A stretch of 64,000 nt of DNA, taken from assembly GCF_030551755.1 (NCBI RefSeq), contig NZ_JAUPEC010000001.1, positions 124,001-188,000 of the forward strand. Direction: 5' to 3'. Below are positions 1 to 64,000 of this stretch, piece after piece (the first letter of the stretch is position 1; every line of letters begins with the position of its first letter). Below the pieces are notes generated by a model, which was given only the letters and a program-made list of their open reading frames with translations, had not been told where the DNA came from and did not search any database. The DNA is from Pseudocolwellia sp. AS88. GTDB lineage: Bacteria > Pseudomonadota > Gammaproteobacteria > Enterobacterales > Alteromonadaceae. The translations under genes were made by a program, and so were the position numbers.

Positions 1-1
1 C

Positions 2-3000
2 GAACGTTTTTGTGAGTTTTATTGTTACAGCGAAGAAGAAGTCATTGGTCTTAATGTCATGAGTATTTGCAGCGATACTTATGACGCTGGTTATCTAAAA
101 AATATTTTTAAAGAGTGTGCTGAACATGAGTATTGGCATGGTGAATCAATCAATAAACTCAAAGGTGGGCGTGAATTATGGTTAAGTACCACAATTGTCC
201 CTCTGAAAAATGATAACAATAGGATAGAGTCTTTTATTGTTATTCAAAATGATATTTCTGGTATAAAACATACTGAATTAGTTCTAAATAAATTACATTC
301 GATCACTTCAAGTCTAGATAAAACTTTGCCGGAGAAAATACAAGGTATTCTAGAATTGGGTAAACAAATATTTAATTTACCCTTAGCCATCATTAGTGAA
401 ATACACGAAGAAAATTATCAAGTTTTATATTGCCATACACCGAATGATGAGATTTTACCTGGTACTGTATTTGAATTAGGTAATACCTATTGTTTCCATA
501 CCTATTTAGCTGACCATGCCATTGCTTTTCATCATGCGGGTTATAGCTCTATTAAATCACATCCGTGTTATCAGAATTTTGGTTTAGAAAGTTATATTGG
601 TGTGCCATTACTTGTTGATGGTAAGCGTTTTGGTACTTTAAATTTTTCAGGACCAGAGCCTTCATCCAGAGCATTTACTAATCGCGAATTAGATTTAATA
701 CAATTATTTTCTCATTGGATAGGTTCAGAGTTAACACGAGCTAATCATGAAAACGAATTATTAGCTCAACAGTCATTGATGGAGGAAATAGGTAAACAGG
801 CACGAATTGGTGTTTGGGAAATAGACATGATTAATGAAAACATTCATTGGTCTGATGTTACAAAAGATATACATGAAGTGCCTTATGATTATGAGCCTGA
901 TTTATCAACAGCAATTAACTTTTATAAAGAGGGATATAGCAGGAATACCATCGAATTATTGGTGGCTAAAGCTATTGAAGAAGGCGCTGCTTTTGAACGT
1001 GAGTTAGAACTTGTAACGGCTAAAGGAAATAAAGTTTGGGTATCAGCCCGAGGTAAAGCTGATTTAGAGAATGGGCGTTGCATACGCTTATTTGGTTCGT
1101 TTCAAGATATCACTGATAAAGTACTTACTCAGCAAAAAATAGCAGAGCATAGCCAACGTATGAGCTTGGCTGCTGATTCAGCTGGATTTGGTGTTTGGGC
1201 ATATAATCTAATTGATAATGATGTTAAATGGGATGATTGGATGTATAAACTTTATGGTATATCCCAGAACTCCTCTATTAGCCCTTATGATTTATGGGAA
1301 GATAGTTTACATCCTGAAGATAAAGAAAAGGCTGTATCACAGCTTGCATACGCAATTGAAAATAATACCAAATTTGATACTCAATATAGGATTGTTTGGC
1401 CTGATGGGAAAATAAAATATATTAAAGCATCTGCCACGGTTACCTATGATCATGCAGACATCCCTGTTTCTGTTATTGGGGTAAACTATGACGTTACAGA
1501 ACGTGAAGAAAACGAAATAGCGTTAACTAAAGCTAAGGTTCAAGCTGATTTAGCTGTGACCGCCAAAAACGAATTTTTTGCTAGTATGAGTCATGAAATA
1601 AGAACGCCAATGAATGGTGTTATTGGCATGCTTGATCTCGTTAAAGAGTCAAAGTTAAACCAAGAGCAAAAACACCGTATTGGTATTGCTCAGCAAAGTG
1701 CTAAATCTTTGTTATCGCTTATTAACGATGTTCTCGATTTTTCAAAAATAGATGCGAACAAGTTGGAGCTAGAAAATATCAGCTTCAATCTAATAAAAAT
1801 GGCTGGTGATTTAGCTGAAGCTTCTGCACAACAAGCACAAAGTAAAAACTTAGAATTAATACTTGATACTGTTGACATGGAGGAGTCGTTAGTTGTTGGA
1901 GATTCAAACCGCATTCGTCAAATATTAACAAACCTAGTAGCAAACGCGATTAAATTTACCAAACAAGGTGAAGTGGTTATTCGACTCAAGCAACAGTATT
2001 ATTCTAATAGTCATTGGCGAATTGTTGTTGAAGTTAGTGATACAGGTATTGGTATTCCAAAAGATAAACAAACGGCCTTATTTGAAGCATTTAGCCAAGT
2101 AGATGCTTCAACAACTCGAGAATATGGTGGAACAGGATTAGGTCTGGCTATTGTAAAAAAACTTTGTGCATGTATGCAAGGGAGTATACGAGTAGAGAGT
2201 ACTGAGGGCAAAGGCAGTGTTTTTATTTGTGATTTACTATTAGAAAAATCGAATGAATCACTTTCATCATTACCTGAAAAAGAATTACAAGATCAGCGTG
2301 TACTTATTATTGATGAGAATAAATTGTGTGGTGAAACTATTATTCGACAACTGATTTGTTGGAACATTGAGGCTAAGTTTATCTCTAACGGACATGAAGC
2401 CTTGTCATTATTAGTATCTCAAGTTAAAAATCCGCAATTTGATTTAGTTATTATGAATCGTCATTTGACCGATGAAGATGGAATTTCTTTTGCCAATAAG
2501 GTTCGACAACATCCCCAATTAAGTGATTTAAAAATAATATTTATGACACAGATGGCAAGTCAAAATGATTTAGCTGATTTAGAGAAAATAGGGATCAGTG
2601 GTCACTTTCCTAAGCCTGTCACAGTAGATGATTTACATCGATCACTAAATGTCACATTAAACTTACCTGACACAGAATTAAGTCCTGAGAATGATGGAAT
2701 AACAAGCGCGAATGATATCGATTTTAGTTGGAAAGGTGATGTTCATTTATTACTTGTTGAAGACAATCGAGTTAATCAAATGGTGGCACTTGGCGTATTG
2801 AAGAAAATAGGTATTAAAGATGTTGTGATAGCTGTTAATGGGCTCGATGCTATCGCTAAGCTAAAATCACATAATGATAAGCCTTTTAATTTTATTTTTA
2901 TGGATTGCCAAATGCCAGAAATGGATGGTTATCAAACGACTAAATTGATCCGTGAAGGAAGTGCTGGTGCTTGTTATCAAGATATTCCTATTGTCGCGAT

Positions 3001-3130
3001 GACCGCTAATGCCATGTTAGGCGATGAACAAAAATGTTTAGATGCGGGTATGAATGACTATTTAGTTAAACCTATTAATAAAGATAAGATTAGCAATACT
3101 TTACAAATTTTCATGAGCAAAGTGCATTAA
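2..3130 (+). CDS. Hybrid sensor histidine kinase, PAS-GAF-PAS-PAS-HisKA-HATPase-REC-REC (5' end outside window)
   Basis: The reading frame is open from base 2 and already encodes PAS-like sequence ([14 protein letters not shown]) before the first ATG at 59, so the true start lies upstream. Counting from that ATG, a PAS domain is followed by a GAF domain (about 95-230), two more PAS domains (about 240-490), a HisKA dimerisation domain with phospho-accepting His near residue 512 ([10 protein letters not shown]), and an ATPase domain (N box [32 protein letters not shown]). Two receiver domains end the protein. The first (about 745-865) has Asn at the phosphorylation position (VIMNRHL, residue 800). 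The second (about 895-1020) keeps Asp949 ([11 protein letters not shown]) and the VKPI lysine. No membrane segment or Hpt domain is visible, so any phosphorelay needs a separate Hpt protein. Signal and target are unknown. Confidence 0.93.
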
Positions 3131-3561
3131 ATTTTCTCTTTTGAGAATTGATATATTTAATACAAGCTCATATAAAGCTCCTTATGAATAATTATGCTTT
3201 TCACTTCAACATTCGTTTACTAGCCTGAGGCTTTATTTCCCTTTAAAGTCTTGGGCTATTTTTATTGAAAATCCCTTTGTGTTTAGACTTTAAATTGCAG
3301 TCTTTGTTTACTTCATTAATTTTTAATTTATCTAAAAAATTGATGCTTTATATTTTATTCGTTTTTTACACTATTTTCATAATATAAATCTTGCGTTTTA
3401 GCTAAAGCTACCCTATATCTATCATCCGAAATGAGCTGTTGATACGGCATGAGTTTTTATTTGTTTTATTGGAGAAAAAACACAGGTTAGTACAGGTCAT
3501 TGTAGAGTAAATATGGGTAGTACTGGATCTTGAATTCAGCCTTTAAAATAATGAGAAAAAT
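3131..3561. other. Intergenic region, 431 bp, no gene seen
   Basis: AT-rich spacer between the sensor kinase and the GNAT/nitrilase gene. A short hairpin (TTCTC/GAGAA) directly follows the kinase stop but has no clear U-tract. A second short one (AGCC-tga-GGCT, near 3223) is followed by TTTATTT. No open frame with a ribosome binding site and no family match was found. The last 100 bases presumably hold the promoter of the downstream gene. Confidence 0.5.
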
Positions 3562-5109
3562 ATGACAGACGATATGTTAACGGAAGACACCGAACATAAA
3601 CTAACTTTAAGACATTTAACTCTTGAAGATTATGATTATGTAAAAGACCTAATGGATGCTGTTTATCCTGGTTTAGGTGGCGCTTGGCCGAAAAATAAAT
3701 TTAGAGCTCAACTTAAAGTTTTTCCGGATGGACAAATTTGTATTGAAGACCATGGTGTTGTCGTTGCTGCAGCCTTTAGTGTTATTGTGGATTACGATAA
3801 GTTTGGTGATCAACATACTTATGATGAAATTACTGGAGACGCTTATTTAACAACACATGATCCATTAGGCGATGTGTTGTATGGCGTTGATGTTTTTGTA
3901 TCACCAGATTATAGAGCTATGCGTTTAGGACGACGACTCTATGAAGCACGTAAAGAAATCTGCCAAAACCTGAACTTAAAATCAATAGTTGCAGGCGGCA
4001 GGATACCAAGATACAAAGATCATGCCGCTAACTTAACACCGCAAGCTTATATTGAAAAAGTTAAACGAAAAGAGTTATATGATCCGATTCTTACCTTTCA
4101 ATTATCTAACGAATTTGAAGTTAAGCGTGTATTAAAAAATTACTTGCCAGAAGATGAAGAGTCTCATGGTTATGCAACTTTGCTTGAATGGACAAACCTT
4201 TATTACGATCCTGACAAAGCTCCGTTAATTGGTGCTGCTAAAACCACAGCTCGTGTAGGTTGTGTGCAATGGCAAATGCGTCCATTTTCTTCTGTTGAAG
4301 AGCTGTCACAACAGGTTGAGTTTTTTATTGATGCCTTATCTGATTATCAATGTGATTTAGCGTTATTTCCAGAATTCTTTAATGCGCCACTTATGGGGAT
4401 TGAGAACCATCAAACCTCTATTGCGGCGATTAAGGCATTGGCCGAATACAGTGTTGAAATTGTCGAAGTTATCTCAAAATTAGCAGTATCATATAACATA
4501 AACGTAATTGCTGGCTCTATGCCTGTGATCGAAAATGATGAACTTTTTAATGTTTCTTATTTATGTCGTCGTGACGGTACAATTGACTCGCAATATAAGA
4601 TCCATGTTACACCACACGAAAAACGTGCCTGGATTATGCAAGGTGGTAACGAGCTAAAAGTATTTGATACTGACTTTGGCAGAATAGGAATTTTGATTTG
4701 TTATGATATTGAGTTCCCTGAACTAGGACGCTTATTGTCAGAGCAAGGTGTGCAGATTTTATTTGTACCTTTTTGGACAGATACAAAAAATGGTTACTTA
4801 AGAGTGAGGTGTTGTGCACAAGCACGCGCAATAGAAAATGAATGTTACGTTGCTATTGCGGGTAGTGTGGGTAACTTACCAAAAGTAGATGGTGCTGACA
4901 TACAATATGCTCAATCAGCGGTTTTCTCTCCATCGGATTTTTCGTTTCCACACGATGCAATTATGGCTGAAACAACTCCTAATACCGAAATGACCATTAT
5001 TGTTGATTTGGATTTAGATAAACTAAACAAACTACAAAATGAAGGTTCAGTAAGAAACTATTTAGATCGACGACGTGATCTTTATAAAATAGGTTGGATA
5101 GGAGACTAG
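3562..5109 (+). CDS. Bifunctional GNAT N-acetyltransferase / carbon-nitrogen hydrolase
   Basis: A fusion of two enzyme folds. Residues 1 to about 190 form a GNAT acetyltransferase domain (LTLEDYDYVKDLMDAVYP; acetyl-CoA loop region RLGRRLYEARK). Residues about 228-510 form a nitrilase-superfamily amidase with the full triad: Glu271 in LFPEFFNAPL, Lys346 in SQYKIHVTP and Cys380 in ILICYDIEFPE. The 515-aa length and domain order match the known two-domain family (Bacillus YhcX type), whose substrate is not established; acetylation coupled to amide hydrolysis is inference. The ATG at 3562 follows GAGAAAAAT. The gene is probably monocistronic, with a hairpin terminator about 60 bases downstream. 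Neighbours give no pathway clue. Confidence 0.93.
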   Translation: MTDDMLTEDTEHKLTLRHLTLEDYDYVKDLMDAVYPGLGGAWPKNKFRAQLKVFPDGQICIEDHGVVVAAAFSVIVDYDKFGDQHTYDEITGDAYLTTHDPLGDVLYGVDVFVSPDYRAMRLGRRLYEARKEICQNLNLKSIVAGGRIPRYKDHAANLTPQAYIEKVKRKELYDPILTFQLSNEFEVKRVLKNYLPEDEESHGYATLLEWTNLYYDPDKAPLIGAAKTTARVGCVQWQMRPFSSVEELSQQVEFFIDALSDYQCDLALFPEFFNAPLMGIENHQTSIAAIKALAEYSVEIVEVISKLAVSYNINVIAGSMPVIENDELFNVSYLCRRDGTIDSQYKIHVTPHEKRAWIMQGGNELKVFDTDFGRIGILICYDIEFPELGRLLSEQGVQILFVPFWTDTKNGYLRVRCCAQARAIENECYVAIAGSVGNLPKVDGADIQYAQSAVFSPSDFSFPHDAIMAETTPNTEMTIIVDLDLDKLNKLQNEGSVRNYLDRRRDLYKIGWIGD

Positions 5110-5168
5110 TCTGAAGGGAGGCTAGTTTGCATCTTAATGTGACTTTATTTTAAAGATCGAGTATCTGT

Positions 5169-5210
5169 AGATCAGTTAGACGAATATATACTTGGTTAAC
5201 TGATCTTTTA
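5169..5210 (+). terminator. Rho-independent terminator after the GNAT/nitrilase gene
   Basis: Perfect 10-bp stem AGATCAGTTA (5169-5178) / TAACTGATCT (5197-5206) followed by TTTT on the plus strand. Confidence 0.75.
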
Positions 5211-5250
5211 ATAGATAGCTTGTTACAGTCATTTAGACATTATATGATTA

Positions 5251-5296
5251 AACTTATTTAAACTTATTTAAACTTATTTAAACTTATTTAAACTTA
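5251..5296. repeat. Tandem repeat of a 10-bp unit (AACTTATTTA), 4.6 copies
   Basis: Four exact head-to-tail copies of AACTTATTTA at 5251-5290, then AACTTA to 5296. The array ends 23 bases before the pilin start codon, in the promoter/leader region, so a change in copy number would alter promoter spacing. Confidence 0.95.
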
Positions 5297-5319
5297 GGTG
5301 AATTGAAGGCGTATTACCT

Positions 5320-5868
5320 ATGAAAACTAAAACTATGAATAAAACCAAAAATATAGGGCACATATCAAAAGGTAATGGATTTACCCTAATAGAATTAGTT
5401 GTTGTTATTGTTATATTAGGAATTTTGGCTGCTACAGCTGCTCCCAAATTTATAGATTTAACAGGAGATGCTAACGAATCTGTACTAAATAGCCTAGCTG
5501 GCACTATGAGATCTAGTGGGCAATTGGTTTATACCAAATCAATTATACAAGGGCTACATAATGAAGCTACGGGTGAAGTTGATTTAGATGGTGACGGTAC
5601 AACCGATATTTCGACTAAATATGGTTACCCTAACGCACATAGATCTGAAGGTATCATAAATGCGTTAGATATTTCAGAAGATGATTGGACTTGGTCTGGA
5701 AATGGTTCCAATAATGTTTTTTTTATCACGACTGCTTCTTTAGGTAAAACGAATGGACAATATGTAAATACAGTTAATATATTAGCTTCCAATTGTTATG
5801 TTACTTATACAGGAGCAACAAGCGCTGGTGAATCAGCTGTAGTTGAAGTTATTAATACTGGATGCTAG
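5320..5868 (+). CDS. MSHA-type type IV pilin-like protein (prepilin)
   Basis: A class III signal peptide is clear. The 20-residue basic leader ends in KGNG and is followed by FTLIELVVVIVILGILAATA, with Phe at +1 and Glu at +5, as a prepilin peptidase substrate requires. The mature part has features of MshA-like pilins: an Ala-rich helix, a VDLDGDGTTD segment, a GYP motif, and two C-terminal cysteines (ASNC and the terminal NTGC) that can form the usual disulfide loop. Pilins assemble into an inner-membrane-anchored fibre through PilD- and MshE-type machinery, none of which is nearby, so this is an orphan subunit gene. The ATG at 5320 is preferred (GAAGG upstream); a second ATG at 5335 lacks a binding site. 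Major, minor or pseudopilin status cannot be decided here. Confidence 0.9.
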   Translation: MKTKTMNKTKNIGHISKGNGFTLIELVVVIVILGILAATAAPKFIDLTGDANESVLNSLAGTMRSSGQLVYTKSIIQGLHNEATGEVDLDGDGTTDISTKYGYPNAHRSEGIINALDISEDDWTWSGNGSNNVFFITTASLGKTNGQYVNTVNILASNCYVTYTGATSAGESAVVEVINTGC

Positions 5869-6088
5869 TTATTGATAATGCCTGTTGTTGGATATTTTAA
5901 TGATATCAGGTAGTTGGTGAAAGCTGGCTACTTAAGTGTTTTTCATTCTTTTCCTCAATATTTTATTTCTTCATCAATAAATATCTCATTGATTTGTCTG
6001 ATTTAATTAAACTTTATTCGAAGCCTATACTTCATTTTGTAGTAAGGTGTAGACACTTTTCTAGGCATTAAAATATAAAGGATAACTA

Positions 6089-7387
6089 ATGCTGGGTAAT
6101 ATTTATGAAGATCGCGTTAAATTTCTTCTAAGCAGATTTCGTGAGCGACTTTGGGTAAAGCCTCTAGCTGTATGTTTACTTTCAATAGTGGCTGTATTTT
6201 TTGCAAAATTCGCTGATGATACGAAACTAATCGATATTGTTCCTAGTATAACCTCAGAGGCCATTGAAACATTACTTTCTATTATGGCTTCTAGTATGTT
6301 GGTGATTGCGACACTCTCAGTTGCCTCTATGGTATCGGCTTATGCTTCAGCAAGTCGCACAGCAACACCTCGTTCTTTTGCCTTAGTCATATCTGACGAC
6401 GCTTCACAGAATGCACTATCTACTTTTGTAGGAGCCTTTATTTTTAGTATTGTGGCTCTTACTGCAGTTAAAAATAACTATTTTCAGAATGCGGGTATTT
6501 TTATTCTTTTTGTTCTAACTGTTATTGTATTTGCTGCCGTACTTTTTATGTTTGTGCGCTGGGTAGATCGAATTGCTCGTTTAGGGAGAATTACTTCCAC
6601 AATTGATAAAGTAGAGAGCGCTTCCGCCAAAGCTTTTAGTATTCGAAAAATGGCACCAACATTATGCGGTGTGTCGGTTAAGTCAGGAAAAAAGGGGAAA
6701 GCTATTTATGCTCGAACCATTGGTTATGTTCAACATATTAATATTGAAGCAATAAATACTTGGGCTGCTAATGCTGAATTACGCGTTGTAGTAGCGGCAT
6801 TACCCGGAACATTTACCGCACCTGATAAACCTATAGCTTATTTGTACTCTGAAGAAGGAGAAGCCGAAGAGGATAATGTTGATTGTGTTATAGAGTCATT
6901 TCAAATTGGTGGTGATCGTATTTTTGATAATGATCCTCGCTTTGGTTTGATTGTTTTGTCTGAAATTGCTAGTAGAGCTTTATCTCCTGCCGTTAATGAC
7001 CCAGGTACCGCAATAGATGTGATTGGGACATTACTAAGATTATTCTCTCAATGGAATGAGCCTGTAGACTCCAATAAAGTAAAAGATAACTGTTATAAAA
7101 ATGTGGAAGTTCCTGAGATTTTAATAGAAGACATGTTTGACGATGCCTTTACTCCTATTGCAAGAGATGGGGCTGGCTTAGTTGAAGTCTCTATTCGTTT
7201 ACAAAAAGCATTGGGTTCATTAGCTTCATTAAAAGATTCTAACGGGCATGAAAGTCATTCTACTCAAATGAAAGAGTCTGCTGAGTACTACAGCCGTTTA
7301 GCACTGAAAAGATCAAAGTTGGCTATGGATATTGAAGAGGATTTTTTAGCTGTAGAAAAGGCAGCTAAATTCAACTCAGCTGATTAA
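6089..7387 (+). CDS. DUF2254 family predicted membrane protein
   Basis: The 432-aa protein has four probable transmembrane helices in its first 160 residues (about 24-44, 55-80, 105-127, 132-155), then a soluble C-terminal domain. The sequence between the helices (VASMVSAYASASRTATPRS) and the later LVLSEIASRALSPAVNDPGTA-type motif are characteristic of DUF2254. The function of the family is unknown; inner-membrane location is inferred from the helices. The start at 6089 follows AAAGGATAACTA. The gene stands alone on the plus strand between a pilin gene and the convergent ppc gene. Confidence 0.88.
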   Translation: MLGNIYEDRVKFLLSRFRERLWVKPLAVCLLSIVAVFFAKFADDTKLIDIVPSITSEAIETLLSIMASSMLVIATLSVASMVSAYASASRTATPRSFALVISDDASQNALSTFVGAFIFSIVALTAVKNNYFQNAGIFILFVLTVIVFAAVLFMFVRWVDRIARLGRITSTIDKVESASAKAFSIRKMAPTLCGVSVKSGKKGKAIYARTIGYVQHINIEAINTWAANAELRVVVAALPGTFTAPDKPIAYLYSEEGEAEEDNVDCVIESFQIGGDRIFDNDPRFGLIVLSEIASRALSPAVNDPGTAIDVIGTLLRLFSQWNEPVDSNKVKDNCYKNVEVPEILIEDMFDDAFTPIARDGAGLVEVSIRLQKALGSLASLKDSNGHESHSTQMKESAEYYSRLALKRSKLAMDIEEDFLAVEKAAKFNSAD

Positions 7388-7464
7388 AATATTAAATGAG
7401 GGGAATGATTATAGTTGAGTAATGTATTTCTTTTCTTTTCTTTTCTTTTAATTCTTGAATATAG

Positions 7465-7507
7465 ATAAAAAAATAACGCTCTCAAAAATCCTTTTTTTAA
7501 GAGCGTT
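7465..7507 (-). terminator. Terminator downstream of ppc
   Basis: Stem AACGCTCT (7475-7482) / AGAGCGTT (7500-7507). On the minus strand the stem is followed by ATTTTTTTAT, a good U-tract, so it serves ppc. Confidence 0.8.
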
Positions 7508-7547
7508 TCAAATAGAACTAAGCTAGTTCAATTTTTTATACTAGTAA

Positions 7548-10115
7548 TTAACCTGTATTTCTCATACCTGTTGCTATACCAGCCATAGTCACCATTAATA
7601 TCTGTTCGTTATCAGGGTGCTCTGGTTGTGCACGAAGGCGCTTTAATACTTCAATTTGTATCAAGTGCAGTGGCGCTAAATAACCTCGACGTAAATCAAA
7701 CGAACTATAATTCCATTGGTCGTTTTTCAAGAAACTGTCTTGACCTAATAAGTTTAATAAAGTCTTTTTATCTGTTTCTAACTGCGCTCTTAAGTCTTCG
7801 CCCATGTATTTCAATTCATCTTCAACTAAAGCTTCATCATAAAGCTCAGAAACTTTACTATCAGATTTAGTATAGACCATTTCTGTTAAAGACATTCTTG
7901 ATTTGAAATAAGGCCAAGTTGTTAACATGTCGTGCATTATTTTACTGTTATCTTTGTAAGCGGCTTCAATAGCTGTTCCCAAACCTAACCAGCTTGGAAC
8001 TACCAATCTGTTTTGGCTCCATGCGAATATCCATGGAATAGCTCGAAGTGATTCAATACCACCATCTGATTTACGTTTACTTGGACGAGAGCCTAAAGGT
8101 AGCGATGCTAATTCTTGCTCAGGTGTTGCCTGCCTGAAGTATTTAACAAAGTTTTCGTTAGCCTGAACGTAAGATCTATAAGTATCACAACTTTTGGTTG
8201 TCATTTCGTCCATGAGTTCACGCCACTCTGCTTTAGGTGCTGGTGGAGGCGTAACTAAACACTCCAATATCGCAGATGCATATAAATGTAAGCTGCGCGT
8301 AGCTAAATTAGGTAAGCCAAACTTATGACGAATGGTTTCGCCTTGTTCAGTGACTCGTAATCCACCATCTAATGAGCCTGGAGGTTGTGATGCTATCGCT
8401 GCATGTGCAGGTCCGCCGCCACGTCCAATTGTGCCGCCACGACCGTGGAATAACTTAAGTACAATGTCGTTTTCAGCAAATACTTCAACTAACTTTTCTT
8501 GACACTGATATTGACCCCAAGTTGCTGCTAATACACCAGCATCTTTAGATGAATCACTGTAACCAATCATTACGTGATGTTGTTGATCACAATATTCTTT
8601 ATAAGTATCTAATGTAAATAATTCAGCCATTACTGCTGGCGCATTATTTAAGTCATCTAAGGTTTCAAATAAAGGCGCAATTGGCATTTTCCAGCTAATT
8701 CCTGCAGCTTTCATTAACAAGTTTACTGTTAATATATCGCTGACTTTACTTGCCATTGAAATAATATAAATACCGAAAAGCTCCGATGGCTGTTTTGCTA
8801 TCATCGCGTAAGTATCTAATACTTCTTGCGTGTCTTTAGACCATGATTTATTTGGTAATAATGGTCTAGGGTTTTGTAATTCTTCAACTAAAAACTGTTG
8901 ACGCTCTTTTTCGTCCCAAGCAGCAAAGTCACCAATATTTAATGTTTGGGTGATCTCTTGAACTGCACTTTCATGACGTTCACTGTGTTGACGAATATCT
9001 AATTTAACTAATGAAATTCCAAAACAATTTACTTTACGGATCATATCTAAAACTAAAGAGTTACCTGCATACTTTAACCCAACAGCAAGTAAACTATCAC
9101 GACAAGCAATTAGTGGGGCTCTTAACTGTTCAGAGCTGCTTAACGCACCTTCAGTTTTACCATCTTTTAATTGCTCTACGCTGTGTTTTAGTAGTTCAAT
9201 AACAGGTAGTAATTTTTTGCGATATGGTCCAATGTTATCAACATCTTCATCGAGTAATTCAGCTGAAGCTTTACGCATTGAAAGTTCTAACGATAAGCGT
9301 TCAAAGTCATCCAAATAAAGCTGAGCCGCCATTAATCTAGCATTTAATAGTGCTTGTTCGCTTAATTTTGCTGTAACAAATGGGTTTCCATCTCTATCGC
9401 CAGCCATCCAACTTGCCATTGTGATTGGGTTGTAATCAATCGGTAAGTCTTTGCCTGTTAACTCTTGGCTTAATTCATTTAATTCTTTTAAAAATTTCGG
9501 TACTGCAAACCAAAAACTGTTAGCAATTGCATTTAAACCCCAACGAGATTCGTCTAATGGAGTAGGGCGTTGCTGACGAATTTCGTCTGTGTACCAAGCT
9601 TGTTCTACTAATTCAGCAATACGTGTTGAAGAAGCTTTGTTATCTTCTTCAAGTGCTTGAGCAATTTGATTAAATTTATGAATAAGTGTTCGACGATTTA
9701 CTTCAGTAGGATGTGCCGTTAACACTAATTCTATGTGTAATTTTTGTAATGCTTTCTCAAAGTTTTCTGGAGAAGTATTTGCTACGGCTAATTTCTCTTT
9801 TAAATCTTCTAGTGGATGCGCAAGTTCTAGCTCTGCTAAACCTTGTGGGCTAGTGGTATATTGTTGCTCGGCAACATTTTCTAGGTTTAGAAACTGGCTA
9901 AATGCACGTGCATAAATCAATAGTTCGTCTTCTGAACAATTAGCGATAGATTCTTGAAGTTGTTTAACTATAGATGCATCACCTAAGGCTATTTCACGGC
10001 CTTGTAGTCTTACTTTTTCTATATTTTCAAGCCATTGTTCGCCTTTATCATTGGCAATAGTTTGGCCAAGTAAAGTACCTAGTTCTCGTACGTTTTGTTG
10101 AATATTCTCTAACAT
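7548..10115 (-). CDS. ppc: Phosphoenolpyruvate carboxylase
   Basis: Carboxylates PEP with bicarbonate to oxaloacetate, replenishing the TCA cycle in the cytoplasm. The 855-aa length is close to the bacterial norm (about 880). Signature segments are present: VLTAHPTEVNRRT with catalytic His135, WMAGDRDGNPFVT, the mobile glycine loop FHGRGGTIGRGGGP, and the conserved C-terminal MRNTG. The start at 10115 is supported by AGAGAGGCTAC just upstream. It lies 92 bases downstream of a bicarbonate-transporter gene on the same strand, suggesting coordinated supply of its substrate; co-transcription is inference, since a small inverted repeat (10184-10200) sits between the two genes. Confidence 0.98.
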   Translation of the reverse strand: MLENIQQNVRELGTLLGQTIANDKGEQWLENIEKVRLQGREIALGDASIVKQLQESIANCSEDELLIYARAFSQFLNLENVAEQQYTTSPQGLAELELAHPLEDLKEKLAVANTSPENFEKALQKLHIELVLTAHPTEVNRRTLIHKFNQIAQALEEDNKASSTRIAELVEQAWYTDEIRQQRPTPLDESRWGLNAIANSFWFAVPKFLKELNELSQELTGKDLPIDYNPITMASWMAGDRDGNPFVTAKLSEQALLNARLMAAQLYLDDFERLSLELSMRKASAELLDEDVDNIGPYRKKLLPVIELLKHSVEQLKDGKTEGALSSSEQLRAPLIACRDSLLAVGLKYAGNSLVLDMIRKVNCFGISLVKLDIRQHSERHESAVQEITQTLNIGDFAAWDEKERQQFLVEELQNPRPLLPNKSWSKDTQEVLDTYAMIAKQPSELFGIYIISMASKVSDILTVNLLMKAAGISWKMPIAPLFETLDDLNNAPAVMAELFTLDTYKEYCDQQHHVMIGYSDSSKDAGVLAATWGQYQCQEKLVEVFAENDIVLKLFHGRGGTIGRGGGPAHAAIASQPPGSLDGGLRVTEQGETIRHKFGLPNLATRSLHLYASAILECLVTPPPAPKAEWRELMDEMTTKSCDTYRSYVQANENFVKYFRQATPEQELASLPLGSRPSKRKSDGGIESLRAIPWIFAWSQNRLVVPSWLGLGTAIEAAYKDNSKIMHDMLTTWPYFKSRMSLTEMVYTKSDSKVSELYDEALVEDELKYMGEDLRAQLETDKKTLLNLLGQDSFLKNDQWNYSSFDLRRGYLAPLHLIQIEVLKRLRAQPEHPDNEQILMVTMAGIATGMRNTG

Positions 10116-10207
10116 GTAGCCTCTCTAAATGATGAATATTTATAAACTGTGATTTAATTTTTACGTTCTAATTGTTTTCTATTTTTAACTTATTGTTAAA
10201 TTTAATA

Positions 10208-11140
10208 TTAAAGCTGAGTAATGTATTTAGCTGCTGTGGTATACCATTCAATTCCCCAGATAACATTAAAGCTGAAACTTATGGCTAATGAAGCAAATAA
10301 AGCTTGCGCTACATTGGCTTTAGGATGTGTTTGTTCAAATACTGCAGGAACTGCTATATAGGAAGCACTTGCACCTAATACAGCTAACAGTGCTGTTCCA
10401 CCATGGCTTAATCCTATTAACCATGCGGTAAATAATCCAATACTTGCCCCTACCAAAGGCATAACTAGTGCAAAACTTATGATAAATACTTTATTTGGAC
10501 CAATATCTGACACTTTACTACCTGCCAATGCACCCATGTGTACTAAGTAAAGGGCTAACATTACGCTAAACATTGGTTTTAAATCATGTGTCATTGGTTT
10601 AGCACTATCACCATATAAAGCACCAATCACCATACCTATAAGAATTAAAGCTAAGCTTTTATGCGCTAATATAGTTTTTACACTTAATTTATTCTTTTTA
10701 TCACTTAATAAATATAGCCCTAAAATTATGGCTGGCAATTCCAGTAACGCTACAAATAAATTAAGAGTAAGTTCATGGTAAATACCTTGTATATCTAAAA
10801 AACTTACCGCGACAGCAAAGGTACCAACACTCACTGAACCATAATGAGCAGCTAAGGTTATTGAGTCTGTTTTATCTAACTTTGAACCTACTTTAATAAA
10901 CATGAGTGCAACTAAGGTAATAAACAACCCCATAACAATGATTAAAGTACTTTGACCTACTAATGCAAAGCTAGCGTTTGCACTTATCGCTTGCCCACCT
11001 TTTAAACCTATAGTAATTAATAAAATATAGGTTATAAGTTGATAAGCTGCATCAGGCAATCTTAAATCAACTGAAAGTCGTTGAGCGATAAAGGCCATCA
11101 GAAAAAAGAAAGCAAGAATGTCGGGAAGAAATTGAGTCAT
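10208..11140 (-). CDS. Sodium-dependent bicarbonate transporter family permease (SbtA-like)
   Basis: A 310-aa, strongly hydrophobic protein with about ten predicted transmembrane helices and the SbtA/DUF897 signature regions (AYQLITYILLITIGLKGG near residue 32; AAHYGSVSVGTFAVAVSFL near residue 93; GGTALLAVLGASASYIAVPA near residue 246). Characterised cyanobacterial SbtA proteins import bicarbonate with Na+. No adjacent gene for the PII-like regulator SbtB was seen. Position upstream of ppc on the same strand and divergent from a LysR regulator suggests that it feeds bicarbonate to PEP carboxylase under LysR control. Transport of bicarbonate by this copy is inferred from family membership. Confidence 0.88.
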   Translation of the reverse strand: MTQFLPDILAFFFLMAFIAQRLSVDLRLPDAAYQLITYILLITIGLKGGQAISANASFALVGQSTLIIVMGLFITLVALMFIKVGSKLDKTDSITLAAHYGSVSVGTFAVAVSFLDIQGIYHELTLNLFVALLELPAIILGLYLLSDKKNKLSVKTILAHKSLALILIGMVIGALYGDSAKPMTHDLKPMFSVMLALYLVHMGALAGSKVSDIGPNKVFIISFALVMPLVGASIGLFTAWLIGLSHGGTALLAVLGASASYIAVPAVFEQTHPKANVAQALFASLAISFSFNVIWGIEWYTTAAKYITQL

Positions 11141-11196
11141 TACGTATAAATTTTGGTAGTTAATATGTGGGTTAATCTTACTTAGCTCTACAAATA

Positions 11197-11218
11197 ATTA
11201 AAAATATATATTTTTAAT
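11197..11218. promoter_or_regulatory. Perfect 22-bp palindrome in the sbtA/lysR divergent promoter region
   Basis: Self-complementary AT-rich sequence reading ATTAAAAATAT from each end. It lies between the divergent starts at 11140 and 11330 and is a candidate LysR operator, but its low complexity weakens the case. Confidence 0.4.
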
Positions 11219-11223
11219 ATAAA

Positions 11224-11243
11224 GTATAGTTATTTATCTATAC
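11224..11243. promoter_or_regulatory. Inverted repeat GTATAG-N8-CTATAC, candidate LysR box
   Basis: Dyad GTATAG (11224-11229) / CTATAC (11238-11243). It contains a T-N11-A spacing, as in LysR-type operators, and is placed about 90 bp from each divergent start. Activator binding is inference. Confidence 0.4.
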
Positions 11244-11329
11244 CTTGTTTGTTATACTTACAATTATTAATTATTTGAATGATCCTGTTATTTAAGATTA
11301 TTTGTTACGTGAAAAGGTTTTAGCTTTTT

Positions 11330-12256
11330 ATGGCCAACAGAACCCCCACATTACGTCAGTTACAAATATTTTTAGCTTTGTCTGAACATAAGAATATTTC
11401 GCGAGTTGCTGAAACTTTGCATATTTCTCAACCCTCTGTATCTATTCAATTAAAAAACCTAACTGATGTGTTGGGTATGCAGCTTTATAATGTAAATGGA
11501 CGAAGTGTTGAATTAACAGAAGCAGGAGAAGCTACTGTTAAGAGCGCGCGTGAAATGTTTTTCTCGCTTGATAAGTTACATATAGAGTTAGATGATCTGA
11601 AGGGCATTAAGTCAGGGGTATTAAAGTTGTCGGTTGTTTCAACGGCAAAATATTTTTTACCTATTTTACTTGGCCAATTTTGTAAACGTTATCCACTAAT
11701 CGATGTTGAATTGAATGTAGGAAATCGACAGGAAATTATTAAACGCTTTAATCAAAACAAAGATGATTTTTATGTTTTCAGTCAATGTCCCGAATCTGAT
11801 AATTTAATAGCAGAACCGTTTTTAGATAATCCTTTAGTCGTTGTTGCACCTGCTAATCATGAATTAACTAAGAAAATGCCTATTAGTTTAAATCGTTTGG
11901 CTCACTATCCTTTTTTATTAAGAGAAATAGGTTCTGGAACACGTCGTTGTATTGATGACTTTTGTAAGTTACATAAGATTAAGCTGAAAGCGAAAATGAC
12001 TATTGAAAGTAATGCTGCTATTAAACATTCTGTCGCAGCTGACTTGGGCTTAGCGATATTGAGTAGCCACACTTTAGATTATATGCAAGATTCAAGTTTA
12101 GCGATATTAGACGTTGAGCACTTTCCTTTGAAAAGCCAGTGGTATTTGGTGCGTACTAAAAATAGAAATCAAACGGCGTTAGCTGAATTGTTTCATGAAT
12201 ATTTACAAAATGAAGGTTTATCTACGCTACAAAAAATAGCGAAAACCAAAGCTTAA
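11330..12256 (+). CDS. LysR family transcriptional regulator
   Basis: The 308-aa protein has an N-terminal winged helix-turn-helix (residues about 5-65, TLRQLQIFLALSEHKNISRVAETLHISQPSVS...) and a periplasmic-binding-like effector domain (about 92-295). The TLRQLQIF start and SQPSVSIQLKNL helix resemble the CbbR/CmpR branch, which in autotrophs controls CO2 fixation and bicarbonate uptake. It is divergently transcribed from the SbtA-like gene with two dyads between them, so it most likely regulates that transporter and perhaps ppc. The effector is unknown. The ATG at 11330 is the natural start, since the HTH begins within ten residues. Confidence 0.93.
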   Translation: MANRTPTLRQLQIFLALSEHKNISRVAETLHISQPSVSIQLKNLTDVLGMQLYNVNGRSVELTEAGEATVKSAREMFFSLDKLHIELDDLKGIKSGVLKLSVVSTAKYFLPILLGQFCKRYPLIDVELNVGNRQEIIKRFNQNKDDFYVFSQCPESDNLIAEPFLDNPLVVVAPANHELTKKMPISLNRLAHYPFLLREIGSGTRRCIDDFCKLHKIKLKAKMTIESNAAIKHSVAADLGLAILSSHTLDYMQDSSLAILDVEHFPLKSQWYLVRTKNRNQTALAELFHEYLQNEGLSTLQKIAKTKA

Positions 12257-12270
12257 TGCTAAAAAAATTG

Positions 12271-12303
12271 TATAAAAAAAGCCTTCAATTAAATCGAAGG
12301 CTT
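12271..12303 (-). terminator. Terminator between lysR and sodB (convergent)
   Basis: Stem AAGCCTTC (12279-12286) / GAAGGCTT (12296-12303). On the minus strand it is followed by TTTTTTTATA, so it mainly ends sodB; on the plus strand the tail is weak. Confidence 0.75.
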
Positions 12304-12361
12304 CTTGATAAGGTGTTCAGTACTTAGTTAACAAGTAATAGCAATTAAGCTAAAGGTTTGA

Positions 12362-12943
12362 TTAAGCAAAGTTAGCTGAAGCAAATTCCCAGTTAGCTAA
12401 AGCATAGAATGCTTCCATGTAGCTAGGACGTAAGTTACGGTAATCAATGTAGTAAGCATGTTCCCATAAATCTACAGTAATTAGTGGTGTAACACCTTCA
12501 TCAGTTAATGGTGTAGCAGCATTAGACGTGTTAACGATTGCTAAAGAACCATCAGCGTTTTTAACTAACCATGTCCAGCTTGAACCAAAGTTGTTAATTG
12601 CGCTGTCTGTGAATTTTGCTTGAAATTCAGCAAAAGAACCAAAAGTAGCGTTGATAGCATCAGCTAAAGCGCCAGTAGGTTCGCCGCCGCCGTTAGGGCT
12701 TAAGCTGTTCCAGTAAAAAGTGTGGTTCCAGATTTGTGCTGCATTGTTAAAAATACCAGCTGAAGATGTTTTAACGATATCTTCAAGAGATTTAGATTCA
12801 AATTCAGTACCTTTAATTAAACCGTTAAGCTTAACAACGTATGTGTTGTGATGCTTACCGTAATGGAACTCTAATGTTTCTTGTGAAATGTGTGGTGCCA
12901 ACGCATCCATAGCATATGGTAATGCTGGTAATTCAATAGCCAT
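12362..12943 (-). CDS. sodB: Superoxide dismutase [Fe]
   Basis: Converts superoxide to oxygen and hydrogen peroxide in the cytoplasm. The 193-aa protein is full length. The metal ligands of the Fe/Mn family are visible: His27 (FHYGKHH), a His in the NHTFYW segment, and Asp and His in [14 protein letters not shown]. The [10 protein letters not shown] and GSSWTWLV motifs with a short C-terminus fit the Fe-type SodB. No signal peptide is present. The start at 12943 follows GGAGAGAAG. The 5' region carries a 14-bp perfect palindrome. It is divergent from grxD, an iron-sulfur/redox gene. Confidence 0.97.
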
Positions 12944-13064
12944 TCTTCTCTCCAGAAAATGTAATTAAAAATATATATTCTTATACGATATATTAAAGAA
13001 TTAGTTTGTTTTTATGTTAAACCTAGTAAACTACTCGGGTATTAATAAACCTTACTTAGTTTAA

Positions 13065-13078
13065 CCCAATATATTGGG
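13065..13078. promoter_or_regulatory. 14-bp perfect palindrome CCCAATATATTGGG upstream of sodB
   Basis: The palindrome is flanked by TTAA on the left and, after one base, TTAA on the right, giving an almost symmetrical 23-bp site about 120 bp from the sodB start. Candidate operator; it does not match the Fur consensus. Confidence 0.35.
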
Positions 13079-13187
13079 ATTAACATTGATTTTATCAAGG
13101 TTAGTAAGTTTTAATAGTTAACAATTATATTTGTAAAAAGGTTTGTTACAAATAATGGCATTGTATAAATGTATTTTGCCACCATTA

Positions 13188-13203
13188 TATAGTCGAGACT
13201 ATA
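13188..13203. promoter_or_regulatory. 16-bp perfect palindrome TATAGTCGAGACTATA
   Basis: Self-complementary site whose right end overlaps the left end of the MITE-like element at 13200. It is about 140 bp from the grxD start. Could be an operator or part of the element's insertion target. Confidence 0.3.
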
Positions 13204-13305
13204 CCCAAACCACTTCAACATTTAACAACGCTAAGATTAAATGCTTAGGTTACTTACAGTTAGCTTAAACAAGTGCTAACAGATGTTTAAGGTGGTTTGG
13301 GTATA
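13200..13305. repeat. MITE-like element with 22-bp terminal inverted repeats in the grxD promoter region
   Basis: The left end TATACCCAAACCACTTCAAC (13200-13219, continuing to 13221) is mirrored by the right end at 13283-13305 (TTAAGGTGGTTTGGGTATA), with one mismatch and one extra base. Inside are two short hairpins: CTAAG (13231-13235) / CTTAG (13244-13248), and GTTAGC (13259-13264) / GCTAAC (13275-13280). The roughly 106-bp size, TA-flanked ends and lack of coding capacity fit a non-autonomous miniature element. Family and copy number cannot be judged from one window. Confidence 0.6.
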
Positions 13306-13342
13306 TATCATACAGTCAAGTTCATTAAATATAGAGGTTACC

Positions 13343-13678
13343 ATGGATACGATCGAACGTATTAAGCAACAAATAGCTGAAAACTCAGTACTACTTTACA
13401 TGAAAGGTTCACCTAAGCTTCCTAGCTGTGGCTTTTCGTCTCAAGCGTCTCAAGCACTTATTTCATGTGAAGAAAAGTTTGCATACGTAGATATTTTACA
13501 AGATCCAGAAATTAGAGCTGAATTACCAAAGTATGCTGATTGGCCTACATTCCCACAATTATGGGTTGATGGTGAGCTTGTTGGTGGTTGTGACATTATT
13601 ATTGAAATGTTTCAACAAGGTGAATTACAGACTTTAATTAAAGAGTCTGCAGCAAAAAATAATTCAGAAGAAGCTTAG
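13343..13678 (+). CDS. grxD: Monothiol glutaredoxin Grx4-type
   Basis: Class II glutaredoxin that binds and delivers [2Fe-2S] clusters, usually with BolA partners. The CGFS active site (LPSCGFSSQA) and the WPTFPQLWVDGELVGGCDI segment that forms the glutathione site are intact; length 111 aa. The ATG at 13343 is chosen because GAGG sits 7 bases upstream and MDTIERIKQQI matches family N-termini. An in-frame ATG 60 bases earlier falls in the terminal repeat of the MITE-like element and would add 20 unrelated residues. It is grouped with sodB and a peroxiredoxin gene, consistent with redox and iron homeostasis. Confidence 0.95.
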   Translation: MDTIERIKQQIAENSVLLYMKGSPKLPSCGFSSQASQALISCEEKFAYVDILQDPEIRAELPKYADWPTFPQLWVDGELVGGCDIIIEMFQQGELQTLIKESAAKNNSEEA

Positions 13679-13786
13679 TTTTTTTAAAAATAATCTTGAA
13701 AAGTTAACATTCATCACAATAATGGGTAGTGTTAACTAAATAATTTAACCTTTATGGTTTTTTAAATTTATAAAAAGGAAAATAAA

Positions 13787-14392
13787 ATGAGTGTATTAGT
13801 TGGTCGTTCAGCACCAGACTTCACAGCAGCAGCAGTACTAGGTACTGGTGAAATTGTAGATAGCTTTACTTTATCAGAAGCGATTAAAGGTAAAAAAGCC
13901 GTTGTATTTTTCTACCCTTTAGATTTTACATTTGTTTGTCCTTCAGAATTATTAGCTTTTGATCACCGTATGGATGAATTCACAAGCCGTGGCGTTGAAG
14001 TAATTGGTGTTTCTATCGATTCACAATTTTCTCACAATGCTTGGAGAAACACTCCAGTAAACGAAGGTGGTATTGGTCCAGTTAAATACACTTTGGTTGC
14101 TGATACAAAGCATACAATCTGTCAAGCATACGATGTTGAGCATCCAGAAGCTGGTGTTGCTTTCCGTGGTTCTTTCTTAATTGATGAAGAAGGTAACGTA
14201 CGTCATCAAGTAGTTAACGATTTACCATTAGGTCGTAACGTTGATGAAATGATCCGTATGGTTGATGCATTACAATTCCACCAAGAACACGGTGAAGTTT
14301 GTCCTGCAGGCTGGAACAAAGGTGATAAAGGTATGACTGCTTCTCCAGACGGTGTTGCTGCATACTTATCTGATAACGCTGACAAGTTATAA
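13787..14392 (+). CDS. Typical 2-Cys peroxiredoxin (AhpC/TSA family)
   Basis: Thiol peroxidase that reduces hydrogen peroxide and organic peroxides. Peroxidatic Cys51 lies in FTFVCPSE with the PxxxT/SxxC context, and the resolving cysteine is in the C-terminal EVCPAGW motif, so it is a typical 2-Cys enzyme; length 201 aa. The C-terminal tail after EVCPAGW is long, as in the Prx1 subgroup (thioredoxin-reduced) rather than the AhpF-dependent AhpC. The start at 13787 follows AAAAGGAAAATAAA. It lies 108 bases after grxD and may be a separate transcript. A strong terminator follows. Confidence 0.95.
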   Translation: MSVLVGRSAPDFTAAAVLGTGEIVDSFTLSEAIKGKKAVVFFYPLDFTFVCPSELLAFDHRMDEFTSRGVEVIGVSIDSQFSHNAWRNTPVNEGGIGPVKYTLVADTKHTICQAYDVEHPEAGVAFRGSFLIDEEGNVRHQVVNDLPLGRNVDEMIRMVDALQFHQEHGEVCPAGWNKGDKGMTASPDGVAAYLSDNADKL

Positions 14393-14431
14393 TATTGTTT
14401 TAAACAAGTTATAATTTAGCTCGTAAAATGG

Positions 14432-14459
14432 AAAGCCACTTAATTAAGTGGCTTTTTTT
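14432..14459 (+). terminator. Terminator after the peroxiredoxin gene
   Basis: Uninterrupted palindrome from 14432 to 14455 (AAAGCCACTTAA and its complement) followed by TTTT on the plus strand. Its A-rich left end lets it act on the opposite strand too, for the convergent zinc-ribbon gene. Confidence 0.85.
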
Positions 14460-14494
14460 ATGTTTATTAAATGGGTATATACTCAGTGAACCAA

Positions 14495-15085
14495 CTAAAA
14501 TCCGCGAAAGAATATTCTTTTAAAACTATATTTATTCAACATTTTTTGCATCAATTCAACATCTGAAATTCGATCATCTAATGCTTCAATTTGTAGTTCG
14601 TGTTTCACTAGTTTATTGTCTTGTGATTTATCTAAACCACCACTGGCTACAAAGTTTCTAATAAACTCTAGTTCACCTTTATCTAACCAAATACCACAAT
14701 TAATACAAGAATCTATAAGCACACCTGATATAGACTTGAAATTACGACGCGACATCATTTTTTTACAATTTGCACATGGCAGGTATTTTTCTGATGCGGG
14801 TAAACTTGGGCGCATGTATAGCGGGTTGCTGTTGTCATCTCGGTAAACATCAAACTCTGAGGTGAGCACCGCAAATTCGTCAGGTTGAAGCCATATGCCT
14901 TCACAGGTATTGCACCTATCAAGTTCATGATTTCGGTAAATGTATTCGTCTAATTTTGTTGTGCAGCGAGGACATGATTTTATTTTAGATTGTTGGACCG
15001 ATTTCATGCTTCCATTACACATAGGGCAATGGCGAATGGTTGTTTTAACGATATGATTACAAGATGAGCATTGAGAACTAGCCAT
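14495..15085 (-). CDS. Zinc-ribbon (zf-TFIIB-like) domain protein
   Basis: A 196-aa protein with three to four paired CxxC knuckles: CSSC/CPMC near the N-terminus (4-22), CPRC/CNTC with the typical EGIWLQPDEF tail (about 38-68), and CANC/CINC with GIWLDKGELEF (about 103-140). The repeated 'GxWLD/QxxEL/F' after the second knuckle is the zf-TFIIB signature. A basic, helical C-terminus follows. The molecular function of bacterial members is not established. It is a single gene, with its start at 15085 behind AAGGATATTT. Confidence 0.85.
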   Translation of the reverse strand: MASSQCSSCNHIVKTTIRHCPMCNGSMKSVQQSKIKSCPRCTTKLDEYIYRNHELDRCNTCEGIWLQPDEFAVLTSEFDVYRDDNSNPLYMRPSLPASEKYLPCANCKKMMSRRNFKSISGVLIDSCINCGIWLDKGELEFIRNFVASGGLDKSQDNKLVKHELQIEALDDRISDVELMQKMLNKYSFKRIFFRGF

Positions 15086-15225
15086 AAATATCCTTATTTA
15101 TTGTGGTTAAAGTACTTTATAAGGTTTTGTATAACATACACTAATTAACTTTATTATTTAACGGATATAAGATTTTTATTGAAACAGGCATTGTTGATTC
15201 ATACTTACAGTGGGTAGCTATTATA

Positions 15226-16284
15226 TTACCCTTTTGTAATGTCCTTAATCATTGGCACAATATGATAACCACTTGAACGCTTAATTGTTTGCGATGGTGT
15301 TTCACCAAACAGATGTTTATATTGTGAGTTGAATGTGGCTATATGATAAAAGCCAAAATCTAATGCAAGATCAGCAATAATAATATCCTTGTCTTCGCTA
15401 TTTAATAAAATACGTCTGATCTCGTTAAGCCGACAATCTCTAATATATTGAATGGGAGAGATACCAAATCCGTGCTCAAAACAATATTGTAAAGTACGTC
15501 TGCCTACACCGGTAATTTTGCATAACTCAGAAATAGTGAGAGGGTAACTACTGGTTTCTTTTACATAATTGGTGATGTCAGCTACCACTTTTTGGATAGT
15601 TAGATTAGTCGTTAAATGTGTAACCTTAGGATCGGTATAATCGTATTCTGTTCTTGATAATAAATCGGCAACTTTAGAAGTGATCAACGGGCTTAGTTTA
15701 GTTAGTCGAGAAAGGTTATTTTGATCTAAAATCTCACTATTACCTATTGTCGAATTATTCGTATTAAGTACTAGGTTTATTATCTTTGCTAATTCATAAG
15801 TTACGTAATGGTTAGGCGCTGATACTTGCATATTGGTACTTTGATTTTGCCATAGCTCAATATCTGGTCCCACCATTTCTTTACTCAAACTTTCTTTATT
15901 GATCACTAAGCCATAAATAGAAAAATCTGAAGGGGTGAGTAGTTCAAATTCAACGCCTGAAGGGCGTGTCATTATTTGGCCTGCAAGGATCTCTTGATTA
16001 TTTATTTTGGGTCGTTGCTGTTGCAATGAAAAACCTAGCCATAAATTATCTTCATTGATAGAGCATTGTTGTAATAAAGTGCGGTTTGTAAATTCTTCAA
16101 AGAAATGAATACCATCTAACTTTAATTCATCTAAATACCCATTGAACGTACCGCTACTGTGTTGATTATAGCGTTGCTCCCATTGAACTAGGCTTTCTGC
16201 TTGTTGGTTTACATCGAAGGTAAACGATTTGCACCTTTTTAGTGTAGAAGAGGAACTAATATGGTGCTGTTTTAAAATACTCAT
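15226..16284 (-). CDS. eutR: AraC family regulator, probable ethanolamine operon activator (EutR-like)
   Basis: The 352-aa length matches EutR (about 350). The C-terminal AraC DNA-binding domain (about 240-340) has two helix-turn-helices (ISELCKITGVGRRTLQYCFEHGFGISP and the segment ending HLFGETPSQTIKR). The first 230 residues would be the effector domain. It is divergent from eutB with 170 bases between starts, which is the main reason for assigning it to ethanolamine control. Known EutR responds to ethanolamine plus adenosylcobalamin. A perfect TGCATTAA dyad lies 20 bases from its start and may be an autoregulatory site. The symbol rests on context plus size. Confidence 0.8.
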   Translation of the reverse strand: MSILKQHHISSSSTLKRCKSFTFDVNQQAESLVQWEQRYNQHSSGTFNGYLDELKLDGIHFFEEFTNRTLLQQCSINEDNLWLGFSLQQQRPKINNQEILAGQIMTRPSGVEFELLTPSDFSIYGLVINKESLSKEMVGPDIELWQNQSTNMQVSAPNHYVTYELAKIINLVLNTNNSTIGNSEILDQNNLSRLTKLSPLITSKVADLLSRTEYDYTDPKVTHLTTNLTIQKVVADITNYVKETSSYPLTISELCKITGVGRRTLQYCFEHGFGISPIQYIRDCRLNEIRRILLNSEDKDIIIADLALDFGFYHIATFNSQYKHLFGETPSQTIKRSSGYHIVPMIKDITKG

Positions 16285-16304
16285 ACATCCTCCTATATCA
16301 TTTG

Positions 16305-16321
16305 TGCATTAAATTAATGCA
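16305..16321. promoter_or_regulatory. Perfect dyad TGCATTAA-A-TTAATGCA between eutR-like gene and eutB
   Basis: Eight-base arms separated by one base, 20 bases upstream of the regulator start and about 133 bases upstream of eutB. Candidate operator for the divergent promoters. Confidence 0.45.
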
Positions 16322-16454
16322 TAAAACCTATATCTTATTGTTTTTAAATACTTGTTCTTGATTGCGCAATAGCGTTATTTGGTTGGAATGATCTAAGCTA
16401 CTATATCTTTCATCGTTTGCAAAGTTTGCGCCTAATTTATTTAAGGTATTTAAA

Positions 16455-17855
16455 ATGTCTAATTATCGCTATCAGTTAGGAACTCATGTTTATCAATTTG
16501 ATAACCTTGCTGATCTGATGGCAAAAGCTTCTCCTATGAGATCAGGAGATCAACTTGCTGGTGTTGCTGCACTCTCAGCAGAGCAAAGAGGTGTAGCTCA
16601 AATGTTATTGGCAGAGTTGCCATTAAAGGTTTTTCTTCAAGAAACAGTTATTCCTTATGAAATAGATGAAATAACGCGTTTAATTATAGATGAGCACGAT
16701 GCGAGTGCATTCTCTGAGATTTCTCACTTAACCGTTGGTGATTTTCGTAATTGGTTGTTGCAAGAAGCTACCACTGAAGTTGAGTTTAAACGTATTCGTG
16801 CCGGCATAACACCTGAGATGGTTGCAGCGGTAAGTAAAATTATGCGTAACCAAGATCTTATTTTAGTGGCTAAAAAATGCAATATCGTAACTAAATTTCG
16901 TAACACCATAGGTTTACCGGGACATTTATCTACTCGCTTACAACCTAATCATCCGACTGATGATGTTAATGGTATTGCGGCTACTATTTTTGATGGTTTG
17001 ATGTATGGCAGTGGTGACGCTGTTTTAGGGATTAATCCTGCTACCGATAGTGTTTCTCAAGCTGTTAAGTTAATGAAGTTGATGGATGATGTTATTCAAC
17101 ATTATGAGATCCCTACTCAATCTTGTGTTCTAACCCATGTAACAAACACTATTGAAGCTATTGAGCTAGGTGCTCCAGTTGATCTGGTTTTTCAATCTAT
17201 TGGTGGCACTGAAGCCACTAACCAGGGGTTTGGCGTTAATCTAAATATTTTAGATGAAGCTCATAAAGCGGCTTTAGAGTTAAAGCGTGGCACGGTTGGT
17301 AATAACGTTATGTATTTTGAAACAGGTCAAGGTAGTGCGCTTTCAGCTAATGGTCATCATGGTGTTGACCAACAAACCTGTGAAACCCGAGCTTATGCGG
17401 TAGCGCGTAAGTTTGCTCCTTTACTCGTTAACACTGTTGTTGGATTTATTGGTCCTGAATATTTGTTTGATGGTAAGCAAATTATTCGTGCAGGTTTGGA
17501 GGATCATTTTTGCGGCAAGCTTTTAGGTTTACCTATGGGCTGTGATATTTGTTACACCAATCACGCTTATGCAGACCAAAATGACATGGATAATTTGTTG
17601 ACCTTGTTAGGTGTGGCTGAATGTTCATTTATCATGGGCATACCAGGTTCAGACGATATTATGCTGAATTATCAAACTACGTCTTTTCATGATGCTTTAT
17701 ACGCTCGCCAAGTATTAGGTCTTCGTCCAGCTCCCGAATTTGATTTATGGCTTAAAAAGATGCAAATCTCGCCAGATCATGGACTCACTCAATTAACTAA
17801 TAAGTTACCAGATAGCTTTGCTCATCCTTTAAATATGATTAAGGAACAGTTATGA
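16455..17855 (+). CDS. eutB: Ethanolamine ammonia-lyase large subunit
   Basis: With EutC, the adenosylcobalamin-dependent enzyme splits ethanolamine into acetaldehyde and ammonia. The 466-aa protein is full length. Family segments are visible: GDQLAGVAALS, RIRAGITPEMVAAVSKIMRNQDL, GLPGHLSTRLQPNHPTDD, QSIGGTEATNQGFG, FETGQGSALSANGHHG and the C-terminal PGSDDIMLNYQTTSFHDA. The start at 16455 follows TTAAGG. It overlaps eutC by four bases (ATGA), indicating translational coupling. No reactivase (eutA) or shell genes are nearby, so this is the minimal cytosolic pathway. Confidence 0.98.
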   Translation: MSNYRYQLGTHVYQFDNLADLMAKASPMRSGDQLAGVAALSAEQRGVAQMLLAELPLKVFLQETVIPYEIDEITRLIIDEHDASAFSEISHLTVGDFRNWLLQEATTEVEFKRIRAGITPEMVAAVSKIMRNQDLILVAKKCNIVTKFRNTIGLPGHLSTRLQPNHPTDDVNGIAATIFDGLMYGSGDAVLGINPATDSVSQAVKLMKLMDDVIQHYEIPTQSCVLTHVTNTIEAIELGAPVDLVFQSIGGTEATNQGFGVNLNILDEAHKAALELKRGTVGNNVMYFETGQGSALSANGHHGVDQQTCETRAYAVARKFAPLLVNTVVGFIGPEYLFDGKQIIRAGLEDHFCGKLLGLPMGCDICYTNHAYADQNDMDNLLTLLGVAECSFIMGIPGSDDIMLNYQTTSFHDALYARQVLGLRPAPEFDLWLKKMQISPDHGLTQLTNKLPDSFAHPLNMIKEQL

Positions 17856-18688
17856 GCAATATCAAATCCTCTGAACAAAATATTGTTCAAAAAGATCCAT
17901 GGGAAAAGTTACGCCAATTTACCGATGCACGTATTGGATTAGGCCGTGTAGGAACCAGTATTCCTACCGAAGAGTTATTACGCTTTCAGCTTTCACATGC
18001 TCAAGCTATTGACGCAGTACATGTACCATTAGATGTTGAACAACTAGCAGAACAATTTGGGCAATCTGAATTACTTCAACCTTATTTACCTCTGCAGGTA
18101 TTACATAGTAAAGCTCGTGATCGTATGGAGTATTTACAACGTCCTGATTTAGGTCGCCAATTAGATGAAGTTTCTATTTCTAAATTACAGCGATCTCCTG
18201 ATCGCCGTTACGATTTAGTGTTTGTTGTTGCTGACGGTTTATCTTCTTATGCAATTAGTCATCATGCCAAAGCCTTTATCGAATTATTTATTAATCAATT
18301 ACATGAAGACTCAAATAAAGATTGGCACATAGCACCTATTTGCGTTGTTCAGCAAGGGCGTGTGGCTGTTGGTGATGATGTGTGTGAGGCGTTAAATGCT
18401 AAGCAGTTGATCTTACTGATTGGCGAACGTCCAGGCTTAAGTTCACCAGACAGCATGGGCTTATATTTAACATGGAATGCTAAACGTGGTACCGAAGATT
18501 CTTTAAGGAATTGTATTTCAAATATACGTCCTGAAGGTTTGAAATATCACGCAGCGGCGCACAAAGGGTATTACTTATTAAATGAATCGCACCGAAGAGA
18601 GCTCTCAGGTGTGAGTCTTAAAGATCGTTCAGATGACTCACTACTTGAAGTAACTGATACACAACAATTCTGTTTAACAAAAAAATAA
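17852..18688 (+). CDS. eutC: Ethanolamine ammonia-lyase small subunit
   Basis: Partner of EutB; completes the cobalamin-binding enzyme. The 278-aa length is typical. Conserved EutC stretches include WEKLRQFTDARIGLGRVGTS, LQRPDLGRQL, DLVFVVADGLSSYAI, LLIGERPGLSSPDSMG and the YLTWNAKRGTEDSLRNCISN region. The ATG lies within the eutB stop overlap, and GGAACAG upstream provides the binding site. It is followed 18 bases later by the permease gene, so the three genes form one operon. Confidence 0.97.
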   Translation: MSNIKSSEQNIVQKDPWEKLRQFTDARIGLGRVGTSIPTEELLRFQLSHAQAIDAVHVPLDVEQLAEQFGQSELLQPYLPLQVLHSKARDRMEYLQRPDLGRQLDEVSISKLQRSPDRRYDLVFVVADGLSSYAISHHAKAFIELFINQLHEDSNKDWHIAPICVVQQGRVAVGDDVCEALNAKQLILLIGERPGLSSPDSMGLYLTWNAKRGTEDSLRNCISNIRPEGLKYHAAAHKGYYLLNESHRRELSGVSLKDRSDDSLLEVTDTQQFCLTKK

Positions 18689-18706
18689 TAAAGTAGAGGA
18701 AGTTTT

Positions 18707-20101
18707 ATGACGACTAATAATGAAGAATATCTCGCACAAAGACAGTTGAAAAAAGGAGCCGCAGGTTGGATTTTACTTGCTGGTTTGGGTGTCTCATACG
18801 TAATATCTGGCGATTTTGCTGGCTGGAACTTTGGTATAGCTCAAGCTGGGTGGGGCGGTTTTGTTATTGCCGCTGTGCTTATGGGGATTATGTATTTAAC
18901 ACTGGTTCTATCTTTAGCAGAAATGTCGGCGGCTATTCCTGCTGCTGGTGGTGGTTATAGTTTTGCACGACAAGCGATGGGACCGGTTGGGGGTTATCTA
19001 ACAGGTTTAGCTGTATTAATTGAGTACACCCTTGCTCCTGCAGCGATTGTTATTTTTATCGGTTCTGCTGTTAATGAATTATTAGGTATAGATGGCCCCA
19101 TGGTCTATGCCGCTTTCTATATCATTTTTGTAGGTATTCATGTTTTAGGTGTTGGTGAAGCCTTAAAAGTAATGATGGTAATCAGCGCATTAGCTGTGCT
19201 GGCGATTATCACAACAGGTGTCGTGTTATTACAAGATTTCAGTGTAGATAATTTATTTGATATTGCACCGCTTGCTAATGGCACTGAGTTTTTGCCAATG
19301 GGATATTATGGTGTTTGGGCGGCATTACCTTTTGCCATGTGGTTATTCCTTGCTGTTGAAGGTGTGCCATTAGCCGCAGAAGAAGCTAAAGACCCAGCTA
19401 AAGATGTGCCTAAAGGTATTATTGCAGCGATGATCTTCTTATTATTTACAGCTGTTCTCGTTGTTGTACTTGTTGCTGGTGCTGCTGGTGCTCAAGCTAC
19501 CGGTGCCAGTGCTGTACCTTTAGTTGACGCGTTAAATATGACAGGTAACCCTAAGATCGCCACTATGGTGAATGTATTAGGTTTAGCGGGGTTGATCGCT
19601 TCATTCTTTTCTATCATTTATGGTTATAGCCGCTTGGTGTTTGCCTTGTCTCGTGCTGGCTATTTACCGCAAAAATTGTCATTAACAAGTCAACGTAAAG
19701 TACCTGTGCGCGCACTAATTGTGCCTGGTGTTTTGGGATTTTTACTTTCGTTGACAGGTGAAGGAGACTTAATGTTGTCAATGGCTGTAGTAGGTGCGAC
19801 CGTATCTTATGCCATGATGTCGGGTAGTCATATATTACTACGTATTAAGCAGCCAGAAATGAACCGTCCATACAAAACGCCAGGTGGTATTTTTACTTCA
19901 GGCATTTCATTTGTATTGTCGTTAATCGCGTTAACAGGTGTATATGCATATGACGTAAGAGCATTTTACTTTACTTTAATATTGTTTGTTATCGGTATGG
20001 TTTATTATGCTTTGATTGGTCGAAATAATTTAGTAGCGAGCACTGCTGAAGAAGAATTTGCACTGTTATCTCAAGCGGAAAGTGAACTAGCAACGGATTA
20101 A
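18707..20101 (+). CDS. eat: Ethanolamine permease (APC superfamily)
   Basis: The 464-aa protein has about 12 predicted transmembrane helices and the amino acid-polyamine-organocation fold. The N-terminal GWILLAGLGVSYVISGDFAGWNFG, the EMSAAIPAAGGGYSFARQAMGP segment and the AEEAKDPAKDVPKGI loop are typical of the ethanolamine permease group. The start at 18707 follows AGAGGAAG. It is the last gene of the eutB-eutC operon, ended by a strong terminator. Its place beside the lyase genes fixes the substrate assignment more than the sequence alone does. Confidence 0.94.
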   Translation: MTTNNEEYLAQRQLKKGAAGWILLAGLGVSYVISGDFAGWNFGIAQAGWGGFVIAAVLMGIMYLTLVLSLAEMSAAIPAAGGGYSFARQAMGPVGGYLTGLAVLIEYTLAPAAIVIFIGSAVNELLGIDGPMVYAAFYIIFVGIHVLGVGEALKVMMVISALAVLAIITTGVVLLQDFSVDNLFDIAPLANGTEFLPMGYYGVWAALPFAMWLFLAVEGVPLAAEEAKDPAKDVPKGIIAAMIFLLFTAVLVVVLVAGAAGAQATGASAVPLVDALNMTGNPKIATMVNVLGLAGLIASFFSIIYGYSRLVFALSRAGYLPQKLSLTSQRKVPVRALIVPGVLGFLLSLTGEGDLMLSMAVVGATVSYAMMSGSHILLRIKQPEMNRPYKTPGGIFTSGISFVLSLIALTGVYAYDVRAFYFTLILFVIGMVYYALIGRNNLVASTAEEEFALLSQAESELATD

Positions 20102-20132
20102 CAATAACTACAGTTAATTGTTATTAGTCTTT

Positions 20133-20172
20133 CCAGAAACCTATTTTAGTAAGGTAGGTTTCTGGTTTTTTT
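20133..20172 (+). terminator. Terminator of the eutBC-permease operon
   Basis: Perfect 11-bp stem CCAGAAACCTA (20133-20143) / TAGGTTTCTGG (20155-20165) followed by seven T residues. Confidence 0.92.
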
Positions 20173-20267
20173 GATTATTTGTAGGGAAATATAAGGCTTT
20201 TTGATTTTCAAAGTTAATCAATATTTTTACTCTCACTCTAACTACATATATAAATATTCAAATTAAT

Positions 20268-20837
20268 TTATGTGTTCTTTGTTTCCTCAGTGTTTATTTC
20301 AGCATTTTCTTCTTCAAGCTTGGCTGTTATTTTTTGACTGAAGTCGTTTAAACCTTCTTGTACAAAGTCATAAGTTAAATCAATCTCGCTAGCAATTTCA
20401 TCCTCAAGAACCGATAGTTTATCTAATATATCGCGTGCTTCACCAAACCCGGTATCTATACCGCTGCGAATAACACCCATAAATTGGGTAAGTGCTTCAC
20501 TTTCACTCAGATCGCTGTTTTGTTCTTTGTATGCATTAAAGAATGCTGTCGCCCCCGTAATAATACGTTTTGCTGTAGCTTCTGAAGATACATCTAGATT
20601 GTTCTCATAAGCTTTTTCTATTGTGCTTTCTTTGCCTGTAGCTGGCATGTGCTTATTGATTTCTTCTATTGCGGTTCGAAATAAAAGTGACATAACACTC
20701 GGGCCATCTTTTAAGCTTACCTCTAGTTGGGCTTCAACAATTCTCTTATCGCTTTCTTTTTTCATATCAGCAATATTATATGACGGCTTAGTTTGCTCTA
20801 CCGATGCTGTATGATTACTAACGCTTGATATAGCCAT
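20268..20837 (-). CDS. DUF5610 domain-containing protein
   Basis: A 189-aa soluble, acidic, mostly helical protein without signal peptide or membrane segment. The central region (about 75-165: ATAKRIITGATAFFNAYKEQN, GVIRSGIDTGFGEARDILDKL) matches the DUF5610 pattern seen in marine gammaproteobacteria and pseudomonads. The family function is unknown. The first 25 residues are low-complexity, and the C-terminus ends in a Glu-rich stretch. The start at 20837 follows AATGAGGTTCTC. It appears monocistronic, between the ethanolamine operon and a long spacer. Confidence 0.82.
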   Translation of the reverse strand: MAISSVSNHTASVEQTKPSYNIADMKKESDKRIVEAQLEVSLKDGPSVMSLLFRTAIEEINKHMPATGKESTIEKAYENNLDVSSEATAKRIITGATAFFNAYKEQNSDLSESEALTQFMGVIRSGIDTGFGEARDILDKLSVLEDEIASEIDLTYDFVQEGLNDFSQKITAKLEEENAEINTEETKNT

Positions 20838-21419
20838 GAGAACCTCATTTATGATGTATGTTTTATAAACTAGTTTAGTCGTTTATTGTTAGCTGTACAG
20901 TTAAACTCGCTAATCTTTCTTTGCATTGAGTTTGAAGAGGGCTTGTTATAGTAATTTCAGAGGTGTTTTGTCAGCTTTTAGCTGTTCTTTAAATACGTGG
21001 TGCTTTGTAAATAATATAAAACTCTTATTATTTAAAAATGCTGCAACCTTTTTAATCTTTTTATCGTTTTAGACATTAGGTCGCTCCAAAAATAATATAT
21101 TGAAACTATACGTAAGCTTTGTAAAACGTTACTTATCATTATTTTTTGACATGCTTTTTTACACTTGCACTTTGGTACATATAGTTTGAGGTAGACCAAC
21201 TTAGTAAAACGTCTTGGTTTTAAGTGTTTTATCTTGAGTTATAAATAGTTCTATTTACACATAAAACGTAACATTTTTTTTGTATATTTTATGTAATGGT
21301 ATCTATTAATTTTTATTTATAAAGCTACTATATCTTTATGCTTTATAAGCTAAATTTTATTGCTAACTCCGTTGTAGCAATAAATTATTGTTTTGCCATC
21401 TTTTAAGGTTAATCGTTTT
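20838..21419. other. Intergenic region, 582 bp, between DUF5610 gene and RND operon
   Basis: Divergent promoter space, very AT-rich. The only structured item is a 10-bp hairpin at 21356-21384, listed separately. No convincing small open frame or RNA was recognised. Confidence 0.5.
21356..21384. promoter_or_regulatory. 10-bp dyad TTTATTGCTA / TAGCAATAAA in the leader of the RND operon
   Basis: Perfect arms at 21356-21365 and 21375-21384 with a 9-base centre, ending 35 bases before the ATG at 21420. It could be a TetR-type operator or a leader hairpin. No regulator gene is adjacent. Confidence 0.45.
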
Positions 21420-22814
21420 ATGAACTGCACTTTTCGGCACGGTTTTATAATCTTTAGTAGTCTATTTTTGTTTTCATGTGGAAACCTGTCAGAAATCGAT
21501 AAAAAAATAGTAGATGTAACTCCGCCTACAAATTGGCAACAAGCTTCCTCCGCTCTAAAAGTGGAAGATAATTGGTTAGCTCAATTTAACAATAGTCAAC
21601 TTAACATGTTAGTTGAACAAGCATTACAAGCTAATCATCAATTAAAAATACAGGCTTATCAAGTTGATATATCTAAGCAAAATGTGATTGTTTCAGGTAG
21701 TCAATTATGGCCAGAACTTGATTTGTCGGTGCAAAGCAGTCGAATTAAATCAACACAGCCTACAACTTATTCATCTGATAACGAGTTATCTTTAGACTTA
21801 AGTTATGAAGTCGACATTTGGGGCAAGTTATCAGCGGCAGAACGTGAAGACCAGTATAATTACTTAGCGCAAAAAGCTTTGTTTGAACAAGCGAAACAAC
21901 AATTAGTTGTAGATGTAGTAACAAGTTGGTTAGCTGTAATTGAAGCAAATAAGCTTTTAGATTTATATCAAAAGCAAGCTGCCAACTCTCGTGAAAACTT
22001 AATGATAATTGAAGCTGGCTATCAAGCAGGTCTTAATGAAGCGCTTGATGTGTATTTGATACGTAATGAGCTCAATACCGCTTTATCACAAGTTGCATTA
22101 CAAGAAGTTGAGAAAGTTAAGCAAGTAAGAGTATTAGAACGATTAATGGGGAAATACCCAACAGGCACTCTCGATGTTAATGCTCAATTACCTGAAATTA
22201 AAGATGATATTCCTTTAGGGTTACCTTCTGAACTGATTAGTAGAAAACCTCACTTAAAATCTAGCTGGTATCAACTACTTGCTAAAGATGCGGGTTTAGC
22301 TTACGCACATAAACAACGTTTTCCTGGTATTAACTTATCTGCTTCATTAAGTGATTCAGCCGATGATATTGGTGACTTATTGAGTAGCTCTTCCTTAGCT
22401 TGGTCTTTAATTGGTAGTATTTCTGCTCCTATTTTTAATGCTGGAAGATTAGAAGCGAACGAGGAAATAGTACGTGCAGAGCTTAGACAAAGCGAGCAAA
22501 CCTATTTAGATGATTTATATGGTGCATTTAGTGATGTTGAAAATGCGTTATCAGTAGAAAAAAGTCTACGACAACGTTATGAAACAACGTTAGCAGCACA
22601 AGAAAACGCTATGTTAGCGGCAACACTTTCTTTTGAGCAATACCAAAGTGGTTTAGTAACTTACACCACGGTACTTGAAGCTCAAGCTCGATCATTTGAT
22701 GCTCAAGCTAATTTAATTAACATACAAAATCAATTAATTGTGAACCGTATTAACTTACACCTTTCACTGGGTGGTGACTTTACCGCTGTGTCTGCAGAAT
22801 CAAAGGCTGAATAA
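21420..22814 (+). CDS. Outer membrane efflux lipoprotein (TolC/OprM/NodT family)
   Basis: Outer membrane channel of a tripartite RND pump. The N-terminus is a lipoprotein signal (IIFSSLFLFSC; lipobox LFSC with Cys at about residue 20). Two OEP repeats follow (about 60-240 and 265-455), rich in helical Ala/Gln/Leu heptads such as QALQANHQLKIQAYQVD and FDAQANLINIQNQLIVNRINL. An in-frame TTG at 21393 would add nine residues that spoil the signal, so the ATG at 21420 is preferred (TAAGG upstream). It ends two bases before the adaptor gene, and the three genes form one operon. Confidence 0.93.
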   Translation: MNCTFRHGFIIFSSLFLFSCGNLSEIDKKIVDVTPPTNWQQASSALKVEDNWLAQFNNSQLNMLVEQALQANHQLKIQAYQVDISKQNVIVSGSQLWPELDLSVQSSRIKSTQPTTYSSDNELSLDLSYEVDIWGKLSAAEREDQYNYLAQKALFEQAKQQLVVDVVTSWLAVIEANKLLDLYQKQAANSRENLMIIEAGYQAGLNEALDVYLIRNELNTALSQVALQEVEKVKQVRVLERLMGKYPTGTLDVNAQLPEIKDDIPLGLPSELISRKPHLKSSWYQLLAKDAGLAYAHKQRFPGINLSASLSDSADDIGDLLSSSSLAWSLIGSISAPIFNAGRLEANEEIVRAELRQSEQTYLDDLYGAFSDVENALSVEKSLRQRYETTLAAQENAMLAATLSFEQYQSGLVTYTTVLEAQARSFDAQANLINIQNQLIVNRINLHLSLGGDFTAVSAESKAE

Positions 22815-22816
22815 AC

Positions 22817-24100
22817 ATGACAAACAATAAAAAATCTCGAATCAGTAAACTTATAGTACCTCTCTGCGTTGTCGTGATAACTGCTGCTTTGGTTTATTGG
22901 ATTAAAACAAATCCACCAGAAAGTAAACGTAAAGAAGCAAGCAATGCTCCTCAAATGACGGTTGAAGTTAAAAAGCTTATACCGCGCAGCTATCAAGTAA
23001 GCGTTGAAAGTTTTGGTACTGTAGCCCCAAGAACACAAAGTGTTTTATTTTCTCAGGTATCAGGTCAAATTATTAAAGTGAGCCCGCAATTTCGTGATGG
23101 TGGTTTTTTTGATAAAGGTGATGTACTTCTTGAATTAGATGATAGAGATTTTCGATCTGAAGCAAAAACAGCTGAAGCGGCTTTAATTGAAGCTAAACAA
23201 AACTATGCAGAAGAGAAAGCCCGAGGTGAGCAAGCAATAACAGATTGGAAACGCCTAGGTAATGGTAAAGAAGCTTCAGACTTAGTGTTACGTAAACCAC
23301 AACTTGCTGCAGCACAAGCTCAAGTTTTATCTGCAGAAGCACAGTTTGAGAAATCGAATTTAGCATTAGAGCGAACAAAAATTATAGCTCCTTATGCAGG
23401 ACGAATTCTTACAAAGAATGTTGATATTGGACAGGTTGTGTCAAGTACAACAGCGTTAGCTGATATTTACGCTGCAGACTATGTTGAAATTCGTTTACCT
23501 ATAAAAAATAAAGATTTAGCGTTAATGAAGTTACCTGAAGAATACATTAATGATGCAAATGAAGATAAAGCATTAGGTAATGTTGTTATTTCGTCTAACT
23601 TAATTGGCAAGCAAGTTTGGCAAGGTAATATTGTGCGTACTGAAAGTGCTATAGATGAAGACTCTCAGCAACTTTATGTTGTTGCACAAATTGATAAACC
23701 TTATGAAAGTAATAACCAAACTGCTCAAATTAAAATTGGTCAATATGTTACCGCGGCCATAGAAGGTAAAAAAGTTGAAGGTGCACTTGTTGTTCCAAGT
23801 AGCTCAATTTACCAAGGTAGTTATGTTTACATAGTTGAAGAAGGGGTTTTAAAGCGTAAATATATAGAAGTCACTTGGCAAAATGGTATTGAATCTATTA
23901 TTGGTTCAGGACTATCTGCAGGTGATAACTTGGTGATAACTGCCCTTGGACAAATTAACTCTGGAACTCGTGTACTTATTGCTGGTGAGCCAGTAGCACC
24001 TCGCAGTGGCCCTCGAAATGGTAAAGGTAAGAAGGGCGAAGGTAAAAAAGGCCAGGGTAAAAAAGGTGAAGGTAATAATGATAAGGTGAATAACTCATGA
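22817..24100 (+). CDS. RND efflux periplasmic adaptor subunit (membrane fusion protein)
   Basis: A 427-aa HlyD/AcrA-type adaptor. It has an N-terminal uncleaved anchor (about 11-28, LIVPLCVVVITAALVYWI), a barrel-sandwich half starting at VAPRTQSVLFSQVSGQIIKV, a helical hairpin (about 115-185), the second lipoyl half (IIAPYAGRILTKNVDIGQVV), and beta-barrel and membrane-proximal domains. It links the pump to the outer membrane channel. The C-terminal 30 residues are an unusual Gly/Lys/Glu repeat (GKKGEGKKGQGKKGEG) that is not part of the fold. The last four bases overlap the pump gene (ATGA). Confidence 0.94.
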   Translation: MTNNKKSRISKLIVPLCVVVITAALVYWIKTNPPESKRKEASNAPQMTVEVKKLIPRSYQVSVESFGTVAPRTQSVLFSQVSGQIIKVSPQFRDGGFFDKGDVLLELDDRDFRSEAKTAEAALIEAKQNYAEEKARGEQAITDWKRLGNGKEASDLVLRKPQLAAAQAQVLSAEAQFEKSNLALERTKIIAPYAGRILTKNVDIGQVVSSTTALADIYAADYVEIRLPIKNKDLALMKLPEEYINDANEDKALGNVVISSNLIGKQVWQGNIVRTESAIDEDSQQLYVVAQIDKPYESNNQTAQIKIGQYVTAAIEGKKVEGALVVPSSSIYQGSYVYIVEEGVLKRKYIEVTWQNGIESIIGSGLSAGDNLVITALGQINSGTRVLIAGEPVAPRSGPRNGKGKKGEGKKGQGKKGEGNNDKVNNS

Positions 24101-27100
24101 TAGCTTGGTTTGCCAAAAATCATGTGGCAGCAAACTTACTGCTACTTACAATATTATTTGCCGGTTTATACAATTTAAGCATGCGGATCCCTCTAGAGAT
24201 ATTTCCTACTACTGAAGCCGAAACTATCAGTGTTAGTGTTTCTTTGCGTGCAGCGACACCTGAAGACGTAGAGCAGGGGATTTCTATTCGTATTGAAGAA
24301 GCGATACAAGATTTAGAAGGTATTAAAGAGATCCGCAGTAACTCATCAGAAGGCAGTGCATCTGTTACTATCGAAGTTGATAGTGGTTATGAACCTCGTG
24401 AAATACTTTCTGATATTAAAAGCCGTGTTGATGCGATTAATACATTTCCAGCTGATGCTGAAAAACCGATTGTTGCTTTAGCTACACGTAAAAGAGATGT
24501 TATTGCTGTTACAGTTACCAGTATTTACGGTGAAAAGGAAACTCGTGAATATGGGGAAAAAGTAAGAGACGACTTATTAAAAATACCAACCATTACCCAG
24601 CTTGAATTGGCTGGCGTACGTGATTACGAAATAGCGATAGAAATATCTCAAGATACTTTGCGACAATATGATTTAACCATTAATGAAATATCGTCTGCTG
24701 TTGCTAATTCCAGTATAGATGTATCTGCTGGTAATTTAAGAACTGAAGGTGGAGATATTTTATTACGTTCTAAAGGGCAGGCTTATCGTAAAGATGCTTT
24801 TGATGAGATCGTAGTAAAAAGTAACCCTGACGGTTCAATAATTCTTTTAGGTGACATTGCTACAGTCACCGATGGTTTTGAAGAAACGCCGGTTAGAGCT
24901 CGATTTAATGGCGAGCAAGCCGTATTTATTGATGTATATAGAATTGGGCAACAAAGTGCTATTGAAGTAGCTGATGCGGTTAAAAACTATATTGATGAAC
25001 AACAAGAACTTTTACCTGAGGGTTTTGCGTTAAGTTATTGGGATGATGATTCTCAAATTGTTAAAAACCGTATTTCAACTCTTGCTTCAAGTGCTTTTCA
25101 AGGCAGTATTTTAGTACTGGCTTTACTCTCTTTATTTTTAAGACCATCCATTGCTTTTTGGGTGTTTATTGGTATCCCAATTTCATTTATGGGTGCCTTT
25201 ATAATGATGCCGTTTTTTGGTGTTACTTTAAACGTTGTCAGTATTTTTGCTTTTATTTTAGTGCTAGGGATAGTGGTGGATGACGCCATAGTTACGGGGG
25301 AGAATATTTACTCCCATTTAAAAACTGCTAAGTCTGGTGAAGAAGCTGCTATTAAAGGTACTCAAGAGGTATCTGTTCCTGTAACTTTTGGTATTTTAAC
25401 AACCGTTGCGGCATTTTTACCTTTGTATTTTATTGAAGGTGATCGTAGTGCATTATTTACTCAGATACCTGTTATTGTTATTCCCGTTTTATTGTTTTCA
25501 TTAATAGAATCGAAGTTTGTTTTACCTTCACATCTTAAGCGATTAAAACTACGTTCTGAGAAAACTAAAAGATCCAAGTTTGGAGAATTCCAACAACGTT
25601 TTGCTGATGGTTTTGAAGCTATTATACTTCGTTATTATCAACCGATATTAAGAGTAGCGATTAGAAATAAAGCCACAACTGTTCTTGGTTTTACTGCGGT
25701 TTTCTTAATTATTCTTACATTAGTTGTTAGTGGTTGGACTAAATTTATTTTCTTCCCAAGAGTTCCTGGCGAAACAATCAGTGCAACAGTTGTATTACCT
25801 GCTGGAACACCGTTTGAATTAACCAATCAACACATCATGAAAATGGCAGAAAAAGCGGAAGAACTTCAAGCTAAATACATAGAACCTTCAACTGATAAAA
25901 GCGTAGTGCTAAATATTCTCGCTTCTACAGGTGGTCGTGGTGGTACGTCAAATGTAGGTAGTGTTCGTTTTGAAATTACACCACCAGAATCTCGTGAGTT
26001 ATTAATTGGTGCAAGCGATTTAGCGAAAGAATGGCGTAGTTTAATTGGTGCAATACCTGGTGCTGAAAGTGTGACTTTCAGAGCGGAAAGAGGACGAGTA
26101 TCAGATCCTATTGACGTGCAATTATCAGGTACTTCATTAGAAACGTTAAATGCCGTAGCAGAAAAAGTTAAAGGACGTTTAGCAACCTACCCAACTGTGT
26201 TTGATATTGCTGATAGTTTATCAAATGGTAAGCAAGAAATTGGTATTGAATTAACTGAACAAGGTAAAGCATTAGGCTTGACCCGAAACTCTGTTGCTAG
26301 TGAGGTTAGACGCTCGTTTTTTGGCTCTGAAGCACAACGTATTCAGCGTGGTCGAGATGATGTGAGAGTGATGGTGCGTTTACCACTAGAAGAGCGACGC
26401 ACTATGGCTGATCTTGAGAGTATTCTTATTTCAACACCAAGTGGTGGAACCGTTCCGCTTTCTCATGTTGCTAGATTAATTCCAGGGACAAGTCCTTCTA
26501 CAATAACTCGAATTAACTTATATCGTACCGTTAACATTACTGCGGATATTGAGAAAGAAAATACCAATATGACGATATTGCAAGCTGATTTGACTGAGTA
26601 CTTAGATGAGCTGTTACTTCAGTATCCTGGAATTAATTACACATTAGAAGGTGAAGCAAAAGAACAGAGTGAATCGTTTAATTCGTTATTTATTGGTTTG
26701 TTGTTCGTGTTCTTTATTATTTATGCGCTATTAGCCATTCCATTTAAGTCTTATATACAGCCTATTATTGTGATGAGTATTATACCTTTTGGCATGATAG
26801 GCGCTGTTATTGGGCATTGGATTGTTGGTATGGATTTAACGATCACTAGTGTATTAGGTATGCTGGCATTGATAGGTGTTGTTGTTAATGACTCATTAGT
26901 TTTAGTCGATTTTATCAATAAAAAACGTCTTGAAGGTATTGCAACTATGGATGCTGTATTAACGGCAGGTGCTGCGCGATTTAGACCGGTAATATTAACT
27001 AGTTTAACAACCTTTATTGGTTTAATACCTTTATTGTTTGATGAGTCTACTCAAGCACAATACTTGATTCCTATGGCGGTTTCATTAGGCTTTGGTATTT

Positions 27101-27231
27101 TATTCGCTACTTTTATTACATTAATTTTAGTACCGGTAAATTACTTAATTGTGGAACATATAAAAGCTTTATTTAGTGGTAATAAAGAAGGCTTATATTT
27201 GAGTGATAATTCGGTTAAAGCTGCTGAATAA
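24097..27231 (+). CDS. RND family efflux pump, inner membrane permease
   Basis: A 1044-aa AcrB/HAE1-like transporter with 12 predicted transmembrane helices and two large periplasmic loops. The proton-relay acidic pair is present in TM4 (LGIVVDDAIVTGENI). The N-terminus (MIAWFAKNHVAANLLLLTILFAGL) and the VTFGILTTVAAFLPLYF and FINKKRLEG regions fit the HAE1-like branch rather than the heavy-metal one. The start overlaps the adaptor stop, giving translational coupling. Substrate is not predictable from sequence. The operon has no adjacent regulator. Confidence 0.95.
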   Translation: MIAWFAKNHVAANLLLLTILFAGLYNLSMRIPLEIFPTTEAETISVSVSLRAATPEDVEQGISIRIEEAIQDLEGIKEIRSNSSEGSASVTIEVDSGYEPREILSDIKSRVDAINTFPADAEKPIVALATRKRDVIAVTVTSIYGEKETREYGEKVRDDLLKIPTITQLELAGVRDYEIAIEISQDTLRQYDLTINEISSAVANSSIDVSAGNLRTEGGDILLRSKGQAYRKDAFDEIVVKSNPDGSIILLGDIATVTDGFEETPVRARFNGEQAVFIDVYRIGQQSAIEVADAVKNYIDEQQELLPEGFALSYWDDDSQIVKNRISTLASSAFQGSILVLALLSLFLRPSIAFWVFIGIPISFMGAFIMMPFFGVTLNVVSIFAFILVLGIVVDDAIVTGENIYSHLKTAKSGEEAAIKGTQEVSVPVTFGILTTVAAFLPLYFIEGDRSALFTQIPVIVIPVLLFSLIESKFVLPSHLKRLKLRSEKTKRSKFGEFQQRFADGFEAIILRYYQPILRVAIRNKATTVLGFTAVFLIILTLVVSGWTKFIFFPRVPGETISATVVLPAGTPFELTNQHIMKMAEKAEELQAKYIEPSTDKSVVLNILASTGGRGGTSNVGSVRFEITPPESRELLIGASDLAKEWRSLIGAIPGAESVTFRAERGRVSDPIDVQLSGTSLETLNAVAEKVKGRLATYPTVFDIADSLSNGKQEIGIELTEQGKALGLTRNSVASEVRRSFFGSEAQRIQRGRDDVRVMVRLPLEERRTMADLESILISTPSGGTVPLSHVARLIPGTSPSTITRINLYRTVNITADIEKENTNMTILQADLTEYLDELLLQYPGINYTLEGEAKEQSESFNSLFIGLLFVFFIIYALLAIPFKSYIQPIIVMSIIPFGMIGAVIGHWIVGMDLTITSVLGMLALIGVVVNDSLVLVDFINKKRLEGIATMDAVLTAGAARFRPVILTSLTTFIGLIPLLFDESTQAQYLIPMAVSLGFGILFATFITLILVPVNYLIVEHIKALFSGNKEGLYLSDNSVKAAE

Positions 27232-27243
27232 TATATGTAATAA

Positions 27244-27274
27244 ATTGCACTTATTAATTTTTAATAAGTGCAAT
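27244..27274. terminator. Hairpin after the RND operon
   Basis: Stem ATTGCACTTATTAA (27244-27257) / TTAATAAGTGCAAT (27261-27274) with a three-base loop. The downstream tail AAATCTAATG is not a U-run, so it may be a transcript-end or stabilising hairpin. Confidence 0.5.
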
Positions 27275-27442
27275 AAATCTAATGTAATCATTTTATGTTT
27301 AATTTAGACATAATACTTAACCTGAACTTGGGATAAGCGATTATGCCTAACATTGTTATTTAACCTCCTACCTTAGTTGCCTATTTAGTTCGAGATGATT
27401 TTAAGATTAACTATCGTGTCCTAGAAGAAAGTAAGGAATGAT

Positions 27443-27571
27443 ATGTTTAAGTCATCTCAATTTTTGAAGGCTTCTTTTAAGGCTTTAGAGGTTAACGTTG
27501 AGGTGGGTAGAATGTTTTATTTTACAAGCTTTAGAAGTAAACGCTATCTAAAGCTTGCTCTGGTATATTAG
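27443..27571 (+). CDS. Possible small ORF, 42 codons, unknown
   Basis: The ATG at 27443 has AAGGA six bases upstream and opens a basic 42-codon frame (MFKSSQFLKASFKALEV..., ending KLALVY). No family was recognised. The last third overlaps a perfect 11-bp hairpin (27525-27557) that probably ends the convergent VF530 gene, which argues against coding. Listed because the ribosome binding site is good and the spacer is otherwise empty. Confidence 0.2.
   Translation: MFKSSQFLKASFKALEVNVEVGRMFYFTSFRSKRYLKLALVY
27525..27557 (-). terminator. Hairpin downstream of the VF530 gene
   Basis: Perfect arms CAAGCTTTAGA (27525-27535) / TCTAAAGCTTG (27547-27557). On the minus strand the tail reads TAAAATAAAA, a weak U-tract. 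Confidence 0.5.
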
Positions 27572-27576
27572 TTAAC

Positions 27577-27984
27577 TTAACTATTTCCCCAAGGGTTAGC
27601 TTTACCTGCAGCTCTTTCTCGTGTTTTTATTGCTTTCTTTGCTCTTAACCTTTCAGCATCTTCAAAACTCAAGTCTGCAGGCTCTTTAGGACTTTGATCG
27701 GCAGGTACAATACGTGCACGTGGTAGCAATAAAAATTGCTCATCATCAGCTTTAGGAAGACCTTTATATTGATACAAATAAAAGGCTTCTACTTTTTCAC
27801 GAGCCCAATCTGTTTTTTTCAGGAATTTAATACTTGAAGCAATACTAGGGTTCTTTCTGAAGCAATTAATGTTTAAATAAGCATCAAGCAATTCAAAACC
27901 ATATTGATCTACTATTTCATTTAATAAGGTTTCTAGTTTTAGGCCGTGAAGAGGGTTGTTATGATATGGGTTTTCGGTAGTCAT
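27577..27984 (-). CDS. VF530 family DNA-binding protein (DUF2132)
   Basis: A 135-aa protein whose N-terminal 75 residues ([33 protein letters not shown]...[21 protein letters not shown]) match the VF530 fold, a small helical DNA-binding-like domain first seen in Vibrio. The C-terminal 60 residues are charged and probably flexible ([21 protein letters not shown]). The ATG at 27984 is chosen because AAAAAGG sits six bases upstream; a GTG at 28002 would add six residues without a binding site. The cellular role is unknown. Confidence 0.88.
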
Positions 27985-28218
27985 GTTTGGCCTTTTTGTC
28001 ACTTGTGTGAATTAATATGTTGATATGATGTCTATTATAAATTTCCTTCGAGTGTTTAGATAGTTTTATTACATAGTCCTCATTTTTTTGGGGTAATAAT
28101 TAGATCTAATATACTTATCTTAGGTTTTTATATTTTATCCACTTTTTATAGTCTATTAGCTCTACCATTTAAAATAACGTCTATTTTGATTTATAGTGTT
28201 ATTTTAGAAATGTTTATT

Positions 28219-29919
28219 CTATAAGTATTTCTTTTCTAATTCTTCTGCAGGTAAAGGTTTATCAAAAAAATAGCCTTGCATTTTATCTACATTCAAATTT
28301 TTACAGAAGTTTAAATCACTTTCTGTTTCAACACCTTCAGCAACAATTTCAAGCTCTAAAGATTGGATCATTACCACTAAGCCTGTGAGTAATTGTTTTA
28401 CTTTTTCTTTAGATGTTGCATTTGGCATTAGTGATTTATCTATTTTTACAATATCTATCGGAAAACTATGCAAATGTGATAATGATGAAAAACCTGTACC
28501 AAAATCATCGAGTGAAATCTTACAGCCTAAGTCACTTAATCCTTGAATAACTTTCTCTGTTTTATCTGGCTCTACAATTAACGCTGTTTCTGTTAATTCT
28601 AATTCAATTAAATGTGCTGGGACTTTATATTGATTCAGACAATTGCTGATGAAATCAAGTAGGTATTCATCTGTTAGTTGGCGTGAAGATAAATTAATTG
28701 CCATGGTCATAGGCACAAGACGACTTTGATTCCAGTAACTTAGCTGTTTTATGGCTTCTTGCAAAACCCATTTACCAATTTCAATAATTAAACGTGACTT
28801 TTCAGCTATAGGAATAAAGGTGTCTGGGCTGATCATTTCACCGTCTAGATTCCAACGAATAAGTGCTTCAACACCAGTTAGTTGTTCGGTTGTTGAATCG
28901 ATTACGGGTTGATAATTTAAATAAAAGTTGTTGTTATTAATGGCTGTTTTTAATTGGTCTTCAATAGTGAAGTGAGCTAAAAATTCTTTTTGCATTTCTT
29001 CTTCAAAAAATGAAAATTGACTACGGCCTTTGTTTTTAGCTTTGTACATTGCTATGTCAGCAAATTTAAATAATTCTTTCGTATCTGTACTATCCCAAGG
29101 ACAAATAGCTATACCAATGCTTGCTCCTGAACGAATAGAATGTTTATCAATAATAATGGGTTCATTTAATGAGTTAATAATGCGTTGGGCAACAATGCTT
29201 GCACCATTCACAGATGTTAAGTGCTTTAATGTAATTGCAAATTCGTCACCGCCTAATCTTGCGAAAACTTCATTGCCTCGTAAGCAACCACTTATTCTTT
29301 TAACGACTTCAATAAGGAGCTGATCACCAATATCATGTCCAAAATTGTCGTTTACATATTTAAAATGATCTAGATCGATTAAGAGCAATGCAAGAATCGT
29401 ATGGTCTCTTTGGTGGCTTTTTATATCTCTTATTAAAGCTTCATCAAAAAAATACCGATTAGATAAACCCGTTAAACTATCGTGCTCTGAAAGTTTTTTG
29501 GTGTACTGATAACTTTGGTATAACTCTTTTTCAAGATCTGAACGAGCTTGAGCATTAATAATTGCTCGTTGTAATCTGAAGGCGTTTATTTCATTTTTTA
29601 CTAAAAAGTCTTGCGCGCCCGCATTAATACAATTAAGAGCTAATTCATCTTCCTTTGACGTACTCATCATAATCACGGCGATATTATGCCTTTTGGGGGC
29701 GTCTTTTAACTCCAATAATAATTCAATACCGTTTCTTTGCGGAAGATTGTAATCTAGTAAAACTGTATCAAAAGATGCGTTACTTAACTGGGTAAGTGCA
29801 TCATCTATTGATTCAACTTCAGTAATTTTGCAGGTAATATTACTGCGTTTAAGAGTTCTTTTTATTAGTTCTCTATCAACAAGATCGTCATCAACGATTA
29901 ATACATTCATCTGTTGCAA
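28219..29919 (-). CDS. Response regulator with GGDEF and EAL domains (REC-GGDEF-EAL)
   Basis: A 566-aa cyclic-di-GMP signalling protein. Its receiver domain (1-125) has the acidic pair in VDDDLVD, phospho-acceptor Asp in TVLLDYNLPQ and the signature Lys in DFLVKNE. A GGDEF domain (about 145-305) has an intact RLGGDEFAI active loop. An EAL domain (about 320-560) has EALIRW, NLSSRQL, ELTE, DDFGTGFSSL, IDKSL and a VAEGVET segment. Both catalytic motifs are intact, so synthase, phosphodiesterase or both are possible. It is the last gene of a three-gene signalling operon, 77 bases after the single-domain regulator, and is probably phosphorylated by the CHASE kinase. Confidence 0.95.
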   Translation of the reverse strand: MQQMNVLIVDDDLVDRELIKRTLKRSNITCKITEVESIDDALTQLSNASFDTVLLDYNLPQRNGIELLLELKDAPKRHNIAVIMMSTSKEDELALNCINAGAQDFLVKNEINAFRLQRAIINAQARSDLEKELYQSYQYTKKLSEHDSLTGLSNRYFFDEALIRDIKSHQRDHTILALLLIDLDHFKYVNDNFGHDIGDQLLIEVVKRISGCLRGNEVFARLGGDEFAITLKHLTSVNGASIVAQRIINSLNEPIIIDKHSIRSGASIGIAICPWDSTDTKELFKFADIAMYKAKNKGRSQFSFFEEEMQKEFLAHFTIEDQLKTAINNNNFYLNYQPVIDSTTEQLTGVEALIRWNLDGEMISPDTFIPIAEKSRLIIEIGKWVLQEAIKQLSYWNQSRLVPMTMAINLSSRQLTDEYLLDFISNCLNQYKVPAHLIELELTETALIVEPDKTEKVIQGLSDLGCKISLDDFGTGFSSLSHLHSFPIDIVKIDKSLMPNATSKEKVKQLLTGLVVMIQSLELEIVAEGVETESDLNFCKNLNVDKMQGYFFDKPLPAEELEKKYL

Positions 29920-29996
29920 CGGGACTCCAATTCTATTGTGATTTAGTTAATTTTATCATAGTGTTAAAAGGAAATACTTTAATGTTATGTAAAGTT

Positions 29997-30419
29997 TTAT
30001 TTAGGTAAACGAACAACTTTCCAGTAACTATCTAAGACATTAATAATGTCTAAGAACTGTTCGCCCGACTTTCCTTTAACAAAATATCCCGCTATTTGCT
30101 GACGATAACTCGATATCATGTCTTCTTCTGATTCTGAGGTCGTTAACACAAAAACTACAATATCAGATAATTCATCATCTGCACGTAGTGCTTTTAAAAA
30201 CTCAATTCCGCCCATTCTTGGCATTTGTAAATCAAGTAAAATGATTAGTGGACGTGAAATTTTATTACTTTTTAATAATTCTAAAGCTTCTATTCCATCA
30301 TAAGCTCGCACAATCTCATTCGATATTCGCTGCTTTAAAAAGTTTCTCTTAATCATCATGGCATCTATATCATCATCTTCTACGAGTAATAAAGTTACCT
30401 CATCAGTATCATCAGCCAT
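29997..30419 (-). CDS. Single-domain response regulator (Rcp1/CheY-like)
   Basis: A 140-aa receiver domain alone: acidic cluster LLLVEDDDIDAMM, phospho-acceptor Asp in ILLDLQMPRMGG, Thr/Ser in FVLTTSESEED and the Lys in GYFVKGKSGEQF. This long-loop, output-free type is typical of Rcp1-like regulators paired with phytochrome-like kinases. The ATG at 30419 follows AAGGAAAAGAAT and is preferred over a TTG at 30440. It lies 38 bases downstream of the CHASE histidine kinase and upstream of the REC-GGDEF-EAL gene, suggesting a phosphotransfer intermediate or sink. Confidence 0.93.
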   Translation of the reverse strand: MADDTDEVTLLLVEDDDIDAMMIKRNFLKQRISNEIVRAYDGIEALELLKSNKISRPLIILLDLQMPRMGGIEFLKALRADDELSDIVVFVLTTSESEEDMISSYRQQIAGYFVKGKSGEQFLDIINVLDSYWKVVRLPK

Positions 30420-30457
30420 ATTCTTTTCCTTGTTTATCAACGAAGTTTACAAGAATA

Positions 30458-32209
30458 TTAATTTTTTTTCCAAAATATTAGTATTCTTGTTCCACGTTTA
30501 CCATCTGAATGTATCATCACGCTTCCTTGGTAGTGAGTGACTATTTTTTTGATCATAGATAAGCCCATACCACTACCTTCTACTTTGTCTCTTGGTTTTA
30601 ACGTTTGAAACATTTCCATCGCTTTTTCATGAAACTCTTCTGGTATGCCTGGTCCATCATCTTCTACGGTAATAATATGAAAGTCATTTCCTTGTTCATA
30701 AGAGATGATTATAGTCCCATTTTCTTTATCATGATGTTTAATTGAATTTGAAAGTAAATTTCTTAATACAATTTCAAAAGGTACTTCTGGAATTGTAATG
30801 TTGATATCTGGTGCAATGATGTTGAATCCACTAGGTATATCGAGCAATTTATCTAAATCTTTAGTCATTTCTTTAAGATTGATCGATATACTTTTAAATT
30901 CAGTTCGGTTAATACGTGAGTAATCAAGTAAATCGTTGAGTAATTTCATCATACGATCACTTCGTTGAGTTAAAATATCTAAGTGATTTTTGGATTCTTC
31001 AGGGATGATATCTATACAGTCTTCTCTTACCCAGCCAACCAGTTGTTTTATTGCATTTAAAGGTGACTTTAGGTCGTGAGAAGCGACATAAGAAAACTGT
31101 TCTAGGTCTTTATTCGATTTCTCTAAATGTTTGGTTTTAGTCTCTAGGGATGAATTTATCCTATCAGCATAATCAAGCGCGAGTCTGTTAGCTCTTGATA
31201 AAAAGAGAAAAAGTCCAAGTAGCATAGAGTCTATAAACAACCCCCCAATTAATATATATGAAGATTGATTCGCGGTTGATTCATTTCTAAAACTTAAATT
31301 TGATTGAATAGAAAAACTCCAAACACGACCATTTAGTTTGATATCAATTTGTTTTGTAAATAATGGGGTATTATCAAAATCTGTTAAGCTTTTATTATCT
31401 TTGTCGTCGTAAAGTATGTCTCCCGAATCTGTTATCTTAATACTTACTTGTCTATTTTTTTCGGCCAAGGTACCTTGCATTAAGTTTTTCATAATAAAAG
31501 GTGCATAAACAACACCTTCAATTAAATCTCTTCGTTCATCTATGCTTTTGGGTTTACTCCCATTTTTATAAAAAGGAGTATAAAACAAAAATCCCGGTGT
31601 TTTCTTAGCGTCTTGAACTAAAGTTATAGGCCCCGTTAGTTGGGCTTCTCCTGTATCTCTAGCTTTCTTAACTGAGGAATATCTATTTGTTTCAAATGCC
31701 ATATCAAGACCAACAGCCATTTTGTTTGGCGCTACGGGTTCAATGTATGTAATTGGCCAATATTCAGATTCAGTATGGTTTGGGTGTATTTTATAGTTGG
31801 GTCTATATTGTCGTTGTTCATCTAAATAGCTATTTAGTTGATCAGGCTTAATATTATATATAATACCTATGCCATTTATCCCTGGATAAGTTAGATCTAT
31901 TTTTAGACTGTTTGCATATAAAGCCCAGCGAGGTTGGGTTATTTCTGTTTCAACAGAGTCTATATAGGCAACGCCACTCCAAAGTGCGTTTTCATAAAGC
32001 TTCATTCTTTCTTTTACTAAATTGACGACTTGTTCCGCATTTCGTTCAAATTTAGCTTCAAGTTTTTGGTTTAATTGTGATTTTGAATAATACCAAGCGA
32101 TTAATGTAATAACGATTGAGAGGACCACAATAAGCCAATGTACTAGATGCATTTGGCCTGCTTTTAGTAATTTTTCTCTTTCTTCGTGGATATTTTTCGG
32201 ATCAAGCAT
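30458..32209 (-). CDS. CHASE-domain sensor histidine kinase
   Basis: A 583-aa inner-membrane kinase. TM1 (about 22-45, HWLIVVLSIVITLIAWYY) is followed by a periplasmic CHASE domain (about 70-300; core GINGIGIIYNIKPDQL, TYIEPVAPNKMAVGLDM, GFLFYTPFY). After TM2 (about 318-340) come HisKA with His in YVASHDLKSPLNAI and an ATPase domain (LRNLLSNSIKH, EDDGPGIPEE, GSGMGLSMIKKIV). The SHDLKSPLNAI H-box is the phytochrome-like type that pairs with Rcp1-like regulators. The ATG at 32209 and TTG at 32212 are equivalent options. First gene of the operon with the two regulators. CHASE ligands are usually small extracellular molecules; this one is unknown. Confidence 0.94.
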   Translation of the reverse strand: MLDPKNIHEEREKLLKAGQMHLVHWLIVVLSIVITLIAWYYSKSQLNQKLEAKFERNAEQVVNLVKERMKLYENALWSGVAYIDSVETEITQPRWALYANSLKIDLTYPGINGIGIIYNIKPDQLNSYLDEQRQYRPNYKIHPNHTESEYWPITYIEPVAPNKMAVGLDMAFETNRYSSVKKARDTGEAQLTGPITLVQDAKKTPGFLFYTPFYKNGSKPKSIDERRDLIEGVVYAPFIMKNLMQGTLAEKNRQVSIKITDSGDILYDDKDNKSLTDFDNTPLFTKQIDIKLNGRVWSFSIQSNLSFRNESTANQSSYILIGGLFIDSMLLGLFLFLSRANRLALDYADRINSSLETKTKHLEKSNKDLEQFSYVASHDLKSPLNAIKQLVGWVREDCIDIIPEESKNHLDILTQRSDRMMKLLNDLLDYSRINRTEFKSISINLKEMTKDLDKLLDIPSGFNIIAPDINITIPEVPFEIVLRNLLSNSIKHHDKENGTIIISYEQGNDFHIITVEDDGPGIPEEFHEKAMEMFQTLKPRDKVEGSGMGLSMIKKIVTHYQGSVMIHSDGKRGTRILIFWKKN

Positions 32210-32566
32210 CAATTCTATATCTCTTATTATTCCTTTAGTTAACTATAGCGGTTAATTATAACTTTACCGATAAAATATTTATTTTTTTGGGATAAATAAA
32301 TTTTGATTGATAACTCAAGTGTTTGATTAGTTTGTTGGTATTAATATATTGATTTTAATAATAGATGGTTTTTAAAAAGAGGAGAATTTAGTATTGATAC
32401 ATTATTCTGATTTATTTAATTATTTATAATGAGTTATTAAATTAAAGTCAGATGTTTGTGCTACAGAGGTGAAATAATATTAAAAGTTAAGGGGTGTTTA
32501 TTGCTTTGAAATAGACAAATCTAATTAAACACCTTCTTAAAAATATCTTAGTGATTAAAGTATATT
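32210..32566. other. Intergenic region, 357 bp, no gene seen
   Basis: AT-rich. One long-loop inverted repeat GGTGTTTA (32493-32500) / TAAACACC (32526-32533) lies downstream of the small secreted-protein gene and may end its transcript. The rest is presumed promoter space for the kinase operon. Confidence 0.45.
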
Positions 32567-32881
32567 CTAGCGGCTAGCTAGTAAATTGGATTTATTGGCA
32601 GCTTTGCTAATTTTAGGCTCTATTGATTTAACTTCTATAATATTGAGTTTTGGATAATAAGTGATCGAAGCAAAAGCATCGTTAGTTGATTCATAGGTCT
32701 TAGTTTCTAGCTCACTATAAAAGTCATTATTCAAACTACTTTGTTCTAAAGTATTGGCTACACATTCTTCTTGAATATTGAGTGATGCAGCATCTATACA
32801 TTTAAATATTTCTGTTTTTTCTGCTACAGCAACTTGGCTAAAGCTTAAAATGGCAGCCATTGTTAACATACGTTTAAACAT
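32567..32881 (-). CDS. Small secreted hypothetical protein
   Basis: A 104-aa protein with a convincing Sec signal peptide (MFKRMLTMAAILSFSQVAVA, cleavage probable after AVA-E). The mature part is about 84 residues with two cysteines (CIDAASLNIQEEC) that could form a disulfide in the periplasm. No family was recognised. The start at 32881 follows AAGAGGAGAATAAA, a strong binding site. The neighbouring gene upstream on the same strand is also a small exported protein, but 144 bases separate them. Confidence 0.75.
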   Translation of the reverse strand: MFKRMLTMAAILSFSQVAVAEKTEIFKCIDAASLNIQEECVANTLEQSSLNNDFYSELETKTYESTNDAFASITYYPKLNIIEVKSIEPKISKAANKSNLLASR

Positions 32882-33025
32882 TTTATTCTCCTCTTCTTTA
32901 ATACAAATAATATTAGCAAGGGAGTTGGCTTTTAGCTAACACATTAATATGACAATATTATGACAAAGGTTTTGATTTAAAAAAATAACCGCTAGACGGT
33001 TAAATATTTTTACATAGGAAAAATT

Positions 33026-33484
33026 TTAATTGAGTGATTTCTGTAATTCTTCAAGTTTGACTTTTTGGTCATTGATCAGTTTTATGTATGTTTTGTCAGT
33101 AGATATTATTTGCTTAGAAATTTCGTTTTGATGGAGTGAGCCCGCTCTATTATTACTTACAGACATAAAATTTGCTTCTAGCTCACTTAACTTGTCATTC
33201 TTTTGCTTAGTTAACGCTTCTATTTTTTTGACTGTTTTTTTTATTTTTTGGGTAACAATGAAGTTTTGCGGATCGTTTGTTATGTTCTCTGAATTTTGGG
33301 TTGAACTTTGTTGACTAGATTTAAAAGATTGTGGTTCATCAACTTCGATTTTTTGTTCGGTATCACCACATGGGATTTGACTAAATGTTGTTGTGCCATC
33401 TATTAAACAGGTGTAAATGTCCGCTGCATCTATGTGATAGTTAAAGCCAAAACTTAATACTAATATTGATAATAATTTACGCAT
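33026..33484 (-). CDS. DUF4124 domain-containing exported protein
   Basis: The N-terminal signal peptide (MRKLLSILVLSFGFNYHIDAA) is followed by a DUF4124 module (DIYTCLIDGTTTFSQIPCGD), a short Cys-containing beta unit common in proteobacterial periplasmic proteins. The C-terminal 90 residues form a basic/acidic coiled coil (VTQKIKKTVKKIEALTKQKNDKL..., KVKLEELQKSLN). The function is unknown. The start is uncertain: ATG at 33484 gives a normal signal length, while ATG at 33523 would add 13 residues; both have purine-rich sequence very close to the codon. Confidence 0.75.
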   Translation of the reverse strand: MRKLLSILVLSFGFNYHIDAADIYTCLIDGTTTFSQIPCGDTEQKIEVDEPQSFKSSQQSSTQNSENITNDPQNFIVTQKIKKTVKKIEALTKQKNDKLSELEANFMSVSNNRAGSLHQNEISKQIISTDKTYIKLINDQKVKLEELQKSLN

Positions 33485-33735
33485 TCCTGTCGTTATCTCG
33501 TTATTCCGTTTGTTGTCAATCATACCTTAACTTTAGCTATATTAATAAATTTTCCATCACGCCTATTAGTTTTGTGAGACATTGTCCCTAAATACGTAGG
33601 TTAACGATGTAAATATAGATGATTTTGTCTGGGGCTTTATTGTAACTTATTGTTTAATAGTGTTAAGTTTGTTTTTTTATATAGAGGACAAGGTTTTTTT
33701 TATTTGTACCTAGTAGGTAAAATATCAAAACTCTT

Positions 33736-33741
33736 TAATAT
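33736..33741 (+). promoter_or_regulatory. Putative -10 box (TAATAT) for the CsrB-like RNA
   Basis: TAATAT lies about 10 bases before the first GGA motif and would give a start near 33748-33750. No good -35 box is seen at 17 bp, so an activator may be needed. A TGTGAGAC sequence at 33573-33580 is a weak candidate for the upstream GacA/UvrY site. Confidence 0.35.
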
Positions 33742-33747
33742 TGTTTT

Positions 33748-33934
33748 TGTCAGGACGACATAGGATTTAAGAAAAAGCAGGAGCTTTTACCCACGGAAGG
33801 TTTAAGGATAAGTCGGGAAGACTTGCAGTATATGGATGTTGCTAGGATGCTAGGGAAAATAACTCTTCAGGAAGAAGTATTAGCAAGGATAGGCTTACAT
33901 TAAATAAAAATACGACTTCGGTCGTATTTTTTTT
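33748..33934 (+). ncRNA. csrB: Candidate CsrB/RsmB-family small RNA (CsrA-sequestering)
   Basis: A non-coding stretch of about 185 bases with eleven GGA motifs in 140 bases (at about 33752, 33763, 33780, 33795, 33806, 33816, 33834, 33845, 33854, 33870 and 33887), closed by a strong UUCG-loop terminator. Several GGA motifs fall in small hairpin loops, for example AGTC-GGGAA-GACT, ACC-CACGGAA-GGT and AGC-AAGGATAG-GCT. This density and arrangement is the hallmark of CsrB/CsrC/RsmY-type RNAs, which titrate the translational regulator CsrA under GacS/GacA (BarA/UvrY) control. The start is inferred from a TAATAT box and is good to about five bases. Assignment by pattern, without a covariance search. 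Confidence 0.8.
33906..33934 (+). terminator. Terminator of the CsrB-like RNA
   Basis: Stem ATACGAC (33910-33916) with UUCG tetraloop (33917-33920) and GTCGTAT (33921-33927), extended by A/T pairs and running into a long T-tract to 33934. Confidence 0.93.
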
Positions 33935-34038
33935 GTCTCAATTTTATTCAAACTAATTTTTATAATTTTAATTTTTTTGTCATAAAAAAATCATATTTAC
34001 CAATTAAATTTAAAGGAAAACTTTAATTAGGAATTAAT

Positions 34039-34227
34039 ATGTCTACTTCACATTCAGATCAAATAAATTATGACGAAGAAATGAGTGAATTTTCTGCTTT
34101 TGAAATGAAAGAAAATAGTAAAAAGCGTGATAAACGTCGTAATACTAAAATAATGAAAAAACAGCAACGCTTAAACAAGGATTCAGAGCAGTTTGAAGAC
34201 TATAATATTTATGGTTATGAGCAATAA
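34039..34227 (+). CDS. Small charged hypothetical protein (62 aa)
   Basis: The ATG at 34039 follows AGGA at a six-base distance. The product has an acidic first third (YDEEMSEFSAFEMKE), a strongly basic middle (KKRDKRRNTKIMKKQQRL) and an acidic, Tyr-rich end. It has no signal peptide or membrane segment. The charge layout recalls the short PA3496-type proteins of gammaproteobacteria, but that is only a resemblance. It lies just after the CsrB-like RNA terminator and is probably its own transcript. Confidence 0.6.
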   Translation: MSTSHSDQINYDEEMSEFSAFEMKENSKKRDKRRNTKIMKKQQRLNKDSEQFEDYNIYGYEQ

Positions 34228-34404
34228 GTTAAGATCTTAATATAGCTAAAATATACAAGTTAAAGGCCTATCTATTATCTTACTCTTACCCATAGGCTGA
34301 AAGTGTTTTATTGGTAAATACGTTTAACCTCAAAAATCAATGAACTTCTAACGTATTACTTAATCTTGATAAAAACTACTGGGATTATTTTAGGAGAAGG
34401 TAAT

Positions 34405-34773
34405 ATGAATCAAGAAAGTTTAAAGGCGTTTTTCCCCGCTGGTGGCAGAGTAGATGAAAACATCAATATAATGGATGTTCAGTCTACAAGTCGAGATGAT
34501 GTTTTAGTAGGAATGGCGGTTCTGCCCTTTACTGACTCTCAGCAGAAGGTTGTTATTTATCAACTAATATTATCAAATGGGGAATCTGATTACCGTGCTA
34601 TTTCGGCATCATGCCCGCATCAAGGCGCTGATATTAGTAGAGATACATTAAAGCCGGATGGAAACGTTTATTGCTCGCTTCATAAAAGACCTATTTGTAT
34701 TTACAGTAAATTCAATCAAGCATACGCAGTAGTAAAACATGATGGTCAATACATTATTACTAAAACTGTTTAG
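34405..34773 (+). CDS. Rieske [2Fe-2S] domain protein
   Basis: A 122-aa protein carrying both halves of the Rieske cluster motif: Cys70-Pro-His72 (SASCPHQGADIS) and Cys90-x-x-His93 (VYCSLHKRP), spaced 17 residues apart as in ferredoxin-like Rieske proteins. It has no signal peptide or membrane anchor, so it is probably a cytosolic electron carrier or oxygenase-type component, but no oxygenase or reductase gene is nearby. The ATG at 34405 is chosen because TAGGAGAAGG lies just upstream; an earlier start at 34366 has no binding site. Confidence 0.87.
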   Translation: MNQESLKAFFPAGGRVDENINIMDVQSTSRDDVLVGMAVLPFTDSQQKVVIYQLILSNGESDYRAISASCPHQGADISRDTLKPDGNVYCSLHKRPICIYSKFNQAYAVVKHDGQYIITKTV

Positions 34774-34888
34774 CTAAAATACTCCTTATTAAAGCATCTA
34801 AAGACATAAAAATATAAGTGAATAGGAAGTAAGAATATTCAATATATGTAACTTCATTCAGTCTTTGTCTATGCATTTATTTGTAAGG

Positions 34889-35563
34889 TTATAACGTGTA
34901 TAAATCTTGCAAAAATCTGTCCGGTTTAGGAAGGTAGTAATTATCGTAGTTTAATGAAAAAGCCACGATTTCTGCTTTACCTTTTAATTCATCTCTTGGT
35001 ACAAAACCATAAACTCTTGAGTCAGCACTATTACGACGATTATCACCTAATACTAAATAGTGATCTGCGGGAACAGTTACGTTTTTGAATGAAGCTAAAT
35101 GAGTACTTTTTGTTTGATCATATTTAACAATGTGTTTTAAGTCTATTAGATTTTCTATCGCTTGGTTATGTAGGTTTTTAGCTGAAATAGCTTGATAATT
35201 TATCTGCTTACCATTAATTGTTAACACTTCATCATGCATCGATATATTATCACCAGGTAAACCTATCACTCTTTTTATCAGGCGATTATTTGCCGCTTCA
35301 GACTCAAAAACAATAATATCTCCTCTGTTGGGTTCACTCATTTTTTTAAGTGAAATATTTGTTAGGGGAATTCTTAAATCGTAAGCCATTTTGTTAACTA
35401 TAACTCTGTCGCCAATTTCTATAGTGGGTTGCATAGAACCACTTGGCACAGTGTACCAATCAGCTACTGCACTTCTAAAACATACCATTAATATAAGAAA
35501 TGAAAATATGCCGGCATAACTTTTGATTATTCTTCTGGTTTTTTCTCTGATAGATGATTTCAT
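34889..35563 (-). CDS. lepB: Signal peptidase I
   Basis: Membrane-bound serine/lysine protease that removes Sec and Tat signal peptides. Box B holds Ser43 (VPSGSMQPTI); box D holds the general-base Lys97 (NNRLIKRVIGLPGD); box E GDNRRNSADSRVYGFV is present. A single N-terminal membrane segment (about 15-32) replaces the two found in E. coli LepB, and the 224-aa length is short. It is not in the usual lepA-lepB-rnc setting, so it may be a second, specialised copy; whether another exists elsewhere cannot be seen. The start at 35563 follows AAAGGCGAAACTA. Confidence 0.94.
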   Translation of the reverse strand: MKSSIREKTRRIIKSYAGIFSFLILMVCFRSAVADWYTVPSGSMQPTIEIGDRVIVNKMAYDLRIPLTNISLKKMSEPNRGDIIVFESEAANNRLIKRVIGLPGDNISMHDEVLTINGKQINYQAISAKNLHNQAIENLIDLKHIVKYDQTKSTHLASFKNVTVPADHYLVLGDNRRNSADSRVYGFVPRDELKGKAEIVAFSLNYDNYYLPKPDRFLQDLYTL

Positions 35564-35991
35564 TAGTTTCGCCTTTGGCTGTTTAAATTTTTTAGTTTGT
35601 CTTATTTGTATTCGATTAGTTATTGAATTGTTGTGTTGAAGTGTAAATAAGTGTGAAAAGTAAACTAAGCTAATGTTAAAGAGAGCTTTTTAACGAATAA
35701 ATCATATTAAAACCTGAGTTGTAGGTAACTCTAATTTTTGCCTAGCTTTTTAAATCAGAAATTGTGCTTTAAATACTCTATTTAGATTAAGTGTAGTTCT
35801 GTTTTTTATATGTTTTATAACAGTGAGTTAAACTGTATTTATTATGTTGTTTATTCGTACTGTAATCTTTATTACAGGTTAATTGTAATTATGATATGAA
35901 ATAATTATGCACAATAGTATTAGATAGCTATAACTGTTGATATAATGCTGTTAATTAATGTTTTATCACTATTTTATTAGAGGTTCCTTGG
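35564..35991. other. Intergenic region, 428 bp, divergent promoters of lepB and glnS
   Basis: No gene seen. It holds an extended -10 promoter for glnS and a symmetrical CTGTAA/TTACAG site (35860-35877) that is not a LexA box because the spacing is ten, not eight. Confidence 0.5.
35938..35946 (+). promoter_or_regulatory. Extended -10 promoter (TGATATAAT) for glnS
   Basis: A perfect TATAAT at 35941-35946 preceded by TG-N, placing transcription start near 35953 and giving a leader of about 40 bases. No good -35 is seen, as expected for an extended -10. Confidence 0.6.
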
Positions 35992-37668
35992 ATGTCGGAA
36001 GCTGAAAACCGTCCAACAAATTTTATCCGCCAAATTATCGATGCTGATTTAGAAAGCGGCAAACATACTACTGTGCAAACTCGTTTTCCTCCTGAGCCTA
36101 ATGGTTATTTACATATAGGGCATGCGAAATCTATCTGCTTAAACTTTGGCATCGCTCAAGACTATAAAGGCCTTTGTAATTTACGTTTTGATGATACTAA
36201 CCCAGAAAAAGAAGATATTGATTTTGTTAATTCAATTCAAGCAGATGTTAAATGGTTAGGCTTTGAGTGGGCAGGTGATATACGTTATTCATCAGACTAT
36301 TTTGACCGTTTACATGGTTTTGCTGTTGAGCTAATTGAAAAAGGTTTAGCTTATGTATGTTTTTTAAATGGTGAAGAAACACGTGAATATCGTGGTACTT
36401 TGAAAGCACCAGGAAAAAATAGTCCATACAGAGACACAAGTCCAGAAGAAAACTTAGCCTTATTTCAAAAAATGAAAGAGGGTGGCTTTAAAGAAGGCGA
36501 ATGTTCTTTAAGAGCTAAAATCGACATGAGCTCTAGTTTCATGTGTTTACGCGATCCTATTATTTATCGTGTTAAGTTTGCCGACCATCATCAAACCGGT
36601 GATAAATGGTGTATTTATCCAATGTACGATTTTACTCATTGTTTGTCTGATGCGATTGAAGGTGTTACGCATTCATTATGTACATTAGAGTTTCAAGACA
36701 ACCGTAGATTATATGATTGGGTTTTAGAAAATGTGTCTATCGATATCACTCCGCATCAATATGAGTTTTCACGCTTAAATCTTGAATACACGGTAATGAG
36801 TAAACGTAAGTTACATACATTAGTAGATGAGAAATTAGTTACAGGTTGGGATGACCCTCGTATGCCGACTATTGCTGGTTTCAGACGTCGTGGTTATTCA
36901 GCTGCTTCGATCAGAGAATTTACTAAGCGTATTGGTGTTACTAAAATGGATAACACAGTTGAAATGGGCGTGTTAGAAGCTTGTATACGTGAAGACTTAA
37001 ATGATAATGCTCCACGAGCTATGGCTGTTCTTGATCCTATTAAGTTAGTTATTGAAAATTATGATGAAGCTAAAGTTGAAGAACTAACGGTTAAGAACCA
37101 TCCTAGTGATGATGAGCAGGGCACACGTATTGTTCCTTTTAGTAAAGAGCTATACATTGAAGCCGAAGACTTTAGAGAAGAAGCTAATAAAAAATATAAG
37201 CGTTTAGTATTAGATAAAGCGGTACGTTTACGCGGTGCTTATGTTGTTACTGCTGTGCGCTGTGATAAAGATGCTGAAGGTAATGTTACAACGGTATACT
37301 GTACTTACGATCCTGAAACATTAGGTAAAAACCCAACTGATGGCACTAAGCCTAAAGGTGTAATTCATTGGGTATCTGCGGAACAAAGTGTTGACGCTGA
37401 AATTAGACTTTACGATCGTTTATTCACTGTAGCAAATCCTAGCGCAGCTGAAGATTTTAACTCGGTTATTAATCCTGACTCACTTATTATTAATACAAAA
37501 GCTAAAGTTGAACCTTATTTAGTGAATGCTAAACCTGAACAAGCTTTTCAGTTTGAACGTCAGGGTTACTTTTGTTTAGATAATTCAGCTCAAACAAGTG
37601 AGAGTGGTAAGCTGGTATTTAATAGAACAGTAGGCTTAAGAGATACTTGGGCTAAAATGGATGTTTAG
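35992..37668 (+). CDS. glnS: Glutaminyl-tRNA synthetase
   Basis: Class I synthetase charging tRNA(Gln) in the cytoplasm. The 558-aa length is normal. The HIGH motif appears as [15 protein letters not shown] (about 35-49) and the KMSKS-type motif as VMSKRK (about 269). The catalytic domain (about 30-340) is followed by the two anticodon-binding beta-barrels. An [10 protein letters not shown] start is typical of the proteobacterial enzyme. The ATG at 35992 follows AGAGGTTCCTTGG. It converges with fur and shares a bidirectional terminator. Confidence 0.98.
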
Positions 37669-37691
37669 TGATTAAACTAATCAGCAGCTAT

Positions 37692-37720
37692 AAAAAAACC
37701 GATGTTATGTCGGTTTTTTT
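37692..37720 (+). terminator. Terminator between glnS and fur (bidirectional)
   Basis: Stem AAAAAACCGA / TCGGTTTTTT around a seven-base loop (core 37694-37718). T-runs are present on both strands, suiting the convergent genes. Confidence 0.88.
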
Positions 37721-37769
37721 ATAAGAAGTATTTAATCTTAATTTGATTAAATTATCAGATCTTTAATAC

Positions 37770-38213
37770 CTAAAAGTTACTTTTACGATATTCTTCACAA
37801 GCATCAACATCGTTACACTCACCATACAAATATAAACTGTGGTTAGTCAGTTTGATATTATGAGTTTTAGCAATATTTAATTGTCTTTCTTCAATTACGT
37901 CATCTTCAAACTCAACCACTTTACCGCATTTCAAACATACTAAGTGGTCATGGTGTTTTTTATGAGAAAGTTCAAATACAGACTTTCCACCTTCAAAATG
38001 ATGACGAGAAACAATACCAGCATCATCAAATTGGTTAAGTACACGATATACAGTTGCTAAACCAATTTCTTCATTTTGCTCTAAAAGAATTTTATAAACA
38101 TCTTCAGCACTTATATGTTGATTAGCTGGATCTTGTAATATAGAAAGAATTTTTACTCTCGGAAGAGTTATTTTTAAACCAGCGCGTTTTAGTTCTTCAT
38201 TTTGATCAGGCAT
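37770..38213 (-). CDS. fur: Ferric uptake regulator Fur
   Basis: Fe(II)-responsive repressor. The 147-aa protein has an N-terminal winged helix (LKRAGLKITLPRVKILSIL, VYKILLEQNEEIGLATVYRVLNQF), the hinge and regulatory-site residues (HHFEGGKSVFELSHKKHHDHLVC), and CxxC (CLKCGKVVEF) for structural zinc. The order fur, then fldA, ybfE, ybfF and seqA nearby, matches E. coli, which makes the assignment to Fur rather than Zur or PerR firm. No strong ribosome binding site precedes 38213. It is divergent from the DUF4442 gene. Confidence 0.97.
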   Translation of the reverse strand: MPDQNEELKRAGLKITLPRVKILSILQDPANQHISAEDVYKILLEQNEEIGLATVYRVLNQFDDAGIVSRHHFEGGKSVFELSHKKHHDHLVCLKCGKVVEFEDDVIEERQLNIAKTHNIKLTNHSLYLYGECNDVDACEEYRKSNF

Positions 38214-38381
38214 ATAATTCTGTTTTTACTTATTAATAATTAATAGAAAATTATAGGTGTTTATTGCCGCGGTTGAAAGGGTTTGTTGGATTTTAGTTTA
38301 TTTAATTTAACTTTTTCCTTATTATATTATGCTAAAGTTAACTGGTACGATGTGATTGTTTATCAAATATAGGTTAAAAAT

Positions 38382-38858
38382 ATGGAATGGATGTTTAGAA
38401 AATCATGGCTAATGAAGGCCTTACTTAATATTTGGCCACCTTTATTTTTTTCTCGTATTAAATTAGTATCTTTATCATCTGATTATAAAAGCGCGAGAGT
38501 TAGACTATCGTTAAGTGCTTGGAATAAGAATGCTGTAGGTACACATTTTGGTGGTTCTATATTTGCCATGACAGATCCCTTTTATATGCTGATGCTTATG
38601 CATCACTTAAGAGATGAACATTATGTATGGGATAAGTATTCAGATATAGATTTTATTAAACCAGGTAAAGGCAAGATTTATGCTGATTTTGAGTTAACTG
38701 ATGAGATTATTGATAATATTAAAGCTATAGCCCAAAACGGTGAAAAATACTTACCTAGCTTTACTATTGATATCAAAGACGAAAATAATCAAGTTATCGC
38801 AAAAGTAACTAAAACCCTTTATGTTCGAAAAAAGAAGAAGAGAGTGATTAACTCATAA
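38382..38858 (+). CDS. DUF4442 domain-containing protein (hotdog-fold, thioesterase-like)
   Basis: A 158-aa protein with the DUF4442/hotdog pattern: SARVRLSLSAWNKNAVGTHFGGSI with the helix-start Gly-Gly, then AMTDPFYMLML and the ISDID-like DIDFIKPGKGKIYADF strand. Related proteins are acyl-CoA thioesterase-like, but no activity is established for this branch. The start at 38382 follows a weak AGGTTAAAAAT. It lies between fur and fldA on the opposite strand, interrupting the otherwise conserved order. Confidence 0.88.
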   Translation: MEWMFRKSWLMKALLNIWPPLFFSRIKLVSLSSDYKSARVRLSLSAWNKNAVGTHFGGSIFAMTDPFYMLMLMHHLRDEHYVWDKYSDIDFIKPGKGKIYADFELTDEIIDNIKAIAQNGEKYLPSFTIDIKDENNQVIAKVTKTLYVRKKKKRVINS

Positions 38859-38870
38859 GGTCTAAAACAA

Positions 38871-38910
38871 AAAAGCTTAACGTATTTAACATTAAGCTTT
38901 TAGATTTTAT
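38871..38910 (+). terminator. Bidirectional terminator between DUF4442 gene and fldA
   Basis: Stem AAAAGCTTAA (38871-38880) / TTAAGCTTTT (38892-38901), with T-rich tails on both strands. Confidence 0.82.
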
Positions 38911-38929
38911 TTTAAAATGGCTAAATATA

Positions 38930-39457
38930 TTATTCAGCAAATTCCGCTAAACACATTTCATCATGAATTTGATTAACCCATTTTGTTACGCGCTCATCAG
39001 TTAATTCTGGTTGTCTATCTTCATCAACACATAAACCAATAAAGGTATTGTCATCAACTAAACCTTTAGAGGCTTCAAATTCATAACCTTCAGTTGGCCA
39101 GTTTCCTACTAAGATAGCACCTTTAGATTCAACGATATCACGAAGAGGACCCATAGCATCACAAAAATACTCTGAGTAATCTTCTTGGTCGCCTAAGCCA
39201 AAAATGGCAACTAGCTTGTCAGTAAAGTCGATTTCTTCTAGCTCAGGTAAAAAATCATCCCAGTCACATTGGTTTTCACCGTAGTACCAAGTTGGTATAC
39301 CTAAAATAAGTAAATCAAATTCTGCTATTTCTTCTTTCGTACTTTTTGCAATATCTTTAACTTCAATTAGCTTTTTACCCAGTTTTTTCTGGATCATTTT
39401 ACTAACAGCTTCTGTATTACCTGTATCGCTTCCGAAAAATAAACCTACAATTGCCAT
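38930..39457 (-). CDS. fldA: Flavodoxin FldA
   Basis: FMN-dependent low-potential electron carrier that can replace ferredoxin. The 175-aa long-chain flavodoxin has the phosphate loop GLFFGSDTGNTEAVSK (residues 4-19), WYYGENQCDWDDF and the GLGDQEDYSEYFCDAMG segment that contacts the flavin. It is the last gene of the ybfF-DUF2788-ybfE-fldA set, next to fur, as in E. coli. The start at 39457 follows AAGGTTATAAGTAC. Confidence 0.97.
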   Translation of the reverse strand: MAIVGLFFGSDTGNTEAVSKMIQKKLGKKLIEVKDIAKSTKEEIAEFDLLILGIPTWYYGENQCDWDDFLPELEEIDFTDKLVAIFGLGDQEDYSEYFCDAMGPLRDIVESKGAILVGNWPTEGYEFEASKGLVDDNTFIGLCVDEDRQPELTDERVTKWVNQIHDEMCLAEFAE

Positions 39458-39516
39458 GTACTTATAACCTTTTATCGATAATCTAACACCCTAATAAGAG
39501 GTTAGAACATTTAATT

Positions 39517-39792
39517 TTAAATATTTTTTAACGCTTGCGTAAGTAGAGTTTCAATCAATTGACTGCGGTTAACACCTTCTTTGTCGGCTAACTGCTCAAG
39601 TTGTTCAAATAATGATTGGTGAATTTTAAATTCAACACGTTTTAAACCATTATTTCTATCACGTTTTACTTGATTTCTTTTGTTGATCTTTATTTGTACA
39701 CTGCGTGAATGAGGATTTGTTTTAGGGCGTCCTGGACGTTTCTCATCTTGAAATAAATCAATTGTTGTTAAGTCTGATACTTCTTTAGCCAT
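39517..39792 (-). CDS. ybfE: YbfE family ribbon-helix-helix protein
   Basis: A 91-aa basic protein. The N-terminal half holds KRPGRPKTNPHSRSVQIKINKRNQ, and the C-terminal 40 residues (RVEFKIHQSLFEQLEQLADKEGVNRSQLIETLLTQALK) form a ribbon-helix-helix-like DNA-binding motif. The family is known in E. coli as LexA-regulated; no LexA box was found here. The gene starts four bases after the DUF2788 stop, so the two are co-transcribed, and fldA follows after 59 bases. Confidence 0.92.
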   Translation of the reverse strand: MAKEVSDLTTIDLFQDEKRPGRPKTNPHSRSVQIKINKRNQVKRDRNNGLKRVEFKIHQSLFEQLEQLADKEGVNRSQLIETLLTQALKNI

Positions 39793-39796
39793 ACTA

Positions 39797-40018
39797 TTAA
39801 CCTAAACCTTGGCTTTCAAATACAAATTGAATAACACCTTTGGCAATAAAACCTGCGCATCCTAAAAATAAAACAAAATAAACAACGTATTTCCCTTTTT
39901 TAGGAACATCATTGTTCTTCATCACATCATGAATAGTTAAGCCAATAAAACCAAATATAAATAAGTATGCAAGGTTAAGTGCTATCGTTTCAATTAATTC
40001 TAAATGTTCAGCTAACAT
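39797..40018 (-). CDS. DUF2788 domain-containing small membrane protein
   Basis: A 73-aa protein with two hydrophobic segments (about 13-31 and 45-65) around a charged loop (HDVMKNNDVPKKGKY). The pattern and the position between ybfF and ybfE match the DUF2788 family of gammaproteobacteria. The function is unknown, with probable inner-membrane location. The start at 40018 follows TAGGGTAAACT. Confidence 0.88.
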   Translation of the reverse strand: MLAEHLELIETIALNLAYLFIFGFIGLTIHDVMKNNDVPKKGKYVVYFVLFLGCAGFIAKGVIQFVFESQGLG

Positions 40019-40113
40019 AGTTTACCCTAAAAATTTCAGGCAATATAATAGCATAGCGAACTATTTAAGCCCAAATGTTTTGCTATTAAATTAGTAACAA
40101 TTATTTACTCTAT

Positions 40114-40875
40114 TTATGCTAAAAACTTTTCTACAATTTTATTAAACATGACTGTTTTCTCTGCGTGTAGCCAGTGTCCAGCATCTTGTATAACTTTAGC
40201 TTTACTATTTGCAAATAATGCGACGATTTTCTCTCTATGCTCAGCCAAAATATAATCTGATTGACCGCCTTTTATAAAAAGAGTTTCACCAGAAAAGCTA
40301 GGCATATTACTAAAACCAACCATAATTTGTTTATAGCAGTTACTTATAAATTCTACGTTACATTTGAAAACAAGTTTATCATCAACGGTTGATATGTTTC
40401 TTAATAAAAATTGGCGAACGCCGATCTCTTTAACATACTCTGATAACTGTAGGTCTGCGTCTTTTCTATTTTTCGCTAAGGTTAAATCAATCGACTTTAA
40501 ACCTTCAATTATTTGATTATGGTGAGGTGGATATTCTACAGGTGCTATGTCTGCAACTATCAACTTCTCAACCTTTTCAGGAAAAGCTAGTGCACAATAC
40601 ATAGCTATTTTTCCACCCATTGAATGACCTAAGAAGTTAGCTTTTTCAATAGATAAATGTTCCATTACATTAATAATATCTTTAGCGAGCTCTTCATAAC
40701 TCATTGAGTTTTCATGAAATGAGCTTCCATGGTTTCTTACATCTACACTTGTTACGGTATAATTTTCACGGAGTTTTTTCGCAACCATATTCAGGTTTTC
40801 TAAACTGCCAAATAATCCATGTATAAGAATAACGTGTGGTCCTGAGCCTTGTTGAGTGTAATTAAGTAGTGCCAT
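40114..40875 (-). CDS. ybfF: Alpha/beta hydrolase, YbfF-type esterase
   Basis: A 253-aa single-domain hydrolase. The nucleophile elbow is GHSMGG (about 85-90), an oxyanion-type IHGLFGSLENL motif sits near residue 19, the acid lies in the FIKGGQSDYI region, and the catalytic His is in DAGHWLHAEK near the C-terminus. The family shows thioesterase/esterase activity on short acyl substrates in vitro. It is first gene of the set running to fldA and divergent from seqA across 450 bases. The start at 40875 follows an AAAAAGCGACTTAC leader without a strong binding site. Confidence 0.94.
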   Translation of the reverse strand: MALLNYTQQGSGPHVILIHGLFGSLENLNMVAKKLRENYTVTSVDVRNHGSSFHENSMSYEELAKDIINVMEHLSIEKANFLGHSMGGKIAMYCALAFPEKVEKLIVADIAPVEYPPHHNQIIEGLKSIDLTLAKNRKDADLQLSEYVKEIGVRQFLLRNISTVDDKLVFKCNVEFISNCYKQIMVGFSNMPSFSGETLFIKGGQSDYILAEHREKIVALFANSKAKVIQDAGHWLHAEKTVMFNKIVEKFLA

Positions 40876-41325
40876 GTAAGTCGCTTTTTAATAGATTAAT
40901 GAGTAAGCCAAGTATTATATCAAATCTATAAAGACTTACTTGTACAATATTAAAATTAATCTTTTTATCAAATGTAAAATCTATAAGGTGAGTTGCTATT
41001 TTTTTAAGTAACTCATTAACGTCTAATATTCTGTGTTATCTATATAGCTCAAAAGAAGCTCTCAAAGCCGCCTTGAAAGTTTACAAGACCCAATGTACTT
41101 GCTTGTTATTTTAATCTGAGTCATGTATATCTTTATTGATGTACATCATATATCTGATACTCGAGTCGATTATTTTTATAAGCCTCGATATTTTATAAAG
41201 AAAATTTTGCCATTATTTTGATTAAACTTCCCTCATAGCTGAAATCCTTGTGGAGACTTATAAAGAAGATAAGTATAATCTTGATGCGTACGCAGTATTT
41301 TAATATCCAAGGTTCAAGGTAATTA
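40876..41325. other. Intergenic region, 450 bp, divergent promoters of ybfF and seqA
   Basis: No gene seen. It contains a 12-bp perfect palindrome TGATGTACATCA (41137-41148) set in TATAT-rich sequence, a candidate operator. A long-loop repeat GAGTT/AACTC lies near 40990-41015. Confidence 0.45.
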
Positions 41326-41964
41326 ATGAAAAATATAGAAATAGAAGAAGACCTTTATCAATACATCGCTTCACAAACTCAGTTTATCGGCGAAAGTGCA
41401 ACGTCTATATTGCGTAGACTCTTATTAAACAACACTAAAGAACAATTCAGTTCTGAATCATCAAATAACGAAAATGTATCTAATACTCAAATAGAATCAA
41501 TAAACCTTGATGATGTTAACGAGATTGATAGTCGTTCTGAATCAAGTAAAGTAATTGAATCGCCTAGTTTTGAAGGTTCAAATAAAACAACATCAGTGGC
41601 TGTGGATACTTATGTTGAAGAAGATAATGGCTCTGTTTTTGATTATTTAAACAAAGAAGAATTAGCAATGCAAAGAGGTGCGGTAGGTCGATTCTTACTT
41701 ATTCTTGGCGCTTTATATCGTGTTCATTCTAATCGTTTTTCTGTTGTCTCTGAAATTCGAGGTAGAGACCGTTTATATTTTTCAGATAATTTAAACGAAT
41801 TAACTGAAAGTGGAAGTAGCACAAAACCTTTCCAAATACCTGAAAGTCCATATTGGGTAGTTACTAATTCAAATACAACACGTAAGAAAATGATTTTAAC
41901 AAAAGTTGCTCTAGCTTTAGGTTACAGTGAAAGCGACTCTGAAGATATTCGAGAATTATTGTAA
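41326..41964 (+). CDS. seqA: Replication regulator SeqA
   Basis: Binds hemimethylated GATC sites to sequester oriC and organise new DNA. The N-terminal oligomerisation domain (MKNIEIEEDLYQYIASQTQFIGESATSILRRLL, 1-35) and C-terminal DNA-binding domain (about 95-212; AMQRGAVGRFLLILGALY, RGRDRLYF, TNSNTTRKKMIL) are intact. They are joined by an Asn/Ser/Glu-rich linker of about 60 residues that is longer than in E. coli (181 aa in total there, 212 here). The start at 41326 follows CAAGGTAATTA. pgm is 46 bases downstream in the same direction. Confidence 0.96.
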   Translation: MKNIEIEEDLYQYIASQTQFIGESATSILRRLLLNNTKEQFSSESSNNENVSNTQIESINLDDVNEIDSRSESSKVIESPSFEGSNKTTSVAVDTYVEEDNGSVFDYLNKEELAMQRGAVGRFLLILGALYRVHSNRFSVVSEIRGRDRLYFSDNLNELTESGSSTKPFQIPESPYWVVTNSNTTRKKMILTKVALALGYSESDSEDIRELL

Positions 41965-42010
41965 TAACTAACTAAAAAACTAATTTACTTATTTTATCAA
42001 GGGAGACGTT

Positions 42011-43660
42011 ATGTCAGTTCATCATCATGCAGGAAAGCCAGTTAGGCCAGAAGACCGTATTAACATTGGCCGATTAGTAAGTGATTATTTTTTACAAATA
42101 CCCGATGTAAATATTGTTGAACAAAAGGTTACATTTGGTACCTCAGGACACCGCGGTAATGCAAGTTTATTAAGTTTTAACGAATTACATATTGTTGCTA
42201 TTTGTCAGGCTGTTGCAGAATATAGAACTAAGCAAGGTTATAAAGGACCATTGTTTTTAGGTAAAGATACACATGCGTTATCTGAGCCTGCTTTTGCTAC
42301 GGCTATTGAGGTACTTATTGGAAACAATGTGCCTGTTGTTATTCAAGATGACGACGGTTTTACGCCAACACCAGTTATTTCACGTTTAATCATTAGTCAT
42401 AATAAAGTTAATTCTGATCAAGCTGATGGCTTAATTATTACACCATCGCATAATCCCCCAACTGATGGCGGTATCAAATATAATCCGCCACATGGTGGAC
42501 CAGCTGAAGGTGATGTAACTAAACTTATTGAACAACGTGCTAACGATATTATTTTAGAACAATTAAAAGATGTGAAAAAACTATCTTTTAAACAAGCATT
42601 AGCCTCTCCGTTACTTTCTAAACAAGACTTTATCGAAAATTATGTTAGCCAACTAGATCAAGTTATTGATATGGAGGCAATCGCTAAATCAGGCGTTACT
42701 ATTGGTGTTGATCCTTTAGGTGGTTCGGGTATTCATTACTGGCCTGTTATTGCTAAAAAATATGGTATTAAATTAGAAATTGTTAATCCAGTGGTTGATG
42801 CAAGTTTTGCTTTTATGCCATTAGATAAAGACGGCAAAATCCGTATGGATTGTTCTTCGCCTTATGCTATGGCTGGCTTAATTGCGATGAAAGATAAGTT
42901 TGACCTTGCTGTAGGTAACGATCCTGACTTTGATCGCCACGGTATTGTTACCAAGACTGGTGGCTTGATGAATCCTAATCATTATCTTGCTGTTTCAATT
43001 GAATATTTGATGACACACCGTAACTGGCCTGAAAGTTGTAAAATTGGTAAAACATTAGTTTCTAGTTCATTAATTGACCGCGTTGCCGAAATGATTAATC
43101 GTCCATTATCTGAAGTACCCGTGGGCTTTAAATGGTTTGTTGATGGTTTACACGACAGTAGTTACGCCTTTGGTGGTGAAGAAAGTGCAGGTGCTTCTTT
43201 CTTAGCAAGAGACGGCTCTTGTTGGACAACGGATAAAGATGGCTTCATTATGGCTTTACTTGCTGCCGAAATGTTGGCTGTTACAGGTCAAGATCCACAT
43301 CAACGATTTGAAGCTATTGCTGCTAAATTGGGTAAACCTTTTTATGGTCGTGTAGAAGCTGTTGCTAGTCTTCAACAAAAAGCTGTATTAACAGCACTTA
43401 CTTCTGATGCGATTAAAACAACAACTTTAGCTGGTGAAGAGATTGAACATATTCTTTCTCATGCTTCAGGTAACAATGCCGCAATTGGTGGTATTAAAGT
43501 TACAACTAAGAATGGCTGGTTTGCAGCTCGTCCTTCTGGTACTGAAGATATTTACAAAATCTATGCTGAAAGTTTTATTAGTGATGAACATTTACAACTT
43601 ATATTTTCTGAAGCACAAGTTATTGTCAGTGCAGCATTCACTGATGCTGGTGTTGTATAG
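42011..43660 (+). CDS. pgm: Phosphoglucomutase (alpha-D-glucose phosphate-specific)
   Basis: Interconverts glucose 1-phosphate and glucose 6-phosphate. The 549-aa protein is complete, with the phosphoserine loop ITPSHNPPTDGGIKYNPPHGG, the metal site DPDFDRHGI, the sugar loop FGGEESAGASF and the phosphate loop RPSGTEDIYKIYAESF. The start at 42011 follows AGGGAGACGTT. The seqA-pgm order matches E. coli. A strong terminator lies 170 bases downstream. Confidence 0.98.
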   Translation: MSVHHHAGKPVRPEDRINIGRLVSDYFLQIPDVNIVEQKVTFGTSGHRGNASLLSFNELHIVAICQAVAEYRTKQGYKGPLFLGKDTHALSEPAFATAIEVLIGNNVPVVIQDDDGFTPTPVISRLIISHNKVNSDQADGLIITPSHNPPTDGGIKYNPPHGGPAEGDVTKLIEQRANDIILEQLKDVKKLSFKQALASPLLSKQDFIENYVSQLDQVIDMEAIAKSGVTIGVDPLGGSGIHYWPVIAKKYGIKLEIVNPVVDASFAFMPLDKDGKIRMDCSSPYAMAGLIAMKDKFDLAVGNDPDFDRHGIVTKTGGLMNPNHYLAVSIEYLMTHRNWPESCKIGKTLVSSSLIDRVAEMINRPLSEVPVGFKWFVDGLHDSSYAFGGEESAGASFLARDGSCWTTDKDGFIMALLAAEMLAVTGQDPHQRFEAIAAKLGKPFYGRVEAVASLQQKAVLTALTSDAIKTTTLAGEEIEHILSHASGNNAAIGGIKVTTKNGWFAARPSGTEDIYKIYAESFISDEHLQLIFSEAQVIVSAAFTDAGVV

Positions 43661-43830
43661 CTAAAGAATATTATTCAAAATAATTAATAAGGCTTTAATT
43701 GAATAACTATTCAGCAAGTTAAACAGAGGTTTTTCTGCATAAGCTTTTAGTCTGTGTAAAAAAGAGCTTCTTGATTAAGCGTAAAATTAATCAAGCTTAA
43801 AGGCATGAATATTTATACAAAACCTTACTG

Positions 43831-43854
43831 AAGGCGCTTTTATAGCGCCTTTTT
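43831..43854 (+). terminator. Terminator downstream of pgm
   Basis: Stem AAGGCGC / GCGCCTT (about 43831-43851) with a short T-rich loop and a TTTTT tail. A second hairpin, CTTGATTAA (43770-43778) / TTAATCAAG (43787-43795), precedes it. Confidence 0.88.
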
Positions 43855-43911
43855 ATTTGGCCAATATTTAACGTAGAATAACTTTATTAGTTATTTAAAA
43901 AAGAAGGTTTT

Positions 43912-44988
43912 GTGGAAAATATATCGAATCAAAATAAAACAGAATTACTTACAACAGCTGATTTTCTTAAGCTATCTTGTGCAAACGAGTGGTCGCTAGC
44001 TGAACCATTTTCATTTGATGTCACTGCATTAGATATTGTTATTAAAGTAACTGTCTTAGATACAGGTATTATAATCTTTGAACCTGATTGTAAAACAACA
44101 CAAGATATTGTTTTATCTAGTGCAGTACATGGTAATGAAACAGCGCCTATCGAAATTTGTAATGATTTAATAACGCAATTAATTAAGGGCAAAATAGCAC
44201 TTAAACAACGCGTATTATTTTTATTTGGTAATCCAGCATCTATTAATATTGGTAAACGCTTTGTTGAAGAAAATTTAAACCGATTATTTTCAGGCGCACA
44301 TTCAGAACTATTACCTGATGGCTCAACGTTAATCAATAAAGAAAGAGCTAGAGCAAAAACATTGGAAGACGCTGTACGAGATTTTTACCAACAAGGTGAA
44401 AAAATATCAGCACAACGAGATCGTTGTCACTACGATCTTCACACAGCCATTCGAGGCTCTAAAAATGACAAGTTTGCTGTATATCCATTTCAACATGGCA
44501 AACCAAGAAAGAAAGAGCAATTATTGTTTTTAAAACAGTGTGGTATTACTACTATTTTACTTTCACATTCACCGACCACAACGTTTAGCTATTTCTCTGT
44601 TAATGAATTTGAAGCCGATGCATTTACCATTGAACTGGGTAAAGTAAAGCCATTTGGTGAAAACAATATGGAAGATTTCGCTGCAATTAAAGCAACATTA
44701 CTCAATTTGATTTCTGGTAATGATTTAAGCTTAGGTGAATACATTGCTGAAGATTTTGAAATATTTGAAATTTACCAAACCATTAATCGTGAAGCAGAGG
44801 ATTTTAGATTGAATTTTGCTGACGATGTTGAAAATTTTACATCTTTCCCGATCGATAGCATTTTAGTATTTGATGGCGATAAAGAAGTTAAAACTAAAAA
44901 AGAGGGTGAAGCGATTATTTTTCCTAATGCGGATGTCAGTATTGGTCAAAGGGCTTTATTAACTGTTACGCCGACGCATATTGAATAG
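43912..44988 (+). CDS. astE: Succinylglutamate desuccinylase (AstE)
   Basis: Zinc carboxypeptidase-like enzyme that hydrolyses N-succinylglutamate, the last step of the arginine succinyltransferase pathway. The 358-aa protein has zinc ligands in SSAVHGNETAPIE (His, Glu) and a His in RCHYDLHTAIRGS, with ENLNRLFSG between them. It starts at GTG (43912), supported by AAGAAGG four bases upstream. The other ast genes are not adjacent, which is common in Alteromonadales. It is probably monocistronic. Confidence 0.92.
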   Translation: MENISNQNKTELLTTADFLKLSCANEWSLAEPFSFDVTALDIVIKVTVLDTGIIIFEPDCKTTQDIVLSSAVHGNETAPIEICNDLITQLIKGKIALKQRVLFLFGNPASINIGKRFVEENLNRLFSGAHSELLPDGSTLINKERARAKTLEDAVRDFYQQGEKISAQRDRCHYDLHTAIRGSKNDKFAVYPFQHGKPRKKEQLLFLKQCGITTILLSHSPTTTFSYFSVNEFEADAFTIELGKVKPFGENNMEDFAAIKATLLNLISGNDLSLGEYIAEDFEIFEIYQTINREAEDFRLNFADDVENFTSFPIDSILVFDGDKEVKTKKEGEAIIFPNADVSIGQRALLTVTPTHIE

Positions 44989-45011
44989 AGCATTTTATTA
45001 ACGCTATTTAA

Positions 45012-45046
45012 AAAGAAAAACTCCACACCAATATTAGTGTGGAGTT
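45012..45046 (-). terminator. Strong hairpin AACTCCACAC / GTGTGGAGTT after astE
   Basis: Perfect 10-bp arms at 45019-45028 and 45037-45046. The U-tract is on the minus strand (TTTTTCTTTTT); on the plus strand, the direction of astE, no T-run follows. It may end astE poorly or terminate an unseen minus-strand transcript. Confidence 0.6.
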
Positions 45047-45083
45047 CAAGCAATAATATCTGCTAAATATAGGGGGATACTTA

Positions 45084-45152
45084 ATGTCCGAACATTACGT
45101 AATTAAGTGTGAGAATAATAAAATAAGAATATTACAGCTTAATGACAACTGA
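45084..45152 (+). CDS. Possible 22-codon leader peptide or small protein
   Basis: The ATG at 45084 has an unusually strong AGGGGGA eight bases upstream and opens a 22-codon frame (MSEHYVIKCENNK...). Its stop codon lies in the TGACAAC tandem repeat. The start codon is inside an inverted repeat ACTTAAT (45079-45085) / ATTAAGT (45102-45108), so translation could be gated by structure. No homologue recognised; the binding site is the only support. Confidence 0.25.
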   Translation: MSEHYVIKCENNKIRILQLNDN

Positions 45153-45162
45153 CAACTGACAA
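45143..45162. repeat. Short tandem repeat of TGACAAC
   Basis: Two exact copies and a partial third (TGACAAC, TGACAAC, TGACAA). Confidence 0.9.
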
Positions 45163-45288
45163 TAACGAGATTTCTTTCTGTTATTTGAACAATATCTATA
45201 TAAAACACTTCAATAAAATCTTTGACAGCCATCAAAACATATTTTCAACAGCCCCTAATATTTATTCACTCATACATCTAATAAAATA

Positions 45289-45302
45289 TTGATTTGGATC
45301 AA
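45289..45302. promoter_or_regulatory. Perfect FNR-type box TTGATTTGGATCAA
   Basis: Exact match to the consensus TTGAT-N4-ATCAA. It lies 69 bases before the ATG of the 40-codon membrane protein and about 50 bases before the probable transcription start set by a TAGAAT box (45333-45338). FNR/EtrA activates or represses genes when oxygen is low. Confidence 0.75.
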
Positions 45303-45370
45303 TTTTTACTACATTAAAGTTTCAGGCTGGGTTAGAATATGCGCCCTAATTTAATTAAGAGAGTTCTAGT

Positions 45371-45493
45371 ATGTCTGAAGATACTAATTTCAAAGAGTCG
45401 TCTCACTTTGGTCATTTACTTACAGCAATTGTTGTTACATTAGCTATGCCATTATTACCTATGCTAATGGGCTGGTTTACAATGTTATCTTAA
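45371..45493 (+). CDS. Small single-pass membrane protein (40 aa) behind an FNR box
   Basis: The ATG at 45371 has AAGAGAG eight bases upstream. The product is 40 residues: a polar N-terminus (MSEDTNFKESSHFGHLL) and one hydrophobic helix (TAIVVTLAMPLLPMLMGWF) ending in TMLS. This is the architecture of accessory microproteins of respiratory complexes (CydX, CcoM, NapE type), but the sequence does not match any I recognise. An FNR box and a -10 box stand upstream, and a hairpin AGCCTATT (45502-45509) / AATAGGCT (45535-45542) follows the stop. An oxygen-regulated membrane microprotein is inference. Confidence 0.6.
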   Translation: MSEDTNFKESSHFGHLLTAIVVTLAMPLLPMLMGWFTMLS

Positions 45494-45723
45494 TGATTTT
45501 AAGCCTATTTTCAGCGGTTAATATAATTCTGTATAATAGGCTCAATCTTTCCTAGTATTATTTTCACACAGTTAAAAGCTACACCTTCTGTTTAATATAT
45601 AAAGCCTTATCGCCCCTAAGTATTTTTGTTTTCAACTTAATTCATATTCCCTTGCTGTATCACTGTAAAAAAGAGTCAAATTGATTTATTCTTCGGGTAA
45701 CTATTTATTACTTATTTTTGCTA

Positions 45724-46269
45724 ATGACACCACAACAAACAGAAACACTTAAACAAGCTATTCATACCGTTCCTGATTACCCAATTGAAGGGATTTTATT
45801 TAGAGATGTAACTGGCGTATTAGATGATGCCGAAGCATTTGCATTAACCATTCAGCTACTTGTTGAAAAGTATCAAGGGCAGGGGTTTACTAAAGTTGTT
45901 GGTACCGAAGCAAGAGGCTTTTTATTTGGAGCTCCTTTAGCATTAGCTCTTGGTTTAGGCTTTGTTCCTGTGAGAAAACCAGGCAAGCTTCCAAGACCTA
46001 CTTTCGCTCAGAACTATCAATTAGAATATGGTGAAGATACATTAGAAATCCACCAAGATGCATTAAATCCTGAAGATAAAGTACTGATTATCGATGATTT
46101 ATTAGCAACAGGTGGTACCATTGAAGCAACAACTAAACTTATTCGGAAGATAGGTGCTGATGCTTCTCATGCAGGGTTTGTTATTTCTTTACCTGAATTA
46201 GGCGGTGAAGAGAAGCTAGCAAGTTTAAACCTCAATGTTTATTCATTGATCCAATACGAAGGTAAATAG
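45724..46269 (+). CDS. apt: Adenine phosphoribosyltransferase
   Basis: Purine salvage: adenine plus PRPP to AMP. The 181-aa protein has the PRPP-binding motif [13 protein letters not shown] (about 120-132), the hood segment [18 protein letters not shown] and the VRKPGKLP loop. The ATG at 45724 is preferred over an in-frame TTG at 45718; neither has a good binding site. It sits eight bases upstream of dnaX, the conserved apt-dnaX order. Confidence 0.96.
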
Positions 46270-46276
46270 GCTTTTA

Positions 46277-48646
46277 ATGAGTTATCAAGTTTTAGCAAGA
46301 AAATGGCGTCCAAAAAATTTCAAAGAATTAATGGGACAAGAACATGTAGTAACGGTTCTTGTTAATGCCCTTGAGCAAGAACGTTTACATCATGCTTATC
46401 TGTTTACAGGTACTCGTGGTGTAGGTAAAACCACTATTGCTCGTATTTTTGCTAAAAGCTTGAACTGCCAGGTCGGTATTACCTCTGAACCTTGTGGAAA
46501 ATGTGATACCTGTTTAGATATTGATTTAGGTCGATTTGTTGATCTAATTGAAATAGATGCGGCGTCTAAAACGAAAGTTGATGATACCCGCGAAATTCTT
46601 GATAACGTGCAATACGCACCAACCAGTGGTCGTTATAAAGTTTACTTGATAGATGAAGTACACATGTTATCGCGAAGTAGTTTTAATGCCTTACTTAAAA
46701 CGCTAGAAGAACCACCTGAACACGTTAAATTTATCCTAGCGACAACTGATCCTCAAAAATTACCTGTAACAGTATTATCACGCTGCTTACAATTTCATTT
46801 AAAAGCTTTAACTGTTAGTCAAATAGAGCAACAACTTAATTTGATTTTAGCGGCTGAAAATGTGAAAGCCGACAAAGGCTCTGTGACTTTATTAGCGAAA
46901 GCTGCTCGCGGTAGTATGCGTGATTCATTGAGCTTAACTGATCAGTCTATCGCTCAAGGCGCTGGTGAGATAACACTATCAAACGTACAAAAAATGTTGG
47001 GTGGTGTTGACCAAAGCTGGGTATATAAAATCCTTATCAGCTTAATAAAACAAGATTCAAAGCAGTTGATGGAATTATCGTTAAATATTGCGAGTTATTC
47101 TCCAAGCTATAGTCGCTTATTAGCTGAACTTATCCAGTTGTTGCATCAAGTTGCTATGGTACAAATTGTTGATAGACATTTTGATTTACCGCCTGAACAT
47201 GAGGTTTTGCTCAAAAAGTTCGCCAAAGCAATGTCGCCAGAAGATGTGCAGTTGTATTATCAAATTGTATTAAACGGTCGTAAAGATTTACCTTACGCTT
47301 CTGATGAGCAAGCTGCTTTTGATATGGTTTTATTAAGGTTGTTAGCTTTTAAGCCTGTTATCAATGCAAGTGAATTACCAAAAGTAGACACTTCTGTCTC
47401 AAGTTCTGATGATTCAACAGCAATTGAAGATTTCGACACTAAGTCTTTAACCGACTCGATGGAAAAAGATCCAATTATTGAGAGAGAAACTCCAGCACTT
47501 CATGCTATTAAAAGTAGTTCGCAAAGTACTACTGAAGATGTGGTAGGAGAAAGTCGAGAACACCTTGAATATCAAGAAAATAACCAGAACACCATAAGCA
47601 CAGAAGAAGACATGCACTCTCAACTGTCTGCTGAAATGGAAAGTATTGAACAAGTAGCTGCGCAACATATACAGCAACAACCAATACATACAACTCCACA
47701 ACAGAATGAACAACAGATACCTGATGTAGACAATACACAACAAGCTGTAGATGTGGAAACGTCCCAGAGCCAAAGCTCAGAGGTTACTGAATTTGCTCAA
47801 CCGCAGCAATCAGTTCAAGTGGCGCGTAGCGAAAACAATGTAGAGCCAGAATACAAGCAACACTCTGAAGTTGACTTAAGTGTTTCAAATGAGCAAGTTA
47901 GTTCATCACAGGTTTATCCAGAACAGCCCCACGATGTTTCAACAAATAATTTTCAACATCAACATCCAACAGAGCAACCCATTACTCAACCGACGGTAAC
48001 TCAAGAAGAAACAGTTACGTATTCTAGTCCTATAGAGTCGGCAATAGCTACGCGTAATATGTTACGTAGCAGAAAAAAACAAATGGAACAGCAGGTAAAA
48101 AAGCCAAATGACGTCGCAGGGCGTCAAATACAAATAACTGACGCTGCAGTAAATTCAACAAAAATAGAAAAAGAACCTGAACAAGTTGTTGAGCCAATTG
48201 AAATGGTTATCGACGAGCCTTATCGTGAAGAGCTTATTGATCCGGCTAAAATCAAGTCGGCTAATCAAGTAGATAAGTGGGCAAACATGATTGATTCGAT
48301 GGCATTAAGTGCGAGGATCAGGCAAATTGCAATTCATGCGACTATTTCTGAAGAATCTACAGATAATCATTTAATTCTGTCGCTTGATCAATCTACTAAG
48401 CACCTCAAAACAGATGCGGCTGTGGAACAGTTACAACAAAGTATTTCGAATTATTTATCAAAACCTGTCACTGTAGAAATAAATTTAGTTGAAGAAACGA
48501 AAGCTGACCCATATAAAATACAAGTAGACATCAATGATAAACGCTATCAATATGCGGTAAATCTACTTAAAGAAGATGAAATCGTTAAAGGCTTACAAGA
48601 AAACTTTCAAGCCGAGTTAGATGAAAACACAATACAAGCGCTATAA
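46277..48646 (+). CDS. dnaX: DNA polymerase III subunits tau and gamma
   Basis: ATPase of the clamp loader. The 789-aa tau form has Walker A (GTRGVGKTTIARIFAKSLNC), the zinc module (CQVGITSEPCGKCDTC), Walker B DEVHML and sensor 1 ATTDPQKLP with an SRC box. Residues about 375-620 are a Gln/Glu/Ser-rich linker, much longer than usual. Residues about 640-789 are tau-specific domains IV-V, contacting DnaB and the polymerase. A -1 frameshift site at 48097-48126 would yield a gamma form of about 611 residues lacking these. The start at 46277 follows AGGCTTTTA. It is coupled to apt; ybaB follows after 84 bases. Confidence 0.97.
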   Translation: MSYQVLARKWRPKNFKELMGQEHVVTVLVNALEQERLHHAYLFTGTRGVGKTTIARIFAKSLNCQVGITSEPCGKCDTCLDIDLGRFVDLIEIDAASKTKVDDTREILDNVQYAPTSGRYKVYLIDEVHMLSRSSFNALLKTLEEPPEHVKFILATTDPQKLPVTVLSRCLQFHLKALTVSQIEQQLNLILAAENVKADKGSVTLLAKAARGSMRDSLSLTDQSIAQGAGEITLSNVQKMLGGVDQSWVYKILISLIKQDSKQLMELSLNIASYSPSYSRLLAELIQLLHQVAMVQIVDRHFDLPPEHEVLLKKFAKAMSPEDVQLYYQIVLNGRKDLPYASDEQAAFDMVLLRLLAFKPVINASELPKVDTSVSSSDDSTAIEDFDTKSLTDSMEKDPIIERETPALHAIKSSSQSTTEDVVGESREHLEYQENNQNTISTEEDMHSQLSAEMESIEQVAAQHIQQQPIHTTPQQNEQQIPDVDNTQQAVDVETSQSQSSEVTEFAQPQQSVQVARSENNVEPEYKQHSEVDLSVSNEQVSSSQVYPEQPHDVSTNNFQHQHPTEQPITQPTVTQEETVTYSSPIESAIATRNMLRSRKKQMEQQVKKPNDVAGRQIQITDAAVNSTKIEKEPEQVVEPIEMVIDEPYREELIDPAKIKSANQVDKWANMIDSMALSARIRQIAIHATISEESTDNHLILSLDQSTKHLKTDAAVEQLQQSISNYLSKPVTVEINLVEETKADPYKIQVDINDKRYQYAVNLLKEDEIVKGLQENFQAELDENTIQAL
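48097..48126 (+). promoter_or_regulatory. Programmed -1 ribosomal frameshift signal in dnaX
   Basis: Slippery heptamer A-AAA-AAG at 48097-48103 in the correct phase (codons GTA AAA AAG), a five-base spacer, then the stem-loop TGACGTC (48109-48115) GCAG GGCGTCA (48120-48126), seven pairs with one G-U. After slippage the -1 frame reads GCC AAA TGA and stops at 48109-48111. The same heptamer drives gamma synthesis in E. coli dnaX. A second slippery run, A-AAA-AAA, lies at 48073-48079 and leads to the same stop. Confidence 0.85.
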
Positions 48647-48730
48647 TTAAACTTAAGAGATATAGCGTATTACTTGAATTTTTGGTTGTTAACAATTATG
48701 GTTGGCGACAAATACTTTTGGAGATTATGA

Positions 48731-49057
48731 ATGATGAAAGGCGGTATGGGCAACTTGATGAAACAAGCCCAACAAATGCAAGCAAAAATGGCTAAAGCTC
48801 AAGAAGAATTAGCTCAAATGGAAGTAACAGGTGAGTCTGGCGCAGGTATGGTTAAAGTAACCATGACGGGTAGCCATAACATTCGTCGTGTTGAAATTGA
48901 CGATAGTTTAATGGACGACGATAAAGAAATGCTTGAAGATTTAATTGCAGCTTCATTCAACGATGCTGTGCGTCGCGTAGAAGAACAAAACAAAGAAAAA
49001 ATGGGTTCATTAACTGGTGGTATGCAATTACCTCCAGGGATGAAAATGCCGTTTTAG
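48731..49057 (+). CDS. ybaB: Nucleoid-associated protein YbaB/EbfC
   Basis: A 108-aa dimeric DNA-binding protein. It shows the family pattern: [24 protein letters not shown] helix, [17 protein letters not shown] hairpin, [31 protein letters not shown] and the Met/Gly/Pro-rich end ([13 protein letters not shown]). The start at 48731 (ATGATG) has GGAG seven bases upstream. It follows dnaX as in most gammaproteobacteria, but recR, usually next, is absent: a terminator comes directly after. Confidence 0.96.
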
Positions 49058-49077
49058 TTTACACTTTTCATACTTTT

Positions 49078-49106
49078 AAAAGCCGACATACAGTCGGCTT
49101 TTTTAT
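49078..49106 (+). terminator. Terminator after ybaB
   Basis: Stem AAAAGCCGAC (49078-49087) / GTCGGCTTTT (49093-49102) with a five-base loop and a continuing T-run. Confidence 0.92.
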
Positions 49107-49269
49107 TAATAGCTCTAGTTATCTAGTCAAATTCATATCACTTTCTTAACTCCACTTCTATTGTGAGCGACAATCGTTTGATTTTAACTATTATCCTTAA
49201 ATTTTATAGCTTTGGAAATAGCTGAATAAATAAATAGCGTCTATAATAGAGGGATGATCCATTTTCAAG

Positions 49270-50280
49270 TTGCTTGCTTTGCATAGAATACTTTCTTTAT
49301 TTATATTTTCTTTCACAATCATCATTATTATTGGTGTTTTTGTGTATTTAAAGCCTTTGTCTTCTGAAGAAAAGGAAATATATTCAGTATCTATAGCTGT
49401 ATCTAAATCACCTTTATCTACACCTTTTTATATCGCAAAATCTATTAACGCTTTTGAAAACACATGTGTGAGAGTTGAATATGATGAGGTTATTGGAGGT
49501 TTAGTCGCTTTTGATAAGGTTATGAATGAAGAAGCTGAATTTGGCACGAGTTCAGACTCTGTTATTGCCTTTAAGAGTTTAGCTAAAGAGAGCTTTGTTA
49601 CTCATGCGATGTTTGTACAATCAGATAATGACGTAAAGCTATTAACTCATCACGATGACAACCTAAAATCAGTACCCGAACTTAAAGGAAAAAAAATTGG
49701 TGTTACTAAAGGTAGTGCTAGTGAATATTTCTTAAGTACTTTATTAGCGATAGAAGGCCTAAGTATTGATGATGTTGAACTTTATGATTATAAACCAGCT
49801 GAGCTTATCAATGGTTTAACTAACCATGAAGTTGATGCAATCGTACCTTGGGAGCCCTTTGCTTTTAATGCTGTTAATCAATTAAAAGATAAAGTTGATG
49901 TTCAAGAAACTAAAAATGTAAATACATTGACCTTTAATTTGATTTCAAAAAAAGCAGATGATTTATTGGTAGAAAAGGCTACTTGTATCATTCAAGGGCT
50001 AAATGTTGCCATTGCTTATATTGCATCAAACCCTGAAAAGTCCAAAAAAATTGTTATTGATGAACTTAATTTAGACCCATCATTTATTGATTGGGTCTGG
50101 GAAGACTATATTTTTAAACTTGGATTAAATCAATCATTAATATTCAACATTAAGTCTCAGGCATCATGGGCTATTGATATGAAAATGAGTGAGCATAATG
50201 AAATGCCAAATATTAATGATTTTCTTGATAGTAGAGCTATGGTTCAAGTTGATCCTGGTGCTGTAAATATTCCGCTATGA
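49270..50280 (+). CDS. Orphan ABC-type periplasmic substrate-binding protein (NMT1/SsuA-like)
   Basis: A 336-aa protein with an N-terminal hydrophobic anchor (about 8-27, no lipobox) and a type 2 periplasmic-binding fold: SVSIAVSKSPLSTPFYIAKSINAFEN, LKGKKIGVTKGSASEYFLSTLLAIEGL and EVDAIVPWEPFAFNAVNQL. These segments match the SsuA/TauA/NMT1 group that binds sulfonates, nitrate or pyrimidine-like ligands. No ABC permease or ATPase gene is nearby. A diguanylate cyclase gene starts 13 bases downstream, so a sensory rather than transport role is inferred. The TTG at 49270 is the best available start, but it lacks a binding site; a TTG at 49279 is the alternative. A TATAAT at 49242-49247 may be the promoter. 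Confidence 0.85.
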   Translation: MLALHRILSLFIFSFTIIIIIGVFVYLKPLSSEEKEIYSVSIAVSKSPLSTPFYIAKSINAFENTCVRVEYDEVIGGLVAFDKVMNEEAEFGTSSDSVIAFKSLAKESFVTHAMFVQSDNDVKLLTHHDDNLKSVPELKGKKIGVTKGSASEYFLSTLLAIEGLSIDDVELYDYKPAELINGLTNHEVDAIVPWEPFAFNAVNQLKDKVDVQETKNVNTLTFNLISKKADDLLVEKATCIIQGLNVAIAYIASNPEKSKKIVIDELNLDPSFIDWVWEDYIFKLGLNQSLIFNIKSQASWAIDMKMSEHNEMPNINDFLDSRAMVQVDPGAVNIPL

Positions 50281-50293
50281 GAAGGTTAGAAAT

Positions 50294-51574
50294 ATGAAAG
50301 TAAGCCTTACACAACGGATCTACTTCTTTATATTTACCTGTTGCATATTATTTATTGTAATAGTTGGGAGTATTTTATGGTCATCTCAAAAAGTTGAACT
50401 CGCTTTTAGTCGTGAAAATTACACACAAGAAGTTGCTAACTATGCAAACATTTTAAAGCAACTTATTATTACAGATAATATATATGCGAGTGATTATGAT
50501 GGAAGTAACTGGCTTAAATTACAAAGTAAATTAATGAATTTACTTCAATCGGCTCCAGCATTAACACCGCAACAACAAATAATTCAAAATAGTATTAATA
50601 GCCAAAGTCAAAGTGCTAAACAATTATTTAATAAGATTAATGAAAATAAATTAAAAGATGCCAATGAATCGATAAAAAAACACTTAAAAACTAGGTTAAT
50701 GACTCAATTAGAAGTGATAAGAGCTGATTCTGTTCAGCTTTCTAATATTGTTCAAAAAGATATTTATAACGTAATTAAGCAGCAAGCATTATTTATTTTC
50801 ATTATTCTTGCAGTGAGTATTTTGATTTTATTATACGGTTCAGCTAGATTAACTAGAGTATTTAAAATATCTCTAAATGAAGTAAAAAGTGCTTTTGAAA
50901 ATAATCATAGTGGTAACTTCCAGAAAATAGAACTTTCAAATCACTCAGATGAATTCGCTAGTATTGTTACCGCTTTTAACTTAATGAATTACAAGTTGAG
51001 TGAAACCATGGTTTCACTCGCTATGATGAAAAATATTGTTGAAGACCGAACTCGTGTTTTAGAGCAGTTATCTAATACTGATCCTCTTACTAAAGTAGCA
51101 AACCGCCGAGCCCTTTTTGAAAGAGGGGATTTAGAGTTATCTCGTGCAGATCGAATTCATAATAACTTGTCACTTATTTTAATTGATTGTGATTACTTTA
51201 AAAATGTTAATGACGAGTACGGACATCAAGTAGGCGATGAGGTATTAAAACATATTTGTAAAATATGTAATCAAGAAATACGCTCTATCGATTTTTTAGG
51301 TCGCTACGGCGGTGAAGAATTTATTATTATTCTACCTAATTGTAATATTGATGGTGGAATAGAAATTGCTAAACGTATCCAGAATTCTTTAATGGATAAT
51401 TGTCTAATATTTGAGGGTGAACCATTGAAAGTGACGTTAAGTATGGGGATTTCAATGTTAACGGATGAAAGTGAAACTTTTGAACAACTTATTAATAAAG
51501 CAGATAAAGCTATGTACGTAGCTAAAGAGAATGGTCGTAATAGAATTGAGGTTAGCTTGAAAAATCTAACCTGA
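50294..51574 (+). CDS. Membrane diguanylate cyclase (GGDEF)
   Basis: A 426-aa protein. TM1 (about 8-29) and TM2 (about 166-184) flank a periplasmic helical domain of about 135 residues. A HAMP-like linker (about 186-245) leads to a GGDEF domain (about 260-420) with NTDPLTKVANRRALFE and active loop GRYGGEEFIIIL. An inhibitory I-site RxxD (RSID) lies five residues before the active loop, so product feedback is likely. No EAL domain is present. The gene is coupled to the upstream binding-protein gene (13-base gap, AGAAGG before the ATG), suggesting that ligand-loaded binding protein controls cyclic-di-GMP synthesis. Confidence 0.94.
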   Translation: MKVSLTQRIYFFIFTCCILFIVIVGSILWSSQKVELAFSRENYTQEVANYANILKQLIITDNIYASDYDGSNWLKLQSKLMNLLQSAPALTPQQQIIQNSINSQSQSAKQLFNKINENKLKDANESIKKHLKTRLMTQLEVIRADSVQLSNIVQKDIYNVIKQQALFIFIILAVSILILLYGSARLTRVFKISLNEVKSAFENNHSGNFQKIELSNHSDEFASIVTAFNLMNYKLSETMVSLAMMKNIVEDRTRVLEQLSNTDPLTKVANRRALFERGDLELSRADRIHNNLSLILIDCDYFKNVNDEYGHQVGDEVLKHICKICNQEIRSIDFLGRYGGEEFIIILPNCNIDGGIEIAKRIQNSLMDNCLIFEGEPLKVTLSMGISMLTDESETFEQLINKADKAMYVAKENGRNRIEVSLKNLT

Positions 51575-52198
51575 GTTCACACTATCTAATACTATTTTAT
51601 TATTACATTAATTTTTGCATTCGTTGGGCTTCTTATACAACGTATCGTGTATGAATATTTACCCTTCAATTTACCTCATTTATATTACTAAAAAATTATT
51701 TATTAACCTGAAGTTAAAATACTTGTGTATTGATTTGAAGCTTACAAAATCAGGTAAAACTCTTTAAAGTCGATTTGGAATTACCGTTCATAAAGTTTTT
51801 ATTTATATTATCTATAAGTCATAAATTATCCCAAAAACTTTATGAAGCTAGGTTTCTTTAAAAGATGATGTACAAATGAATTTACAGGGTGGTGTTCGGC
51901 TTTATAGCTGGTCGTCTTTATAATCAAGTAATAATCTATGCACACTTTAATTAAGGATACTTTGTTACTTTAGCACGATGATATAAATTTTCTTGTAATA
52001 AATGCGCTATTAACGTGCAGTTCCCCTCGTTTATTTTACGAACTAAAGTAGTAAAACCTTCAAACTAGAGCATTGATTGAATAAGCTATTAGTCATTTCA
52101 ATCAATTAGAGATGTTTAAACGGGTTAATACTAGATAATAGTTACCTTATAGTTATTTATATCGAAGTATATTACTTTAACTGTCAAACATCAGGTAT
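51575..52198. other. Intergenic region between diguanylate cyclase and rne, about 620 bp
   Basis: No protein or known RNA recognised. It carries a perfect 14-bp inverted repeat, TTCATAAAGTTTTT (51787-51800) / AAAAACTTTATGAA (51833-51846). The remainder is AT-rich without convincing open frames. Confidence 0.5.
51787..51846. repeat. Perfect 14-bp inverted repeat with 32-base loop
   Basis: Arms TTCATAAAGTTTTT (51787-51800) and AAAAACTTTATGAA (51833-51846), in a non-coding spacer. Could be a hairpin RNA end or a remnant of a small element. Confidence 0.6.
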
Positions 52199-52228
52199 AA
52201 AAAAACCAGCGATTAAGCTGGTTTTTTA
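52199..52228 (-). terminator. Terminator of rne
   Basis: Stem AAAAACCAGC (52201-52210) / GCTGGTTTTT (52217-52226), symmetrical with T-runs on both strands, 45 bases after the rne stop. Confidence 0.9.
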
Positions 52229-52270
52229 ATTAACAATAGAATCTAAAAGCTATTGTTATATATCAAAGTA

Positions 52271-55200
52271 TTACTGAGGTTTAGTTGGGCCTGCAGAACT
52301 CTTGTTAATAACACTAGATACCATTGCTGAACGGCCAGAAGCTACATGCTTAGGTCTTTCTTCATTAGTTAATGCTGCTGTTGGAATATTACCAACAATC
52401 GCTGTAGCAACAGGTTTGGTCATAGGTGATGATGCTTTACCTTGCTTAACACTAGCAGCTGCTTTTGTACCTTTTGGCATTTTAGCTTTTCTTACTGCCT
52501 TAGGTTTTACTGGAGCTTCAACTTTCTCTGGGGTTGCAATTTCAGTTTGTGTATCAGCTTTTACAGAAGCAGCATTTTCTACTTCTTCAGTCACAACTTC
52601 AGTTGTTTGAGTGTCAGTAACTTCCTCTCCTTTCGCAACTTCAACAGGTTCTGGTTTACTTTCAACTACAGGAGCTGTTTTAACTTCTGTTTCGGCTTGA
52701 ATTGCTGGTTCAGCTTTAACTTCTACTTCTTCAGCAGGTTTGCTTTCAACATTTACAGCTTCTACTTTAGCTTCATTAACTGCTGTTGCTTCAGTCATTA
52801 CAGTTTCAACAACTGGTTCAACTTCAACTTTAGTTTCATCAACCGTTACAACAGGAGCTTCAGATTTAGGACTTGCAACTGCCTTTTCTTCAGCTACAAC
52901 AGCCTCAACAACTGGTTCAACTGGAGCTTTAACAACTTCAGGAGCTTTTACCGTATCTGTTGATTCAGCTTTAACTTCTTTTGGTGCTGGGCTAGGTTGC
53001 TCTGCAACTACATTATTATTTGTTGCAACTTTTTCTTTAACAGGAGTTGTTTGTACTGTTACTGAAGGAGTTTGTGGAGTTTCATCAAATGGCAAGTTCT
53101 GTTGAACTTCAGATGATGGTTCCGCTGTAACGTCACCTTCTTTTACTTCAGTCTCATTATTTGGACGTCGTTTACGTTGACCATGAGTACGTAAGTGTCT
53201 AGGAGTACGTCTGTTTCTTGGACGTTCTTCGGCATTACCTTTTTCAGCATTTGCTACCGTTGCATTCTCATCTACCGATGCAGTTGTAGCAGTAGTATCT
53301 AAAACAACATTTTCAGCAGCTGGAGTCGCTTGTGGTTTTGCTACCTCATTTGCTTTTGTAGTTTCAGTAGCTTTAGGTGCATTTCGTTGGTCGTTAACTC
53401 TCACTTTTTTGCGATTGTTACGACGTTGTCTGCGTTCAGCTACTTTCTCTTCTTTAGGCTTGTTGTCTTTATTATGATTAGGCTTACGAGCTGGTTTAGC
53501 TGTTTTAACGTCTTTAGATTCAACTTCCGTTTTAGGAGTATTGGTTCTTTTATCGTTACGCTTATCATTTCTAGGATTACGTTTGTTTGCGTTGCGCGAC
53601 TTTTGAGGGCGACGGTTTTCAGGTTTTGGTGCTGGAGCCTTAACAGGTTCTTGAACCTCTTCACTAACAAATAATCCTTTTAACCAAGCAAAGAATCCGC
53701 CACTTGATTTAGTTGTAGGCTTTTGTTCTACAATTGTTGCAGGTGCTTTTGCTTGTACAGGAGCATTTTGCTTCGGCGATGTCATTCCTTGAAGAGCTGG
53801 CTCATCACGTTTAGCTGCATCAGCATTAAACTTAGGCATAACAGCTTCTTCAACTACCGCTTGCTTAATTGGTAATTCGTAGCTTGCTTCTGTAATTGTT
53901 TCATCTTCTTTTATTCTAACAACTTCATATTGAGGTGTATCCATATGAGGGTTAGGAATAATCAAAACGTGAACACTGTGATGCTTTTCAATATGCATTA
54001 CAGAGCGACGTTTTTCATTTAGTAGGTAAGTAGCAACAGGAACCGGAACATGTGCTTGTACATGTAAAGTGTTATCTTTAATCGCTTCTTCTTCCATTAA
54101 ACGTAAAATAGAAAGAGCTAAAGATTCAACACCACGTACATGACCAGTACCATTACAACGCGGACATACACCTTGGCTTGTTTCGCCAATTGATGGACGT
54201 AAACGCTGACGAGACATTTCAAGTAAACCAAAGCGAGAAATACGACCTAATTGAATACGAGCTCTGTCAGGTCTTACTGCATCGCGCATTCTATTTTCAA
54301 CTTCACGTTGATGGCGCACAGGTGTCATATCGATGAAATCGATAACAACAAGTCCACCTAAGTCACGAAGCCTTAATTGACGAGCAATTTCTTCTGCTGC
54401 TTCTAAGTTTGTATTGAAAGCTGTTTCTTCAATATCTCCACCTTTTGTAGCTCTAGCAGAGTTGATATCAATTGAAGTCATTGCTTCTGTAGGATCTATA
54501 ACAATTGAACCACCAGACGGTAAACGTACTTCACGTTGGAAAGCTGATTCTATTTGAGATTCTATTTGGTAATGAGTAAATAATGGTACATCGTTAGTGT
54601 AAAGTTTAACTTTGCTTGTGAAGTCAGGACGAACAACTTCAATATGCTTTTTAACACTTTCGTAAGTTTTAGGGCGATCTATTAATATTTCACCAATATC
54701 TCTTCTTAAATAGTCTCTGATCGCTCTTTTAATAACGTCAGTTTCTTGATGAATTAAGAAAGGAGCAGGACGGTTTGCTGAGGCATCTTCAATCGCTTTC
54801 CAGTGATGAAGAAGAACACTTAAATCCCATTCTAGTTCATCATAAGCTTTGCCAACACCAGCGGTACGAACAATAAGCCCCATACCTTTAGGAAGATTAA
54901 GCTTGCTTAGCGATGTTTTTAAATCAGTTCTTTCTTCGCCTTCGATTCTGCGAGATATACCACCAGCTCGAGGATTATTAGGCATTAATACTAAGTAACT
55001 ACCCGCTAAACTGATAAAAGTAGTAAGGGCTGCGCCTTTTTGGCCGCGCTCTTCTTTATCAATTTGAACAATAACTTCTTGTCCTTCGTGGAGTACTTCT
55101 TTGATGTTTGGTCTGCCTTGGAAAGAATAACCTTTTGGAAAGTATTCACGGGCAATTTCTTTCATTGGAAGGAAACCGTGGCGGTCAGCGCCGTAGTCAA

Positions 55201-55372
55201 CGAAAGCAGCTTCTAAAGATGGCTCAATACGAGTGATCTTAGCTTTGTAGATATTTGATTTTTTTTGTTCATGACCAGGACTTTCTATATCTAAATCATA
55301 TAGTTGTTGACCATCAACAAGTGCTACGCGCAATTCTTCAGATTGGGTAGCGTTAATTAACATACGTTTCAT
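52271..55372 (-). CDS. rne: Ribonuclease E
   Basis: Main mRNA-decay and RNA-processing endonuclease and degradosome scaffold. The 1033-aa protein has an N-terminal catalytic half (1 to about 510): [28 protein letters not shown]1 domain (about 38-125, [20 protein letters not shown]), DNase I-like segment with the magnesium Asp residues ([16 protein letters not shown]) and the Zn-link CPRCNGTGH. The C-terminal half is disordered: an amphipathic membrane-anchor-like [14 protein letters not shown] segment (about 557-570), Arg/Lys/Asn-rich RNA-binding regions and a Val/Glu/Pro/Ala-rich acidic tail. The SD AAAAGAG lies in a small hairpin before the ATG. It is divergent from rluC, the conserved arrangement. 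Confidence 0.97.
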
Positions 55373-56024
55373 AGTTGTGTGACTCTTTTTTAGTCACAGC
55401 AATCAATTTGCTTAGTACACAAAGCAATCTTGGTAAAGTAAAACAGCAATTCGTCAACCTCTCGGCTGTCAATCTTATTACGCCATATTGCGTAGTAAGC
55501 TGTTATAAAATCTGATTGTATTAATCTAACTATGACAATTGGTCATAGTGAATATATTTCTTTATGTTCTTCAGCATGAGTGCTGTGTAAATTTTAGTAA
55601 AGGCTTTTAGCGATGGTGTAGTGGACACGATAGTGCTTATCGTTGTGTTGTCTTTTATCTATACCTGAAAATGTTCTTTTACTAAATATTGTTACAATGG
55701 TTCTTTTGCGCTGGATAGAATGTTTATGTAGTCTCTTTAACTGGTTACATTTGTTAGATGTGTTAAATGTTACAAAAGGCCATTCATTTATTATGTCGTT
55801 TCATCCATCTAGAATGACGCATAATAAAGTAGCCGCATTTTATCTCTTACGTTTCGCTCAGAACTTCCATTTATTAGGATAGTCTTTATTTAAAATTCTA
55901 TCCTCTTTATTATCCCACTATATTGTTAGGTTTAGCAATTAAATACCTCACTTAATTCGCTTAATTATCAAATGAATTGTGATAAACTTGGCTTATTGAA
56001 AGAAAATAATAGTAAATAAATCGA
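55373..56024. other. rne/rluC divergent control region, 652 bp
   Basis: It contains the rne 5' leader and both promoters. A hairpin at 55379-55397 covers the rne ribosome binding site. Others are TACGC/GCGTA near 55480-55495 and AGGATAG (55876-55882) / CTATCCT (55898-55904). A 79-codon frame inside (55643-55882) has no binding site and is judged spurious. In E. coli the rne leader is long and folds to mediate autoregulation; the same is plausible here. Confidence 0.5.
55379..55397 (-). promoter_or_regulatory. Hairpin overlapping the rne ribosome binding site
   Basis: On the minus strand GTGACT-AAAAAAG-AGTCAC forms a perfect 6-bp stem whose loop and 3' arm contain the AAAAGAG Shine-Dalgarno sequence, about 10 bases from the rne ATG. 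Candidate target of translational autocontrol. Confidence 0.5.
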
Positions 56025-57002
56025 TTGAAAGACAATAATACGAATGAAAATGATAAACCTAAAGTTAGGTTCATCACGATTGACAGCGAAGATGCTGGTC
56101 AACGAGTTGATAATTTTTTAGTTAAAACACTGAAAGGTGTTCCTAAAAGTCATATCTATAGATTATTACGTAAAGGCGAAATTCGCGCGAATAAAAAACG
56201 TATTAAGCCTGAATATAAATTAGTTGATGAAGATATTTTACGTATAGCTCCCATCAGATTAGCTGAAAAGACTGATACAGTTTCTACACAGTTAAACATT
56301 GTTGCTAATTTAGAAAAACAAATATTGTTTGAAGATGAGCGTTTAATCGTTATTAATAAACCTTCAGGCATGGCTGTTCATGGTGGTAGTGGTTTAAGCT
56401 TTGGGTTAATTGAAGCCATGAGAGCACTTAGACCTGATGCAAGAATGTTAGAACTTGTGCATCGTCTTGATAGAGATACTTCAGGTTGCTTAGTTATTGC
56501 TAAAAAACGTTCAGCTTTAAGAAATCTTCATGAGCAGTTGCGTAATAAAACAGTTCAAAAGTTTTATCATGCTTTAGTGAAAGGCCAATGGTCTGCAAAA
56601 GTAACAAAAGTAACTGAAGGTTTAAGAAAGAACGATTTAAAATCTGGTGAACGAGTTGTTATTGTAGATAACATTAATGGTAAAGAATCAGAAACACGTT
56701 TTAAGATATTACAGCAATATCAAAATGCCACTTTAGTTAGAGCTTTTCCTGTAACAGGTAGAACACATCAAATACGTGTACATTGCCAAGTAAAAGGTCA
56801 TGCAATTGCGTGTGATGCTAAATATGGTAATGAAGCCTTTGATGAAGAAATGAAATCTATTGGCTTAAAACGCTTATTTTTACATGCTGCAAGTATAGAG
56901 TTTACACATCCGTTAAGTAACGAACGTATAAAAATAGAAGCACCATTAGACGGTGAACTACAAAAAGCTTTAAACAAGCTGGTTAAAGCTAGAGGTAATT
57001 AA
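56025..57002 (+). CDS. rluC: 23S rRNA pseudouridine synthase RluC (955/2504/2580)
   Basis: Isomerises three uridines of 23S rRNA. An S4 RNA-binding domain (about 25-85, RVDNFLVKTLKGVPKSHIYRLLRKGEIRAN) precedes the RluA-type catalytic domain with Asp149 in VHRLDRDTSGCL and a later RTHQIRVH motif. Length 325 aa. The only workable start is TTG at 56025: no in-frame ATG or GTG exists before conserved residues (RFITIDSEDAGQRVDNF), and the resulting N-terminus is close to E. coli RluC in length. The binding site is weak (AAATAAATCGA). Divergent from rne, as in relatives. Confidence 0.95.
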   Translation: MKDNNTNENDKPKVRFITIDSEDAGQRVDNFLVKTLKGVPKSHIYRLLRKGEIRANKKRIKPEYKLVDEDILRIAPIRLAEKTDTVSTQLNIVANLEKQILFEDERLIVINKPSGMAVHGGSGLSFGLIEAMRALRPDARMLELVHRLDRDTSGCLVIAKKRSALRNLHEQLRNKTVQKFYHALVKGQWSAKVTKVTEGLRKNDLKSGERVVIVDNINGKESETRFKILQQYQNATLVRAFPVTGRTHQIRVHCQVKGHAIACDAKYGNEAFDEEMKSIGLKRLFLHAASIEFTHPLSNERIKIEAPLDGELQKALNKLVKARGN

Positions 57003-57090
57003 CCAGAACTCGGGATAATTTTTTTGTAAATTAAAACTTTATCCTTTAGTTAGCTTATTACAAAATTAGACTTGTTGTTGAATATACAAA

Positions 57091-57117
57091 GCCATTTATC
57101 AGTTAAAGATAAATGGC
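57091..57117. terminator. Hairpin between rluC and maf (convergent)
   Basis: Perfect 10-bp stem GCCATTTATC (57091-57100) / GATAAATGGC (57108-57117). T-tails are weak on both strands (ATTTCTGCTTTTA on plus). Confidence 0.6.
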
Positions 57118-57158
57118 ATTTCTGCTTTTATTCATTGTTTTAATAGAGAAGGGGATAA

Positions 57159-57761
57159 CTATCCATTAGTTGGCTGTTCTTTTAAAACATCAAAATCATG
57201 CTGCTTAAGTAAGCTGATTAGTTTGATTAAAGGCAAACCGATAAGTGAGTTCGGATCTTCACCTTCTAAATTTTTAAATAAACAAATACCTAAACCTTCA
57301 CTTTTAAAACTTCCTGCACAGTTGTATGGCTCTTCTGCTTTTATATAGCTGATAATTTCATTTTGCGTTAATACATTAAAATGAACAGTAAAAGGTTCAA
57401 CTAATGACGTGACTTTATTTGTACTAGAATCTAAAACACACAGGCCAGTATAAAAGGTAACTGCTTTACCACTAAACTTAGTTAGTTGTTTTACAGCATT
57501 CTCAAAGTTATGAGGTTTACCTAGAATTTCTCCTTCACATAAAGCAACCTGATCAGACCCTATAATAAGTGCATTAGAGAAACTTGTGATTGCTTGTGCT
57601 TTTTCTATCGCTAATCTTTCAACAAGCTTTATAGGTGTTTCACCTTCATGCGCTGTTTCATCTATATTAGGTTTTGCACACTCGAAAGGAATATTCAATT
57701 TCTCTAATAATGCCTTTCGAAAAGGAGATGTTGAGCCTAATACTATTGTTCTAGAAGCCAT
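57159..57761 (-). CDS. yceF: Maf-family nucleotide pyrophosphatase (YceF)
   Basis: House-cleaning enzyme hydrolysing non-canonical nucleoside triphosphates; the YceF subgroup prefers m7GTP. The 200-aa protein has the N-terminal LGSTSPFRKALLEKL motif, NIDETAHEGETP, GSDQVALCEGEILGKPHNFENA and the CAGSFKSEGLG region, all characteristic of Maf/YceF. The start at 57761 follows AGAGAAAAGCTA. It is divergent from yceD, next to rluC: the usual rluC-yceF-yceD-rpmF neighbourhood, which supports YceF rather than the YhdE type. Confidence 0.94.
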   Translation of the reverse strand: MASRTIVLGSTSPFRKALLEKLNIPFECAKPNIDETAHEGETPIKLVERLAIEKAQAITSFSNALIIGSDQVALCEGEILGKPHNFENAVKQLTKFSGKAVTFYTGLCVLDSSTNKVTSLVEPFTVHFNVLTQNEIISYIKAEEPYNCAGSFKSEGLGICLFKNLEGEDPNSLIGLPLIKLISLLKQHDFDVLKEQPTNG

Positions 57762-57878
57762 TAGCTTTTCTCTAAATAATTAAGTTATTGTTAATATAGA
57801 GGCAATATTTACTTTTTAAAGCAATTATTGTAATTTTCTTTTGACACATCAGCCTCAGGGCATTATTATGCGCGCCTT

Positions 57879-58391
57879 ATGAAGAATCTTAAACTCCCGA
57901 TAACGATAGACCCATTTAAAAGTTCCCAGCGCAGGTTGGAGTGTGAAGGTGTGTTTAAATTATCAGGAATGAACAGATTGCTTGCTGTTTGCGAACCTAG
58001 CAGTGAGCAAGTTCAAGCTAAGTTTAATTTTGATTTGGATGAACGCGGACTGAATGTACTTTCAGGTGTCGGTTCAGCATTAGTTAAACTTACTTGTCAG
58101 CGATGCACTGAAGCGTTTGAACACGAGTTAAAAGCAGATTTTGTTTTTAGTCCCGTTAAAAACCAAGATGCTATTGCTGAATTGCCGTCATATTATGACG
58201 CAATAGAATTAGATGAGAATGGTGAAGTTAATTTACTTGAATTATTAGAAGAGGAGTTCTTACTCTCTATTCCATTAATTCCCAGACATGAACCGAAAGA
58301 CTGTTTAGCTCCGGCTGATAGTGTTTGGGGTGAATTGCCTGAAGAGTTAGAAAAACCAAATCCATTTGATGTATTAAAAAAACTTAAATAG
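57879..58391 (+). CDS. yceD: YceD family protein (23S rRNA accumulation / DUF177)
   Basis: A 170-aa DUF177 protein linked to rRNA accumulation in bacteria and plants. Typical segments are LPITIDPFKSSQRRLECEG near the start, LTCQRCTEAFEHEL with the CxxC pair (about 70-83), EEEFLLSIPLIPRHE and a C-terminal NPFDVLKKLK. The start at 57879 has no strong binding site. rpmF starts 42 bases downstream in the same operon, with a 6-bp hairpin GTTGAA (58391-58396) / TTCAAC (58401-58406) between them. Confidence 0.94.
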   Translation: MKNLKLPITIDPFKSSQRRLECEGVFKLSGMNRLLAVCEPSSEQVQAKFNFDLDERGLNVLSGVGSALVKLTCQRCTEAFEHELKADFVFSPVKNQDAIAELPSYYDAIELDENGEVNLLELLEEEFLLSIPLIPRHEPKDCLAPADSVWGELPEELEKPNPFDVLKKLK

Positions 58392-58433
58392 TTGAATTTA
58401 TTCAACTCAACAACCGAATTTTAGGAGTAGGTA

Positions 58434-58604
58434 ATGGCAGTTCAAAAGAGCAAGAAGTCTCGTTCAAGACGTGGCATGCGCCGTTCACATGATGCTTTAA
58501 CCACTGAAAACTTATCAGTAGATCCAGTTTCAGGTGAAACGCATCGTCGTCATCACGTAACAGCAGATGGCTTTTACAAAGGCGTAAAAGTAATTAACAA
58601 ATAG
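58434..58604 (+). CDS. rpmF: 50S ribosomal protein L32
   Basis: The 56-aa basic protein ([18 protein letters not shown]..., [18 protein letters not shown]) is full-length L32 of the zinc-free type (no cysteines). The ATG at 58434 follows TAGGAGTAGGTA, the strongest binding site in the area. It lies between yceD and plsX as in most gammaproteobacteria, linking ribosome and lipid synthesis genes. Confidence 0.98.
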
Positions 58605-58737
58605 TTTTAAACTATATTGTTATCAAAAATCACTATTTATATTTAGCTGATATTTTGGAATGTTCTAGTGTTTCTAACTTTTCCATATAAAAAGTAATGA
58701 GTACTCTAATGTTTAAACTAAACAAAATAACTAATTT

Positions 58738-59769
58738 ATGAATAGTGATTTTAATCTAACTATATCGTTAGATATTATGGGGGGCGATAAAGGCCCCTTA
58801 ATAACTATTCCTGCTGCAATTATGGCTATTGAAAAAATGCCTAATTTGCATCTTATACTTTGCGGTGATGAATCCTTCATTACACAAGAACTCACTAAAC
58901 TTCATCAAAAAGATAATCCTCAACTTTCTATTTGTCATTCAACTGAAACTGTTGCAATGGACGAACTACCTGCAAGCGCTTTAAAAAACAAAAAAGACTC
59001 ATCAATGCGTAAAGCGATTGATCTTGTTAAAAGCAATAAGTCTCAAGCTTGTGTTAGTGCCGGAAATACAGGAGCCTTGTTTGCAACAGCTCATTATGTA
59101 TTGAAAATGCTCCCAGGTGTTGAACGTCCAGCGCTAATCTCTGCTTTACCTACTCATGACGAGAATAAACACGTTTTTATGTTAGATCTTGGGGCAAATG
59201 TTTTTTGCGATTCAAACGTGCTTTATCAATTCGCTATTATGGGCTCTGTTTTAGCTGAAGAAGTTGATGGGATAGAAAGTCCTAAAGTTGCATTACTTAA
59301 TATGGGTACCGAAAATATTAAAGGTAGTGATCATATTAAATATACTGCAGCTCAACTAACCAATAATCCTCATATCAATTATATTGGTTTTGTTGAAGGT
59401 AATGATATTTTGTCCAATAAAGCTGACGTTATCGTGTGCGACGGTTTTGTTGGTAATGTTGCACTTAAAACATGTGAAGGTGTGGCGTTAATGGTTTATA
59501 GCAAATTTAAAACTGTATTATCTAAGCGTTTATTAACACGTCTGCTAGGAAAGTTTTTTGCATCAACGATTAAAAAGTTATTTAAGTCACTGAACCCTGA
59601 CCAGTATAACGGTGCAAGTCTGATAGGATTACGCGGTATTGTGGTTAAAAGCCATGGTAATGCAAGTTCATTGGCTTTTTTGGCTGCTATTATGGAAGCG
59701 GCTAGAGAAGTGGAACGACAAGTTCCAGACAAAATTAAGAAAAAACTTGAGCAAAGTTTAGCTGATTAA
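58738..59769 (+). CDS. plsX: Phosphate acyltransferase PlsX
   Basis: Makes acyl-phosphate from acyl-ACP for phosphatidic acid synthesis. The 343-aa protein shows [17 protein letters not shown] (about 11-28), [24 protein letters not shown] and [17 protein letters not shown]. The start at 58738 is set by similarity of [12 protein letters not shown] to family N-termini; the binding site is poor. fabD follows after 49 bases, so fabH, normally between them, is missing. Confidence 0.97.
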
Positions 59770-59818
59770 TTTTAGATAAAACAACAACATTCAAATAGAA
59801 CATAAATAGGTATTAATA

Positions 59819-60754
59819 ATGCAAAATAATTTGGCGTTTGTTTTCCCAGGACAAGGATCTCAAGCTGTATCTATGCTTGCAGATTTTTCAGAAGAAAGCG
59901 TTGTACAAGAAACCTTTAAAGAAGCATCTGATGCATTAGGTTATGATGTATGGCAACTTGTTTCTGAAGGACCAGCTGAAAAATTAAATCAAACAAATTT
60001 TACTCAGCCAGCTTTATTAACAGCTAGTGTTGCTTTATGGCGATTACTTGCTGCAAAGACAGAAATAAAACCGTCTACATTAGCGGGTCACAGCTTAGGT
60101 GAATACTCTGCTTTAGTGTGTGCTGATATTATTAGTCTTAGCGATGCTGTTAAACTTGTACAGAAACGTGGCGAATTAATGCAAACATCTGTTCCTGAAG
60201 GCGTTGGTGCTATGGCTGCTGTTATTGGCTTAGCTGATGACTCTATTATTGCTGCATGTGAACAGGCGCAAGAAAATGAAGTGGTTTCTGCTGTTAACTT
60301 TAATTCACCAGGGCAAGTTGTTATTGCTGGTAATAAAGCTGCAGTAGAGCGTGCAGGTGTTTTATGTAAAGAAGCGGGTGCTAAACGCGTTTTACCTTTA
60401 CCTGTTAGTGTTCCGTCTCATTGTGCATTAATGGAAAGTGCAGCCGAAGAATTGGCTAAAGAGCTCGATAAAATTACATTTAATACACCAACTATTCCAG
60501 TCATTAATAATGTTGATGTAGCTATTGAAACTTCAGAAGCAAGTATTAAAAATGCATTGGTAAGACAGTTGTATTCTCCAGTACGTTGGACAGAAACTAT
60601 TGAATTATTAGCAAAAAATGGTTGTACACAAGTTTTAGAAATAGGCCCAGGTAAAGTATTACAAGGCTTATTAAAAAGGATTGATAAATCAATTTCATGT
60701 GAATCGGTTAATGATAATGCTTCATTAACTAAAGCATTAGAATTAATTAAGTAA
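59819..60754 (+). CDS. fabD: Malonyl-CoA:ACP transacylase
   Basis: Transfers malonyl from CoA to ACP for chain extension. The 311-aa protein has the PGQGSQ motif (10-15), nucleophile Ser92 in AGHSLGEYSAL, and His in PVSVPSHCALM. The start at 59819 follows AGGTATTAATA. fabG follows after nine bases, so they are co-transcribed. Confidence 0.98.
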   Translation: MQNNLAFVFPGQGSQAVSMLADFSEESVVQETFKEASDALGYDVWQLVSEGPAEKLNQTNFTQPALLTASVALWRLLAAKTEIKPSTLAGHSLGEYSALVCADIISLSDAVKLVQKRGELMQTSVPEGVGAMAAVIGLADDSIIAACEQAQENEVVSAVNFNSPGQVVIAGNKAAVERAGVLCKEAGAKRVLPLPVSVPSHCALMESAAEELAKELDKITFNTPTIPVINNVDVAIETSEASIKNALVRQLYSPVRWTETIELLAKNGCTQVLEIGPGKVLQGLLKRIDKSISCESVNDNASLTKALELIK

Positions 60755-60763
60755 GGTTTAAAT

Positions 60764-61498
60764 ATGTTTTCATTAGAAGGTAAAGTTGTTTTAGTTACAG
60801 GTGCTAGCCGTGGTATTGGCAAAGCGATTGCAACTCAATTAAAAAACTTAGGTGCAACCGTTGTTGGTACTGCAACTTCAGAAAGTGGTGCTGATAAAAT
60901 CAGTGAGTACTTAGGCGAAGGTAATGGCATGGTATTGAACGTAACAGATAACGATTCTATTGCTGCTTTATTTGATGCAATTAAAGAAAAATATGTTGCG
61001 GTAGATGTACTTGTTAATAATGCAGGTATAACTAAAGATAACATCTTTATGCGAATGAAAGATGAAGAATGGCAAGATATTATCGATACTAACCTTTCAT
61101 CAGTATTTAAGCTTAGTAAGGCTGCAATTCGTCCTATGATGAAGAAACGTAATGGTAGAATCATTAACATTGGTTCTGTTGTTGGTAGTATGGGGAATGC
61201 AGGGCAAGTTAACTATTCAACAGCTAAAGCTGGTTTATTAGGTTTTACTAAATCTTTAGCAAGAGAAGTTGCCTCTCGAGGCATAACTGTTAATACAGTT
61301 GCTCCTGGTTTTATCGATACAGACATGACACAAACCTTAACAGATGAACAAAAAGAAGGCATTTTTTCACAAGTTCCTGCAAACCGTTTAGGAAAACCTG
61401 ACGAAATAGCAAGTGCTGTTGCCTTTTTAGCATCAGATAATGCAGCATATATTACTGGTGAAACATTGCACGTTAATGGTGGTATGTACATGTTATAG
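60764..61498 (+). CDS. fabG: 3-oxoacyl-ACP reductase FabG
   Basis: NADPH-dependent ketoacyl-ACP reductase of the SDR family. The 244-aa protein has the cofactor motif VTGASRGIGKAIA (about 10-22), NNAGIT, catalytic Ser in INIGSVVGSMGN, Tyr/Lys in NYSTAKAG and the PGFIDTDMT loop. The start at 60764 follows TAAGGTTTAAAT. acpP is 152 bases downstream and probably has its own promoter as well, as is usual. Confidence 0.98.
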   Translation: MFSLEGKVVLVTGASRGIGKAIATQLKNLGATVVGTATSESGADKISEYLGEGNGMVLNVTDNDSIAALFDAIKEKYVAVDVLVNNAGITKDNIFMRMKDEEWQDIIDTNLSSVFKLSKAAIRPMMKKRNGRIINIGSVVGSMGNAGQVNYSTAKAGLLGFTKSLAREVASRGITVNTVAPGFIDTDMTQTLTDEQKEGIFSQVPANRLGKPDEIASAVAFLASDNAAYITGETLHVNGGMYML

Positions 61499-61650
61499 TT
61501 GATTTTATAAATTATAAAATCTAATATGTTCATACAATAGCAACAGGTTTGACCAGTAATAAAAATAAAATTAGTTACTTGCAAGCTAAGCTTTTGACGA
61601 ATACACTACATACAATTTGAAAAATAGCATTTTCTAGTAAAGGAAAAAAA

Positions 61651-61884
61651 ATGAGTACTATCGAAGAACGCGTAAAAAAAATCACTATAGAGCAGTTAGG
61701 TGTAAGTGAAGCAGAAGTTAAAACTGAATCTTCATTTGTTGATGATTTAGGTGCTGACTCACTTGACACTGTAGAATTAGTTATGGCGTTAGAAGAAGAA
61801 TTTGATACTGAAATTCCTGACGAAGAAGCAGAAAAAATCACTACAGTTCAAGCAGCTATTGATTACGTTAACGCTAATCAGTAA
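61651..61884 (+). CDS. acpP: Acyl carrier protein
   Basis: A 77-aa acidic four-helix carrier. The phosphopantetheine attachment is Ser37 in [20 protein letters not shown]. The start at 61651 follows a strong AAAGGAAAAAAA. It lies between fabG and fabF in the standard order. Confidence 0.99.
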
Positions 61885-61897
61885 TTGTTAATATATT

Positions 61898-61930
61898 TAG
61901 GGCGGTTTATACACCGCCTTAAATATTTTT
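61898..61930 (+). terminator. Terminator after acpP
   Basis: Stem GGCGGT (61901-61906) / ACCGCC (61913-61918), extended by a G-U and A-U pair, then a TTAAATATTTTT tail. Probably attenuates read-through to fabF, allowing excess ACP. Confidence 0.65.
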
Positions 61931-62014
61931 AAATCAGTGTTCGTAATCTCATAGATTCATCATTTACGAATAACCCCCTTTCAAAATTCTTTTCTATCGG
62001 AGGCAACTCATCCT

Positions 62015-63247
62015 ATGCGGCGTGTTGTAGTTACCGGTCTTGGTATGTTAAGCCCTTTGGGTAACAATCCAGAAACAACTTGGCAAAATTTACTACTTGG
62101 TAAAAGTGGTATTAGCGATATTCAACATTTCGACACAACTGAATATACGACTAAGTTTGCAGGATTGATCAAAGATTTTAGTGCTGAAGACTATATGGCT
62201 CGTAAAGAAGCCAAAAAAATGGATCTCTTTATTCAATATGGCGTAGCTGCAGGTGTGCAAGCAATTAAAGATTCAGGTTTAGAAATAACTGATGAAAATG
62301 CTACACGTGTAGGTGTTGCTGTTGGTGCTGGTATTGGTGGTTTAGGGCTTATTGAAGAGAATTTCGAGAAAATGCTTAAAACAAGCCCTCGAAAACTATC
62401 TCCTTTCTTTGTGCCTTCTACAATCATTAATATGATTGCAGGTCATTTATCTATTATGCATGGTCTGAAAGGTCCTAATATTTCAATTGTTACTGCTTGT
62501 ACAAGTGGTGTGCATAATATTGGTCATGCAGCTCGAATGATAGCTTACGGCGATGCTGATGCTATGCTTGCTGGCGGTGCAGAAAAAGCTTCAACCCAAA
62601 TGGGGATGGGCGGATTCGGTGCAGCAAGAGCGTTATCTACACGTAATGATGATCCTCAAGCAGCTTCAAGACCTTGGGATAAAGATCGAGACGGTTTTGT
62701 ATTAGGCGATGGTGCTGGTGTTATTATGCTTGAAGAGTATGAACAAGCTAAAGCACGTGGCGCCAACATATATGCTGAATTAGTAGGTTTTGGTATGAGT
62801 GGTGATGCTTATCATATGACATCTCCTCCTGCTGATGGTGCTGGTGGTGCTTTAGCAATGGGTAATGCAATTAATGATGCGAAAGTTGATGTATCAAAAA
62901 TTGGTTATATCAATGCTCATGGTACTTCTACTCCTGCAGGTGATATTGCTGAAACCAATGCGGTTAAGTCGGTTTTTGGACAACATGCTGATAAAGTAAT
63001 GATGGGGTCAACTAAATCGATGACAGGGCACTTATTAGGTGCTGCTGGAGCGGTTGAAGCAATATTCAGTATTCAAGCTTTAGTTAATAATGCTGTTCCA
63101 CCGACAATTAATTTAAACAACCCTGATGAAGGGTGTGATTTAGATTATATTGCGAATACTGCTAGAGATGTATCTTTAGAATATACTTTATGTAATTCGT
63201 TTGGTTTTGGCGGAACAAACGGTTCATTGATTTTCAAAAAAATGTAA
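62015..63247 (+). CDS. fabF: 3-oxoacyl-ACP synthase II (KAS II)
   Basis: Chain-elongating condensing enzyme. The 410-aa protein has the Cys-His-His triad: [10 protein letters not shown] (Cys about 163), [11 protein letters not shown] and [15 protein letters not shown]. The N-terminal [15 protein letters not shown] and C-terminal [14 protein letters not shown] are typical of FabF; the TACTSG context and Cys-His-His layout fit FabF and not FabH. The start at 62015 follows GGAGGCAACTCATCCT. Confidence 0.98.
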
Positions 63248-63297
63248 ATTGATGTAGCGTAGTATTAAGTGTGATTAACGCTTAAGTCAAAAACAAT

Positions 63298-63340
63298 AAA
63301 ACCTGAATATTTGTTTACAATTATTCAGGTTTTTTATTTT
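63298..63340 (+). terminator. Terminator after fabF
   Basis: Perfect 12-bp stem AAAACCTGAATA (63298-63309) / TATTCAGGTTTT (63322-63333) with further T residues and TATTTT. Confidence 0.93.
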
Positions 63341-63390
63341 ACGCCATTTAATTTTAGCGCTCCAATTCAACTAAACCTATTTTTAGTGTT

Positions 63391-63753
63391 ATACCAAACG
63401 GATTAATTTATTGAGCAACTTAGAGCTACATTAGCAAGCTTAGAACAAGCAAAATTGATTAAACATAGTTATTCTATATTTTTTTAATTTTGTGATGTTA
63501 TCAGTTTGCTAATGAGCTCCCCAAGGGCGAGAATTTAAAGGCTTATATGCCGCGTTATTGATTTTGACAAGGTTCCTACATGGATGTAGGACATTAGGGT
63601 AACGCAGGAGCAGTTACCGAGAATAACCATTCTCTTCAATCAATGCCTCGCCTACATGGAGGTAGGTGCTTAGGTTCAGTCTGGAACTATGAACCTGTGC
63701 CTCTAAGCCTTTAAATTCTCGCTAAGTGAGCAATAAATTAATCCGTTTGGTAT
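63391..63753. repeat. Structured palindromic repeat element (MITE-like), 363 bp
   Basis: The terminal 23-bp inverted repeats are perfect: ATACCAAACGGATTAATTTA... at 63391-63413 against its complement at 63731-63753, flanked by TTA on both sides. A second pair of perfect 19-bp arms (GCGAGAATTTAAAGGCTTA, 63527-63545; complement 63704-63722) nests inside. A side arm pairs 63423-63439 with 63504-63518. The core holds at least five more hairpins. It has no coding capacity and lies between the fabF terminator and pabC. Copy number elsewhere cannot be seen, but the form is that of a dispersed non-autonomous element. Confidence 0.8.
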
Positions 63754-63823
63754 TATTAATTTCTAATAAATAATAAACTACACCCTTTATCTATATTCGA
63801 CCAAGCTAAGTGTTTAAATAACT

Positions 63824-64000
63824 ATGTATTTTCAATCTGTTAATGGACAACAAATTAATCATATATCTATCAATGATAGAGGTTTAGCGTATGGCGATGG
63901 TATCTTTACAACAGCTAAAGTTACCAATGGAGAGATAGAGCTATTACATCTTCATATAAAACGTTTACAAACAGGCTGTCGTTTATTTAAGATTTTAGAT
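63824..64000 (+). CDS. pabC: Aminodeoxychorismate lyase, N-terminal part (runs off window)
   Basis: The frame opens at ATG 63824 and stays open to the window end (59 codons). The start MYFQSVNGQQ and the SINDRGLAYGDGIFTTAKV motif are typical of class IV PLP enzymes of the PabC type; LHIKRLQTGCRLF follows. It cleaves aminodeoxychorismate to 4-aminobenzoate and pyruvate for folate. Position after fabF is the conserved one. The catalytic lysine lies beyond the window. Confidence 0.9.
   Translation, partial: MYFQSVNGQQINHISINDRGLAYGDGIFTTAKVTNGEIELLHLHIKRLQTGCRLFKILD

Follow-up and report, generated by a model that had tools for sequence, protein, structure and literature searches.

The analysed window is a 64 kb stretch of the Pseudocolwellia sp. 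AS88 genome, in which the intergenic region between flanking open-reading frames ending at 33523 and beginning at 34039 contains a predicted CsrB-type small RNA gene on the forward strand (33748–33934), with a predicted transcript of ~187 nt and 11 GGA triplets, recognised by its Rfam alignment, GGA density, conservation and paired helices. A gene of 165 amino acids lies directly upstream (33026–33523), and downstream, on the same strand as the RNA, a 62 amino acid gene (34039–34227) is followed by a Rieske gene. The predicted RNA ends, 33748 and 33934, fit a −10-like box at 33736–33741 and the end of a T-run. The UUCG terminator described in the initial annotation was recovered by a terminator scan and by conservation as an intrinsic terminator on the forward strand (33906–33934; stem-loop 33906–33931 plus tail), with an 11-pair stem, UUCG loop and U-run, the stem of which also scores on the reverse strand. 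At the sequence level, the predicted transcript has the form of a non-coding, intergenic, terminator-ended RNA. The cyclic-di-GMP and two-component genes that had been invoked as neighbours are present, as GGDEF-EAL, receiver and histidine kinase genes at 28219–32212, but their relevance does not hold up, as they lie at least 1.5 kb away on the opposite strand and so say little about the RNA.

The 11 GGA triplets begin at 33753, 33763, 33780, 33795, 33806, 33816, 33834, 33845, 33854, 33870 and 33887, a span of 137 nt (33753–33889, forward strand), in agreement with the first reading of eleven within 140 bases. Elsewhere in the whole 64 kb window, the runner-up counts per 187 nt were six on the forward and five on the reverse strand, and in 100 simulated 64 kb sequences (first-order Markov) the maxima were six to nine, so that a chance cluster can be ruled out (11 GGA vs. 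a simulated maximum of nine). The RNA therefore resembles CsrB/CsrC/RsmY-type RNAs in carrying many more GGA motifs than chance would supply.

The RNA was found in two of the three genomes of a genus-level search that included AS88 itself, the other being Pseudocolwellia agarivorans QM50; the remaining genome (G001) gave only a terminator-like match, on contig C40, with no GGA cluster on that contig. The AS88 and P. agarivorans RNAs are identical at 162 of 184 positions (88%), compared with 79 of 141 (56%) in the upstream spacer (33590–33730). Conservation of the GGAs in related genomes had been named in advance as a check on the CsrB reading, and here all 33 GGA bases are unchanged, against 100 of 122 other positions in the RNA body (Fisher p = 0.0033), and the terminator (33904–33934) is identical in 31 of 31 bases. 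Synteny is also retained, the 104 amino acid, 62 amino acid, Rieske, signal peptidase and glnS genes all being kept in P. agarivorans, although the 165 amino acid upstream gene had no match at that locus. A longer form of the RNA, with 21 GGA in ~310 nt vs. 182–187 nt, is present in the uncultured isolate N2-207-Z (G005), where a Rieske gene lies ~2 kb downstream and a tblastn search (E 1e-5) found no copy of the 62 amino acid gene in the 10 kb around the RNA. A 36-base 5′ signature, allowing up to three mismatches, occurred in 3 of 295 family genomes, and as the signature is strict this count covers close copies only. Among six loci surveyed through the Rieske gene, one of which was set aside (a Calditrichia MAG with 30 residues matched, in which GGA clusters also occurred), there was no cluster of seven or more GGA within 8 kb either side of the gene in Colwellia polaris, a Colwellia MAG or Cognaticolwellia mytili. 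Weak DNA matches in G001 (C40) and G005 (C5) comprised the terminator hairpin only, with at most four GGA per 190 nt, and were not counted as copies; a match in G021, surrounded by no more than six GGA per 190 nt, lay upstream of the RNA and was likewise discarded; the match in G003 was to that genome's own long GGA-rich locus.

The claim that several GGAs sit in small hairpin loops held up moderately. Five of the 11 fall in loops closed by at least four pairs; the expectation with GGAs fixed is 2.2 (9 of 300 shuffles as high). Under a looser loop count that dropped the opening base of the 5′ hairpin, however, 49 of 500 shuffles were as high, and the folding energy of the whole RNA is unremarkable for this single sequence (z = −0.84). 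The GGA enrichment in hairpin loops, as in CsrB-type RNAs, is thus present but modest, and varies with the counting rule. The individual hairpins, all on the forward strand, were compared in an alignment of three species. The 5′ hairpin (UGUC-AGGAC-GACA, 33748–33760), with a GGA in its loop, has an identical stem in all three, and a motif like it opens many long csrB loci. In the second (AAAAGC-AGGA-GCUUUU, 33773–33788) one pair appears as A-U, G-U and G-C across the three species; in the third (AAGUC-GGGAA-GACUU, 33810–33824) every pair is kept, with one C-G changed to U-G; in the fourth (CUUC-AGGAA-GAAG, 33865–33877) every pair is again kept with two changed on both sides, the alignment to G005 being less certain here. 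In G005 one A-U pair of the terminator helix is replaced by G-C. Counted over these five helices, every cell (75 of 75) forms a pair, and in four pairs both bases have been substituted, a number reached in 15 of 500 shuffles; helices slid along the alignment pair in only 32–55% of cells. As this test uses three sequences, with the helices taken from the window sequence itself, the conservation of the helices across three species is supportive of a CsrB-type RNA, though not strongly so.

Further upstream lies an eroded UvrY/GacA box (TGTGAGACATTGTCCCTA, 33573–33590, forward strand), recognised through alignment with relatives alone, in which the left half is intact and the right half degenerate. 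Scored over the 12 positions of the consensus TGTAAGN6CTTACA it matches eight and begins 180 bases before the first GGA; a 9/12 site occurs at −239 and the shuffled upstream region reaches nine in 24% of cases, so the half-box alone would not stand out. The equivalent box matches 10/12 at −179 in P. agarivorans and 11/12 at −192 in G005, the box-to-first-GGA spacing being 12–13 bases shorter than in G005, about one turn of DNA. Of the family's long-type csrB loci, 12 of 14 possess a box of at least 10/12 at −181 to −195 before the first clustered GGA, the remainder being G024, with its box at −322, and G019, which has none. The UvrY box of E. coli csrB is reported as centred at −183/−182 from the start (PMC4682653). 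The −10-like hexamer TAATAT (33736–33741, forward strand) aligns with TAATATT-like boxes of other csrB loci; it was not called by a generic sigma-70 scan, and no sigma-70 site came from it on the forward strand. A profile of the −10 box and 5′ hairpin found its best match in the 64 kb window at 33736–33765 (E = 6.5e-4; next E = 3.5), an E-value that is conditional on the choice of 9 of 17 csrB loci from which the profile was built. The three short-type loci (the window, the short RNA of G002, and G005a) were omitted, and G004, G013, G019, G024 and G025 were left out by eye, the first clustered GGA lying outside a TGTCAGGA-type hairpin, although G000b was kept and its hairpin differs too. In a GGA-cluster scan of the 17 loci, G003b and G032b were without a cluster of eight or more. 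As the right half of the box is eroded, control by BarA-UvrY may differ, and the promoter sequence suggests that activation of the short RNA is probably weaker or altered. Other UvrY-like boxes in G000 and G005 had no cluster of seven or more GGA in the examined flanks, including two strong UvrY-type boxes at G005:C18:35328-35345 (L107) and G005:C3:23436-23453 (L110); it is possible that the G005 boxes mark direct target genes of UvrY.

The unchanged GGAs and terminator beside a spacer of 56% identity, together with paired substitutions that keep the stems, indicate a selection-like pattern. This bears directly on the possibility that the locus is a decaying csrB copy, once a longer RNA comparable to that of G005, from which much of the body and half of the UvrY box have since gone, with no significant expression or function left. 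Its length relative to G005, the eroded box and the lack of a copy seen in same-genus G001 would be expected of such a copy, yet neither the GGAs nor the terminator has changed since divergence from P. agarivorans, and the stems are preserved by paired substitutions, which together make decay improbable. We give far less credence to a translated small open-reading frame across the RNA: in both Pseudocolwellia genomes one frame does stay open along almost the entire RNA body, but its first half lacks any ATG, GTG or TTG, it meets an early stop in G005, and it has accumulated 15 replacement vs. 2 silent codon changes, which rules out a conserved small peptide. Similarly, a leader or attenuator of the 62 amino acid gene or the Rieske gene, rather than a free RNA, is very hard to credit in spite of the shared strand and a terminator ~100 bases before the next open-reading frame, and was rejected on the gene arrangement of G005, where the RNA occurs without the 62 amino acid gene and with the Rieske gene at a distance, and because the RNA has the form of other csrB loci.

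A search with the Rfam CsrB model, which the initial annotation had proposed, gave a divided answer. The best permissive match in a 431-base stretch was RF00018 (CsrB), aligned end to end over model positions 1–356 (31.2 bits, E = 5e-7; E = 1.2e-6 in a whole-genome search), but this falls short of the gathering score of 71 bits, and no Rfam family reached its gathering threshold anywhere in the 64 kb window. Weak RF00018 matches are not specific either: of 14 control genomes, 2 (including Bacillus subtilis) gave one at E ≤ 1 and 8 did so at E ≤ 10. Within the same family the model exceeded its cut-off in none of 35 genomes (G000–G034), the 9 of 59 searched genomes in which it did so all belonging to other families in the order, and in a permissive scan of four 10 kb loci (E ≤ 0.001) it reported L040 and L042 and missed the 21-GGA RNA of L041 and the 35-GGA RNA of L045. 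Given this poor reach within the family, the missing gathering score says little here.

The host genome encodes csrA, uvrY (gacA) and barA (gacS): csrA has one match (PF02599, 88 bits), and uvrY (NF007018, 382 bits) and barA (NF008318, 1187 bits) each have one match above the curated cut-off. The uvrY match contains one TAA, which we take as the gene's own end as no stop interrupts the frame for 221 residues across the match, and a uvrC-like frame, recognised by eye, follows downstream on the same strand. The CsrB/RsmB-type reading is therefore supported by the significant though sub-threshold full-length Rfam alignment, the conserved GGAs and helices, the csrB-like −10 box and 5′ end, and the presence of csrA, uvrY and barA.

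The genome also contains a second, long csrB of ~390 nt with 20 GGA and a T-run terminator (C1 about 15.78–16.18 kb; L039 about 4781–5180), which lies close to DUF3301, DUF3549 and truC genes, 142 kb from the short RNA; E. coli csrB is also found near truC. The two RNAs are alike in being GGA-rich, in ending at a T-run terminator and in sharing the same promoter plan, but the long csrB is twice the length, has a 12/12 UvrY box and a duplicated module, and occupies a different genomic place. Nucleotide matches between them are scattered and of at most 25 nt (best E = 0.004), and we infer a common origin from the promoter plan and 5′ hairpin. No third convincing csrB was found in the genome by RF00018 or by a UvrY-type box with a nearby GGA cluster, the third RF00018 match (C45, 11.8 bits) being a 36-base fragment taken as chance. 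The module within the long csrB, of ~115 nt, is present twice with 90% identity, and the long csrB of P. agarivorans (L106, reverse strand) likewise holds a module of ~154 nt twice at ~90% identity, which would fit growth of csrB through tandem duplication of modules that bind CsrA. Other csrB-like loci in the family include G003:C11 (L045, reverse strand, 4650–5189 in reverse-strand coordinates), with 35 GGA in ~540 nt and a 12/12 UvrY box, and G004:C1 (L047, reverse strand, 4902–5349 in reverse-strand coordinates), with 31 GGA, several of which were seen by eye to lie in near-identical ~26-nt repeats.

Compared with CsrB/RsmB (RF00018) of E. coli and other Gammaproteobacteria, the short RNA shares a set of GGA motifs, some of them placed in hairpin loops, a terminator, the accompanying csrA, barA and uvrY genes and a putative upstream UvrY box, of which however only half remains, and it differs in this erosion and in its ~187 nt against a 356-position model. 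A literature search found nothing on small RNA in Pseudocolwellia or on CsrB in Colwelliaceae; a 2006 study reportedly predicted CsrB-type genes. Two further papers touch on CsrB and Colwellia together (PMC5471319, PMC7841849). Two csrB genes in one genome are also described for Shewanella oneidensis, where CsrB1 and CsrB2 are reported to be transcribed, UvrY-dependent and equipped with UvrY boxes and CsrA-binding motifs; these are ~420 nt each with one transposase gene between them, unlike the ~187 and ~390 nt RNAs 142 kb apart found here (PMC3171408). Also comparable are the Alteromonadales CsrB-type RNAs with dense GGA, Pf1 of Pseudoalteromonas fuliginea (PMC9927453) and Aln1a-c of Alteromonas macleodii (PMC5864184). 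For Pf1 a putative GacA-binding sequence and CsrA binding are reported, and the database matches given in that report are confined to Pseudoalteromonas (PMC9927453).

Taken together, it is highly likely that 33748–33934 on the forward strand is a CsrB/CsrC-type gene for a CsrA-sequestering RNA, the shorter of two found in the genome. By analogy with the CsrA sponges of E. coli, Shewanella (PMC3171408), Marinomonas (PMC8523701), Alteromonas (PMC5864184) and Pseudoalteromonas (PMC9927453), the RNA is predicted to be transcribed, to bind and sequester CsrA and to be under UvrY control. Its promoter appears to follow the family csrB plan, in which a UvrY box ~180–190 bp upstream would be followed by a −10 box and a 5′ GGA hairpin, and the UUCG intrinsic terminator would end the transcript. 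The ~11 GGA motifs, about half of which lie in the loops of small hairpins, would bind several CsrA dimers, which would thereby be kept off their target mRNAs, freeing those mRNAs. Judged from sequence comparison, the short RNA is best read as a lineage-restricted second CsrB that would sequester CsrA. The gene is very probably real and ordinary in kind, its divergence in promoter and length being mildly interesting.

Both csrB RNAs of this genome fall below the Rfam gathering score, and annotation based on that score would miss both; the same applies more widely, as no csrB of the family reaches it in 35 genomes, yet 12 of those with inspected loci carry a locus dense in GGA whose UvrY box stands at the distance expected. 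More tentatively, and with the balance of probability against it, the short RNA may be a trimmed, lineage-restricted second CsrB whose promoter now lacks half of the UvrY box and roughly a helical turn of the distance between box and promoter, whilst every GGA stayed fixed, leaving a sponge partly uncoupled from BarA-UvrY. If true, such a sponge would let the cell feed a separate signal into CsrA. The pairing of a full box and long RNA with a half box and short RNA in the same genome allows the divergence of duplicated CsrA sponges to be tested.
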